This document shows positions 1 through 45,262 of a stretch of 45,262 nt of DNA, one piece after another. The translations under genes were made by a program, and so were the position numbers. Source of the stretch: Candidatus Poribacteria bacterium (GTDB lineage: Bacteria > Poribacteria > WGA-4E > PCPOR2b); the NCBI GenBank assembly GCA_022822785.1, contig JAJEAL010000067.1, positions 1 to 45,262 on the forward strand. Reading direction: 5' to 3'. Below the pieces are notes generated by a model, which had not been told where the DNA came from, searched no databases, and saw only the letters and a list, made by a program, of their open reading frames with translations. Position 1 is the first letter of the stretch. Every line of letters starts with the position of its first letter.

Positions 1-111
1 CAGATTGCTGATGCGTTATCTCAACAGTATGATCTGGTTCCGACCTGTCAATCGAAATATGAGCGAGGCGCAAGACTTCTGAATGTGTTCAATGTCAAGG
101 CAGAGAATTAG
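1..111 (+). CDS. C-terminal end of a probable CYTH-domain protein (partial)
   Basis: Only the last 36 codons are present, open from base 1 to a TAG at 109-111. The visible tail contains SKYERGARLL, which resembles the SKxERG end of CYTH (triphosphate tunnel metalloenzyme) domains. Such domains often sit next to or are fused with CHAD domains, and a CHAD gene starts 21 bases downstream, which supports the reading. The fragment is too short to prove the family, and another polyphosphate-related protein is possible. Confidence 0.4.
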   Translation, partial: QIADALSQQYDLVPTCQSKYERGARLLNVFNVKAEN

Positions 112-132
112 AAGAAGGAGATTATCGACGAA

Positions 133-603
133 ATGGCGAAGGCATTGATTGTCAAAGATATTGCGCCAGAGAAGAGTCTTGACGAGTGCGCCCGAAGGAT
201 TATCACGACTCGCTTCCATGAGATGATGTCTTTCAAGGAGGGGACGATCGATGGTAGAGATATCGAGTATGTTCACGATATGCGAGTTGCCTCCCGACGG
301 CTGCGCGCTGCGATGCAGAATTTCGCCGATTGCTTCACTCCCAAAAAGAAGTTTCGCTGGCATCTCAAACGGGTGGAGCGGATTACGAGTACGTTGGGAG
401 ATGTGCGCGACTTAGATGTGTTGATCGATCAGTTTCAAAAAGACATACAAAAGGTGCCCGCAGATGCGGAGATTGGCGTTCAAAACTTGATAAAACATCT
501 CCAGACAGAGCGGGAAGGGCGGCGGGTACCAATGTTCAAGATGTTTAACAATCTGGACAGGAGTAATTTCGAGCAGAGATTCTTGAAATTCTTTGAGGTG
601 TAG
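133..603 (+). CDS. CHAD domain protein, first half
   Basis: 156 residues. The segment around residues 39-62 carries VHDMRVASRRLRAAM, the first basic helix signature of CHAD domains (conserved His, alpha-helical, known in this family to bind inorganic polyphosphate). The LGDVRDLDVLIDQF stretch at about residues 89-102 is also typical. A normal CHAD domain has two such halves in one chain of about 250-300 residues. Here the chain stops with TAG at 601-603 and the second half is a separate gene starting 2 bases later in another frame. The start is an ATG about 15 bases after AGAAGGAG, a rather long spacing. Either a truly split CHAD or an old frameshift; the split falls in the linker between halves. 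Confidence 0.8.
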   Translation: MAKALIVKDIAPEKSLDECARRIITTRFHEMMSFKEGTIDGRDIEYVHDMRVASRRLRAAMQNFADCFTPKKKFRWHLKRVERITSTLGDVRDLDVLIDQFQKDIQKVPADAEIGVQNLIKHLQTEREGRRVPMFKMFNNLDRSNFEQRFLKFFEV

Positions 604-605
604 AT

Positions 606-1088
606 ATGGCAAAAACGTGGAAAGTGAGAGGCGTTTACCCACAGTTGAGCTACCAATGGAACGCACAGATTATCCTCGCCGTAAAGATTCAGGAGGTCTA
701 CTCGTGGGCAAAATCGATTCGTAACCCGGATAAGGTTAAGGAACTCCACAACCTACGAATCTCAGTGAAGCGGCTACGGTACTCGATGGAGTTCTTCACC
801 ATCAACTATGGTGAGGAATTTCAAGATTTCTTGAAGGTGTTGGCAGATGTGCAGGAACAGTTGGGTGATATTCACGATTGCGATGTCATTGAAACGGTTC
901 TGACGGATTATCTACGAAAGCTTCCGAATCGAGGGGATAAAGGGGCCGATGCAATTGGCATCAACGCCCTCCTGCGCCGCTATCGTAAAAAGCGAACGGC
1001 ACAGTATCAGACATTTTTGCAGCAGTGGGCTGCGCTTGAGGAGGACGGTTTCATGGACCAACTCCTTAGAGTCGTTACCGGTGAATAG
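606..1088 (+). CDS. CHAD domain protein, second half
   Basis: 160 residues. LHNLRISVKRLRYSMEFF (about residues 48-65) is the second conserved basic helix of a CHAD domain, followed by LGDIHDCDV, mirroring the LGDVRDLDV of the upstream gene. Together the two genes supply both pseudo-repeats of one CHAD fold. GAGGTG just before the ATG overlaps the end of the upstream gene, so translation is probably coupled. Likely role by family: binding of polyphosphate as a heterodimer with the preceding product (inference). It lies 73 bases before a ROK sugar kinase. Confidence 0.8.
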   Translation: MAKTWKVRGVYPQLSYQWNAQIILAVKIQEVYSWAKSIRNPDKVKELHNLRISVKRLRYSMEFFTINYGEEFQDFLKVLADVQEQLGDIHDCDVIETVLTDYLRKLPNRGDKGADAIGINALLRRYRKKRTAQYQTFLQQWAALEEDGFMDQLLRVVTGE

Positions 1089-1161
1089 GCAGAACCATCG
1101 AGCCAAACGCCGAATCTAAGCAGTGAGCCACCTAGTTCAGCGGGCAAAGGAGGCGCAAACA

Positions 1162-2139
1162 ATGGCGGCAAATGACGATTATGTTGTCGGGGTAGATATG
1201 GGAGGGACGAAAATTTTGGCTGCCGTTATCAATGCTAAAGGAGAAATTGTTCAGCAAGCCAAAAAAGCGACAAAACCAAAGAAGGGGGCAGATGCTGTAA
1301 TCGAACGGATTGCGCGATGCATCCGAGAAGCGGTTGACGGTGCTGACCTCAAACCTTCTCAAATTCGTGCAATCGGTATTGGGTCACCGGGCCCTCTCGA
1401 TCCGGATACAGGTATCATTATCTTCGCGCCTAACCTCGGCTGGTCAAACGTGCCGCTTAAAGCAAGATTAGAAGCAAATCTTAGCATCCCTACCTTCGTT
1501 GATAACGATGTTAATGTAGGGACGCTCGGCGAATATGCCTTCGGTGCTGGACAGGAGACAAAAAACCTCGTCGGAATTTTCGTGGGCACAGGCATCGGTG
1601 GCGGCATTATTCTAGATGGGAAACTCTTTCACGGTATCAACAAAACCGCGGGGGAAGTTGGTCACATGATTGTGAAAGCAAATGGACCTCGATGTGGTTG
1701 TGGCAACTTCGGTTGTTTGGAAGCGGTTGCTAGCCGTACTGCAATGACTCGAGCTCTTCGGAAAGCTATTTTGAAAAAAGGGAAAAAGAGTGTACTCACC
1801 AAGTTGAACGGCGGAAACCTCGACTTAATTCGGAGCAACGCGATTGCTAGGGCTGTCACGCGCGGCGACAAACCGACGATAAAGGTGGTGCGACGTGCTG
1901 CAAAATATCTGGGAATTAGTGTGGCTTCAATCGTCCATTTCTTGAACCCTGAGATGATTGTGCTCGGGGGAGGTGTTGTCGAAGCGCTGGGGGATAGCTT
2001 GTTAGATCCGATCCGCAAAGCGGCGGCAAAATATGCCTTGCCCGCAACGATGGACAGCGTTCAGATTGTCGCAGCAACCCTTGGCGATAACGCCGGTGTG
2101 ATTGGGGCATCCGTTTTAGCGCGTCAGCGGTTATTATAA
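1162..2139 (+). CDS. ROK family sugar kinase (glucokinase-like)
   Basis: 325 residues from the ATG at 1162, chosen because AAAGGAGG lies 8 bases before it; an upstream in-frame start at 1123 has no such site. Seen motifs: the phosphate-binding GVDMGGTKILAAV near the N-terminus, GIGSPGPLD, FVDNDVNVGTLGEY with the catalytic Asp region, GTGIGGGII, GEVGHMIV, and the ROK zinc motif CGCGNFGCLE. The length is normal for glucokinases of the ROK group; there is no N-terminal helix-turn-helix, so it is a kinase and not a ROK repressor. It probably phosphorylates glucose or a related hexose with ATP. The CHAD genes upstream leave open polyphosphate as donor, but nothing in the sequence decides this. Confidence 0.92.
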   Translation: MAANDDYVVGVDMGGTKILAAVINAKGEIVQQAKKATKPKKGADAVIERIARCIREAVDGADLKPSQIRAIGIGSPGPLDPDTGIIIFAPNLGWSNVPLKARLEANLSIPTFVDNDVNVGTLGEYAFGAGQETKNLVGIFVGTGIGGGIILDGKLFHGINKTAGEVGHMIVKANGPRCGCGNFGCLEAVASRTAMTRALRKAILKKGKKSVLTKLNGGNLDLIRSNAIARAVTRGDKPTIKVVRRAAKYLGISVASIVHFLNPEMIVLGGGVVEALGDSLLDPIRKAAAKYALPATMDSVQIVAATLGDNAGVIGASVLARQRLL

Positions 2140-2182
2140 AATGTGAACGAAAGAACCTATAAATAGATTCAAGGAGAAATAG

Positions 2183-2590
2183 ATGCCATATAAAATCTAT
2201 CCCACTGCCGCCCCTGATGCTTCAACAGCGTTCCAGATTGAACTCGATTCGCGTGCTATTGACGCGATGGAAGAGATTGAGAACAGCGGGGCACAAGGGG
2301 CAGCACGCGAGGACATTTTGCGAAAACATCTCAGCACAGACTACGACAAAGGCTATCGTGGGACAGCTTATGGACTTCACGGGATTTCCGAAGGGGTGAC
2401 CCCGGCGCGGCTCGCCGAAATGCTTGACGCACATGGTGAGTCCTTTGACCCCTGTGCAGAACGAGAAACATTTGACCACAGCATGATGGTCAATGTCGAG
2501 TCGGAGTTGGATTCGCAGCTGGAATTTATTCCTGATCGGATTTTCGATGCCATTGTGGAGGACTACAAGCGAGAGCTGCTCAACAGCTGA
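2183..2590 (+). CDS. Hypothetical protein, 135 aa
   Basis: I do not recognise the family. The start at 2183 is supported by AAGGAGAAATAG before the ATG and the gene follows the ROK kinase by 43 bases in the same direction, so they may be cotranscribed. The product is acidic, has no signal peptide or membrane segment, and looks largely helical with a short region rich in Gly, Tyr and His (KGYRGTAYGLHG, about residues 57-68). No catalytic motif is evident. Confidence 0.6.
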   Translation: MPYKIYPTAAPDASTAFQIELDSRAIDAMEEIENSGAQGAAREDILRKHLSTDYDKGYRGTAYGLHGISEGVTPARLAEMLDAHGESFDPCAERETFDHSMMVNVESELDSQLEFIPDRIFDAIVEDYKRELLNS

Positions 2591-2802
2591 GATTCCTATA
2601 GGCTAAATATGTCGGTTCATCTCGAAAGAACGTGCAAAACACGCCCAGCGTGAAACGTGAGGTTCCGTTCCGAGGTCCCCCCGTCGCAAGGGTGGTCAGG
2701 ACAACCTCGTGCCCCGATGAAGCGGACTGCAAGCCGAAGACTATCGAAACGGAGTAACCACGGTTGCTGTTGCACGATTTCTTAACATGAGCCGGTATGT
2801 CA

Positions 2803-2866
2803 TATGATATACTCCCGACCCTAAAGGATTGGACTTCACACCCGTTCATCAAGGGGTACAATTACG
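2803..2866 (-). mobile_element. Diverged solo right end of an IS200/IS605-type element
   Basis: Read on the minus strand, this segment matches over about 60 bases the right-end structure found behind the TnpB fragment at 40676-40730, with roughly three bases in four identical, including the hairpin block (ATACTCCC, CTAAAGG, CACCC). No tnpB coding sequence follows on its inner side, so it is a leftover end. The rest of the 2591-2922 gap shows no credible gene: a 93-codon minus-strand frame across it has no recognisable features. Confidence 0.5.
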
Positions 2867-2922
2867 GTTGGGGACATACATAAAATGGAACACGGAACAT
2901 TATTGAACTAGGAGCGTGTATC

Positions 2923-3417
2923 ATGACTTTAGAAAATTGGGTCGTATCGGCATCAAAACTCAAAAGAGCGTTTCTCACGATTGCCGATCATGTGGTGACA
3001 CGGGTGAACCTCGAACCACTTGAAGACGACGAAGGAGCGGTCGGTGTCAGAGCGGTATGGGAAGGTGAACGCGGCGAGAACACCTTAAAAGTCAATTCCC
3101 CATCTTTGAAAGGCAGTATCAAAACAGAAGGGGAGGCGGCACCGGCAATTGAATACTGGCATCAGGGGGACAAACGCGGGGTTGCGTTGCGAAATCCGAG
3201 AAGTATCTCCTGTGAGTTCGACGAAGAGACGTTTAAGAAGATTGAGACAGGTAAGGCGGCGGGGATTGCAATCGCTGCAGGCGCTGCTGCTGGACTAGTT
3301 GGCTGGGGCATCTTAGTGCTTATGGGCAAAGCGGCACTCGTCAAGAAGGAAACCGAACCTCAGCCACCACGTCAGCTTGAATCGGATTCTGCAAGTGGAG
3401 ACTCGCATGATGGGTAG
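2923..3417 (+). CDS. Hypothetical membrane-anchored protein, 164 aa
   Basis: Family not recognised. Residues 1-105 look like a soluble beta-rich domain; one hydrophobic Ala/Gly-rich segment at about residues 110-134 (GIAIAAGAAAGLVGWGILVLMG) is a clear single membrane span, followed by a short charged, Pro-rich tail. There is no N-terminal signal peptide, so it may be tail-anchored with the soluble part in the cytoplasm. AGGAG upstream supports the ATG. It converges on the Gfo/Idh gene with only 11 bases between stops. Confidence 0.6.
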   Translation: MTLENWVVSASKLKRAFLTIADHVVTRVNLEPLEDDEGAVGVRAVWEGERGENTLKVNSPSLKGSIKTEGEAAPAIEYWHQGDKRGVALRNPRSISCEFDEETFKKIETGKAAGIAIAAGAAAGLVGWGILVLMGKAALVKKETEPQPPRQLESDSASGDSHDG

Positions 3418-3428
3418 GCACCCTAAAA

Positions 3429-4451
3429 TTAGAAATTGTTGCACACTTTCACAGGTCTCCCAGTCGACAGGGATTCTTGGGCTGCCAAGGCAACCGCGAC
3501 AACCCGCGCGCCGTCTCGGACAGAAGGACTGGGTTCCTCGTCTGCTACAATCCAGTGTGCCATCTTGTAAAAGTAACGCAGAAGCTCATTTGCATGTCCT
3601 TCGATGAGACGTTCCTTGTTGGCTGGCTGATCGGCATTCAGGGTTTCACGTTCAAACACACCGTCCATGCCGAGATCCAAGCCGGTTAACGTGCCTTTTG
3701 TGCCGTAGATTACCAGTCGCTGATGTGCCTCCGGCGGTGAGTTGACTGCGCTGCATATCACAGACACGCGTCCAAGCGCTCCGCTAGCAAACTTCAGATT
3801 GAGAATCCACGTATCTTCTATAGGATAGCTTGGGATAACACCGCTGTTCAGGGCAAACGCATGCACAGTGTCAATATCTCCGGCAAACCACCGGACGCAA
3901 TCTATGGCGTGGGCGCCTCCGCCAAGCAGGAAATCCTGCGGCGTCGTAACTCGCCACGGCGTGATTTGACAGACCCGGCGAATATCATGGACATACCCGG
4001 TATCAATTAGCGTCACCTTCCCGATTTTGCCCTCATCAAAGGCGCGGCGTGCCGCTAAAATCTTCGGCAGGTGCCGCCAAGTCATCGCCGCAACGAATTT
4101 AAGTCCCGTTCGATCCACTAGGTGGACCAACCGCTCACAATCCGCCATGGTTGTCACCATCGGTTTGGTGCAGATGACATGTTTTCCTGCCTCTAGTGCC
4201 GCCGCTGCATGTTCACCGTGCAGATGGTCGGGGGTGAAAACGCCGACAACATCGACCTCAGACCGCGAAAGCAGTTCATTATAGTCCCTGGTGACAAATC
4301 CGACCCCATAATCCTCATGCACAAGTTTTAGACGCTCCGAATCTTTGTCCGCGACCGCGCGCACCTGTATTGGACTATCAGATTTCTGATTCAAAAGTAG
4401 GGCACCCTTTCCGACTCCTAACCCGATAATACCCAATCCGAGCGTTGACAT
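3429..4451 (-). CDS. Gfo/Idh/MocA family oxidoreductase
   Basis: 340 residues. The N-terminus has the Rossmann motif GIIGLGVGKGALL, then VVGVFTPDHLHGEHAAAALE and HVICTKPM, the usual EKP-like stretch of the family (here TKP). The C-terminal half holds the alpha/beta substrate domain with GGGAHAIDCVRWFAG, where His and Asp fit the catalytic pair. The family uses NAD(P) to oxidise or reduce sugars and inositols; the exact substrate is not visible. The start is preceded by AAGGAGA lying inside the end of the upstream aminotransferase gene, 5 bases away, so the two form an operon. Together they suggest formation or conversion of an amino or keto sugar. Confidence 0.92.
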   Translation of the reverse strand: MSTLGLGIIGLGVGKGALLLNQKSDSPIQVRAVADKDSERLKLVHEDYGVGFVTRDYNELLSRSEVDVVGVFTPDHLHGEHAAAALEAGKHVICTKPMVTTMADCERLVHLVDRTGLKFVAAMTWRHLPKILAARRAFDEGKIGKVTLIDTGYVHDIRRVCQITPWRVTTPQDFLLGGGAHAIDCVRWFAGDIDTVHAFALNSGVIPSYPIEDTWILNLKFASGALGRVSVICSAVNSPPEAHQRLVIYGTKGTLTGLDLGMDGVFERETLNADQPANKERLIEGHANELLRYFYKMAHWIVADEEPSPSVRDGARVVAVALAAQESLSTGRPVKVCNNF

Positions 4452-4456
4452 CTCGA

Positions 4457-5602
4457 TTATGTCTCCTTGACTTTTTCCTTGAATTCACGGATTGACTTTT
4501 CCAGCTCGTTATCTTCGACGCTATGATGGACAAAGAAGCTCCACGCGCCTTGGGTCGATTTCTCCGCATTGGGACACGCCCCGGGGATATACTGCACGTA
4601 GTCCGGCAGCGGTACACCGACGGAAGTCTGCCGCAGCGCCTGCATACGCTGATATTCTACTTCAATATAGTTAATTTCACCCCTACACCCTAATGATTCG
4701 GGCCCCCATACCGGATACACCCAGTAGTTGGGTTGGGTCTCTGGATATACATACGCCAGCCGCACACCTCCAACGTCCCGCAGTTCTGTCTCAATTTTTG
4801 CGACAAGCTCCCGCCGCCGGGCGTTGAACTGGTCAATCTTTTCCAGTTGGGCAAACGCCACCGCACCTTGAAGCTCACTAAAGCGAAAATCGTGTCCAAA
4901 CGAGAAATGTCCCCGCGTTGGCAAACCGTTGAGGGGTTTCGCCTCTGGCCGCTCTAAGTCGTACAGATACCACGGCATCCCGGAGTTTGAGAACTCAGTC
5001 GTCCGTTTATAGAGTTCCGGATCGTCAGTGGCAACCATTCCACCCTCGCCGGAGGTGATATGTTTCGACTGCTGCATGGAGAAGCAGGCGATGTCACCGA
5101 TAGTGCCGACCTTGCGTCCCTTGTAGTAGGCGTCGTACGCCTGCGAGCAGTCCTCCACAACCTTCAGGTTGTGTTTCTCAGCGACCGCCATAATCTCGCT
5201 CATCATCGCTGGCTGACCGTTCAGATGGACAACCACCACAGCGCGTGTCCGCGGCGTAATGCGTTCTTCAATTCCATCTGCTGAAATGATTTGTGTCCTA
5301 GGGTCCACATCGGCGAATACAGGAACGCAGCCGATTGCAACGACCGGAAATGACACAAAAATCGGTGAGACCGCTGGACAGATGATTTCATCGCCTACGT
5401 CCAAGCCCAAACTCGCGTAAGCCGTTGTATTGACGCTAGTGCCGGAGTTTACCGCGTGAACATATTTCCGACCGAGATGCGCCCCGAATGCCTCCTCGAA
5501 CCTCGGAACGAAATTGCTTCGTCCCCACCGCCATGCGTCTTGACTTTCGATGACCTCTCGCAGATACGTCAGTTCCTCTTCTCCAAAGCAGTTTCTCGGC
5601 AT
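4457..5602 (-). CDS. DegT/DnrJ/EryC1/StrS family aminotransferase
   Basis: 381 residues, the usual size. Seen: VNSGTSVNTTAY (phosphate-binding loop), VVEDCSQAYDAYYKGRKVGT with the Asp that contacts the PLP nitrogen, and SMQQSKHITSGEGGM with the Schiff-base Lys. The family is PLP-dependent, usually transaminating keto sugars in nucleotide-sugar or aminosugar pathways; some members are dehydratases, but the Lys is present, so an aminotransferase is likely. First gene of a two-gene operon with the downstream Gfo/Idh gene. A paralogue of the gene at 12033. Its promoter should lie in the 5603-6030 gap, diverging from the GH4 gene. Confidence 0.92.
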   Translation of the reverse strand: MPRNCFGEEELTYLREVIESQDAWRWGRSNFVPRFEEAFGAHLGRKYVHAVNSGTSVNTTAYASLGLDVGDEIICPAVSPIFVSFPVVAIGCVPVFADVDPRTQIISADGIEERITPRTRAVVVVHLNGQPAMMSEIMAVAEKHNLKVVEDCSQAYDAYYKGRKVGTIGDIACFSMQQSKHITSGEGGMVATDDPELYKRTTEFSNSGMPWYLYDLERPEAKPLNGLPTRGHFSFGHDFRFSELQGAVAFAQLEKIDQFNARRRELVAKIETELRDVGGVRLAYVYPETQPNYWVYPVWGPESLGCRGEINYIEVEYQRMQALRQTSVGVPLPDYVQYIPGACPNAEKSTQGAWSFFVHHSVEDNELEKSIREFKEKVKET

Positions 5603-5831
5603 GTCGATCCCCCTTTTTCATGAAGGTGTTGTAACTAGTGGTGCTAATTTTCAGCTGTTGACGTGCGCCTCTGTCAGAAACAGAACGTGAGAACCATAAA
5701 CCGAGCAGGTCTTACTCGAAGGATACCACTTATCAATGAAAACCATTTTGACACCTTCCCACGAAAGCCAAGATAGGTATACCATATTTGACATACAGTC
5801 TCAAGAGAAAACGTGCTAAAGCAATCTGTAT

Positions 5832-5851
5832 CCCAAGTATAAATACTTGGG
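5832..5851. promoter_or_regulatory. Perfect 9-bp palindrome, possible operator
   Basis: CCCAAGTAT-aa-ATACTTGGG lies in the middle of the 428-base divergent gap between the aminotransferase operon and the GH4 gene, about 100 bases upstream of the GH4 promoter. Its symmetry and position fit a binding site for a dimeric regulator; no T-tract follows directly, so a terminator is less likely. The rest of the gap (5603-6030) holds no gene. Confidence 0.35.
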
Positions 5852-5951
5852 GCTTAGACCTAAAGGAATTTTTGATAACGATGCGATACTCCCGCGTATA
5901 CTCTACCAGGGCACCTACCTCTAGTCAATCCAAAACTGTCAGACCTTCCTG

Positions 5952-5980
5952 TTGACCTAGCGTGCAAACCGTGATAGAAT
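5952..5980 (+). promoter_or_regulatory. Sigma-70-type promoter of the GH4 gene
   Basis: TTGACC at 5952-5957, a 17-base spacer, and TAGAAT at 5975-5980, about 50 bases before the start codon at 6031. Both boxes match the housekeeping consensus at 5 or 4 of 6 positions and the spacing is ideal. Confidence 0.55.
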
Positions 5981-6030
5981 GAAACCAATATTATCCACTT
6001 AGTGCGATTAAATTAAAGAAGGAGCTTGTT

Positions 6031-7329
6031 ATGGCTAAAATCGCTTTTCTCGGTGCGGGGAGTTTCGGATTCGGTAGACGGTTGATTGGAGACCTCCTTT
6101 CATTTCCAGAACTGACAGATTCAAGCATCCACCTTGTAGACCCCGATAGCGAACGGTTGGCGTTGACGCATACCTATGCCAAACGTATCGTTCGTGAGTT
6201 GGACTTGCCCACGCAGATTGCCGCATCCACAGAACGGAAGTCAGCGCTAGATGGTGCAGATTATGTCATCGTCTCTATTCGGGTGGGCGCGAATATGGAG
6301 CCGGAAGCATCGGATGTCCACATTCCACTTGAGGTGGGTGGACTCCGGCAGACGGTATCGGACACCGTCGGTATCGGTGGGCTGATGAAGGGGTTACGCA
6401 CGATTCCCGCCATGCTCGACATCGCCCACGATATGGAGGTGCTCTGCCCGGACGCACCGATGCTCAATTACACCAACCCGATGGCGATGATCATGTGGGC
6501 GGTGTTGGAGGCAACGAGTATCTCCGGCGTGGGGCTTTGCCACAGTGTGCAAGGCACCAGCAAGCAACTAGCAAACTACATGGGCGTGGATTACGATAAC
6601 CTCCGCTATCTTGTCGCGGGAATTAATCATATGGCGTGGTTTTTGGAGCTTTCGCAAGATGGTGAAACGCTCTATCCTCGCTTGAACGCCTGCCTTGAAG
6701 ATCCTGAGATTGTCGCCCGTGATCCGGTGCGCTTTGAAATCCTGAAGTATTTCGGTCGATTTGTCACGGAGTCCTCTCGCCACATGGCAGAATATGTGCC
6801 CTACTTCATGCAACACCGCGACGAAATGGATCGGATGAATATCGAACACCGTACCGCCGAAGGTTTCATCGACCAAAACAGAGACAGGGAAGATCGGATC
6901 GCACAGGCAAAGCGCGAAGCGGAAACGGCGCCGATTGAACTGAGTCGCTCCCACGAATATGCAGCGGTCATTATCCACGCAATGGAGACAGATACCCCCG
7001 CCTACATTTACGGGAACGTGCTCAACACCAATCTCATCACCAACCTCCCCACCGGCTGTTGCGTCGAAGTGCCTACGCTCGTAAATCGCGCCGGGTTGCA
7101 ACCGTGTTATGTCGGTGAGTTACCGCCCCAATGTGCGGCACTCTGTCAAACCAATATCAATATGCAAGGGTTGACAGTACGAGCTATCTTGGAGGAGAAC
7201 CGTGAATATGCGTATCACGCGGGATTGGTTGACCCAAACACGGTTTCACAATTGACGTTATCAGAGATTCGTACGACGGTCGATCGACTGTTGGATGCAC
7301 AGGACGAATTTATGCCGCCGCTCGCTTAG
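6031..7329 (+). CDS. Glycoside hydrolase family 4, alpha-galactosidase-like
   Basis: 432 residues. An N-terminal Rossmann motif (IAFLGAGSFGFGRRL) shows NAD binding, as in all GH4 enzymes, which act by transient oxidation at C3 with NAD and a divalent metal. The LNYTNPMAM stretch, GLCHSVQG (the Cys-His metal site, CHSV form typical of alpha-galactosidase/MelA relatives) and GINHMAWFLEL are all visible. It should hydrolyse alpha-galactosides or related glycosides in the cytoplasm; the sugar is not fixed by the sequence. AAGGAG precedes the ATG. It heads a plus-strand set with an SMP-30 protein and a TlpA-like protein. Confidence 0.92.
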   Translation: MAKIAFLGAGSFGFGRRLIGDLLSFPELTDSSIHLVDPDSERLALTHTYAKRIVRELDLPTQIAASTERKSALDGADYVIVSIRVGANMEPEASDVHIPLEVGGLRQTVSDTVGIGGLMKGLRTIPAMLDIAHDMEVLCPDAPMLNYTNPMAMIMWAVLEATSISGVGLCHSVQGTSKQLANYMGVDYDNLRYLVAGINHMAWFLELSQDGETLYPRLNACLEDPEIVARDPVRFEILKYFGRFVTESSRHMAEYVPYFMQHRDEMDRMNIEHRTAEGFIDQNRDREDRIAQAKREAETAPIELSRSHEYAAVIIHAMETDTPAYIYGNVLNTNLITNLPTGCCVEVPTLVNRAGLQPCYVGELPPQCAALCQTNINMQGLTVRAILEENREYAYHAGLVDPNTVSQLTLSEIRTTVDRLLDAQDEFMPPLA

Positions 7330-7413
7330 TAAAACGTAAGTCGGCAGCCATCGTGCCACGGGGACTATGATGATTCATTAGTTCTCTAAAATTAGGAAAG
7401 GGAATTTGTCAGA

Positions 7414-8247
7414 ATGATCGAGGAACTTTTTATCAGTCATGTTTTCACGGAGCAGGACGGTTTTACCTCCGGCATTGAAGGTCCCGCCTGCGACGCCGAT
7501 GGCAATTTATACGCTGTCAATTACGCGCGTCAGCACACAATCGGGAAGGTTACCCCGGCGGGTAAATGTAGCGTATTCGTCGAACTGCCCAACGGTAGTG
7601 TCGGTAACGGCATCCGTTTCGACAGCGCCGGTGCCATGCTTATCGCTGACTATACCAACCACAATATCCTCAAGGTTGATATGGAGACGCGGGATATCAG
7701 CGTCCATGCCCATGAGCCAACCATGAATCAACCAAATGACATCGCCATCGGTTCTAACGATATCGTCTACGCTAGCGATCCGAATTGGGCGGAATCGACG
7801 GGGCAGATCTGGCGCATCGACACAGACGGCACAGTCACGCTGCTTGAGGCGGATATGGGAACGACCAACGGCATCGAAGTCAGCCCCGATGAAGGGGCCC
7901 TCTACATCAATGAAAGCGTGCAGCGTAACATCTGGGCGTACGATCTATCCGCTACCGGAGAGGTGAGTAATAAGCGGTTACTGATTCAGTTTCCCGATTT
8001 TGGGTTTGACGGTATGCGCTGCGATATTGAAGGCAATCTTTACGTGACGCGCCACGGCAAGGGCACGATCGCTAAAGTTTCTCCGCAAGGTGAAGTACTA
8101 CTAGAGGTTGAACTTGCCGGAAAGGACTGCACCAACCTAGCCTTTGGCGGCCCTGATGGACGTACCTGCTATGTCACACTCGCTGACCGAGGCAATGTCG
8201 AGTATTTCCGCACAGATTTGCCGGGTCGAAGTTGGCAGCTTTTTTAG
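7414..8247 (+). CDS. SMP-30/gluconolactonase-like beta-propeller
   Basis: 277 residues made of repeated blades of the type EGPACDADGNLY, GNGIRFDSAGAML, QPNDIAIG, TNGIEVSPDEG and DGMRCDIEGNLYVT. The early Glu, the Asn-Asp pair and the late Asp correspond to the metal ligands of SMP-30/gluconolactonase enzymes. The family hydrolyses sugar lactones; after a GH4 glycosidase this would fit onward oxidation of a released sugar. No signal peptide, so cytoplasmic. AGGAAAGGG upstream of the ATG; 84 bases after the GH4 stop and 9 bases before the next gene, so likely one operon. Confidence 0.85.
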   Translation: MIEELFISHVFTEQDGFTSGIEGPACDADGNLYAVNYARQHTIGKVTPAGKCSVFVELPNGSVGNGIRFDSAGAMLIADYTNHNILKVDMETRDISVHAHEPTMNQPNDIAIGSNDIVYASDPNWAESTGQIWRIDTDGTVTLLEADMGTTNGIEVSPDEGALYINESVQRNIWAYDLSATGEVSNKRLLIQFPDFGFDGMRCDIEGNLYVTRHGKGTIAKVSPQGEVLLEVELAGKDCTNLAFGGPDGRTCYVTLADRGNVEYFRTDLPGRSWQLF

Positions 8248-8256
8248 AGGAGTTAA

Positions 8257-8865
8257 ATGCGTAATCTACGGATAGGCAGCATCCTTCTGTTGATGTTGCT
8301 GATTCTCAATCAAGAACTTATCGCGAAGGAAGGCGACGAGTTAATCGGCAAACCGGCTCCAGAATGGGGGACGCTGGAGTGGTTGAATTCACAACCGCTC
8401 AAGCTAAACGCGTTAGCAGACAAGGTCGCTCTCATCCGGTGGTGGACGGAGACATGTCCATTTTGTGCTGCTAGCGCACCCGCGCTGAACGAATTTCACG
8501 ACACCTTCAAGAATAAGGGTTTGGTCGTGATTGGGATGTACCATCCGAAACCGCCCGGCCCGCGTCGTCAAAAAGCGCTTGAGATGGCGGTGAAGCGGCT
8601 CGGCTTTGAATTCCCGATTGCCTTAGATATGGATTGGAGAATCTTGAGACGTTATTGGTTGACTAAGGGCAAACACCGATGGACCTCGGTCAGCTTTCTC
8701 ATCGATAAGCGAAGAAAGATTCGTTATATCCACCCCGGCGGCGAGTATTACAAAGGGGAGGACGAAACACGGACGGAGGCCCAACGAGATTATCACGAAT
8801 TGAAAGCGATGATTGAGAAACTGATTGCGGAACCGTCTCAATCCAAAGTCAAGTCATCGGATTAG
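8257..8865 (+). CDS. TlpA-like thioredoxin-fold protein, exported
   Basis: 202 residues. Residues 1-23 form a signal peptide (positive MRNLR, then a Leu/Ile-rich core ending near IAKEG). The redoxin domain follows with GKPAPEWGTLEWLN and the active-site WWTETCPFCAASAPALNEF, a CxxC motif of the CPFC type. The expected cis-Pro is not obvious: the segment near residue 145 reads WTSVSFLID, with Thr-Ser where family members have a Pro. The predicted role is thiol-disulfide exchange in the periplasm. GGAG precedes the start, 9 bases after the SMP-30 gene. Confidence 0.85.
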   Translation: MRNLRIGSILLLMLLILNQELIAKEGDELIGKPAPEWGTLEWLNSQPLKLNALADKVALIRWWTETCPFCAASAPALNEFHDTFKNKGLVVIGMYHPKPPGPRRQKALEMAVKRLGFEFPIALDMDWRILRRYWLTKGKHRWTSVSFLIDKRRKIRYIHPGGEYYKGEDETRTEAQRDYHELKAMIEKLIAEPSQSKVKSSD

Positions 8866-8902
8866 TGCACTATCAGATGGAGACTGACCTTCCGTGGACG
8901 GT

Positions 8903-10603
8903 TTACTCCTCCAACGACATCCGGAATATGCCCTCTCCATTTGTGCCAATATAGAACGTCGTGCCATCGTATGCCAGCGACATGATATTGTGCTCTAGCG
9001 GAGCGATTAACTCCCACGAATCCGATCCTTGCGTCAAGCGGAAGATCCCATGAGGGTTTGTCCCATAGAGCGTCATGCCATCGACTAGCTGCATCTCAAT
9101 GCCACTATTGCACAATCCGGTGTCGATTGACGTCCATGTCTCTCCACCATCTATTGAGCGCAAAATCCTATCGTAAGAATCTGCATAAACCGTCCCGCCA
9201 ACGCAAATCAAATCATAGGTAGCCTGTACGAATTGATGCTCCCACTTCGGTAGACCCCGGCTCACATCCGTCCACGTATCCCCTTCGTCAGCCGAACGGA
9301 AGATTTTTCCACGCACCGGGTTGACGTAGACGGTTCTGCCTGACACAGCTAATGGGTGCCAGCCAACGAAAACAAAATCGTGAGATCTGAGCTGTGTCCA
9401 CAGGTTGTCCCCTACTTTCCAGCGGTAAAGTCGTGCTCCATCGCCCATCTGTCCAACAACATAGAAGGTATCCCCGCTAACTATCAATTGATTAACACCG
9501 TAGATTCTGTCATTGGAAGACTGCATATTCGTCTGAATTGGTATCCACGAATTTCCGTCGTCTGCCAAGCAATAAACTCCGGCAGTTGATGGGTTCCATC
9601 TGACGTTAGTTTCGATCGTCGCTGTGTAGAGTTTTCCGTCCGAAACCGTCAGCGTCGCTCCATCGTCGGCAACCAACCCCTCATTCACTGGCACCCACGA
9701 ATTTCCCCCGTCTGCTGATCTAACGATACCATCATCCGTTACGGTATAGAGCGCGTTTCCAAAAAACACAAGGTTTTCAACATAGGCATTGATGATGCCG
9801 GTGTTAGTTTTTGTCCACGATTTCCCACTGTCCGTTGAGCGGAAAACTCCATTTTCGGTACCAACGTAAAGGGTTGTCTCAGATAACACTGTCACGGAAA
9901 GGATGTCTTGATTAGTCAGGTTAGTGTTGTACATCGTCCATGAGCTACCGGCATCGGTTGAGTGAAACACCCGACCATTGGGAGAGTACGAACTGATATA
10001 GAAGATTGTGTTTCCCAACCCCGCCAATTGACCATCAAGATCATGCATCATTCCGTGCTTGATTGATTTCCAGAAATTGCCCATATCCGTTGAACGGAAA
10101 AGCCCCCCATCAGCCGTTGCTGCGTAGAGCAGTTTGCCGGAGACAACAAACCCCGTAGTATCTGATTCGATGACATCTGTTTTCCACGGATCTTTGATAA
10201 TGAGTTTTGTCCATGACTTCTCGCCGGCTTTGAGACGGAAAACGTGACGCCGCATTTGTGCAAAAAGCGTCGTTTCACTCGCAAACAAGCGGGGGCCGTC
10301 TCGATCGGTCAAACCGTTATCAATTTGTTCCCACGACTCACCGTTATCATTTGAAAAGAAAACACTCTCTTGTTCACGCCATCCAATGTAAATCGTGTCA
10401 CCAATGATTGCGACTCCCGAAATGCCCCAATCGCGCTGATAGTGAGTCAACTGCTGCCATGAGTCACCGTTATTGGTCGAATAGAAAAGATCACCATTTG
10501 TCCCGGCGTAGAGGGCGTTTCCTTTTTGTGTGAACGCGGAGACACCGGGAAGTATGTAAAACGTGCTGTCCTGATATCTGCGCAAGCCTTTGCTAGCCGC
10601 CAC
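8903..10603 (-). CDS. BNR/Asp-box beta-propeller, C-terminal part of a frameshifted sigma fusion
   Basis: 566 codons after the first ATG, but the same frame is open and meaningful upstream to about 10711, where it begins LAATPEGTLFAGAGEGG and FRSIDGGETW. At least nine Asp-box motifs of the S-x-D/N-x-G-x-x-W type occur (STNNGDSW, SNDNGESW, STDAGSSW, STDSGKSW, SADGGNSW, SADEGDTW, SIDGGETW), spaced about 45-60 residues, giving one or two beta-propellers. There is no signal peptide or initiation site at 10603. The upstream sigma-factor gene enters this frame if one base is restored near 10691-10698, so this is probably not an independent gene but the extracytoplasmic part of one long protein. Confidence 0.8.
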   Translation of the reverse strand: MAASKGLRRYQDSTFYILPGVSAFTQKGNALYAGTNGDLFYSTNNGDSWQQLTHYQRDWGISGVAIIGDTIYIGWREQESVFFSNDNGESWEQIDNGLTDRDGPRLFASETTLFAQMRRHVFRLKAGEKSWTKLIIKDPWKTDVIESDTTGFVVSGKLLYAATADGGLFRSTDMGNFWKSIKHGMMHDLDGQLAGLGNTIFYISSYSPNGRVFHSTDAGSSWTMYNTNLTNQDILSVTVLSETTLYVGTENGVFRSTDSGKSWTKTNTGIINAYVENLVFFGNALYTVTDDGIVRSADGGNSWVPVNEGLVADDGATLTVSDGKLYTATIETNVRWNPSTAGVYCLADDGNSWIPIQTNMQSSNDRIYGVNQLIVSGDTFYVVGQMGDGARLYRWKVGDNLWTQLRSHDFVFVGWHPLAVSGRTVYVNPVRGKIFRSADEGDTWTDVSRGLPKWEHQFVQATYDLICVGGTVYADSYDRILRSIDGGETWTSIDTGLCNSGIEMQLVDGMTLYGTNPHGIFRLTQGSDSWELIAPLEHNIMSLAYDGTTFYIGTNGEGIFRMSLEE

Positions 10604-11655
10604 CCACGTCTCGCCGCCATCAATCGAGCGGAAGATACCGCCTTCCCCTGCTCCAGCAAAGAGTGTTCCTTCTGGTGTCGCTGCAAGGCGCCAACCATTC
10701 CACCATAAGGTCCCTTAGTCTGCGTCCAGCCAATATCATCCGATTCTATATCGTTCTGTGAATCTGCAGCAGTTCCCTGCACCGAATCATTTCCCTGATT
10801 GCTATTGCCCGATTCCCTGCCATTCACCTCTCCCGCCTGATTGACCTGCGAGAGCTTCAATAGCGGCATTTCAATTACCGGCGCATCAACGATTTCAACC
10901 ATCGTCGCTGATTTGGGAGCGTTAAAACTGTAGGGCAACTGAAATGTCGTAGCCTGTTTAATTCCCAAGCCGATAAGTAACGTAACTACAGCCAACGAGG
11001 TCGCAACAATCCACGGCGCGAGCGGTTTGCTTGTTGTTGGTGCAGAATTCAGCGAGCCGTTAGGGATTCGACGCATAATCTCTTGCGTTAAAGTTGGTGG
11101 AAGTTGGAAGCCTCCCAAGGTTTCTTCAATCATCGTCAATTCCTCCTTTAAGTGCATTCGGGCGCGATAGAGTCGGTCTCTGATGGCGCCGCATGATGTA
11201 CCGATGAACCGTCCAATCTCCTCGCTGGTCATCCCCGCCATGTAGTAAAGCGTCAAGACGGTTCGCTCACTTTCGGGGAGACTTTCGAGTGCATTGTGCA
11301 CCTCCTCACGGAGGCGTGCATCGGTATATTTCGTCCATGACTGTGTGTTCATCTCCCCTTCAACGCTATCCAATGATTCAGTTTGGAAGCGATTTTGCCG
11401 GAGCCAGGAGATACAGCACCGTGCGGCAATCACGTAGAGCCAACCGGGGAAGCGGGATGGATCTTTGAGCGTCGATAGTTTCTGGTACGCTTTGAGAAAG
11501 GTATCCTGCGTAATCTCTTCGGCGATGTGGAAATCGCCGAGTTTGCGGTACGCTAAGGCCTGGACAGATCCCTTGTACTTGTCCACCAGAAACCCGAATG
11601 CGGATTCGTCACCCGCCAGTGTGCGTTGAATCAACTCGGTATCATGAAATGCCAT
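10447..11655 (-). CDS. ECF sigma factor with membrane span, frameshifted before its BNR propeller
   Basis: Residues 1-170 are an ECF sigma-70 factor: region 2 (FLVDKYKGSVQALAYRKLG, EEITQDTFLKAYQKL, RFPGWLYVIAAR) and region 4 (ALESLPESERTVLTLYYMAG, TSEEIGRFIGTSCGAIRDRL). A short cytoplasmic linker leads to one membrane helix at about 216-235 (WIVATSLAVVTLLIGLGI) and an Asn/Gln-rich stretch. The sequence then reaches WTQTKGPYGGMV (to about base 10696), after which the frame runs on as an out-of-frame tail of some 80 residues while the BNR frame takes over. One extra T in ATGGTTGG would join them as GGMV-WRLAATPEG. GGGAG supports the ATG at 11655. The intact protein would be about 900 residues: sigma factor inside, propeller outside. 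Confidence 0.88.
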   Translation of the reverse strand: MAFHDTELIQRTLAGDESAFGFLVDKYKGSVQALAYRKLGDFHIAEEITQDTFLKAYQKLSTLKDPSRFPGWLYVIAARCCISWLRQNRFQTESLDSVEGEMNTQSWTKYTDARLREEVHNALESLPESERTVLTLYYMAGMTSEEIGRFIGTSCGAIRDRLYRARMHLKEELTMIEETLGGFQLPPTLTQEIMRRIPNGSLNSAPTTSKPLAPWIVATSLAVVTLLIGLGIKQATTFQLPYSFNAPKSATMVEIVDAPVIEMPLLKLSQVNQAGEVNGRESGNSNQGNDSVQGTAADSQNDIESDDIGWTQTKGPYGGMVGALQRHQKEHSLLEQGKAVSSARLMAARRGWRLAKACADIRTARFTYFPVSPRSHKKETPSTPGQMVIFSIRPITVTHGSS

Positions 11656-11817
11656 TCTCCATCTCCCGGTGCAATCATTGAGGGTTAAAATCTTGCTGCG
11701 CTAAAGTCTTGAACCATGTCTTTCTATTTATAATGACGCACATTTGCAACAGATCATCAGATGAAAGGGACATTTTTTGATCTTGATCTCCATTGAACGT
11801 AGTGCTAAACTGAAAAC

Positions 11818-12009
11818 TATAGTGGATTCTAAAAGTAAATAGACACTTTCGCTCCTCATGTTGGTAGGCGCTGTTTCCAACTGCGCCGATGCGGTGCGGT
11901 TAGAAACCGCACCTACCGGGGGGATAGCCCGGATTTTCCCATCCCTGGTAGGCGAGGTTGCCTAACCTCGCCTGTACAGAGTGTCCAATTAATTCTAAAC
12001 TTTACTATA
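11818..12009. mobile_element. MITE-like element with ~30-bp imperfect terminal inverted repeats
   Basis: The 30-base ends 11818-11847 and 11980-12009 are inverted copies with about 22 of 30 positions matching, both starting TATAGT and ending GACACT/AGTGTC. The outer TA bases would fit a Tc1/mariner-IS630-type insertion. There is no coding capacity. The interior holds three palindromes: TAGGCGCTG...CTGCGCC, GGTGCGGTT-agAAACCGCACC near 11893-11913 and GGCGAGGTT-gcct-AACCTCGCC near 11951-11972. It ends 24 bases before the start codon of the aminotransferase gene. The remainder of the 11656-12032 gap shows nothing else clear. Confidence 0.55.
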
Positions 12010-12032
12010 AAAGATGCAGTGAGGAGGAACCT

Positions 12033-13277
12033 ATGAGCAAATTAGCAATTCAGGGCGGTGACAAAGCTATCACCTTAGACCAAAGTGAGGCTTCGGAGTG
12101 GCCCATTATTGATGACGAGGTCACTGAAGCCGTTGTGGACCAATTGCAAAGCGGGGAGATCTCGTTTTCGGATACGATTTACAAGTTCGAGGAGGAATTT
12201 GCTGCTTATCACGGCGTCAAGTATGCGTTAGCGCACAATAATGGAACCGCTTCAATTCATGGGGCACTGTTCGGGATTGGGGTGGGGCCCGGCGATGAGG
12301 TCATTACGCCTGCTGCAACGTTTTGGGGGACGTATATGCCCGTCCTTTCCTGTCAGGCGATTCCGGTCTTTTGCGATATTGATCCGTTCACGGGGTGCAC
12401 TGACCCAACTGATATCGAGCGGCGAATCTCTCCCCACACAAAAGCGATCATTGTCGTCCACCTCGGTGGAATGCCAGCGGAGATGGACGCCATTATGGAC
12501 ATCGCAAAGCGTCACAATATCTTCGTGGTTGAAGACTGCTCACACGCCCACGGCGCAACCTACAAAGGTAAAAAGGTCGGGACAATCGGAGATGTAGGAT
12601 GTTTCAGTATGCAGGGAGGAAAACTTTTGCCGAGTGGCGAAGGTGGCGTGATGATCACGGATAATCTGGAGTATTACGAGCGGGCGATCTGTCTGGGGCA
12701 CTACGAACGCATCCGCGATCTCCCCGAAGAGAAGTACCGCAAATATGCGAAGACCTGCCTTGGATACAAATACCGTATCGCCCCAATCTCCGCCGCTATC
12801 GCTCGTGTCCAACTCCGACATCTCGATGAGCGTAACAAATGCCGTGACGACAACGTGATGTATCTGATGGACGGTATCGCAGAGTGTCCCGGAATCTATC
12901 CAATAAAGCCTTCAGCCAATAACTTCCGCGGTTATTACAGCCGGCCCTATATCCGCTATGCCTCTGAAGAGCTCAGCGGACTGTCGAAAGAGAAATTCAT
13001 CGAAGCGTTACAGGCAGAAGGCGCGAACGTGGGTAGTGGCGCACCGGGAGGCAGCGATCACCTATCAGCGGTGTTCCAAGAGCGGAATCACCCGGCTTTC
13101 ACTCGCTCTGAGAATAATCGGGAAGTGACATATCAGGAAGGAGACCTACCCGTTTCCGAGAACCCACGCCAAGATCTATTTACTATTCCGGTCTTCTCCA
13201 GACCCAACAAGGCGCTATTGGACCAGTACATCGAAGCCTTCCGGAAAGTTGCAACCCGCGTTGCGGAACTAGTCTGA
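12033..13277 (+). CDS. DegT/DnrJ/EryC1/StrS family aminotransferase
   Basis: 414 residues from the ATG at 12033, chosen for GAGGAGG six bases before it; the longer open frame from 11958 runs through the MITE-like element. Seen: HNNGTASIHGALFG, VVEDCSHAHGATYKGKKVGT with the PLP-contacting Asp, and SMQGGKLLPSGEGGV with the Schiff-base Lys. It is a PLP enzyme of keto-sugar transamination by family. A paralogue of the gene at 4457 but with a longer C-terminal part. It stands alone on the plus strand, converging on the MsrP-like gene. Confidence 0.9.
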   Translation: MSKLAIQGGDKAITLDQSEASEWPIIDDEVTEAVVDQLQSGEISFSDTIYKFEEEFAAYHGVKYALAHNNGTASIHGALFGIGVGPGDEVITPAATFWGTYMPVLSCQAIPVFCDIDPFTGCTDPTDIERRISPHTKAIIVVHLGGMPAEMDAIMDIAKRHNIFVVEDCSHAHGATYKGKKVGTIGDVGCFSMQGGKLLPSGEGGVMITDNLEYYERAICLGHYERIRDLPEEKYRKYAKTCLGYKYRIAPISAAIARVQLRHLDERNKCRDDNVMYLMDGIAECPGIYPIKPSANNFRGYYSRPYIRYASEELSGLSKEKFIEALQAEGANVGSGAPGGSDHLSAVFQERNHPAFTRSENNREVTYQEGDLPVSENPRQDLFTIPVFSRPNKALLDQYIEAFRKVATRVAELV

Positions 13278-13336
13278 ATTGCTTACGCTTCACATTTCGG
13301 GATTTATCGATTCCCCAATTTGTAACTAGCAATACA

Positions 13337-14314
13337 TCACCGATCATAAAGGTGGGCGACATATTCGGCGTAACCGTTATAGAGCAGCGTATCGCGCCTA
13401 TCCCACATAAAGCTGGGACCGTGACCAATCATCCGCTCCGTGGCTTGTGACCACCGGGGGTGCGGCACATCCGGTTCGACATTCGCCTCAAAACCGTATT
13501 CGCTCGGTTGAAGCGTGTTCCAGAATGTTTTCGGCTGATGGTTGAGGAACTCAATTTTTACAATCGATTTGGCACCCTTGAAACCGTACTTCCACGGCAC
13601 CACTTCGCGGATGGGGGCACCGTGCTGCTTTGGCAGTTCGTGACCGTAGATACCGATTGCAAAAAACGCCAGTTCGTTTGCCATTTCGTCGGTGCGGAGC
13701 CCTTCGGTATAGGGCCAGGGAAGTCGAGATAAGCTAAGCCCCGGTCCTTTGGTAATATTCCGATTGTAATAGGAGATGAAGCGAACATACCTCGCCTCCG
13801 ACGTCGGCTCAACATCATCAATGATTCGCTTCATCGGGAAGCCGAGCCACGGAACAACCATCGCCCACGCCTCAACGCAACGGAAACGATAGACCCGTTC
13901 TTCAAGGGGAAATTTCTTTTTGAAGTCGTCCAAGTCATAGGTGCGGGGGTTTCGGACTAAGCCGAGGACCTCTACCTTCCAATTTTCGGTCGGCAAAGCT
14001 TGTGCTGCTTCCCAGATCGATTTTGAGCCGCCAAATTCATAGAAATTGTTATATTTGGCAGCAAGGACTTCGTCGGTGATGGGACGGTCAACCTTTGCAA
14101 AAGCTGGATTCCGATCGACCGATTCAAACTGCATTAGGTTCGGGTCTATTTGGGATTCCGATTCGCTCGTGCAGCCGAGCATGGATCCACCAGCGATGCC
14201 CAAACCGGCACCGGCGAGCGACTTCAAGAACCGTCGCCGATTTATAAACGCTGTTTCCGGCGTGACCTCACGCTCTGGAATTTCCCAAGTTTTTGGAATA
14301 TGGATGTTTGCCAT
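13337..14314 (-). CDS. msrP: MsrP/YedY-like molybdopterin-dependent oxidoreductase
   Basis: 325 residues from the ATG at 14314 (GAGAGAG upstream); an ATG at 14335 is in frame but weaker. A twin-arginine signal (NRRRFLKSLAGAGLG) at about residues 26-40 exports the folded protein; it is preceded by an unusually long N-region and followed by MLGC, a possible lipobox. The oxidoreductase molybdopterin domain contains YRFRCVEAWAMVVPWLGFPM with the Mo-ligating Cys, and GPGLSLSRLPWPYTEGLRTDEM, as in YedY. The family repairs methionine sulfoxide in periplasmic proteins. The usual haem-membrane partner MsrQ is not next to it; it may be elsewhere or replaced. Confidence 0.9.
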   Translation of the reverse strand: MANIHIPKTWEIPEREVTPETAFINRRRFLKSLAGAGLGIAGGSMLGCTSESESQIDPNLMQFESVDRNPAFAKVDRPITDEVLAAKYNNFYEFGGSKSIWEAAQALPTENWKVEVLGLVRNPRTYDLDDFKKKFPLEERVYRFRCVEAWAMVVPWLGFPMKRIIDDVEPTSEARYVRFISYYNRNITKGPGLSLSRLPWPYTEGLRTDEMANELAFFAIGIYGHELPKQHGAPIREVVPWKYGFKGAKSIVKIEFLNHQPKTFWNTLQPSEYGFEANVEPDVPHPRWSQATERMIGHGPSFMWDRRDTLLYNGYAEYVAHLYDR

Positions 14315-14399
14315 GGGATTACTCTCTCTTTCCACTTACGACTGCTACCATTCATTGAACAAGTCGTGATAGTATGATTATCGTCCGTCCTACACTCCA

Positions 14400-15239
14400 T
14401 TACACACGTTCCCACCGACTTGGGTTCATTCCCGGCGCTTCTTTTTTCATATTTGGCGGTTTATTGCCGCCGTGATAATCCCAGTAGCGGGTGTTGCGGT
14501 CAACCAATAACGGTCTGACCTCCTCCGGCAGCTTCGCTAAATCCGCCTCATCCCAAGCTGCCACTTCGCCTTGGGGGCCCGCCCAGCCCGGCCGATAAGC
14601 GATGGCAAGCATCTCACGAGGATAGTCGCCAACGTTAGGATAGTTCCCGTGAAAAACTTTGTGGTTAATCAACACCGCTGAACCCGCCTTCGCGGGGACC
14701 ATCACCTCTTCGGGATGCGATTCAAAGCGTTTGTAGGGGTTCGCATCAACGTGCATCGAGAGATGCGAACGCGGGATGACCCGGAACGGCGACACCTCCG
14801 GGGTGAGGTCATCAAGGTAATACAACACGCGGACCATAAAGGGGACGCTGCCTTCGTAACCGAAGATTTGAGAACCGTAGGGTTGTCCGTCCGTATGCAG
14901 ACTGATGCCCGGATGTCCCGGTTCGGAACGGGCATAGCCGTAGCTCATCATGATAATTTCGTCGCCAAAAAGTTCTCGCAAAAAGGACAGCATCGGCGGA
15001 TGGGCAAGCAGGTCTGTGATAGCCCCGCCTCTAAATTGTAGGTTCGGACACCCCCGCTGATGTATACTATAATCTACCGGTGTCGTTTCCAACTTCACAG
15101 TCTCCGACTTGAGTCGAGCGACGTGGTCAGGAGACAGCAGGTCAGGTATTAGAAGATAGCCTTCAACTTCGATCTGGCGAATCCGCTCGCCAAGCGTCAA
15201 GGCTGACCAGTCACGATCATCAATCCGTGGTGTATTCAT
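14400..15239 (-). CDS. Phytanoyl-CoA dioxygenase (PhyH) family protein
   Basis: 279 residues. The Fe(II) facial triad is visible: HTDGQ (His-x-Asp, about residues 115-119) and KVFHGNYPN (distal His near residue 195), with an Arg in AIAYRPGW placed to bind 2-oxoglutarate. The family hydroxylates diverse substrates, not only phytanoyl-CoA, so the substrate is unknown. GAGGGAATGC precedes the ATG. Downstream lies the MsrP-like gene, 86 bases away, in the same direction. Confidence 0.88.
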   Translation of the reverse strand: MNTPRIDDRDWSALTLGERIRQIEVEGYLLIPDLLSPDHVARLKSETVKLETTPVDYSIHQRGCPNLQFRGGAITDLLAHPPMLSFLRELFGDEIIMMSYGYARSEPGHPGISLHTDGQPYGSQIFGYEGSVPFMVRVLYYLDDLTPEVSPFRVIPRSHLSMHVDANPYKRFESHPEEVMVPAKAGSAVLINHKVFHGNYPNVGDYPREMLAIAYRPGWAGPQGEVAAWDEADLAKLPEEVRPLLVDRNTRYWDYHGGNKPPNMKKEAPGMNPSRWERV

Positions 15240-15394
15240 AGCATTCCCTCCAAATGTCGTCGAGCTCTAGGACAAAAGATGGTGAGCCAGATCTTTTATT
15301 CCGATTAAGAAATTTCATGTGGAACGATTTGGTTCACACCGTTTAGATTATCCTAGTTGGAGGTTGGTGTCAACATGGAAATATCAAATTAGTG

Positions 15395-15423
15395 TTGCAG
15401 CATATCCTCCTGTCTGTTAATAT
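15395..15423 (+). promoter_or_regulatory. Possible sigma-70-type promoter for the CocE-like gene
   Basis: TTGCAG at 15395-15400 and TAATAT at 15418-15423 are separated by 17 bases and lie about 75 bases before the start at 15498, in the divergent gap with the PhyH gene. Confidence 0.4.
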
Positions 15424-15497
15424 GGTAGGTTAAACGCATCCCTTGAAACCACAGTTTACCGCAACCTCTAAACACGCCTTTTATGAGGAGAAAGTTC

Positions 15498-17318
15498 ATG
15501 TCCGAATCATATCAAGGTTCATATCAGCAGTATGACGCGATATGTCGATCCAACGTGATGATTCCGATGCGCGACGGCGTATCTCTAGCGACCGATATCT
15601 ATTTTCCAGCGTTCGGCGGTCAGCCGGTATCAGGGAAATTTCCGGTTATTTTGGAACGCACCCCCTATGACAAGGCGGCATCGGGAAATGTGACCAACGG
15701 GACCTACTACGCCCGGCGAGGCTACGTCTGCGCGGTTCAAGATGTGCGAGGCAGGTTCGCTAGCGAAGGAGAATGGTATCCCTTCGCCAAAGAAGCACCC
15801 GACGGCTACGATACGGTGGAATGGCTCGCCGCGCAAACGTGGAGTGATGGCCAGGTCGGCACGATGGGCGGGTCGTATTGTGGCAGCGACCAGTCCGCGC
15901 TAGCAACACTCAATCCGCCACACCTTTCAACGATGATTGTCGCGGTTGGGGCGTCGAATTATTACCACTGCTCAATGCGACAAAACGGTGCGCTCGAACA
16001 GCGGTTCATGATTTACGCCTTCCGAATGGCAACTACCAGCAAGGAAGCGTTTGCGGATGCTAACATCAAGTCCGCAGTCGATAAAGCGTATGCGAATGTG
16101 GGGGAATGGGTATCTCGTGCGCCGCTCAAGAAGGGCACATCGCCGTTGCGAATGCTGCCCAATTATGAACAGTGGGTAATAGATCTGTTCACACACGGCG
16201 AATATGATGACTACTGGAAACAACGCGGGTATGCCATTTCTCAGTATTACGAGGAGCACGCGGATGTGCCAACACTCTACCTTGGCGGATGGTATGATTC
16301 GTATGCACGAGCGACCTGTGAGAATTATACTGCACTCAGCAAAATGAAGAAGTCGCGGCAGGTGCTGCTGATGGGACCGTGGACGCATGGCGGATGGGGC
16401 GCGTCGAACGCGGGTAATGTTGATTTCGGGAACCACTCCTTTATTAACTATAATGACCTACGGCTAGCATGGTTCGACCACTTCCTCAAGGGGATGCACA
16501 CAGAGGTTTCCGACTGGTCGCCGGTAAAGATTTTTGTGATGGGCACCGGCGAGGGGGATCCCAACTATCAGGGGCGCCTCCATCACAGCGGCTATTGGCG
16601 CGATGAGGGGGATTTTCCGCTGCCTGATACGCAATTTACGCCCTACTATCTTCACGCTGATGGTGAACTGTCTACCGCGTCGCCAACGGCTGATGGGTCG
16701 CCAAGTCGCTTTAGCTTCGATCCACGAGCCCCCGTCCCAACGATTGGCGGTGGAATCTCTGCTGCTAACCCGCTCATGGATGCCGGCGCGTTTGACCAGC
16801 GTGGGAGCGCTCGGTTTTTTGGTTCCACGGATACTCTTCCGCTCAATGCCCGCAGCGATGTGCTGACCTTCCAGACACCCCCGCTAGAGAACGATGTGGA
16901 AGTCACAGGACCCATTACGGTCAAACTTCATGCTGCATCATCTGCGCGCGATACTGACTTCACAGCTAAACTGATTGATGTCTGTCCGTTAAATGATGAT
17001 TTTCCCGATGGACTTGCTTTCAACCTGACCGATTCCATCATCCGCGCGCGATACCGCAACGGTTGGGAGACCCCAGAATTATTGGAGCCGGGGGAGGTGT
17101 ACGAGTTCACCTTTCAACTGTATCCGACCTCCAACGTATTCAAGAAAGGGCACCGGATACGCTTGGATATTTCGAGCAGCAATTGGCCCCGCTTTGATGT
17201 GAATCCGAATACGGGCGGCGATTTGGGGGTCGAACGGCGGTTTGAGATTGCAGAGCAGACGATTTATCACGAGTCTGAACACCCATCGCATGTGGTTTTA
17301 CCAATCATTGAGCGATAA
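15498..17318 (+). CDS. CocE/NonD family hydrolase (S15-type alpha/beta hydrolase)
   Basis: 606 residues from the ATG at 15498 (GAGGAG 7 bases upstream; an ATG at 15483 has none). The N-terminal alpha/beta hydrolase domain shows VMIPMRDGVSLATDIYFP, the typical ERTPYDK and DVRGRFASEGEW stretches, and the nucleophile elbow GGSYCGS. LGGWYDSYARAT holds the likely catalytic Asp and GPWTHGGWG the His. The C-terminal jelly-roll X-Pro domain follows (VEVTGPITVKLHAASSARDTDF). Members cleave acyl or peptide bonds (cocaine esterase, X-Pro peptidase, glutaryl acylase); the substrate here is unknown. No signal peptide. The MBL-fold gene follows in the same direction. Confidence 0.92.
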   Translation: MSESYQGSYQQYDAICRSNVMIPMRDGVSLATDIYFPAFGGQPVSGKFPVILERTPYDKAASGNVTNGTYYARRGYVCAVQDVRGRFASEGEWYPFAKEAPDGYDTVEWLAAQTWSDGQVGTMGGSYCGSDQSALATLNPPHLSTMIVAVGASNYYHCSMRQNGALEQRFMIYAFRMATTSKEAFADANIKSAVDKAYANVGEWVSRAPLKKGTSPLRMLPNYEQWVIDLFTHGEYDDYWKQRGYAISQYYEEHADVPTLYLGGWYDSYARATCENYTALSKMKKSRQVLLMGPWTHGGWGASNAGNVDFGNHSFINYNDLRLAWFDHFLKGMHTEVSDWSPVKIFVMGTGEGDPNYQGRLHHSGYWRDEGDFPLPDTQFTPYYLHADGELSTASPTADGSPSRFSFDPRAPVPTIGGGISAANPLMDAGAFDQRGSARFFGSTDTLPLNARSDVLTFQTPPLENDVEVTGPITVKLHAASSARDTDFTAKLIDVCPLNDDFPDGLAFNLTDSIIRARYRNGWETPELLEPGEVYEFTFQLYPTSNVFKKGHRIRLDISSSNWPRFDVNPNTGGDLGVERRFEIAEQTIYHESEHPSHVVLPIIER

Positions 17319-17381
17319 AGGAAACATCAAGGAGAACAGAAATTTCTGAAACGGTTATATCAGTAATAGGAGGGAGATACC

Positions 17382-18047
17382 GTGAAAATTAGATGGTGTG
17401 GACACGCAACGTTTCTTTTAGAAGGAAACAGCACTCGAATTGTGACCGATCCGTATACACCGGAAGTGGCTGGTTACGACCCGATTAGCGATCCGGTAGA
17501 TATTGTGATTATGAGTTCAGCGACCGATCGCTTTCACAGCTGCGCGGAGATGGTGCCGGGCGATCCGGTTGTGATTAATGCGCTCGATATTACGGAAACC
17601 GGGGCGAAGGTGAAAGGGATTCGCTTCGCATCTGTGCCGGCTATGGAGAGCATAGTACATAAAAGTGATCCGGATCAGAATGCCATGTATCGGTTCGGTG
17701 TTGAAGGGATTGAAATTGGGCACATGGGTGATGTGGGCAACCCTTTGAGCGAGACACAACTCGAATTTTTTAAGGGCATTGATATCCTGCTTGCGCTAAC
17801 CGGGGGGCCGCCAACCATTGAGCTGAATGATCTCGATAAAGTCATTGATACGATTCAGCCGAAGGTGACAATCCCGATGCACTACAGAACCGACAAGGTC
17901 ACCCTGACTCGAATCCTGCCGGTGGATGATTTCACCGTACGCTATCCAGCTGAACTTGTCCATCATCAGGGTCAATCAGAGATTGAAGTACACAAGTCAG
18001 ATCTACCCCAGACAAATCAGATCTATGTGCTAGACTATGCTAATTAG
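17382..18047 (+). CDS. MBL-fold metallo-hydrolase-like protein with altered metal motif
   Basis: 221 residues from a GTG start with AGGAGGGAG upstream. The fold signs are clear: MKIRWCGHATFLLEG, IVTDPYTP, IGHMGDVGN with later ligands His and Asp, and IPMHYRT with the last His, as in the UPF0173/UlaG-like branch. However, the place of the hallmark HxHxDH motif reads SSATDRFH (about residues 45-52), so all three early histidines of the motif are missing. It may bind one metal only, use other ligands, or be non-catalytic. It follows the CocE-like gene by 63 bases, probably one transcript. Confidence 0.82.
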   Translation: MKIRWCGHATFLLEGNSTRIVTDPYTPEVAGYDPISDPVDIVIMSSATDRFHSCAEMVPGDPVVINALDITETGAKVKGIRFASVPAMESIVHKSDPDQNAMYRFGVEGIEIGHMGDVGNPLSETQLEFFKGIDILLALTGGPPTIELNDLDKVIDTIQPKVTIPMHYRTDKVTLTRILPVDDFTVRYPAELVHHQGQSEIEVHKSDLPQTNQIYVLDYAN

Positions 18048-18063
18048 AATCCGCGGATATAGT

Positions 18064-18086
18064 AATTGCACCTATTGGCAATTTTT
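18064..18086 (+). terminator. Weak rho-independent terminator after the MBL gene
   Basis: AATTGC-acctattg-GCAATT followed by TTTCTCTT, 17 bases after the MBL stop and just before the convergent VOC gene end. The stem is short and AT-rich. Confidence 0.4.
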
Positions 18087-18089
18087 CTC

Positions 18090-18480
18090 TTATGGAAGGT
18101 TGAGTTGCCACGAGACACCAAAGCGATCATTTACCCAACCGAATCGTGTGCTAAACCCGTAGTTGTCTAATGGCATAAATATCTCTCCATCCTCAGCAAG
18201 TGCTGAGTACACCCGCTCAAGTTCTTCTTGTGACTCACAATCAACGAAGATTGAGATAGCGGGCGTGAAGCCAAAATCATGCTTTATCGGGCTATCAATG
18301 CAGATAAATTCCCTACCACTAAGAGTAAAAAAGGCGTGATGAATTTTTGCCTTTATTCTCGTCTGCGTCATAATGTGATACATCAATAACTTCAGACATG
18401 GGGAATAGGTCGACGTAGAAGCTCATTGCCTCCTCAGCAGTGCCATCAAACATTAGGTGGGTTCGGATCTTTGTCGCCAT
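18090..18480 (-). pseudogene. PhnB-like VOC (glyoxalase-fold) protein, frameshifted
   Basis: The gene starts at ATG 18480 (AGGAGG upstream, read on the minus strand) as MATKIRTHLMFDGTAEEAM, the classic N-terminus of PhnB/3-demethylubiquinone-methyltransferase-like VOC proteins, and continues to ADENKGK. There, a run of five T on the plus strand (18344-18348) shifts the frame; removal of one base restores KIHHAFFTLSGREF, IDSPIKHDFGFTPAIS and the conserved end FGWVNDRFGVSWQLNL. The intact product would be about 130 residues. A homopolymer indel may be a real mutation or an assembly error. The upstream gene ends 3 bases before it. Confidence 0.8.
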
Positions 18481-18483
18481 GAG

Positions 18484-18782
18484 TTACTTTCCTCCTTTTT
18501 CGATGTGTACAGATCTTGGATCGTGCCCACATCTCTCACCAAAGTAAAACATACTTACAAAACTCACCCGCCGATCTGGCGACAACCCCACACCGTAAAT
18601 CAGCGGTTGAATGACAAAGGGCGTACCAATGCACGGGTAGTAGATCTCAATATCGTCTATCACACCGGGAGGGAAAAGCGTCCCGAATGCCATCCCATCC
18701 TAGGTAACTGCCCCCAACTCGTACCGGGGCTGACAAACTTCTTAAATCCGAGTTCGGTAAATTTTGATTGCTGTGTGAGCAT
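18484..18782 (-). pseudogene. Unknown small protein, probably frameshifted
   Basis: Two overlapping minus-strand frames appear to form one gene. The first starts at 18782 (MLTQQSKFTELGFKKFVSPG) and runs to about 18690, where it continues out of frame to a stop; the second, from about 18693, reads FPPGVIDDIEIYYPC through SMFYFGERCGHDP to the stop at 18484. I do not recognise the family. It sits between a methyltransferase and the VOC gene with short gaps, so it belongs to the same operon. The joining is inferred from composition and position only. Confidence 0.35.
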
Positions 18783-18818
18783 GTTTTCTACTTTCGGGTT
18801 GCTTTGACATGAGCGTAT

Positions 18819-19532
18819 TCACCCGTTTCTCTTTTGGAAGTGATATACGGACATATTGTAGGATAATTCTGTGCTTTCAATCTGGTCTAAAAGTTCGGTG
18901 TATTTGTGTGGGTAATCCATTCGCAGATATGCCTCAAGGACTTGGCGGTTCGGTGCTCGAAAGACCGTTTGAAGGTCGAAATGCGAAAATCCGTGTTGTT
19001 GATAGAACGCGCTGTGTTCTGCTCGATATCTATCATGAAAAACGTGGGGGTAAACCTCCCGTGCAATCGTGCCAAGCTGCCCCTGATCAGGATTAGTATC
19101 AATGATGAAGAAATGGCCGCCCGGACTCAAGAGGCGCTTGACTTCGTGCAGACCGCGCCAACAATCTTTAGTACCGAAGAAATATGCAAATCGAGCATAC
19201 GCAACATCTATGCTGCCGTCTAACAGTGGTATTGATTCAGCAGAAGTCGCAAGGATACTGATATTCCCCAACGGGTTGTCGCATAAACGCGCGTAAATCT
19301 GTTGAAGCATTCTGGCATCTGGTTCAACGGCAAAAACATGCTCCGCTTTCTGAACGTAACGCACAGCGTGAAAACCGGAACCTGCCCCGATATCTAACAC
19401 CTGTTTCCCTTCAATTGGGGCTTTTTCCCACATGAATACTTCTAACCGTTGATCTGGATCTGTACAGTTGTTGAGATGTTCATAGACTGTGGGATTCATT
19501 GCACCGGCGTAAGGATAAAATCTTTCTTTCAT
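18819..19532 (-). CDS. Class I SAM-dependent methyltransferase
   Basis: 237 residues. Motif I is VLDIGAGSGFHAVRYV (about residues 45-60), the acidic motif II residue is in VFAVEPDARML, and the post-II region reads IPLLDGSIDVAYARFAYFF with LSPGGHFFIIDTNP as motif III. The family methylates small molecules; the substrate is not visible. The start is preceded by GGAGAATG. First of three minus-strand genes ending with the VOC gene. Confidence 0.85.
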   Translation of the reverse strand: MKERFYPYAGAMNPTVYEHLNNCTDPDQRLEVFMWEKAPIEGKQVLDIGAGSGFHAVRYVQKAEHVFAVEPDARMLQQIYARLCDNPLGNISILATSAESIPLLDGSIDVAYARFAYFFGTKDCWRGLHEVKRLLSPGGHFFIIDTNPDQGQLGTIAREVYPHVFHDRYRAEHSAFYQQHGFSHFDLQTVFRAPNRQVLEAYLRMDYPHKYTELLDQIESTELSYNMSVYHFQKRNG

Positions 19533-19559
19533 TCTCCATGCTCTATGTTTGTTTTAGTG

Positions 19560-20099
19560 TCACAACCGATCTGCTCGATCCAGCCATCCCGTCGACAGAT
19601 CCCAATCGGATAGGTCCCCGCGATTCCCACTTTCTTTTATACGGATCCATTCGTCAACGCTGGATTTTTTGAACCGTAGTTCAGCACCCACCTCAAAGTG
19701 GGGAATTTCGTTAAGCAGCTTCCATATCACGTCTGGTTCGGTTTGCAGGTAAGCGGCGACCTCCCCCAATGTCATAATCTCTTTCACCGGTGCTAACCGT
19801 TTCCCTCCTCCATCTACGCGGCTTTCCAGACGTATAATTGCTTCTCGTAAAGCGTGGATTGCGGATACGAGATCGGAATCCGGTGCATACAGACGTTCCT
19901 GTAATGTTTCCCACCAATTTTGTGCAGGCTGGAGGGTTTCCACCTTATGCGTTGATTTGATTGTCGCCTTTAGTTTGTCGCGTTCAGCGATGCATTCCTT
20001 ACAATCGGCAAGATGTACCTCAATTGTATGCTTACCCATCGAAGAAAGCTCGTCGTCGATATAGGCGACAAGTTCTTCGCGAACATCATTACATTCCAT
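19560..20099 (-). CDS. zf-HC2 anti-sigma-like domain fused to an excisionase-type HTH
   Basis: 179 residues from the ATG at 20099 (AAAGGAGG upstream, better than an ATG at 20126). The N-terminus (about 1-45) is a putative zinc-binding anti-sigma domain: MECNDVREELVAYIDDEL then HLADCKEC, giving the Cys and H-x3-C-x2-C ligands. A helical linker follows, then at about 109-153 a MerR/excisionase-type HTH (MTLGEVAAYLQTEPDVIWKL, RFKKSSVDEWI). There is no membrane span, so it is a soluble redox- or zinc-responsive regulator rather than a classical membrane anti-sigma. No sigma gene is adjacent. Confidence 0.82.
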   Translation of the reverse strand: MECNDVREELVAYIDDELSSMGKHTIEVHLADCKECIAERDKLKATIKSTHKVETLQPAQNWWETLQERLYAPDSDLVSAIHALREAIIRLESRVDGGGKRLAPVKEIMTLGEVAAYLQTEPDVIWKLLNEIPHFEVGAELRFKKSSVDEWIRIKESGNRGDLSDWDLSTGWLDRADRL

Positions 20100-20182
20100 T
20101 TTTGAATCCTCCTTTTGATTTCGCAATGTGTAGTGCGTAAAACATTGTGCGGTAAAACTCGCTACTCTTTATGTTCGTTGTG

Positions 20183-21364
20183 TCAGCGGAAAGCTGGATA
20201 GTACGGCATCTCCTCCAAATCCACCCAGCGTTTCCGCAATTTGGCAGCTATATCGCGGACGGTTGCACCAAGTGCTTCTAGATGTCCGAACTCCTCCGAT
20301 ACCTCTCCAAATATATCAAAACACAGTAGGAGAATCTGACGCTGCGTTGAGATCCCCCATTTGTGATCTTCTTTCCATACCTTCTGTATAAAATTGAGTC
20401 TGGAGTGAATTGCCCAGTAGGCACATGCTTCGACAACGGCCTTAAAAAAAAGCATATCGTCTGCTGCTTCGGGGCACCCCTTGGCAAGCTCAGCACGATA
20501 CGCCATTTCCATTTTTTCAACGACATCGTTCGGCACACGGTTGATATGATACCACGTCGGGAAGCAGACACGCCCATAGATTCCATCTCTGAGCGCGTGT
20601 CGAAACTCACCAAACTCAAAGTCAAACAGTTTCCTTTCCTCACCAACAGGCAGCGCATTCATCGGAATCGGATCGCCGTGTGTATAAGCGAGGAACGGTC
20701 CTGGGGCAGCAATGAATGCAGCGACCGTTTTCATCTCCGTCTTCGCCCCACGATAAGGTTTCACTCCAACCCTCTCACAGGCCTCGTCTAATTTCTTCAC
20801 CAGCCGCCGCCATTCACCAGTTATAGAAGGCGGTTTTTCTTTACGACCGAGCCGGTCACGGATGCTATCATACATCGCCTTCTTACAAATCGTCAGGGCG
20901 TGCATTTTTCCTAGCGCCGTTATCAATTTGATTAATTCCGCCGTTGCAGCTGTCGCTGATTCCCCACGGAGACTTCCGTAAAAATTCCGTCCGTCCCCCA
21001 AATCTTCAATAACCATAATGCCCTGTTTCCGATCCCCCCCATAGAATTGCGCCGCCGGCGAATCTCCAGTCGAAATCTCGCTTAAAAATTCGAGCCCCGC
21101 CCAGTCGTTGAAGAATCTGGGCACCATTTCGTCCTGCGAATTCGGATGGAATTCCGTTCCATCAGTGGTTAGCGTCTTTTTGACGATAACGCTTTGGGGA
21201 AGGCTGAGTGGTCCCTCGACCACATGGCAACGAAGGACTACCGCTTGGTCTGTATCAAATTCCGTTTCCACTTTAAGTCGCACATCGCCCTCAAATGCTT
21301 TACCGAGCACATTCTCCGCGATTGCTACCGTTTTGCAATGGTCTCTATTTGATTCCGCCACCAT
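20183..21364 (-). CDS. APH/EcKinase-like phosphotransferase
   Basis: About 393 residues from the ATG at 21364, or the GTG directly after it, both following GGGAGG; a longer frame reaches 21484 but its extra 40 residues look unlike family N-termini. The protein-kinase-like fold is shown by VIVKKTLT (Lys of the N-lobe), GIMVIEDLGDG, AYTHGDPIPMNAL (HGDxxxxN Brenner-type catalytic loop) and FDFEFGEF (DFE metal Asp). The family phosphorylates small molecules such as aminoglycosides, choline or ecdysteroids; the substrate is unknown. It lies downstream of the larger WHGTT protein in the same direction. Confidence 0.8.
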   Translation of the reverse strand: MVAESNRDHCKTVAIAENVLGKAFEGDVRLKVETEFDTDQAVVLRCHVVEGPLSLPQSVIVKKTLTTDGTEFHPNSQDEMVPRFFNDWAGLEFLSEISTGDSPAAQFYGGDRKQGIMVIEDLGDGRNFYGSLRGESATAATAELIKLITALGKMHALTICKKAMYDSIRDRLGRKEKPPSITGEWRRLVKKLDEACERVGVKPYRGAKTEMKTVAAFIAAPGPFLAYTHGDPIPMNALPVGEERKLFDFEFGEFRHALRDGIYGRVCFPTWYHINRVPNDVVEKMEMAYRAELAKGCPEAADDMLFFKAVVEACAYWAIHSRLNFIQKVWKEDHKWGISTQRQILLLCFDIFGEVSEEFGHLEALGATVRDIAAKLRKRWVDLEEMPYYPAFR

Positions 21365-21489
21365 AACCTCCCGGGTAGATAGATCAACTGAAAGCCGAGT
21401 ACATCTAGCAAAAATCGGAACGCCTCGCAAGACTTGACGGCACCGATAAGTCCATACCCTCCGTCGATTTGTGACCCAACCCAATTTGC

Positions 21490-22788
21490 TCAGTTGTATA
21501 TTTCTGCGACCTGCATTAACATCTCCCCGTCAGAAATTGGGGTCTCCCTACCCGCGATGTATTGCGCTTCTACCCACGCAAAAATCGCATCAACAGCAGG
21601 ATGATCTTCACCCACAGGGGCTTTACCGATCAACTCAAGATACTGTTCAAGCCACCAGTGAACTCCTAACTTCCCGGAGTTTTTGGTCACCACGACATCG
21701 ACCAATTTATGTTCGTCATCATCGACTTCAAATACTGGATCTCTCACGACGCCCATCCCCAACCCCGGAATGCTACGAATCAGCGTTACTAGTGAAAACA
21801 GTTCATCTTCCGGAATAGGATTATCTCGTCCGTTCATATACTGCGCCCTGAGCCATTTCAAAACTGCATCGACGGCAGGATGGTCTTCGCTGATTGGGGC
21901 CTCGCGTCCTACTTGTAGATACAGGTTGATCCAAGCCAATACCTCTGCTCTTCCAGACGCACCATCCAACTTCACACAAGGCAAATCCGCGTGATCTTTG
22001 GTATACCTAGCGAACCCATCGTTTTTCGCAATTGATATGCCTTGGATGACCTCGCTGCCGATTCCAGAGGAAAACACATAAGCAAAAGCCTCCCGTTCAA
22101 AGGGTGGGTATTTGTCTATATCAATTTCACAGCAAAGTACCACTGGCATCTGGCGCCGTTTTGCTGCCCGCCGCATCGCCATACGGTAAGGCAGTTCGGA
22201 TGTTTTGGCAAACCAAACTTTCCCGGTGTTTGGTGGCTGAAATCCCTGCTCCATGATGGCTCTCGCCCGGTCTTCGGTTGTGCCATGCCAGAGCGGAATA
22301 CGTTTCTGGCCCCTACCAATGAAACGCTCAATCCATTCTGGCGCTAAACCGTGGTGATTGGCAAATGCCTTCAACGTTAAATCGGGACAGCTCTCCGTTT
22401 GTCTCTGAAATTCTTTTGCGAGCCATCCAAAATTTAAACTTGTATAGGTTATCCAATCGGAGGCACGGGTTACCCGACGTTTTCGCTTTCTCGTTTTCTG
22501 AGCTAGCTGTCTTCGCCGTTCCCGGATAGGCAGCCATTTCTTCGGTTTTCTCCGCGTTTGCTTCACCATTGTTTCGACGGACGGATTCGTTTCCCCTGCC
22601 CTATCAAGGAAGTTACGGATGAGATTGGGCTGAATACCGTAACTGATAGCAAACGCCTCCAGCGTCAAGTCCGGGTCACGTGCAGATTGTTCTTGGAATT
22701 TCGTCGCCAACCATTGCAGGTCGGAATCCTGAAATCCCCGATGATAGCTGCCATCCGATTTTACATCTCTTTTGCGTCGTCTCACCAA
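21490..22788 (-). CDS. Modular protein: two HTH-like repeats, ART-like WHGTT domain, two C-terminal repeats
   Basis: 432 residues, family not recognised. Order: a basic N-terminus; HTH-like repeat 1 (about 19-63, DLTLEAFAISYGIQPNLIRNF); a Lys/Arg-rich linker (76-107); HTH-like repeat 2 (118-158, DLTLKAFANHHGLAPEWIERF); a central domain (165-255) with LWHGTTEDRARAIMEQGF, GKVWFAKT and PVVLCCEIDI; then two ~65-residue repeats (271-335 and 362-428), each with the core EDHPAVDA...W..AQY..GR..PI. The WHGTT plus G-x-W/Y-F layout is like the ADP-ribosyltransferase fold (PARP-type His and following aromatic), but the usual late Glu is not certain: the candidate region reads AFAYVFSSGIGSEV. The basic linkers suggest nucleic-acid contact (inference). 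The start ATG at 22788 matches the paralogue's N-terminus. Confidence 0.75.
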   Translation of the reverse strand: MVRRRKRDVKSDGSYHRGFQDSDLQWLATKFQEQSARDPDLTLEAFAISYGIQPNLIRNFLDRAGETNPSVETMVKQTRRKPKKWLPIRERRRQLAQKTRKRKRRVTRASDWITYTSLNFGWLAKEFQRQTESCPDLTLKAFANHHGLAPEWIERFIGRGQKRIPLWHGTTEDRARAIMEQGFQPPNTGKVWFAKTSELPYRMAMRRAAKRRQMPVVLCCEIDIDKYPPFEREAFAYVFSSGIGSEVIQGISIAKNDGFARYTKDHADLPCVKLDGASGRAEVLAWINLYLQVGREAPISEDHPAVDAVLKWLRAQYMNGRDNPIPEDELFSLVTLIRSIPGLGMGVVRDPVFEVDDDEHKLVDVVVTKNSGKLGVHWWLEQYLELIGKAPVGEDHPAVDAIFAWVEAQYIAGRETPISDGEMLMQVAEIYN

Positions 22789-22973
22789 CTTTACCCTCTT
22801 TTACTGATGTATACACCGCCGCAAGAACCAATCTATAGATTATTGAATCTGACTAGATCCGCCAATCGGCACCATACATCGAAACTCAATACCCAAGTTT
22901 CGTCTCCTTAGCTGTATGCATAAACGAAAGTTTGTATTTTCTTCCACAACCGTAAAGATATTCTGAATCGTTT

Positions 22974-23807
22974 TCAAGAAACTTCTTTCCCCGCCACGTA
23001 AGCCACATATTTGGGCAATCGAGATAGCAGCGGAGATTGCTCCTCCGGTGCTCGGGTCTCCACCATCTGCTTAATACACAGACCAGTCCCTGCGATTGCG
23101 TTGATAACATCTGCAAGGGAGTGAAAAAATTCAACGATTGGCAGATTTCCATCCCAACCGCCGTATTCATCGGCAATAGGTGTTCCTGTAAAGCTGGAGT
23201 ATTCTGGTGAATTATCGAAATAGTCACGTGTGACAGTAAGCCCACGATCAGTTTCTTTTAGAGATTCTACCACCGGATGGTTGAGCGACAGCAGCAGACG
23301 GCCTCCCGGTTTCAAGATACGATGCCATGCCCGTGCAGCTTGAACTAGGTCTTCCAACCAGCAGACGTAGGTGGCATAAACGATGTCAAACTGATTGTCC
23401 GCGATTGGTGCTAAGATTTGGGCATCGGCAACTTTGAATTCAATACGGGAGCCGATTTTCTCGGCGTTACGCTTCGCCAGTTCAATCGCCACAGGACTGA
23501 AATCACAGGCGACGACTTTGGCCCCCAGATTTTCCCACGAAAAGGCTTGCGCGGCATCACCGGCACAACAGATGTCCAACAGTTTTTTCCCTTTGACATC
23601 GCCAGCCAGTTTAACCTCCACATCATTTAATTCAACACCGCCCTCCGCAAAGAACCGATGGAAATCCGGACGTTTCTTTAACTTAAAGGACGTATAATAT
23701 GGGTGGTACGCGTCCCACGCCTTACGGGACATTTCAAGATGTTCTGTTTTCGTTAAACTTGATTTTGTCTCTTTCATCCCCCTTACGATGCCCTTGAAAA
23801 TCATCAC
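22974..23807 (-). CDS. Class I SAM-dependent methyltransferase
   Basis: 277 residues from ATG 23807; a second in-frame ATG at 23777 would give 267 residues beginning MKETKSSLTK and may be the true start. Motif I is LLDICCAGDAAQAF with Cys-Cys-Ala-Gly replacing the usual Gly-x-Gly, motif II VVACDFSPVAIELAK, then DNQFDIVYATYVCWLEDL and LKPGGRLLLSLNHPV. Substrate unknown. It lies between the DUF5916 gene and the larger WHGTT protein, all on the minus strand. Confidence 0.85.
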   Translation of the reverse strand: MMIFKGIVRGMKETKSSLTKTEHLEMSRKAWDAYHPYYTSFKLKKRPDFHRFFAEGGVELNDVEVKLAGDVKGKKLLDICCAGDAAQAFSWENLGAKVVACDFSPVAIELAKRNAEKIGSRIEFKVADAQILAPIADNQFDIVYATYVCWLEDLVQAARAWHRILKPGGRLLLSLNHPVVESLKETDRGLTVTRDYFDNSPEYSSFTGTPIADEYGGWDGNLPIVEFFHSLADVINAIAGTGLCIKQMVETRAPEEQSPLLSRLPKYVAYVAGKEVS

Positions 23808-23834
23808 GGTGTAATCTATGGCTGATAGTCATTA

Positions 23835-25940
23835 TTAAAATTGACGGAGATCTGGAAAACCAGATTCAAAAAGATATGCGAGTTTCATAAACAGAGCGCG
23901 TTCACCCGGCAAGCTATCAACAAACACAAAGAAGAAGTGACTCTCTGAGGTGAATTCGTAGTCGAAGATTGCGTTGAAATTGTAGATAATCTCATCATGC
24001 AGCCGTTCATCGACACGTTCAACAAAAATGAGCCAACCAATCTTTCGAGTCAATTGATAGTTACTGCGGAGTCGGAAAATCAGTGTATTTTGATACCTAC
24101 GCCAAAAGAAATTCTCAAAGTCTAAGTCAGCGGTCAACTTGCCGAAGAGGTTGACACCCGCAGAAAAGTTGGTGAATCGGTTAAACTTATCTCGGCGTGT
24201 GCCGAACCGATTTCCAACCGCTAAGTGCCACCACGGTGCTTTATACTCAATATCTGAACCGATAAACTTGGTGTCAAAAAGTTGACCGACTTCACGGAGT
24301 ACGCCAAACCCACCGGAGGTGAAGAGGTCAAACCGATCAATGTCAATATTGAAACCGAATTCGCTCTGCCGTTCCCGTAGCAATCTTTGTGCATTGGTTT
24401 GATGGAAATGGCGAGCGTCAATCTGAAATAATTGCACCAAATTCCCCTCCGGAAACTCATAGTTGTACCTCACATGGGCGCGAGCCCGACGGAATGCCTC
24501 ATCTTCAAGTCCCATCTCGTTTGGACGAAAACCGTCCTGAATTTCTTCAAGCCGAACGTTAGCAAGCCACCCTCTGTGCAGCCATTCCATCGCGGTATAA
24601 TACGCCCAATGCGTTTCACCATCAATGAAATCAATCGCATACTGCGATGTTGCAGTCCAGTTTCGATGAAGTCCAAATCGACCGTTGAGCGATAGGAGTC
24701 CTACATTGCGGTCAGCTTGGTGTTTGTGTGTGCCCATCGCGCCGATGACAGTCCGCTCACCGATATTGTAATTCACCCGCCCAGCTAAAAGATTCGCCTG
24801 CTTTTTCTGATCGGCATCATACCGATCAATTATTGTGCCATAGGTATTGACGATTGAGAAATTAGTGCCGCCCATTGTGCCTGCCGTTTTCACACCGAAA
24901 TCAATTTCTTGAACACGACGGGTGTAGAATAGATTGAGTGGTAGATCAAACAACTCGGCACCCTCCCGGAAAAATGGCCGGCGTTCAGGAAGGGATAACT
25001 CGCGGTCACTTGTGATGTTAATTTGGGTTGGATCGCTTTCTAATTGTGAAAAATCGGGATTAAAAGTCAGGTTCGAGGTGAGGCGCGTCGAAATCGGGAG
25101 GATAAGGTCCAACCCACCATCAAGGTTATTAGGACGATTTTCTATCGCACGATAGCTACCGTAGGGGAGAATGCCGAGTTTATGCCCCGTTTTGATATCT
25201 TCTAAATTCAAGCCAGTCAAATTGCCAAACTCGGACACGCGTGAGAAAAAAGCGGTCTGCCCCCAAGAATAGGATTGACTGTTTATCGGGCGTACCCGCC
25301 AAAAGTTGATTCCCCACGTGGTGTTATGCCGATTAAAACGAAGGGCACGAAACGGTATCGCAAATTCTGCGGTCCAACCATCTTGGTACTTATGTATTTT
25401 CGCTTCCCATTGTGCATCCCAACTCATATCAAAAACGCTCTCGTTGCTGACCCGCTCATCTGTCTGTGTACCGAGCGTGTTAACGGCAAAAATATAGCAG
25501 TTACGACGGTCATGATAGGTATCAAGCATCACTTCAATACAGTCATTTTGCCAAACAGGGGAATCCCGACGTGTTTTCGTTTCGCGTAGACTGTTCATGT
25601 CCGGCTCCTCGCAATGCACACCGATATAGAGGGCGTTCTCATCGTACAAAACCTTTGCTTCAGTGTTTAATTGTGCGCGCTGAATGTCTCCCTCCTTTGC
25701 ACGGAAGAAGTTGTTCGCAATTTGGGCGTGTTGCCATACACCGTCGGTAAGTTTGCCATCAATGACCGGGGGGGTATCCACCCATGTGGCATCGATGGTG
25801 CGCGTCGAATTTTGCGTTTCTGCGAAAAGCGGTATAGTTAGCAGTGCAATCAGTGCCCAAAGTATTGCGCGCATCCACCGCAGCCATTCAGTTTCCTCCA
25901 CCGTCTTCGTCCTCCACCTCATTTGTGTCCAAATTTGCAA
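23835..25940 (-). CDS. DUF5916 protein: CBM9-like domain plus outer-membrane barrel
   Basis: 701 residues if started at 25940; the more likely starts are ATG 25922 or 25874, since MRAILWALIALLTIPLFAE (from 25874) is a signal peptide. After cleavage comes a carbohydrate-binding family 9-like domain (PPVIDGKLTDGVWQHAQ, YIGVHCEEPD, NDCIEVMLDT, WTAEFAIPFRALRF, about residues 55-250), then the DUF5916 region with ERRPFFREGAELFDL and many alternating aromatic strands to the C-terminal Phe, as expected of an outer-membrane beta-barrel. The role of the family is unknown; binding or uptake of glycans at the surface is an inference. Confidence 0.85.
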   Translation of the reverse strand: MQIWTQMRWRTKTVEETEWLRWMRAILWALIALLTIPLFAETQNSTRTIDATWVDTPPVIDGKLTDGVWQHAQIANNFFRAKEGDIQRAQLNTEAKVLYDENALYIGVHCEEPDMNSLRETKTRRDSPVWQNDCIEVMLDTYHDRRNCYIFAVNTLGTQTDERVSNESVFDMSWDAQWEAKIHKYQDGWTAEFAIPFRALRFNRHNTTWGINFWRVRPINSQSYSWGQTAFFSRVSEFGNLTGLNLEDIKTGHKLGILPYGSYRAIENRPNNLDGGLDLILPISTRLTSNLTFNPDFSQLESDPTQINITSDRELSLPERRPFFREGAELFDLPLNLFYTRRVQEIDFGVKTAGTMGGTNFSIVNTYGTIIDRYDADQKKQANLLAGRVNYNIGERTVIGAMGTHKHQADRNVGLLSLNGRFGLHRNWTATSQYAIDFIDGETHWAYYTAMEWLHRGWLANVRLEEIQDGFRPNEMGLEDEAFRRARAHVRYNYEFPEGNLVQLFQIDARHFHQTNAQRLLRERQSEFGFNIDIDRFDLFTSGGFGVLREVGQLFDTKFIGSDIEYKAPWWHLAVGNRFGTRRDKFNRFTNFSAGVNLFGKLTADLDFENFFWRRYQNTLIFRLRSNYQLTRKIGWLIFVERVDERLHDEIIYNFNAIFDYEFTSESHFFFVFVDSLPGERALFMKLAYLFESGFPDLRQF

Positions 25941-25983
25941 TTTGTATTTCGGAGCCCGGATTTCCCCACGAAATGGTCATTTA

Positions 25984-26757
25984 TTAAATCTCTCCATTCA
26001 GGTGTGCCTTCACTTGTGCCAATATTTCCTCTTCAGAGATTGCTTCCTCTCGGTCCCCTGCATATTGCGCTTCCACCCATTGATGAATCTTCTCAATTGC
26101 TGGATGGTCCGCGTCTACGGTCGCTTGACCTACCTTCTCCAGATAAGCATTCACCCACAGCAACACGCCATATTTGCCGGAGGTTCTGGTAATGATAATA
26201 TCAACCAATTCGACTTTGTCTTTTTTTCGGAGTGGCTGCTCATCTCCCTTGTCCACTTCCATACCGGATACGCTGGAGATAACCGCCTTGTCAATATAGG
26301 AGTGCTTGAAGGCGTAATGATGCGGACGCGGTTTGTCAAATTCGGAATATTTACCGATATTAATCTGACAACGGAAAACCACCGGCGCCTTCCCACGAGA
26401 TTGCGCTAGGTGAGCCGCCCTCCTGTGAGCTTCGCTTGATTTTTTGGTAAACCAAATTTTCTTCCCTGCTCTCCCGCGTGCCTTGAATCCTTCCGTCATA
26501 ATCGCCCTAGCTCTATCAATTGTTGTGCCGTGCCAGACGGTGATGACGTTCTTAAACTCGGTATTCCAACCTACATTGACAAAACTACGAATCCATTTGG
26601 GCTCAATGCCATAACGAATTGCATATTCCTCCAGCGTTAGGTCGGGGTTTTGTGCAGCCTGTTTGTCAAACTGTTCTGCCAACCAAGCGAGGTCCTTATC
26701 TTCAAATCGTCGCTGATAATGACCTTTTTGCGTCCACTTTTTTCTCTTTTTTCCCAA
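25984..26757 (-). CDS. Shorter paralogue of the WHGTT modular protein
   Basis: 257 residues from a TTG start at 26757, chosen because GGGAGG lies 7 bases before it and the resulting N-terminus (LGKKRKKWTQKGHYQRRF) lines up with that of the 432-residue paralogue; an open frame to 26859 overlaps the preceding gene. Order: one HTH-like repeat (about 18-60, PDLTLEEYAIRYGIEPKWIR), the ART-like domain (72-168, VWHGTTIDRARAIMTEGF, KKIWFTKK, PVVFRCQINIGKY), and one C-terminal repeat (185-249, ADHPAIEKIHQWVEAQY). The late acidic residue of ARTs is again unclear (HHYAFKHSYIDKAV). It follows the Eis-like gene by 13 bases and precedes DUF5916. Confidence 0.75.
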   Translation of the reverse strand: MGKKRKKWTQKGHYQRRFEDKDLAWLAEQFDKQAAQNPDLTLEEYAIRYGIEPKWIRSFVNVGWNTEFKNVITVWHGTTIDRARAIMTEGFKARGRAGKKIWFTKKSSEAHRRAAHLAQSRGKAPVVFRCQINIGKYSEFDKPRPHHYAFKHSYIDKAVISSVSGMEVDKGDEQPLRKKDKVELVDIIITRTSGKYGVLLWVNAYLEKVGQATVDADHPAIEKIHQWVEAQYAGDREEAISEEEILAQVKAHLNGEI

Positions 26758-26770
26758 CGTAAAGCCTCCC

Positions 26771-28102
26771 TCATGACAGACACCAGATATTTCCGGTGAA
26801 CGGTGGGAATAGACAATCGAGCAGGACACCCGCTTCGTCCCGCCCGTCACAGTCGACAAAATTGGATTTCAATTCGTTGAACCGGCGACGACCACACAGG
26901 AGTTGCAAAAAGGTCAAATCTGGGAACCGTGCATCGCCATCTTCGACTGAATCGGGCGACCAGTCAGAGATGTCCGTTATTTTCCCTCCGTTAAATTTCA
27001 GTTGTACACCGCTGCGATAGAAGTTCAGTTTCAATTCACCGTTATAACCTTCTGCGACAGTTCCTACGAGATTATCTTCCAAAGCAGGTTGAATATGCTG
27101 TAAAAAGGCGACCAGATTCGGTATACGGACGTACAACCCGTACGGTCCATACTCATAGATTTTATTCCCCAACAAAGCGTGATAGGCGGGATGTGTGCGT
27201 CCAAGTTCAAGCATAATAGTCCTCAATTCTTGGCTTTTATGATTCCTATATGCAGGTGCCGTTTGTGCGAGTTTCCATAGTTCGTGCAACACGCTCGGCA
27301 TCAGGTTAAGATAGCCCACGCCGGATTTGAGTTCTATCTGAACGATGTACAGTGCGCTGTCCTCTATCCACGGGTAGTATTGTACGTAACCCAATCGTTC
27401 ACGCGCTGCTGTCTCAATGATTAGCCATTTCCTGCGGGCAAAATCGTTTTCCGGGCGTCCACTGAACTCATAGTTCCACTCCGCCTTCGATCGCAGGGAC
27501 ACGAAAGGTTGACGACGACTGGCGTAATCATACACTTCCCGAATGAAAACGTAATCGTCCTCCACAGCTGGACGCAGGCGATATTTTTCGGAATCACTAG
27601 CCTTCAGTTTCGGCAGATGGACGCCAGCTATGGATTTTCCACCATCCACATCCATTGCCATCTCATACCCGAATTGGCGATAGTACCACGGGATGCCGGT
27701 GATGCCCTGCATCAATTCATTCTTTGCCGCGCTCAAGGCATGTATCACCTCAAACTGTTTTCGCACCAACCCACGTCGGCGATATTCCGGTTCCGTGACT
27801 ACCACTTCGGGACGCCCCAGCTTGAACGGAATCCCACGGTATGCCCACGTCTGGGAGATGAGACACATTGACGAGACGATTTTGTTCGCGCGGGTGTCTT
27901 CCACTACCGTAAAATCGTTCGACTTCACCGTTGGGTGACGGCCTGACATCAACCCTCGTATGCCAGCTCCTACTTTCTCATCCTCGAAGACGCGGGCATT
28001 AAACTCAGCAAGGGCATCCACGTCGTCGGGAAGTGCAAAGCGTAAAATTAGATTGTCGCCTAAGTCAATAGGCATTTGAGAGAGAATTGAATTTGTAGAC
28101 AT
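26771..28102 (-). CDS. Eis-like GNAT acetyltransferase with SCP2-type C-terminal domain
   Basis: 443 residues. The N-terminal GNAT domain shows LRFALPDDVDALAEF and VVVTEPEYRRRGLVRKQFEVI, the acetyl-CoA pyrophosphate loop (RRRGL). A second GNAT-like region includes YRLRPAVEDDYVFIREVY. The last 100 residues (LVGTVAEGYNGELKLNFYRS, FPDLTFLQLLCGRRRF) look like the sterol-carrier-type domain of Eis proteins. Eis family members acetylate amines such as aminoglycosides or lysines; the substrate is unknown here. It is immediately upstream of the smaller WHGTT gene and probably cotranscribed. Confidence 0.85.
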   Translation of the reverse strand: MSTNSILSQMPIDLGDNLILRFALPDDVDALAEFNARVFEDEKVGAGIRGLMSGRHPTVKSNDFTVVEDTRANKIVSSMCLISQTWAYRGIPFKLGRPEVVVTEPEYRRRGLVRKQFEVIHALSAAKNELMQGITGIPWYYRQFGYEMAMDVDGGKSIAGVHLPKLKASDSEKYRLRPAVEDDYVFIREVYDYASRRQPFVSLRSKAEWNYEFSGRPENDFARRKWLIIETAARERLGYVQYYPWIEDSALYIVQIELKSGVGYLNLMPSVLHELWKLAQTAPAYRNHKSQELRTIMLELGRTHPAYHALLGNKIYEYGPYGLYVRIPNLVAFLQHIQPALEDNLVGTVAEGYNGELKLNFYRSGVQLKFNGGKITDISDWSPDSVEDGDARFPDLTFLQLLCGRRRFNELKSNFVDCDGRDEAGVLLDCLFPPFTGNIWCLS

Positions 28103-28161
28103 TTAAGTTTCTGTATGATTTCCTTATCTGTTTTCCTATACGGTCACATCTTATCGACCAA

Positions 28162-28698
28162 TTAGGCACTTCGATTCAAACTCTTGATTTCATCTGTCAT
28201 ATCGGGGCTTAGGCAAAATGGATCATCGCTGTCCCTTTGTAGAGCGGCAATCACCCGATCCTGAATTTGAGGCACAAGCGGAGAGTCAGGAAGTTCCTCC
28301 AGCGGAATCCAGTGCACAGCGACTTCGTTTTCATCCGGATTATCGGGCAGGCGTGGCTCACTTCCTTCGCAAAGGACACAACGGAAAAGGAAATCAACGC
28401 AATGCGGTTTTTCATCTAGCGAAAAGCCGTAGTCGGGTGGGAAACATTCGTAGACCAATAACAGTTCTTTCACTTCAACTTCAGCAGCGGTCTCCTCACG
28501 AACTTCACGTCGTGCCGCATCGTATAGTGTTTCGCCCGGTTCAACGCCGCCACCAGGTAGATTATAATGGAAACCGCTCTTGCCGTCAAATGCAACAAGC
28601 AGAATTGCATCATCGCGGACAATCGCTGCCCGGGCTACAAGTCGGATTCCTTGTCTATTGGCTTTGAATTTGATATCTTCTGACAAGTCTTTCTCCAC
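28162..28698 (-). CDS. NUDIX hydrolase
   Basis: 178 residues from a GTG start at 28698. The Nudix box is complete: GGGVEPGETLYDAARREV then REETAAEV, i.e. G-x5-E-x7-REV-x-EE, which binds Mg and cleaves nucleoside diphosphate-linked substrates. The strand before it (FDGKSGFHYNLPGGG) is typical. No domain shows the substrate. It follows a truncated methyltransferase fragment by 18 bases. Confidence 0.9.
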   Translation of the reverse strand: MEKDLSEDIKFKANRQGIRLVARAAIVRDDAILLVAFDGKSGFHYNLPGGGVEPGETLYDAARREVREETAAEVEVKELLLVYECFPPDYGFSLDEKPHCVDFLFRCVLCEGSEPRLPDNPDENEVAVHWIPLEELPDSPLVPQIQDRVIAALQRDSDDPFCLSPDMTDEIKSLNRSA

Positions 28699-28716
28699 TA
28701 TGAATTGAGTTTTCCG

Positions 28717-28866
28717 TTATTCCATCTTCTCTACTGGTGTCGCTGGCAAATGGCGCGTAATTAACTCCCGAATACGAATTTCCTCAAGTTGTCCACGACT
28801 TGAAGAAAGCCGTTGAATTTCATCTCCCCGCTCATAATAAGCCACGATACTGTTTCGCTCACACAT
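28717..28866 (-). pseudogene. N-terminal fragment of a SAM methyltransferase
   Basis: 49 codons with AGGAGG upstream. The sequence AYYERGDEIQRLSSSRGQLE then RIRELITRHLP matches the helical cap that precedes motif I in a group of small-molecule methyltransferases, but the protein stops (ME then TAA) exactly where the VLDxGGGPG motif should begin. So the gene lost its catalytic body by deletion and its ribosome-binding site and start remain. Confidence 0.55.
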
Positions 28867-28902
28867 GTGGGGAAACCTCCTGATACTTGTAGAGTTATAT
28901 CT

Positions 28903-29169
28903 CTAAATAGACTGTGGTACAGGCACAGCGTCATGGTCGAGTAAATCCTTCTCGACGCAGCGCACCGCCCGAAATAGATAACCGCTCAAGCCCATTGTTA
29001 TGCCCAGTATCGCATTGCAGGCGAACATGAGTGCCATCCCCGCACCTGGGCCCGTCCCGACCAGCCAACCGCATGTCTTCTCCAAACTTCCACCTTTTCT
29101 CATAGCTGGTTCAAACCAGTGGTCTGCCAGCGGTCCTGCCAGCAGATAGCCAAAGCGATAAAATACCTT
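28903..29169 (-). pseudogene. C-terminal fragment of an MFS transporter
   Basis: The frame is open from about 29169, just below an in-frame TGA, to the stop at 28903. It reads FYRFGYLLAGPLADHWFEPA, a hydrophobic helix GPGAGMALMFACNAILGITM, then LFRAVRCVEKDLLDHD, like the last helices and cytoplasmic tail of an MFS efflux permease. The first ten or so helices are absent, so this is a 5'-truncated remnant. Confidence 0.5.
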
Positions 29170-29280
29170 GCAGTTTCAATTTTTTAACGCATATTCGGCA
29201 ATATTCTTCAGTTTATTTTTAATTCGGTGTGTTTTTTAGCCGCTAAGTGAGTAGATAACAAATTAGGAATTGCGTATTCG

Positions 29281-29310
29281 TTGGCAGTGGAAGGGAGCAT
29301 TTGATATAAT
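29281..29310 (+). promoter_or_regulatory. Sigma-70-type promoter of the RidA gene
   Basis: TTGGCA at 29281-29286, an 18-base spacer and a perfect TATAAT at 29305-29310, 56 bases before the RidA start. Confidence 0.55.
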
Positions 29311-29365
29311 GTTTGATGATATGCTATTTTATCCGAAGTCAAATCAATAGAGGAGCAAAATCGAT

Positions 29366-29779
29366 ATGGCAGATGGATTCAATGCACCGGGCGTTGTCGA
29401 GCCCTTTGGGATTTTTTCGGGTGCTGCTTGGCAGCCGGAGGGCAAAGTTTTGCATATTTCTGGACATGTCTCGCAGGACCCGGATGGCAACACGGTTGGA
29501 GTAGATGATATTCGTGCACAAACCCGACAAACGCTGCTAAACATTCAGACCGTCCTATCGAGTGTCGGGGGAGAGATGTCCGACATTGCCAAGGTCACAG
29601 TCTTCGTAACCGATATGTCAACACTCGCTGATATCCATGCGGTACGTGCTGAATTTTTCGATCCACCGTATCCGGCTAGTACGTTGGTCGAAGTGAGCCG
29701 GTTAGTCAATCCTGAGTGGATGGTTGAAATTGAGGCGGTCGCAGTGATTCCGTTCGACCGGGTTAAACGTCTCGCATAG
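29366..29779 (+). CDS. RidA family (YjgF/YER057c/UK114) protein
   Basis: 137 residues, the normal length. It shows VLHISGHVSQDPDGN, ALLNIQTVLSS-like helix (TLLNIQTVLSSVGG), VTVFVTDMSTLADIHAVRAEF and the C-terminal PASTLVEVSRLVNPEWMVEIEAVAV. The family deaminates reactive enamine/imine intermediates such as 2-aminoacrylate made by PLP enzymes; the canonical Arg (usually in PxRxxx near the C-terminus) is not in its usual place, since the segment reads PYPASTLVEV, so activity is uncertain. GAGGAGC precedes the ATG. Confidence 0.88.
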   Translation: MADGFNAPGVVEPFGIFSGAAWQPEGKVLHISGHVSQDPDGNTVGVDDIRAQTRQTLLNIQTVLSSVGGEMSDIAKVTVFVTDMSTLADIHAVRAEFFDPPYPASTLVEVSRLVNPEWMVEIEAVAVIPFDRVKRLA

Positions 29780-29870
29780 CCTGCGCTTTTACCATACTCG
29801 CCAGCATAACATCAAATACTTGGCGGTGAGACACGGCTGTGGAATATAGGGATTGAATTGGAGGTCTTAA

Positions 29871-30959
29871 ATGCAGTTTACACAAGATGTATACTATCCT
29901 AAACGTGGAGAAGATTGGGCACGCAGAAAGCCAGTAGATGTGGATATGGACGCTGATTCTCTCGACGAAGCGGTTCACTATGCCCAGACGATCGAAACCA
30001 CATGGTCTCGTAAGATGCGGTTGCATTATACGCAGACCGAAGAGGAAGAGTCCCATCCCGAGGTTATCGGACCGATAAAGGACCGGGCAGCGACCAACGG
30101 ACTTATCTTGCGGCACGGCTACATTATCGCCGAGTGGGGCGATACGCAACGCGTCGATATGACGTTTAGTATTAGCAAGAGCTATCTATCCACGGTGGCG
30201 GGCCTGGCGCTAGACCGTGGACTGATCCGAGACGTACATCATCTTGTCCGAGACTATGTGAACGACGGTGGATTCGATTCACCGCACAACGCCCAAATTA
30301 CTTGGCACCATCTACTTCAACAAACAAGTGAGTGGAAGGGAACGCTTTGGGACAAACCCGACTATGCTGACAGTCAGGGAGAGCGTGGTCTTGATAATGA
30401 GCTTCAAGCGCCCGGCAGCGTCTTTGCTTACAACGATGTCCGTGTCAATCGGCTCGCACTTTCTCTGTTGCGTATCTGGCGCAAGCCGCTGCCACAGGTG
30501 TTAAAAGACAACGTGATGGACCCCATTGGCGCTTCCAACAGTTGGCGATGGCACGGCTATCGAAATTCGTGGCTGACAATTGACGGGTTGAAGATGCAGT
30601 CGGTCAGTGGTGGCGGTCACTGGGGCGGTGGGGTCTGGATTAGTACCAGAGATCACGCACGGTTCGGCTATCTATTCCTGCGCCGTGGACGCTGGAAGGA
30701 GCAACAGATACTTTCTGAGAGGTGGATAGATTTAGCGACCACGCCGTGTACCGTTGAGCCGGATTACGGCTATATGTGGTGGCTCAATACGGATAGGCAG
30801 CTGTTCCCAAGCGCACCGGAGAGCAGTTTCTGTGCGCTGGGTGCTGGACGGAATATGATCTGGATCGAGCCGGAAAACGATTTGGTGCTTGTAGCACGGT
30901 GGATAGACTCAGACTACGCTGACCAATTAATGAAGCGTGTGTTGGTAGCGGTTCGCTAG
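29871..30959 (+). CDS. Beta-lactamase/esterase-fold serine hydrolase
   Basis: 362 residues. The class C-like active site is FSISKSYLSTVAGLALDRG, with Ser-x-x-Lys (SISK); the second motif appears as FAYNDVRVN (Tyr-Asn region of the YxN motif), and GYMWWLNTD near the C-terminal end fits the strand region. There is no signal peptide, unlike true beta-lactamases, so a cytoplasmic esterase or peptidase is more likely. GGAGG precedes the ATG. The gene follows RidA by 91 bases. Confidence 0.85.
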   Translation: MQFTQDVYYPKRGEDWARRKPVDVDMDADSLDEAVHYAQTIETTWSRKMRLHYTQTEEEESHPEVIGPIKDRAATNGLILRHGYIIAEWGDTQRVDMTFSISKSYLSTVAGLALDRGLIRDVHHLVRDYVNDGGFDSPHNAQITWHHLLQQTSEWKGTLWDKPDYADSQGERGLDNELQAPGSVFAYNDVRVNRLALSLLRIWRKPLPQVLKDNVMDPIGASNSWRWHGYRNSWLTIDGLKMQSVSGGGHWGGGVWISTRDHARFGYLFLRRGRWKEQQILSERWIDLATTPCTVEPDYGYMWWLNTDRQLFPSAPESSFCALGAGRNMIWIEPENDLVLVARWIDSDYADQLMKRVLVAVR

Positions 30960-31048
30960 GTAAACCAGTTCCTGTTCCGTTCTTAAGGTCCCCTGTCAAG
31001 GGACAAACTATTAATAGCAATTCCTAATCAATTGAGAGGAGAAATGGG

Positions 31049-31666
31049 ATGCCACATGAATGGGATTCGCCGGAATATGTTCGTCAGTGGGTAGCAGATG
31101 GTGACAAAACAGACGCGCAACGTGCGGAGCAGATTACGGCACTTGTGGGTTTGATTCGATCTAGCCCTGAAGCGTGTATTGAGGTATTAGACCTCGGCGC
31201 CGGATATGGGATTGTCACTCGTGAGATTCTAACTGCTTATCCGAATGCACAGGTGGTGTGCCTTGATGGGTCAGCAGAGATGCTAAAACATGCGAAAGCG
31301 CGGCTAGCAGATTGGGAAGACCAACTCAGTTTTGCTGTAGCTAATTTTGATTTCCCGGATTGGTTGGCAGCCCTACCAGCGAATAGCCAGTTCGATGCAG
31401 TGCTCTCGTCGCGAGCTATCCACCATACTGTTGATGAACGTAAACAGGCGTTGTATGGAGAAATCTTTCAGATGTTAAAACCGGGCGGTTGCTTTGCCAA
31501 CCACGATTTGGTCCGAAAACCCGATGACACCGTGCACGATGCCGCCAATCCCTTTGGAACGGTCGAAGATCAGCTGGCTTGGCTTAAAGACATTGGGTTT
31601 GTTGATGTGGAGTGTTTTTGGCAGACGGAAGGGCGTGCCTTGTTTGGGGGATACAAATCAGGATAG
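31049..31666 (+). CDS. Class I SAM-dependent methyltransferase
   Basis: 205 residues. Motif I is VLDLGAGYGIVTREIL, motif II VVCLDGSAEMLKHAK, then FDAVLSSRAIHHTVDERK and LKPGGCFANHDLV as motif III. Substrate unknown. GAGGAGAAATGGG upstream of the ATG. A small stem (GTCCC...GGGAC at 30988-31004) lies in the gap before it and may act as a weak terminator for the upstream hydrolase. Confidence 0.88.
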   Translation: MPHEWDSPEYVRQWVADGDKTDAQRAEQITALVGLIRSSPEACIEVLDLGAGYGIVTREILTAYPNAQVVCLDGSAEMLKHAKARLADWEDQLSFAVANFDFPDWLAALPANSQFDAVLSSRAIHHTVDERKQALYGEIFQMLKPGGCFANHDLVRKPDDTVHDAANPFGTVEDQLAWLKDIGFVDVECFWQTEGRALFGGYKSG

Positions 31667-31751
31667 ATTGTCCCATGATTCGCTACGTATCTCATATAAT
31701 CACGTGACACGCTTTTGAGGGCAGGTAGGAGTCCTTAATCGGAGGAATATT

Positions 31752-32228
31752 TTGGCGCAAAAAGTTGAGCTAAACCGTTTTAAGAATTATATGTTAATGG
31801 TTCACCGTAGCGTAGGTTCGGATCTATTCCGAAATTTATACGCTGCTGTTGACGGGGAAGAGACAGATATCCTACGAGACGGAATACTTTCTTGTGCCTA
31901 TTTCGTCTCATCGGTGCTGTTCCACTGTAAGTTGATAGATGATTTACACACGACTGTTAGGGGACTAGAGGCGAATCTCCAGCGGTCGGGTTGGAACCAG
32001 GTAGACGAACCGAAAGTTGGCAGTGTCCTCGTCTGGGAACCGACACAATTTCCCGACGGTGGCATTCGTAGACACGCAGGTTTTTACATCGGTGACGCGG
32101 AGGCGATTAGCAATCGGACAGACCAGCGCGTGCCCAAAGTTCACAGCATGAATTTTGAAACAGAGGGAAAATATCGTGCCATTGAAACCATCTACTGGCA
32201 CGAGAACTTCGATGAAACGGACAGCTAA
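31752..32228 (+). CDS. Small protein with NlpC/P60-like Cys-His arrangement
   Basis: 158 residues from a TTG start with GGAGGA upstream. Residues 45-60 contain GILSCAYFVSSVLF, like the nucleophile helix (Cys followed by hydrophobics) of NlpC/P60 or CHAP peptidases. PKVGSVLVWEP and RRHAGFYIGD at 88-113 place a His on the strand that carries the second catalytic residue in that fold. No signal peptide, so cytoplasmic if expressed. The assignment is by motif pattern only. Confidence 0.55.
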   Translation: MAQKVELNRFKNYMLMVHRSVGSDLFRNLYAAVDGEETDILRDGILSCAYFVSSVLFHCKLIDDLHTTVRGLEANLQRSGWNQVDEPKVGSVLVWEPTQFPDGGIRRHAGFYIGDAEAISNRTDQRVPKVHSMNFETEGKYRAIETIYWHENFDETDS

Positions 32229-32249
32229 CTGCGTAACGGAGCGAAGCGA

Positions 32250-33041
32250 TTGGAAAACTACGAGAATAAGGTGGTCATCATCACTGGCGCATGCGGCGGC
32301 ATTGGAGAGGCAATCGCTGAAAAATTTGCGGCTGCCGGGGCGACATTAGCCCTTTGTGACCTCCGCCAAGGTGAACTCTTACAAACCGTTGAAAAATGCC
32401 AACAAGCAGGGGCAACCGTCTACAGTGATGCCATTGATGTTGCAGATGAAGTCTTGGTGCGCCGTTTCTGTGGGACAGTTGCTGAAACCTTCGGAACAAT
32501 TGACTGTCTAATCAATACTGTCGGCATCGTTGATTGTCCGGGTGATGTCGAAGAACTTTCACTGTCAATGTGGGATAAGACGGTCTCCGTCAATCTGACT
32601 TCCGCTTTTTTGATGGCAAAGTATTCGGTGCCATATATCAAAAGGCAGGGCGGTGCCATCCTTAACATCGCTTCGGTATCGGGCTTGGCGAACCAAAAGG
32701 AGGCGATGGTCTATTCAGTGACCAAAGCCGGACTGCTGTCGCTCACCCGGAGCGAAGCCATTGATTTGGCACAATATGGCATCCGTGCTAACGCTGTTTC
32801 ACCCGGATCGGTAGAGGCACCATTGTTGGCAGCTGCGGTGGACCAAGCAGCGCAACTGTTTAACCGTACCAAAGATGAACAGTGGGAGGTCTGGCGCTCG
32901 CAATACCCAACCCAACGTTTTACATCACCGCAAGAAATCGCAGAACTAGCACTGTTTTTGTGCAGCGAAAGGGCGACCAATATCACGGGTGCGAACTTCG
33001 TTATTGATGGCGGACTGACGGCGCTACTTCCGGAACGATAA
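32250..33041 (+). CDS. Short-chain dehydrogenase/reductase (SDR)
   Basis: 263 residues from a TTG start 21 bases after the previous gene. The cofactor motif is GACGGIGEAIAEKF (TGxxxGxG type), followed by NTVGIVD, SVSGLANQK with the catalytic Ser, and YSVTKAGLLSLT (YxxxK). The end ITGANFVIDGGLTALL is classical. NAD(P)-dependent oxidoreductase of an unknown hydroxy compound. Confidence 0.92.
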   Translation: MENYENKVVIITGACGGIGEAIAEKFAAAGATLALCDLRQGELLQTVEKCQQAGATVYSDAIDVADEVLVRRFCGTVAETFGTIDCLINTVGIVDCPGDVEELSLSMWDKTVSVNLTSAFLMAKYSVPYIKRQGGAILNIASVSGLANQKEAMVYSVTKAGLLSLTRSEAIDLAQYGIRANAVSPGSVEAPLLAAAVDQAAQLFNRTKDEQWEVWRSQYPTQRFTSPQEIAELALFLCSERATNITGANFVIDGGLTALLPER

Positions 33042-33094
33042 CATAAAGGATCTATCATTGGGTTCTCGTAGGTGTAAAGGAGTAGGTAAACAAC

Positions 33095-33997
33095 ATGGCT
33101 CAAGAACGTATGGTATATATCAATGGAGAGATAGTTCCAGAGGGCGAGGGAAAGGTATCCTTCCGTGATCAGGGATTTGTGACCGGGGACGCGGTCTTCG
33201 ATGCGACCCGCACCTTCGGCGGAGTGATATTCAAACTGAAGGAACATCTGGACCGGTTGTATGATTCGCTCAAATATATGCGTATAGATCCGGGGATTCC
33301 GCAGCCTCAGATGGCAGAACTGACCATGCAAGTGCTAGCGGCAAATCAACCCCTATTGGAACCAGATGACGATTACTGGGTCATACAGCGGATTAGCAGA
33401 GGTGTTTCAACGGGAGATGGCCAATATAAGCCAACAGTAATCATCGAGTGTAACCCGTTACCGTTTGTTGCGAGAGCACGGTATTACCGTGACGGTCTGA
33501 CGGTTATTATCCCTTCGATAAGACGGACACCACCTGAGTGCATGAGCCCTAGAGTCAAGGTACACAATTACATCAATCTAGTGCTCGCCGATCAAGAGGT
33601 AAAGGCGCAAAACCCGGACGCGTTCTCTATCTTGTTAGATATCAACGGTAATATAGCCGAGGGGCTTGGGAGCAATTTTTTCATTGTCAAAGACGGGGTA
33701 GTAGTTACACCAAAAGAGCAGTATGTCTTGGCGGGCATAAGCCGTGAAACCGTCATTGAGCTCGCTCAGGGACTGGGCATTGAGGTGCAAGAGGCAGATA
33801 TCGATCTCTATGATGTCTACACAGCGGACGAGGCTTTCGTTACCTCTACCAGCTTCTGCATCTGCCCTGTGTCCTCTGTCAATGGTTCAACCATCGGTGA
33901 TGGCAGTGTACCGGGACCGGTTACTGACCATCTCCAGAAGGCATATAGTGACCTTGTGGGTATAGACATTGTGGGGCAATACATGAAACGATTATAA
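33095..33997 (+). CDS. Class IV PLP aminotransferase (branched-chain/D-amino-acid type)
   Basis: 300 residues. Typical opening YINGEIVPEGEGKVSFRDQGF, FKLKEHLDRLYDSLKYM, the PLP Lys in SPRVKVHNYIN, and the binding region NGNIAEGLGSNFFIVKDG. The family fold-type IV includes IlvE, D-amino-acid aminotransferase and aminodeoxychorismate lyase; the sequence alone does not decide. AAAGGAG before the ATG. It lies directly upstream of the MFS gene (15 bases). Confidence 0.9.
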   Translation: MAQERMVYINGEIVPEGEGKVSFRDQGFVTGDAVFDATRTFGGVIFKLKEHLDRLYDSLKYMRIDPGIPQPQMAELTMQVLAANQPLLEPDDDYWVIQRISRGVSTGDGQYKPTVIIECNPLPFVARARYYRDGLTVIIPSIRRTPPECMSPRVKVHNYINLVLADQEVKAQNPDAFSILLDINGNIAEGLGSNFFIVKDGVVVTPKEQYVLAGISRETVIELAQGLGIEVQEADIDLYDVYTADEAFVTSTSFCICPVSSVNGSTIGDGSVPGPVTDHLQKAYSDLVGIDIVGQYMKRL

Positions 33998-34012
33998 AGT
34001 TGAAGGTGATTG

Positions 34013-35227
34013 ATGAATCAACGTAAAACCCACGTTGTCGGATATAGTATTCTCATTATCCTAATTAGTATGGGGACACGGCAGACATTTGGCATTTATC
34101 TGCAACCGGTTACTGATGAACTTGGGATTGGGCGTGAACTGTTTAGCTTAGCCATAGCCATCCAAAGCATTATTGGTGGTCTGCCGTTTGCAGGTATCTT
34201 GTCAGATCGTTACGGTTCGCGCTGGGTGGCGATAGGTGGTGGGTTACTATTTGCCGTATCAATGTATCTGATGTCGATTACAACGCATTGGACCAGTTTG
34301 ATGCTCGGTTTCGGTCTGTTATCTGGGGTATCTTTGAGTTGTGTGTCGTATGTCGTTGTATTGGGTGCAGTGGTGCAGGTGGTTTCACCTGAACGGCGCA
34401 GTAGAACATTTGGCTTTATCACAGCCGCTGGTTCGGTTGGGATGTTTATTGTCGTGCCAACCGCACAACATATCTTGAATACTCTTGGTTGGCGAACTAC
34501 TTTTGCAATTTTTGCAGGAATTGTGGGGTTAATTGCCGTGCTAGCAGTGGGATATCCAACCCGAAAGCAACAGGTTCCGGGGAGTGAGTCTACAGAAGAA
34601 CCTTCCGATTCACTCACTCAGGTGTTGGCCATAGCAAGCCAACATTCAGGATATTGGCTGTTGACCATCGGCTTTTTTGTCTGCGGCTTCCACGTTTCGT
34701 ATGTTGCCTCCCACTTGCCTGCCTATCTCACAGATAACGGACTATCAGGTACAGCCGGGGCGACCGCGCTCTCAATGGTAGGGTTGTTTAATCTATTTGG
34801 TTCCACACTCTTTGGCTACCTAGGCGATCGTTATCGTAAGAAATACCTGCTGAGTGGTCTCTACCTCGGTCGCTCGATCATTATCAGCCTGTTCCTCCTC
34901 TTTCCGGTAACGGAAACAGCGGCGATAATTTTTGGTGCTGCGATCGGGTTTTTATGGCTAGCCACCGTACCGTTGACGAGTGGCACGGTAGTGCAAATTT
35001 TCGGTCCTCGTTACCTATCCACACTCTACGGCATTGTATTTTTCAGCCACCAAGTGGGGAGTTTCCTCGGGGTTTGGCTTGGCGGAAGAATCTATGATGT
35101 GACAGGGATGTACACCCCAGTATGGATAATTGCGATTATCCTCGGTGTGCTAGCTTGTATAGTCCATCTCCCCATTGCAGATCGACCTGTATATCCACTT
35201 AGGACAACGAGCGCGATGACTCGCTGA
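34013..35227 (+). CDS. MFS transporter
   Basis: 404 residues from the ATG at 34013 (GAAGGTG upstream). It has about 12 hydrophobic segments, the loop 2-3 motif GILSDRYGSRWVAI (GxxxDRxGxR) and a second-half copy, LFGYLGDRYRKKYLL. An oxalate/formate- or monocarboxylate-like group of the MFS is a reasonable guess (GTRQTFGIYLQPVTDELG start), exporting or importing a small acid. It closes the plus-strand SDR-aminotransferase set. Confidence 0.88.
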   Translation: MNQRKTHVVGYSILIILISMGTRQTFGIYLQPVTDELGIGRELFSLAIAIQSIIGGLPFAGILSDRYGSRWVAIGGGLLFAVSMYLMSITTHWTSLMLGFGLLSGVSLSCVSYVVVLGAVVQVVSPERRSRTFGFITAAGSVGMFIVVPTAQHILNTLGWRTTFAIFAGIVGLIAVLAVGYPTRKQQVPGSESTEEPSDSLTQVLAIASQHSGYWLLTIGFFVCGFHVSYVASHLPAYLTDNGLSGTAGATALSMVGLFNLFGSTLFGYLGDRYRKKYLLSGLYLGRSIIISLFLLFPVTETAAIIFGAAIGFLWLATVPLTSGTVVQIFGPRYLSTLYGIVFFSHQVGSFLGVWLGGRIYDVTGMYTPVWIIAIILGVLACIVHLPIADRPVYPLRTTSAMTR

Positions 35228-35277
35228 AATGACATCAAATCAGTTGCAAACTTCAGAGGAAATGCAAGGATAAAATT

Positions 35278-35742
35278 ATGGAATACAAAATCCTAATGCG
35301 TATTGTTGTTGTGAAGCCACCAGCCGGAGTCAATTTCTCCTTGGAGAACAACGGGAACTTGGTTTCGGTTACCCAATCTACAGGGAACGATATTACGTTT
35401 GATTTTGACGCGATTGTGAAACCACAGCGGAGAACGGGTGTTCCCAACTTTACGGGAGCATTCGCACGAGGCACTCCCTCAAAACGGTTCTTCTATGTCA
35501 ATATCGGAGAGTTGGCAGGTCAACCGGATTGCGAATGGGCCCGAAGGGCGAAGATTTGGATCTCAACGGGCTATCCCAAGTCGCTTCGCCAAGAAGAGGT
35601 GACTTGGCAAATGGTAAAAGTGGTGTCCAAAAATCCAAATAAGGTGCTTATGGCGAGATACACGGGAACAGGTGAGGATGGGGGACCGAGTTGTGCAACG
35701 ACTGAACTTATAGATGGTGGGTGGATCATCGCTGACAAGTAA
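35278..35742 (+). CDS. DUF5990 family protein
   Basis: 154 residues. RIVVVKPPAGVNFSLENNGN, DITFDFDAIVKP, FTGAFARGTPSKRFFYVNIG, LAGQPDCEWARRAKIW match the pattern of DUF5990, a small beta-rich family of unknown function. No signal peptide. 50 bases after the MFS gene. Confidence 0.65.
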   Translation: MEYKILMRIVVVKPPAGVNFSLENNGNLVSVTQSTGNDITFDFDAIVKPQRRTGVPNFTGAFARGTPSKRFFYVNIGELAGQPDCEWARRAKIWISTGYPKSLRQEEVTWQMVKVVSKNPNKVLMARYTGTGEDGGPSCATTELIDGGWIIADK

Positions 35743-36041
35743 CTGCCGAAAAATCAAGCTGCGTAAAATTCAATGTCATGCCTGTCCGATGAGCGGGAAC
35801 GGTCGCCGGCCCGTGTCGTGCCCGGCAATAGCCGAAGAAACACGCAGCCTCCCGCAGATTAGCACTATGTTGCTCGAATCCAGTGCGAATCTCGGAATAT
35901 AGCACTTGAACCACGGATTAATCAGGCTCAAGCCGAAGATGACGTTCATGAACAGTAGCTACATCAAACGTGCTCCGTGGGAGGCGAGGAGTAACGAGCA
36001 ATTCACTGACTGCCCGTCACCTCTTCACGCCGCCTGGAGAT
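35743..36041. other. 299-base gap with no recognisable gene
   Basis: Short open frames exist on both strands but show no recognisable motif, ribosome-binding site or repeat in common with the rest of the window. The segment is richer in G+C than its neighbours, which may mark a remnant. Confidence 0.4.
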
Positions 36042-36902
36042 TCATTCGGTTTCCCCACTGTAGAGTGGGTTTTTCAGAATGGTCTGAGTTTCGTAGATCG
36101 AGCCACCACGCTCTGCACGGGGGAGAGCCAAGCGAACCGGAGCGTCGACCATACGTACCTGATTCGTGAGTTCACCGCGTAGGACACTAGCACTTAAAGC
36201 GTCCCAGTCGCCTCCGTTTAGGGGCCAGGCATCGACTGCGGTATAGGCAGCGAGTAGTAAGCGGCGTGGCGTGCTAGAGGTGTTGGGCGCAGAACCGTGG
36301 AGGGTGCGGACATGATGAATCGAAATGCCTCCGGCTTTGACTTCAATAGGGACAGCGCCGTCCGGGCTAAAATTGGGGTCAGTGATTGCCCCCGCGAAAC
36401 GCCCATCCTGGTGATGGTCGTAGGTAGGTCCTTTATGAGAGCCGGGGATAACCATTAGTGCGCCATTTTCAATCAACATATCGTCAATGGCAACGCCGAC
36501 CGCCAACACATCATCATTCGTATGAGGATAGAACGCCCAATCCTGATGCCACTCAACAGGGCTGCCAAAATCGGGATATTTCATATTCAGTTTGCTGCCC
36601 ATGGAGCGGACGCCGGGACCAACTAACTGCTCAACTATATCGATAATGGGGTCGTAACATCGCACCTGATCATAAACAACATGTTGAGCAGCCGGATTTT
36701 TGATCCGACGTACACGGGGTGACTCTGAGGTATGGCCGGGTTCAAGGTCGAACACATCGGTATGATCGGAGACCTCACGGGATTTTTCGACAAATTCATC
36801 TGTCACCCGACGGAGGTCAATGATATCCTGCTCCGAAAGTACACTTTCAACACCGATGTAGCCGTTCTCATGGTAAAAATCGATCTGTTTTTGAGTTAAC
36901 AT
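36042..36902 (-). CDS. Phytanoyl-CoA dioxygenase (PhyH) family protein
   Basis: 286 residues from ATG 36902, chosen for AAAGGAG 8 bases upstream; an in-frame ATG at 36956 has no site. Features: FYHENGYIGVESVLSEQDI near the N-terminus, the iron motif EWHQDWAFYPHTND (His-x-Asp), VIPGSHKGPT, and the distal site LHGSAPN with an Arg in TPRRLLLAAYTA for 2-oxoglutarate. Unlike the PhyH at 14400, it keeps the HQDW form common in the ectoine-hydroxylase-like branch. Substrate unknown. Confidence 0.88.
   Translation of the reverse strand: MLTQKQIDFYHENGYIGVESVLSEQDIIDLRRVTDEFVEKSREVSDHTDVFDLEPGHTSESPRVRRIKNPAAQHVVYDQVRCYDPIIDIVEQLVGPGVRSMGSKLNMKYPDFGSPVEWHQDWAFYPHTNDDVLAVGVAIDDMLIENGALMVIPGSHKGPTYDHHQDGRFAGAITDPNFSPDGAVPIEVKAGGISIHHVRTLHGSAPNTSSTPRRLLLAAYTAVDAWPLNGGDWDALSASVLRGELTNQVRMVDAPVRLALPRAERGGSIYETQTILKNPLYSGETE
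36054..36074 (+). terminator. Rho-independent terminator on the plus strand
   Basis: CCCACT-gtag-AGTGGG followed by TTTTT. It can stop plus-strand transcripts from the MFS-DUF5990 set. It overlaps the last codons of the convergent PhyH gene, whose final residues NPLYSG it encodes. Confidence 0.6.
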
Positions 36903-37249
36903 GATGTAACTCCTTTCGCATAGAGCGATTGAAAAAGCCTGCAAATATAGCTGCAAACAAAGGGGCTATCTAATCAACCTTCAATTGGACTTGGCAAATC
37001 CTGATTGAGCGTTGGATTTATCCAGCCACGGGTAGCAGGTCATTGGAAGTACGTACTCTTAAAAATAGAATATAGCAGGTCAAGTGGTTCTCAGACAATT
37101 TGAATCTACTTACTATTTTGATATAGTACACCACTGAGAACATAAGTTCACCGTTTTTTTATCAAATACGCTTATGCGAGTCAACACGCTCCTCGCGACG
37201 TAGTGCTGGCTAGTTGCTGAGACGCAAGACTTTAAGAATTCTTACCCGA
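36903..37249. other. 347-base gap without a gene, inverted repeats near 37083-37141
   Basis: AGTGG/CCACT and GTTCTCAG (37087-37094)/CTGAGAAC (37134-37141) form two mutually exclusive pairings around an AT-rich centre. This may be a regulatory site or a remnant upstream of the PhyH gene. No coding sequence is seen. Confidence 0.3.
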
Positions 37250-38236
37250 TCATTGTCTTTCCGACGGGGGAACGATCTCTCCGTTAATAATTTGCTGCTT
37301 GAGCGTTTCAACGTGTTTAAGGACTTCTGGCGGCAAGACCTCTTGATTATTGGCATCGATGATATATTCGATTCCACCCTCCTTCAGACCGTATAGTTTT
37401 ATTCCGCCGGTAAAACTGTCCTCGACGATGGCTTGGATTGTTTGGTAGACTGCGAGTTCGACCCCTTTGATCATGCTTGTAAGGACAAGCCCCGGTGCGA
37501 GATGGTTTCCGTTCGCATCGACCCAGATGAGCTGCTTCTGCCTCTCCTTGGCAGCTTCGAGTATGCCTAGGCTCGTTGCCCCCGCTGCTGCTAGGATGAC
37601 ATCAACACCTCTGTTGTATTGCGCCAACGCGAGCTCTTTCCCTTTGGCAGGATCGCTGAAGGCTTTTGGGGTGACACCCGCATAATCAATAAGGACTTCG
37701 ATTTCTGGATTGATAGCTTTCGCCCCAGCGTAAAAACCGGCTTCAAAAGCATGGAGGAGCGGGACATTCATCCCACCGATGAAGCCGATCCGATTCGTTT
37801 CTGTTTTTAGTGCAGCGATTGCTCCGACAAGATAGGTGCCCTCATGTGCCTTGAAGATTAACGAGGCGACGTTTTCTCGTTTGGCTTCGGCATCAATAAT
37901 AGCAAACTTGACGTTCGGAAACTCAGATGCAACCCGCTCCATCGGTTCTTGAAAGAGGAAACCGACTCCAACGATGAGGTCATATTTCAACCGAGCCAAC
38001 TGCCGCAGCGCAAACTCGATGTCGGTACTCTGTCCGGGTGTGATTTCCTTGAGGTCAAGTTTCCACTGATCGACCGCCTTCTTGGCACCGGCATAGGAAG
38101 CATCACAGAAGGAAAGGTCGCCGCGGCCACCTGTGTCGTAAATTAATCCAATCCTTTTTGTCTCCGCAGTCGTTGGTGTGATGCATAGAAAGATAAGTGT
38201 GAGGGCGTAGATGAAAGTGTTAGCTGTTTTTTGCAT
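37250..38236 (-). CDS. BMP/Med-like ABC transporter substrate-binding protein
   Basis: 328 residues. A signal peptide (MQKTANTFIYALTLIFLCIT...AE) has no lipobox Cys, so the protein is soluble in the periplasm. KRIGLIYDTGGRGDLSFCDASYAGAKKA, DLIVGVGFLFQEP, AIIDAEAKRENVASLIFKAHEGTYLVGAIAA and NRIGFIGGMNVPLLHAFEAGF are characteristic of the basic membrane protein (PF02608) family, which binds purine nucleosides for ABC import. The ATPase and permease genes are not next to it. AAGGAA precedes the ATG. Confidence 0.9.
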   Translation of the reverse strand: MQKTANTFIYALTLIFLCITPTTAETKRIGLIYDTGGRGDLSFCDASYAGAKKAVDQWKLDLKEITPGQSTDIEFALRQLARLKYDLIVGVGFLFQEPMERVASEFPNVKFAIIDAEAKRENVASLIFKAHEGTYLVGAIAALKTETNRIGFIGGMNVPLLHAFEAGFYAGAKAINPEIEVLIDYAGVTPKAFSDPAKGKELALAQYNRGVDVILAAAGATSLGILEAAKERQKQLIWVDANGNHLAPGLVLTSMIKGVELAVYQTIQAIVEDSFTGGIKLYGLKEGGIEYIIDANNQEVLPPEVLKHVETLKQQIINGEIVPPSERQ

Positions 38237-38289
38237 AAATATTGATTCCTTACAAGTTAGACCTATTTGTAGACCTTGATATGTTCAGG

Positions 38290-39120
38290 TTAGGTGCCCA
38301 GCGAAATGGATACTGCTGCAACGATTCCTAAGGCAAAGCAGTAGTAGGAAAAAACAGAAAATTTTCCACGATTGAGCATTGCGAGCAGGAGGCGTAACGC
38401 AATGTAACCTACAATGAACGAAGCGAATGTTCCAGCAACGATAACGGCTGGAGCTATCGTAATTTCCCCTGCATCTTTGAGTTTGAGGGCAACTGCACCC
38501 AAGATTGCGGGGATGGAAAGTAGAAAGGAGTATTGCGCTGCAATCCGCGGAGATAGCCCTAACAGTAGTGAAATAGAAATCGTTGATCCAGATCTAGAAA
38601 TTCCGGGGATAATCGCCAGTCCCTGGGCTATTCCGATGAGCGGTGTATGCCACGCTCGTAAAGGGGGCTCCCCACGCGGTCGCTTTTGTCCGAAGCGGGA
38701 CAGTTGCAGAATTAGACCTGTGATAATTAACATAAAGGCAACAACCATAGGTTTGCCAAAGATTGCCTCCAATGAATCTTTGAAAAGCACAGCAATTAGC
38801 CCGGTAGGGATTGAGCCGAGCAGGAGAAACCAGATTAATTTGAGATGAGGGGTTTCACCGATTGTACGTAAAGGATGCCGATAGAAATCGCCCTGAACGA
38901 GCGTGGAAAAACTGGTTCGCACCAAAGTCCCGATTAACCGATAGTAAACAATAATGACAGCCCCTAAGGTTCCGAAATGGAGCATCACCTCGAAAAACAC
39001 CTGTGATTCGCTTATCCCCAAGAAATGCTGCATCAGCACTAAATGTCCAGAGCTACTTACCGGCAAGAACTCTGTCAGTCCTTGTAAGATACCAAGCACA
39101 ATTGCTTCAAAAATGGTCAT
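38290..39120 (-). CDS. uppP: Undecaprenyl-diphosphatase UppP (BacA)
   Basis: 276 residues, the normal length, with about eight membrane spans. Motif 1 is QGLTEFLPVSSSGHLVL with the Glu/Ser pair of the active site; motif 2 is IPGISRSGSTISISLL with the catalytic Arg and Ser. It dephosphorylates undecaprenyl pyrophosphate to recycle the lipid carrier for peptidoglycan and O-antigen; overproduction gives bacitracin resistance. AAGGAAG upstream of the ATG. Confidence 0.97.
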   Translation of the reverse strand: MTIFEAIVLGILQGLTEFLPVSSSGHLVLMQHFLGISESQVFFEVMLHFGTLGAVIIVYYRLIGTLVRTSFSTLVQGDFYRHPLRTIGETPHLKLIWFLLLGSIPTGLIAVLFKDSLEAIFGKPMVVAFMLIITGLILQLSRFGQKRPRGEPPLRAWHTPLIGIAQGLAIIPGISRSGSTISISLLLGLSPRIAAQYSFLLSIPAILGAVALKLKDAGEITIAPAVIVAGTFASFIVGYIALRLLLAMLNRGKFSVFSYYCFALGIVAAVSISLGT

Positions 39121-39559
39121 CTGCGCTTCCTTGAATCACCGATAAATCCTTTGAACGTTTCGAGGGGGCGAGTCGTAAAAGGTGCATTTTTACCTTTAAC
39201 ATGCTCTGGTATAGCGGTTGATTAAATTGATGACGGTCTTTTAACCACACAGCTGTAAATGCTGTGCTGCAGCAAATTACACCCGAAAGTAAGTCTAATA
39301 GAAATTGGGAATAAGTGGATTAACCAGAACAGGGCAGGAAAACAAAGACTGGTCGCTTCAATATGAGGATACTGTCGAAGAGATTGGACAAATTTACAAA
39401 TGAAATCCATTGCGGATAGAGCTGGCATTTAATCCGAGGCGACTGACTTCTTGTAAGCTCATTTGAGGAATCGTTCGTATAACACCTTGCGAAGGTTCGG
39501 CACCTCCGCAAGGCTTATCAATTTACGAAGTTATCCACACCACAAGACACTGATATTTT
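39121..39559. other. 439-base gap with hairpins, no gene
   Basis: No credible coding frame. It holds the small perfect stem CACAGC-tgtaaat-GCTGTG near 39245-39263 and the larger hairpin listed separately. A single DnaA-box-like TTATCCACA is at 39531. Confidence 0.4.
39485..39513. repeat. REP-like hairpin
   Basis: CCTTGCG-a-AGGT-tcggc-ACCT-c-CGCAAGG: an 11-bp stem with one mismatch and a 5-base loop. There is no T-tract, so it is not an obvious terminator. It lies in the gap between UppP and the zinc-ribbon gene. Confidence 0.45.
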
Positions 39560-39802
39560 CTACTCAAGGACATCTTCCACTGCCTCTGGCAAGGTAACCG
39601 TGCTTGGATCTACATCAATTGGAAATTCGGTGCCGTAGGTTTCAACAAGTTCGTCAAATGTTACGTTATCCACATTCTCCAGTTCTTCACCGGGACGATT
39701 GAGAAAGACACCTTGGCATCCATCACAACTCATCAGATCCACATCTGACCGCTCGATCGGAAATTGTGTGAGAGGATTATTACAACCTGGACAAGGGAGC
39801 AT
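39560..39802 (-). CDS. Small zinc-ribbon protein (zf-TFIIB type)
   Basis: 80 residues. CPGCNNPL and SCDGCQGVFLNRPGEE give two CxxC knuckles, as in the zf-TFIIB (PF13453) family, with an acidic tail to the end. The function is unknown in the family. AAAGGA precedes the ATG. Confidence 0.8.
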   Translation of the reverse strand: MLPCPGCNNPLTQFPIERSDVDLMSCDGCQGVFLNRPGEELENVDNVTFDELVETYGTEFPIDVDPSTVTLPEAVEDVLE

Positions 39803-39911
39803 AAGTTAGATCCTTTCAAATACAGGGTTTGTAAAACGTAAAGACCTTAGCACAAGCTGTGTTAGTTTTACGCTTTATCTTATCTTGCTGACAAGCCCCC
39901 TTCCTTTGGAG

Positions 39912-39958
39912 GTTTTCGATAGGCTAACGCCTTGTGAGGTCGTAGGCCTATCGAAAAC
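39912..39958. repeat. Perfect 13-bp inverted repeat
   Basis: GTTTTCGATAGGC (39912-39924) and GCCTATCGAAAAC (39946-39958) with a 21-base loop; weaker complementarity (CCCCTTCC/GGGAGGGG) continues outside. It lies just upstream of the TnpB fragment and may be a transposable-element end or a terminator-like structure. Confidence 0.55.
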
Positions 39959-40023
39959 TCTTAGGGAGGGGTGTAGTCAACCACACCTCGTTAGTCAAAA
40001 AAAAATGTTGAAATTGTAGGTAG

Positions 40024-40665
40024 GACTCTGTAGAACCTGATCTAAATCGGTTCACGACGGGTAAAATCGCGGGGTTTGATTTCGGTCTGACCCGGTATCT
40101 CACCGGTCATAACGGACCTGATATAGACTCACCCCAGTTTTTCAAACGCAGTATAAACGCAGCCAAACGCGCCAATCGTAACCGGTCCCGAAACCAAAAA
40201 GGGAGTCGTAATCGGCAACAGGCAAGGCGTGACTTGGCACAGACACACCGCAAAATAGCGAACCAACGAGAGGATTTCCACTGGAAATTGGCACACCAAC
40301 TCACCCATGAATACGACGAGATACGCCTTGAGGATTTGAATCTCAACGGCATGAAGTCGCTTTGGGGTCGCAAGGTCAGTGATTTAGGCTTTGCTGATTT
40401 CATTGCGAAATTGAAATATATTGCATCGAAAATAGGTGTCAAAATTGTGTTGATTGATAAGTGGTATCCGCCTAGTAAAACCTGTTCAACCTGCGGTGCA
40501 ATCAATGAATCGTTGAATCTGCGGGATAGAACGTGGCAGGGTGCTGATTGCGGTGCTGTCCATGACCGTGATAGAAATGCAGCAATTAACATCTATAGGG
40601 TTGGGGCATCAACCCTCGCAGGAGAGGATGTAAGAGGCGGTTCGCCATCCTGTCCTTGTGGATAG
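40024..40665 (+). pseudogene. tnpB: 5'-truncated TnpB (IS200/IS605, IS1341 type)
   Basis: The open frame begins after a TAG at 40021, inside the protein: only the RuvC part is left. Seen in order: GFDFGLTRYLTG (first Asp), a Lys/Arg-rich helix region (KRANRNRSRNQKGSRNRQQA), IRLEDLNLNG (Glu), WYPPSKTCSTCG (first zinc knuckle), RTWQGADCGAVHDRDRNAAINI (second knuckle and last Asp). The second knuckle reads G-A-D-C instead of C-x-x-C, so one zinc ligand is lost. The N-terminal WED/REC region of about 150 or more residues is gone. No tnpA is present. The product would be inactive as a nuclease-type transposon protein. Confidence 0.8.
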
Positions 40666-40675
40666 CGCAATTCGA

Positions 40676-40730
40676 CACCCTAACGGGAATGGGTGAGAAG
40701 CCCACCCTTTAGGGGGTGGGAGTATGTCAA
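40676..40730 (+). mobile_element. IS200/IS605-type right end
   Basis: Directly after the TnpB fragment lie two stems: CACCC-taacgggaat-GGGTG (40676-40695) and CCCACCC-tttagg-GGGTGGG (40701-40720), followed by AGTATGTCAA. This subterminal double hairpin is the usual right-end architecture of the family. A diverged copy is at 2803-2866 on the other strand. Confidence 0.6.
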
Positions 40731-41927
40731 TTAGTCGGCAGCAGTTGCAAGTGGTTCGGAATGATCCATCTCGCAGAACTCGACGTAATCACTGATTAAT
40801 TCGGTAATGGTTGGTTGTTCACCACAGATTGGACAGTTCGCATCTCGATTTACCTTCAACTCACGAAACTTCATGCTGAGCGCATCATACATCAGTAGAC
40901 GACCGATAAGTGGTTCACCGATACCGAGCAACAGCTTGACAGCTTCAGTCGCCATCACAAGACCGATTGTGCCTGGGAGCACGCCCAGGACGCCAGCCTC
41001 GTTTCAGCCAGGCACCATGCCAGGCGGCGGCGGAGTTGGATACATGCACCGATAGCACGGCCCATCGTGCGGCTTGAGGACGGTCGCTTGCCCTTCAAAC
41101 TGGAAGATACTACCGTGGACAATAGTGGTGTTTGTCAGTACTGCAGCATCATTGACCAGATACCGTGTTGCGAAGTTATCACACCCATCAACGACCAAGT
41201 CGTACTCATTAAAGAGATCGATGATGTTATCTTCTGACAATCGCAGGTTGTAAGGAATAACATTGATATCGGGATTTATGGCAATCATTGTTTCCGCTGC
41301 AGATTCGGCTTTCGGCTTATCAACAGTTTCCGTGCGATGGAGGATTTGACGCTGCAAATTACTTAGTTCAACAACATCTGAATCAACCACACCAAGGGTG
41401 CCGACACCCGTCGCGGCAAGGTATAGTCCTGCGGGTGAGCCCAAGCCGCCTGCTCCGACGAGTAGTACTTTAGCATCAAGCAGCTGCGACTGCCCCCTTT
41501 CACCGACTTCGGTCAACATGAAGTGACGGCTATATCGCTCCAGTTGATCCGGTGTCATCGGCTTATCTTTGGCTGTCGGAAGGCCAGCCGCGGACCAGTC
41601 TCGATATCCACCCGCCATGGACACGGAATCTGTGTATCCGAGCTCTTTCAGAGCTTTGGCGGCGAGCAAGGATCTCATTCCTGCAGCGCAGTAGACAATC
41701 ATCCTCTTATTCCGATCCGGCACTTCATCTTCGATCGAAAATTCGAGCATTCCTCGCGTGACATGAACCGCGTCAGGGATATATCCTGCTCGATATTCGT
41801 CCTCATCCCGGACATCAAGCAGCACAACATTATCTCCGGCCTCTGCTTTCTCTCTCTGAGCCTCTTCAGCAGAAATCTCTGGGATTTCATTTTTTGCTTC
41901 TTCGATAATTTGACTTGTGGATTTCAA
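40731..41927 (-). CDS. moeB: Rhodanese-MoeB/ThiF E1-like fusion, probable selenoprotein (in-frame UGA)
   Basis: 398 residues if the TGA at 41004-41006 is read as selenocysteine (residue 308). Residues about 20-110 are a rhodanese domain: VVLLDVRDEDEYRAGYIPDA and the active-site loop YCAAGMRS with Cys. Residues 125 on are the E1-like adenylating domain: YSRHFMLTEVGERGQ, LLVGAGGLGSPAGLYL (ATP), VVELSNLQRQI, DGCDNFATRYL. Zinc knuckles are CYRCMYP and CPICGEQP. After PPPPGMVPG comes UGA, then NEAGVLGVLPGTIGL; relatives have Cys in this position (family CAEAGVLG). The whole C-terminal part stays conserved. GAGGTG precedes the ATG. Function: adenylation and sulfur transfer to a MoaD/ThiS-like protein. 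Confidence 0.85.
40972..40989 (-). promoter_or_regulatory. Candidate bacterial SECIS stem-loop
   Basis: On the minus strand CCTGGG-cgtgct-CCCAGG begins 14 bases after the UGA (41004-41006). This is the place and size of the upper stem-loop that SelB binds in bacterial selenoprotein mRNAs, and the loop includes GU. It also encodes the conserved LGVLPG residues. Confidence 0.65.
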
Positions 41928-42138
41928 TGCAGTTCACCTCATTTGTTCCATCAAACATGGCGATCTCAATTGGTGATGGGAATTCGTTTTTTTCAGCTCT
42001 CATTATATCACAAGCGGATGATGCTGTCAAAACTAAATTGAGATGTGATATACTTGTGTGTATGCTTATATTCGACGAGTCAGTTTGATAATCTTTGAAG
42101 GAGGAAGTGGGACAGATTGTGGTTGTTCTACAGCGACT

Positions 42139-43032
42139 GTGCACACCCCGATTTCGATTGTTTTTGTTTTGTTGTCCGCATTCTTCCATGCCTTGTGGAA
42201 CTACTACGGCAAAGCTAGCCGTTCACCGCAGCTGTTCTTCTTCTGGATCGGGGTTTTTACAGCAGGCGTGGCAGCTTTTGCGTTCGCCCTGCGCCTGCCA
42301 ATCATCCCAAAATCGGTTTGGGGTTATATCGTTGGATCAAGTATCGTCCACTTTTTCTACTGGTTGTGCTTGAGCCACGCCTATATGTCTGGCGACATCT
42401 CTTATGTCTATCCAATTGCCCGATCTGCCCCCGGATTCATCCCCTTTTTCGCGTTCCTGCTCCTAGATGAACAGCTTTCGTTGCAGGGACTGACCGGTAT
42501 TTTTTCGATTGTATTTTCGATCTACCTACTTCAGCAGCGGGCTAGTGGACAGACATTCAGGGAATTGTTGCGGTACCTAAGACGACCGGATGCCGTTTGG
42601 GCGTTTTCAACGCTTGGTACGGTGATTGGATACTCGCTGATTGACAAGGCTGGAATGTCAGAATTTTATATGCATTCGACCCAACAACACGCTTGGCAAC
42701 CTGTCACCTACTATTTGACGGAAAGTGTGATTGGGATGATTTTTTATGGCGGCTATATCATGTGTTGCTTTCCGCTGCGGGAAATTATGGATACGGGGCA
42801 TCGCGAGTGGAAACCGATTATTGCTACAGGCATACTTTCGATGTTATCCTACACGATTATCTTATATGTGTATATGACCGAAAGTGTCAGTTATGTTGTT
42901 GCGCTTCGGCAGTGTTCTGTGATTTTCGCGGTGTTGCTCGGTAGGTATCTACTCAAGGAACCACAAACGAAATTGCGCTTTGCAGCAGCGACGGTGATGG
43001 TTATTGGGGTCTTTCTGATTTCGACAGCGTAA
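42139..43032 (+). CDS. DMT-superfamily permease (EamA-like)
   Basis: About 297 residues from a GTG at 42139 that begins VHTPISIVFVLLSAFFHALWNYYGK, the normal start of EamA proteins; a GTG at 42058 in the same frame adds 27 hydrophilic residues. GAAGGAGGAAG lies at about 42097-42107, too far from 42139, so the true start is unsure. Some ten hydrophobic spans in two halves are seen, ending with LLGRYLLKEPQTKLRFAAATVMVIG (the EamA repeat end). Export of a small metabolite is the likely role. Confidence 0.8.
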   Translation: MHTPISIVFVLLSAFFHALWNYYGKASRSPQLFFFWIGVFTAGVAAFAFALRLPIIPKSVWGYIVGSSIVHFFYWLCLSHAYMSGDISYVYPIARSAPGFIPFFAFLLLDEQLSLQGLTGIFSIVFSIYLLQQRASGQTFRELLRYLRRPDAVWAFSTLGTVIGYSLIDKAGMSEFYMHSTQQHAWQPVTYYLTESVIGMIFYGGYIMCCFPLREIMDTGHREWKPIIATGILSMLSYTIILYVYMTESVSYVVALRQCSVIFAVLLGRYLLKEPQTKLRFAAATVMVIGVFLISTA

Positions 43033-43043
43033 AGATGGAGAAC

Positions 43044-43982
43044 TCATATGCTAGGTTTCGTATGGCTTGTCCGGACTTCTCGTCTCATTTGCCATTTCGG
43101 GTCTGGTTGAGTTTTCCATCGATTGTGTGTCCAGAGCCACTGATCGGGATATTGTCGGATATATTTCTCAAGGATTTCCAAGAGATGCGCGGTATTGGTT
43201 TGTACGTCCCGCTCCAGATCGCCAGACCTTTCTAGGTCAATCGCCGGCGTGATGAGCACATGATGCCGGTCATCGGGTTGACGGATATCCATTGAAAAGA
43301 GGAGGGGGGCGCCCGTTTTGAGAGCAAGCGTTGCCGGTCCACGGACAGCGGAAGCAGGCTTTCCGAAGAAATCGACAAAAACGCCTTCCCGCCCGGCATT
43401 TTGATCCGCAAAAAATCCAACGGCATAATTTTCCTTAAGCGCACGAAGGGTTTCCCTGACTGCTCGCCTCCGTGTAATTAGTTTCAAACTCAAGCGCTCT
43501 CGATATTGAGAGACAAGCGTGTCCAAGTATCTGTTTTTGAGCGGAAACGCAATTGCCTTCGCCCGGTCCGGGATGAGTGCACCATAGACTAGAGAGAGGA
43601 GTTCCCAATTCCAGGAGTGGGGCAGAAACACGATGTCACCTTTACCCTGATCCAATGCACCTATCAAATGCTCCTTCCCCTCAACGGTGACCTCCTCCCA
43701 GATGTTGTCGAAAGTTAATTGGGGGAAACGGAAAAACTCGATAGCAGTTTTTCCTATCTGCCGGAAACTGCTCCGGCAAATCTGTGCACACTCATCAGCG
43801 GATATTTCACCCCCGAACGCGATATTCAGGTTCTCCAGGGCGATTCGACGGCGTTTTTTTAGGACACAATAAAGAAGATTTCCCAAACCGTTTCCTAGCA
43901 TCAGTGCATGCCGCTTGGGAAGGCAACGGACGGTTACCGCCAATATACGAATGACAAAGGTAGTAAGCCAATTAACAATCAA
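43044..43982 (-). CDS. Lipid A biosynthesis acyltransferase (LpxL/HtrB-like)
   Basis: 312 residues from a TTG at 43982. It has an N-terminal hydrophobic anchor (NWLTTFVIRILAVTVRCLP), then KKRRRIALENLNIAFG, the catalytic HX4E motif in LPHSWNWELL, FFADQNAGREGVFVDFFGKPA (second substrate motif) and the late WLWTHNRWK typical of the family. It adds a secondary acyl chain to a Kdo2-lipid A-like acceptor at the inner membrane. It converges on the DMT gene with 11 bases between stops. Confidence 0.9.
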   Translation of the reverse strand: MIVNWLTTFVIRILAVTVRCLPKRHALMLGNGLGNLLYCVLKKRRRIALENLNIAFGGEISADECAQICRSSFRQIGKTAIEFFRFPQLTFDNIWEEVTVEGKEHLIGALDQGKGDIVFLPHSWNWELLSLVYGALIPDRAKAIAFPLKNRYLDTLVSQYRERLSLKLITRRRAVRETLRALKENYAVGFFADQNAGREGVFVDFFGKPASAVRGPATLALKTGAPLLFSMDIRQPDDRHHVLITPAIDLERSGDLERDVQTNTAHLLEILEKYIRQYPDQWLWTHNRWKTQPDPKWQMRREVRTSHTKPSI

Positions 43983-44090
43983 GGTTATTACACATTAAGT
44001 TTTACTAAAGTTTGTACAATTTTTACGTGCAAAGAGGCAGAAAAGAGGTTATCCTTTCAGAAATCCATCACAATTTTGAAAGGAGCAATA

Positions 44091-45262
44091 ATGAGCCTCA
44101 TCTTCTGCCTCACCCATATTTTAACCGATTTTCGTCCGTTATTCAACCGTCAAAACTTCACCCTATTTTGCACCTTCATAGTCGGACTGATGACTCATCG
44201 CCACCGGGCAACGGTGACCGGTATCTATCAAGCGGTTCGTCCCAAAACGGGTTACGGCTCGCTAGTCAAGTTTTTGTCTCGTGGTAAATGGGACGCCGAT
44301 GCCGTCGCTCAACATCTGATTAAGCTGCTACAACAACAGGTTGATAGCTGGGTCTACGTTTACGACGAGACCCGAGCGGTAAAAACCGGACGAAAGCAAT
44401 TTGGACTTCACTTTTTCAGAAATCATCGCTACCGAAGGCGTAACACCAATCAATCGAAGTTTCACTTTGGTCATCAGTTTGGTGCGTTGGGGTTGCTTTG
44501 CACCACAGCCACCGAGACGATTCTGTTTCCCGTTTGGGTGAGGTTGATGTGTCCTCAATCCCGTCAAGATAACAGCGAGTCGGTGCTGAAGTGGATATGC
44601 TGTCAACTCCCGCGTGGACTGATTATCTTTGACCGGGGCTTCAATCGACGACAAGTGTTTCAATGTGTGCTAAAAGCGGGACATCATATCCTGTGTCGCG
44701 CCAAGTCCAATGCTGTTTTCTATCGTTTACCTGTAGTCGGTAAGCACCCCAAACGGGGACGACCCAAGACATATGGCAAACGCCTACATCTTAGGTATCT
44801 CCGGTATGCTACTATGGATATTGACAACAACAGGTATTCAGTGGCAGCTGTAGTCGTTCGGACGAAAATGTGTCCGAAACCGGTGCGCTTGGTGGTGACC
44901 CAAAAACGTCCAAAAAGAGCAAAACCGTTTCAATACTTCTGTGTCTACACCACCGACTTGACACTCGACGTCTGTCAGATAGTTCGGTATTACCGACAAA
45001 GGTGGTTGATTGAGACTGCCTTTCGGGACGTAAAGCAACACTTCGGATTTGATACCTATCGGGTCAAATCCAAAAAAAGCATCAATCGGTTCGTCCAACT
45101 CAGTTTCGTCGCAAGTTGTCTAACACAATGGGTATTCAACACGGACTCGGCTAGCGGCAGGTCGATACCCGTTGAAAAGGTGTGTCAGGAATTAGGCATT
45201 GATTGGTATCGACCCCCTAAATTGACACGCGGGTTGATGGTACAGTATCTGTCTGCCTTCAT
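44091..45262 (+). mobile_element. IS4-like DDE transposase (runs off the window)
   Basis: 390 codons visible without a stop. AAAGGAG lies 7 bases before the ATG. DDE residues: VYDETRAV (Asp92), IIFDRGFNRR (Asp181), and YYRQRWLIETAFRDVKQ (Glu308), which matches the YREK signature of IS4-type elements. It is intact as far as visible. The left end lies between the acyltransferase start and 44091; I could not fix it because the right end is outside. Confidence 0.88.

Follow-up and report, generated by a model that had tools for sequence, protein, structure and literature searches.

A putative Glu-less ADP-ribosyltransferase family of Poribacteria with HTH-like modules and a synthase-type C-terminal domain

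The catalytic glutamate of the ADP-ribosyltransferase (ART) superfamily is normally missing in the RNA 2'-phosphotransferase Tpt1 (KptA) and in mono-ART PARPs such as PARP10. Tpt1 relies on substrate-assisted chemistry, and the same has been proposed for the Glu-less PARPs (PARP10). In the Tpt1 of Clostridium thermocellum, His101 and Thr103 bind the ribose of the NAD+ adenosine, Ile111 stacks on the adenine and the carbonyl of Gly115 binds adenine N6; the residues of an Arg-His-Arg-Arg tetrad are essential in Tpt1 (PMC6333775). The tetrad is also essential for RNA-end modification by human TRPT1, and both Tpt1 and PARP10/11/15 modify phosphorylated RNA ends (PMC6582358).

The window analyzed here, a stretch of 45,262 nucleotides, comes from a 5.6 Mb draft genome (147 contigs, 96% complete). 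The genome belongs to the Poribacteria, a lineage known from sponges. Two of its genes, P0001 and P0002, have three modules in common, in the same order: an N-terminal helix-turn-helix (HTH)-like module, an ART domain with a WHGTT motif and a C-terminal module (CTD). P0001 has two HTH-like modules, the ART domain and two C-terminal units, against one of each in P0002. The first-pass annotation had described this arrangement and placed both genes correctly, without giving the strand, which is the minus strand for both:

21490..22788, minus strand: P0001, 432 aa, HTH-linker-HTH-ART-CTD-CTD, TTG start at 22788
22600..22746, minus strand: HTH-like module 1 of P0001 (profile match E=5e-26; predicted helices 21-37, 43-50 and 54-63, pLDDT ~90)
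22456..22599, minus strand: strongly basic linker of P0001 (RRKPKKW...RERRR...RKRKRR), from the sequence
22315..22455, minus strand: HTH-like module 2 of P0001 (profile match E=1e-23)
22021..22299, minus strand: ART domain of P0001, with H168-G169-T170, I178, G182 and W192-F193 (profile match E=2e-33; Foldseek top match Tpt1 8tfi; conserved columns)
21775..21984, minus strand: C-terminal module of P0001, copy 1, HMGL-type C-terminal domain by profile match
21493..21705, minus strand: C-terminal module of P0001, copy 2, HMGL-type C-terminal domain by profile match
25984..26757, minus strand: P0002, 257 aa, HTH-ART-CTD, TTG start at 26757, kept in the genus
26569..26715, minus strand: HTH-like module of P0002 (profile match and structure model)
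26254..26547, minus strand: ART domain of P0002, with H76-G77-T78, I86, G90 and W102 (profile match E=3e-37; Foldseek top matches Tpt1; conserved columns)
25993..26211, minus strand: C-terminal module of P0002, HMGL-type C-terminal domain by profile match

A longer open reading frame exists for P0002; nevertheless, all six genus members retain the TTG at 26757, which upholds the start assigned earlier, and a Shine-Dalgarno-like GGGAGG lies about 8 bases upstream of it. A similar sequence, AGAGGG, precedes the TTG start of P0001. The module repeats were tested by local alignment, each against 2,000 shuffles. Within P0001, the two HTH-like modules aligned with a score of 98 (shuffle maximum 40) and the two C-terminal copies with 146 (51). 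Between the proteins, the ART domains scored 165 (46), the HTH-like module of P0002 scored 153 (50) against module 1 and 105 (42) against module 2 of P0001, and its C-terminal module 129 (45) and 189 (59) against copies 1 and 2, respectively. All scores are far above the best of the shuffles and bear out the common modules.

Neither protein is claimed by a family in Pfam, NCBIfam, PADLOC or PHROGs, and the last two gave no useful match at all. The earlier statement that no family with this layout is known holds for these four libraries, but not for the C-terminal repeat taken by itself. The C-terminal profile matches the region after the catalytic barrel in six HMGL-like proteins (i-E 6e-25 to 8e-16), which are from other Poribacteria plus one gut scaffold; it has no match in the PDB. 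Against isopropylmalate/homocitrate synthase models, these HMGL-like proteins score below the cut-offs, and we take them, as a guess, to be Re-citrate synthases. Judged by the profile match, the C-terminal repeat is not new: HMGL-like (LeuA/homocitrate-synthase-type) enzymes carry this domain at their C-terminus. The combination of HTH, ART and synthase tail is a new architecture, absent from the family libraries searched, and P0001 and P0002 form a new family within the ART superfamily, related to Tpt1 and the PARPs.

The WHGTT segment had been likened to ADP-ribosyltransferases from the letters of the sequence, and structure prediction gave it an ART fold, not an unrelated one. AlphaFold models of P0002 and P0001 are of moderate confidence, with a mean pLDDT of 74 (most ART blocks 85-89) and 69, and their pTM values of 0.45 and 0.33, respectively, make the relative placement of the domains unreliable. 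When searched against the PDB with Foldseek, Tpt1/KptA structures took the top 17 places for P0002 and the top 19 for P0001 (top matches of the two models E=4e-5 and 4e-4), the compact matches having an rmsd of 1.9-2.5 A over 92-95 columns; lower down came PARPs, pertussis toxin, Scabin and DarT1. Sequence profiles agree with the models in placing Tpt1/KptA first and the PARPs next. An ART-only profile against the PDB found Tpt1 (E=5e-4), followed by PARP10, and a broad profile matched Tpt1 across the whole C-lobe (E=0.001). In hhalign, the ART compared with ten bacterial and archaeal Tpt1s gave P=1.7e-9 (96%), whereas the C-terminal module, used as a negative control, gave 0.2%. In Pfam, the PARP family PF00644 is a recurring sub-threshold match (best E=7e-4), with P0002 at 19.6 bits and P0001 at 14.1 bits against a cut-off of 26.7 bits. 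Neither protein has any match to PF01885 (Tpt1/KptA), and one relative matches it over the whole C-lobe at 16.4 bits, below the 26-bit cut-off. That the second module has an ART fold is near certain.

Conservation in 56 Poribacteria ART-profile matches follows the NAD+ site of Tpt1. The His of the first ART superfamily motif is present in 95% of them, the Gly and Thr that follow in 98% and 100%, and the downstream Ile and Gly in 98% each, all five in agreement with Tpt1; a Trp is found in 88%. The late-strand Glu of classical ARTs is absent, with H, V, A or I at the aligned position. The first-pass annotation had noted this absence, which is real, and had suggested that the chemistry may differ, which does not follow from it alone: the Glu-less state is normal in Tpt1 and PARP10, so the loss is neither by itself a sign of odd chemistry nor decisive for membership of the superfamily. 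The Arg-His-Arg-Arg tetrad is absent as well, as the N-lobe that carries three of its four residues is missing and the position of the invariant C-lobe Arg of Tpt1 is occupied by G, T, S or K in the Poribacteria ARTs. With the NAD+ residues kept and the N-lobe and C-lobe Arg lost, the domain is a Tpt1/PARP-like NAD+ lobe, yet no Tpt1. Two relatives (L048:116-1300 and L047:6540-7913) have two ARTs each in tandem, an intact one (WHGTT) and one whose His is lost (WYGTT in L048, WLGTT in L047), possibly active/inactive pairs.

For the N-terminal module of about 50 aa, both models predict a long helix followed by a helix-turn-helix, and in P0001 the two copies flank the very basic linker. The module is matched by no entry of Pfam or PHROGs, its profile has no convincing match in the PDB, and in ten genomes of the group it found nothing convincing outside the HTH-ART-CTD family. 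In the relatives L047 and L048, a MerR/HTH_17-like unit follows module 1 and precedes the ART. The HTH reading of the first-pass annotation fits the models and this unit, but has no library match behind it. The N-terminal module may recruit the protein to nucleic acid.

Taken together, we give about an even chance to the reading that these proteins are a new Poribacteria family of mono-ADP-ribosyltransferases, Glu-less and of Tpt1/PARP type, which the N-terminal module would bring to nucleic acid. NAD+ would most likely sit in the ART groove, with its adenosine side held by the His-Gly-Thr, Ile and Gly, and the Trp would, in an alignment made by eye, take the place of the nicotinamide-stacking Tyr of PARPs. 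ADP-ribose would then pass to an acceptor that stands in for the missing Glu with a phosphate or carboxylate of its own (substrate-assisted). The HTH-like module(s) and basic linker would replace the winged-helix RNA lobe of Tpt1 and bring the enzyme to nucleic acid. Since HTH-like modules stand in front of the ART, the likeliest acceptor is probably a nucleic-acid phosphate (DNA or RNA) or a protein bound to the nucleic acid. From the analogy with the synthases, the C-terminal module probably serves dimerization or ligand-dependent (metabolite) regulation.

Part of the same evidence could also be read as a pseudo-enzyme, in which the ART binds NAD+ or ADP-ribose without transfer and, with the HTH, forms an NAD+-sensing transcription regulator. 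Neither the Glu nor the Tpt1 tetrad is present, HTH-like modules are, and the His-less copies in tandem relatives mean that binding-only copies may exist. However, those copies sit in proteins that retain a second, intact ART, the His, Thr, Ile and Gly hardly vary, and no other module is as constrained as the ART; we regard this explanation as unlikely, if worth keeping in mind. A more specific version of the ADP-ribosyltransferase reading, in which the HTH units place the Glu-less ART at defined DNA sites to mark the DNA or a DNA-bound protein, as a regulated signal, possibly metabolite-controlled via the synthase-type C-terminal domain and reversed by the macrodomain protein of the cell, seems to us a distinctly long shot.

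The surroundings of the two genes are as follows:

22974..23807, minus strand: class I methyltransferase, upstream of P0001; the methyltransferase and ART pair recurs in G007 (L048), a genome of the same family
23835..25940, minus strand: CBM9/DUF5916 protein, a syntenic neighbor
26771..28102, minus strand: GNAT acetyltransferase (Acetyltransf_9), ending 13 bases before P0002 and syntenic in the genus

P0002 is kept between the GNAT and CBM9 genes in five of the six genus members and persists after a rearrangement in the sixth; it is probably co-transcribed with the GNAT gene. The methyltransferase gene and P0001 are an insertion in this genome, between the CBM9 gene and a downstream kinase-like gene. 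Purifying selection acts on P0002: the pooled dN/dS of its orthologs is lowest in the ART (0.11), its most constrained module, and rises through the HTH (0.15) and the CTD (0.16) to 0.48 in the ART-CTD linker. A macrodomain, a possible eraser, is encoded in the same genome. No gene for ADP-ribose removal directly adjoins P0001 or P0002; the one exception, a NUDIX gene, lies two genes off and is not close in every case.

Every one of the six genus members encodes HTH-ART-CTD proteins, as do two genomes from related genera of the same family (G007 and G008), where they are in tandem, and one genome of another class (G060). A scan with two peptide patterns (HTH and ART modules) over one genome per species of 84,980 bacterial and archaeal species found relatives in Poribacteria only, and would miss distant versions. 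The ART profile has some match in 42 of 85 genomes of the phylum, and a true Tpt1 is present in one of 83. A sister form with ART, CTD and HEAT repeats is common in the order. In the genome of the window, three tandem genes of this form lie on contig C127 (L010:5675-6784, 7323-8396 and 8540-9586), near a GNAT gene and a NUDIX gene. In G007, the WHGTT ART is also found in proteins that resemble the archaeo-eukaryotic primase/LigD polymerase domain (L064:2894-3856 and L065:1334-3589; weak PDB match of the primase-like part to 2fao, E=0.56), one of them with HEAT repeats. Two further Poribacteria families have an LWHGT ART-like domain (L077, L078, L081 and L079, L080, L082), one with a long helical tail and the other about 290-360 aa long and different in its N-terminal region.

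No relative was among the 14 pattern matches in viral contigs, and the HEAT-type ART was not found on plasmids. The single weak match to a phage was rejected as a relative, being the C-terminal domain of an HMGL-like enzyme, without an ART, on an unverified faecal scaffold. This faecal "unverified bacteriophage" scaffold (MT835478.1, L119:1172-2719) encodes an HMGL-like synthase and a GntR-type regulator, and looks bacterial, not phage. No paper on Poribacteria ARTs was found in a literature search.

Alternatively, the proteins could be toxins or anti-phage effectors of the DarT or CmdT kind, ADP-ribosylating DNA, RNA or protein. Such a role would fit the tandem, diverging copies in G007 and G008, the related ARTs fused to HEAT repeats and a primase-like protein, and a weak match of the HEAT form to HEAT-ARM in PADLOC. 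P0001 and P0002 themselves have no PADLOC match, and P0002 occupies one conserved chromosomal site with its neighbors in five of six genus members, under purifying selection, with neither an antitoxin nor a macrodomain gene adjoining; with no partner gene and a conserved place, we set this reading low and consider it improbable. An RNA 2'-phosphotransferase, in effect a Tpt1 whose RNA lobe has been exchanged and that strips 2'-phosphates, is conceivable as a substitute in a phylum nearly devoid of Tpt1, the closest known relative; but the loss of the N-lobe took with it three tetrad residues (Arg, His and Arg), the C-lobe Arg is not conserved and these residues are essential in Tpt1 (PMC6333775), so that this activity is very improbable. 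As the tetrad is absent, P0001 and P0002 are probably not 2'-phosphotransferases. A small-molecule ADP-ribosyltransferase like the rifampin-inactivating Arr, likewise a minimal ART, would suit neighbors that resemble small-molecule-modifying enzymes (GNAT, methyltransferase, NUDIX), but has no place for HTH-like modules and basic linkers, is matched by no Arr entry in Pfam or NCBIfam and is highly unlikely.

The proteins described here add a Glu-less family near Tpt1 and the PARPs in a phylum almost without Tpt1 and, if active, would test whether site-directed ADP-ribosylation of nucleic acid or DNA-bound proteins has a regulatory, not a toxic, use in bacteria. Compared with the HMGL-like synthases (isopropylmalate/homocitrate/Re-citrate-synthase type), they have the helical C-terminal domain of about 70 residues (SG..G...W...YL...HP.V..I..WVE.QY..GR...IS..E) but lack the entire catalytic barrel. 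The DNA ADP-ribosyltransferase toxin DarT has the ART fold in common with them (weak Foldseek match to DarT1, E=0.26), but the Poribacteria proteins have no adjoining DarG-like antitoxin, no DarT family match and a conserved chromosomal place. With the PARPs (PF00644, the recurring weak match), especially Glu-less mono-ARTs such as PARP10, they share the HGT motif, an aromatic residue in the nicotinamide strand and, for the PARP10-like subset, the missing Glu, but the domain here is minimal (about 100 residues), below the Pfam cut-off and joined to other partner domains. Tpt1/KptA (PF01885) is the best structural and profile match, with the same Glu-less NAD+ lobe with HGT, Ile and Gly, and the same order of a nucleic-acid-binding lobe (a putative one, HTH-like, here) followed by the ART; P0001 and P0002 differ in lacking the winged-helix lobe and the Arg-His-Arg-Arg tetrad, in having Trp-Phe-Thr for the His-Leu-Ser of Tpt1 and in carrying an extra C-terminal domain. 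To judge by this family, Tpt1 may be one of several unions between an NAD+ lobe and a nucleic-acid-binding module.
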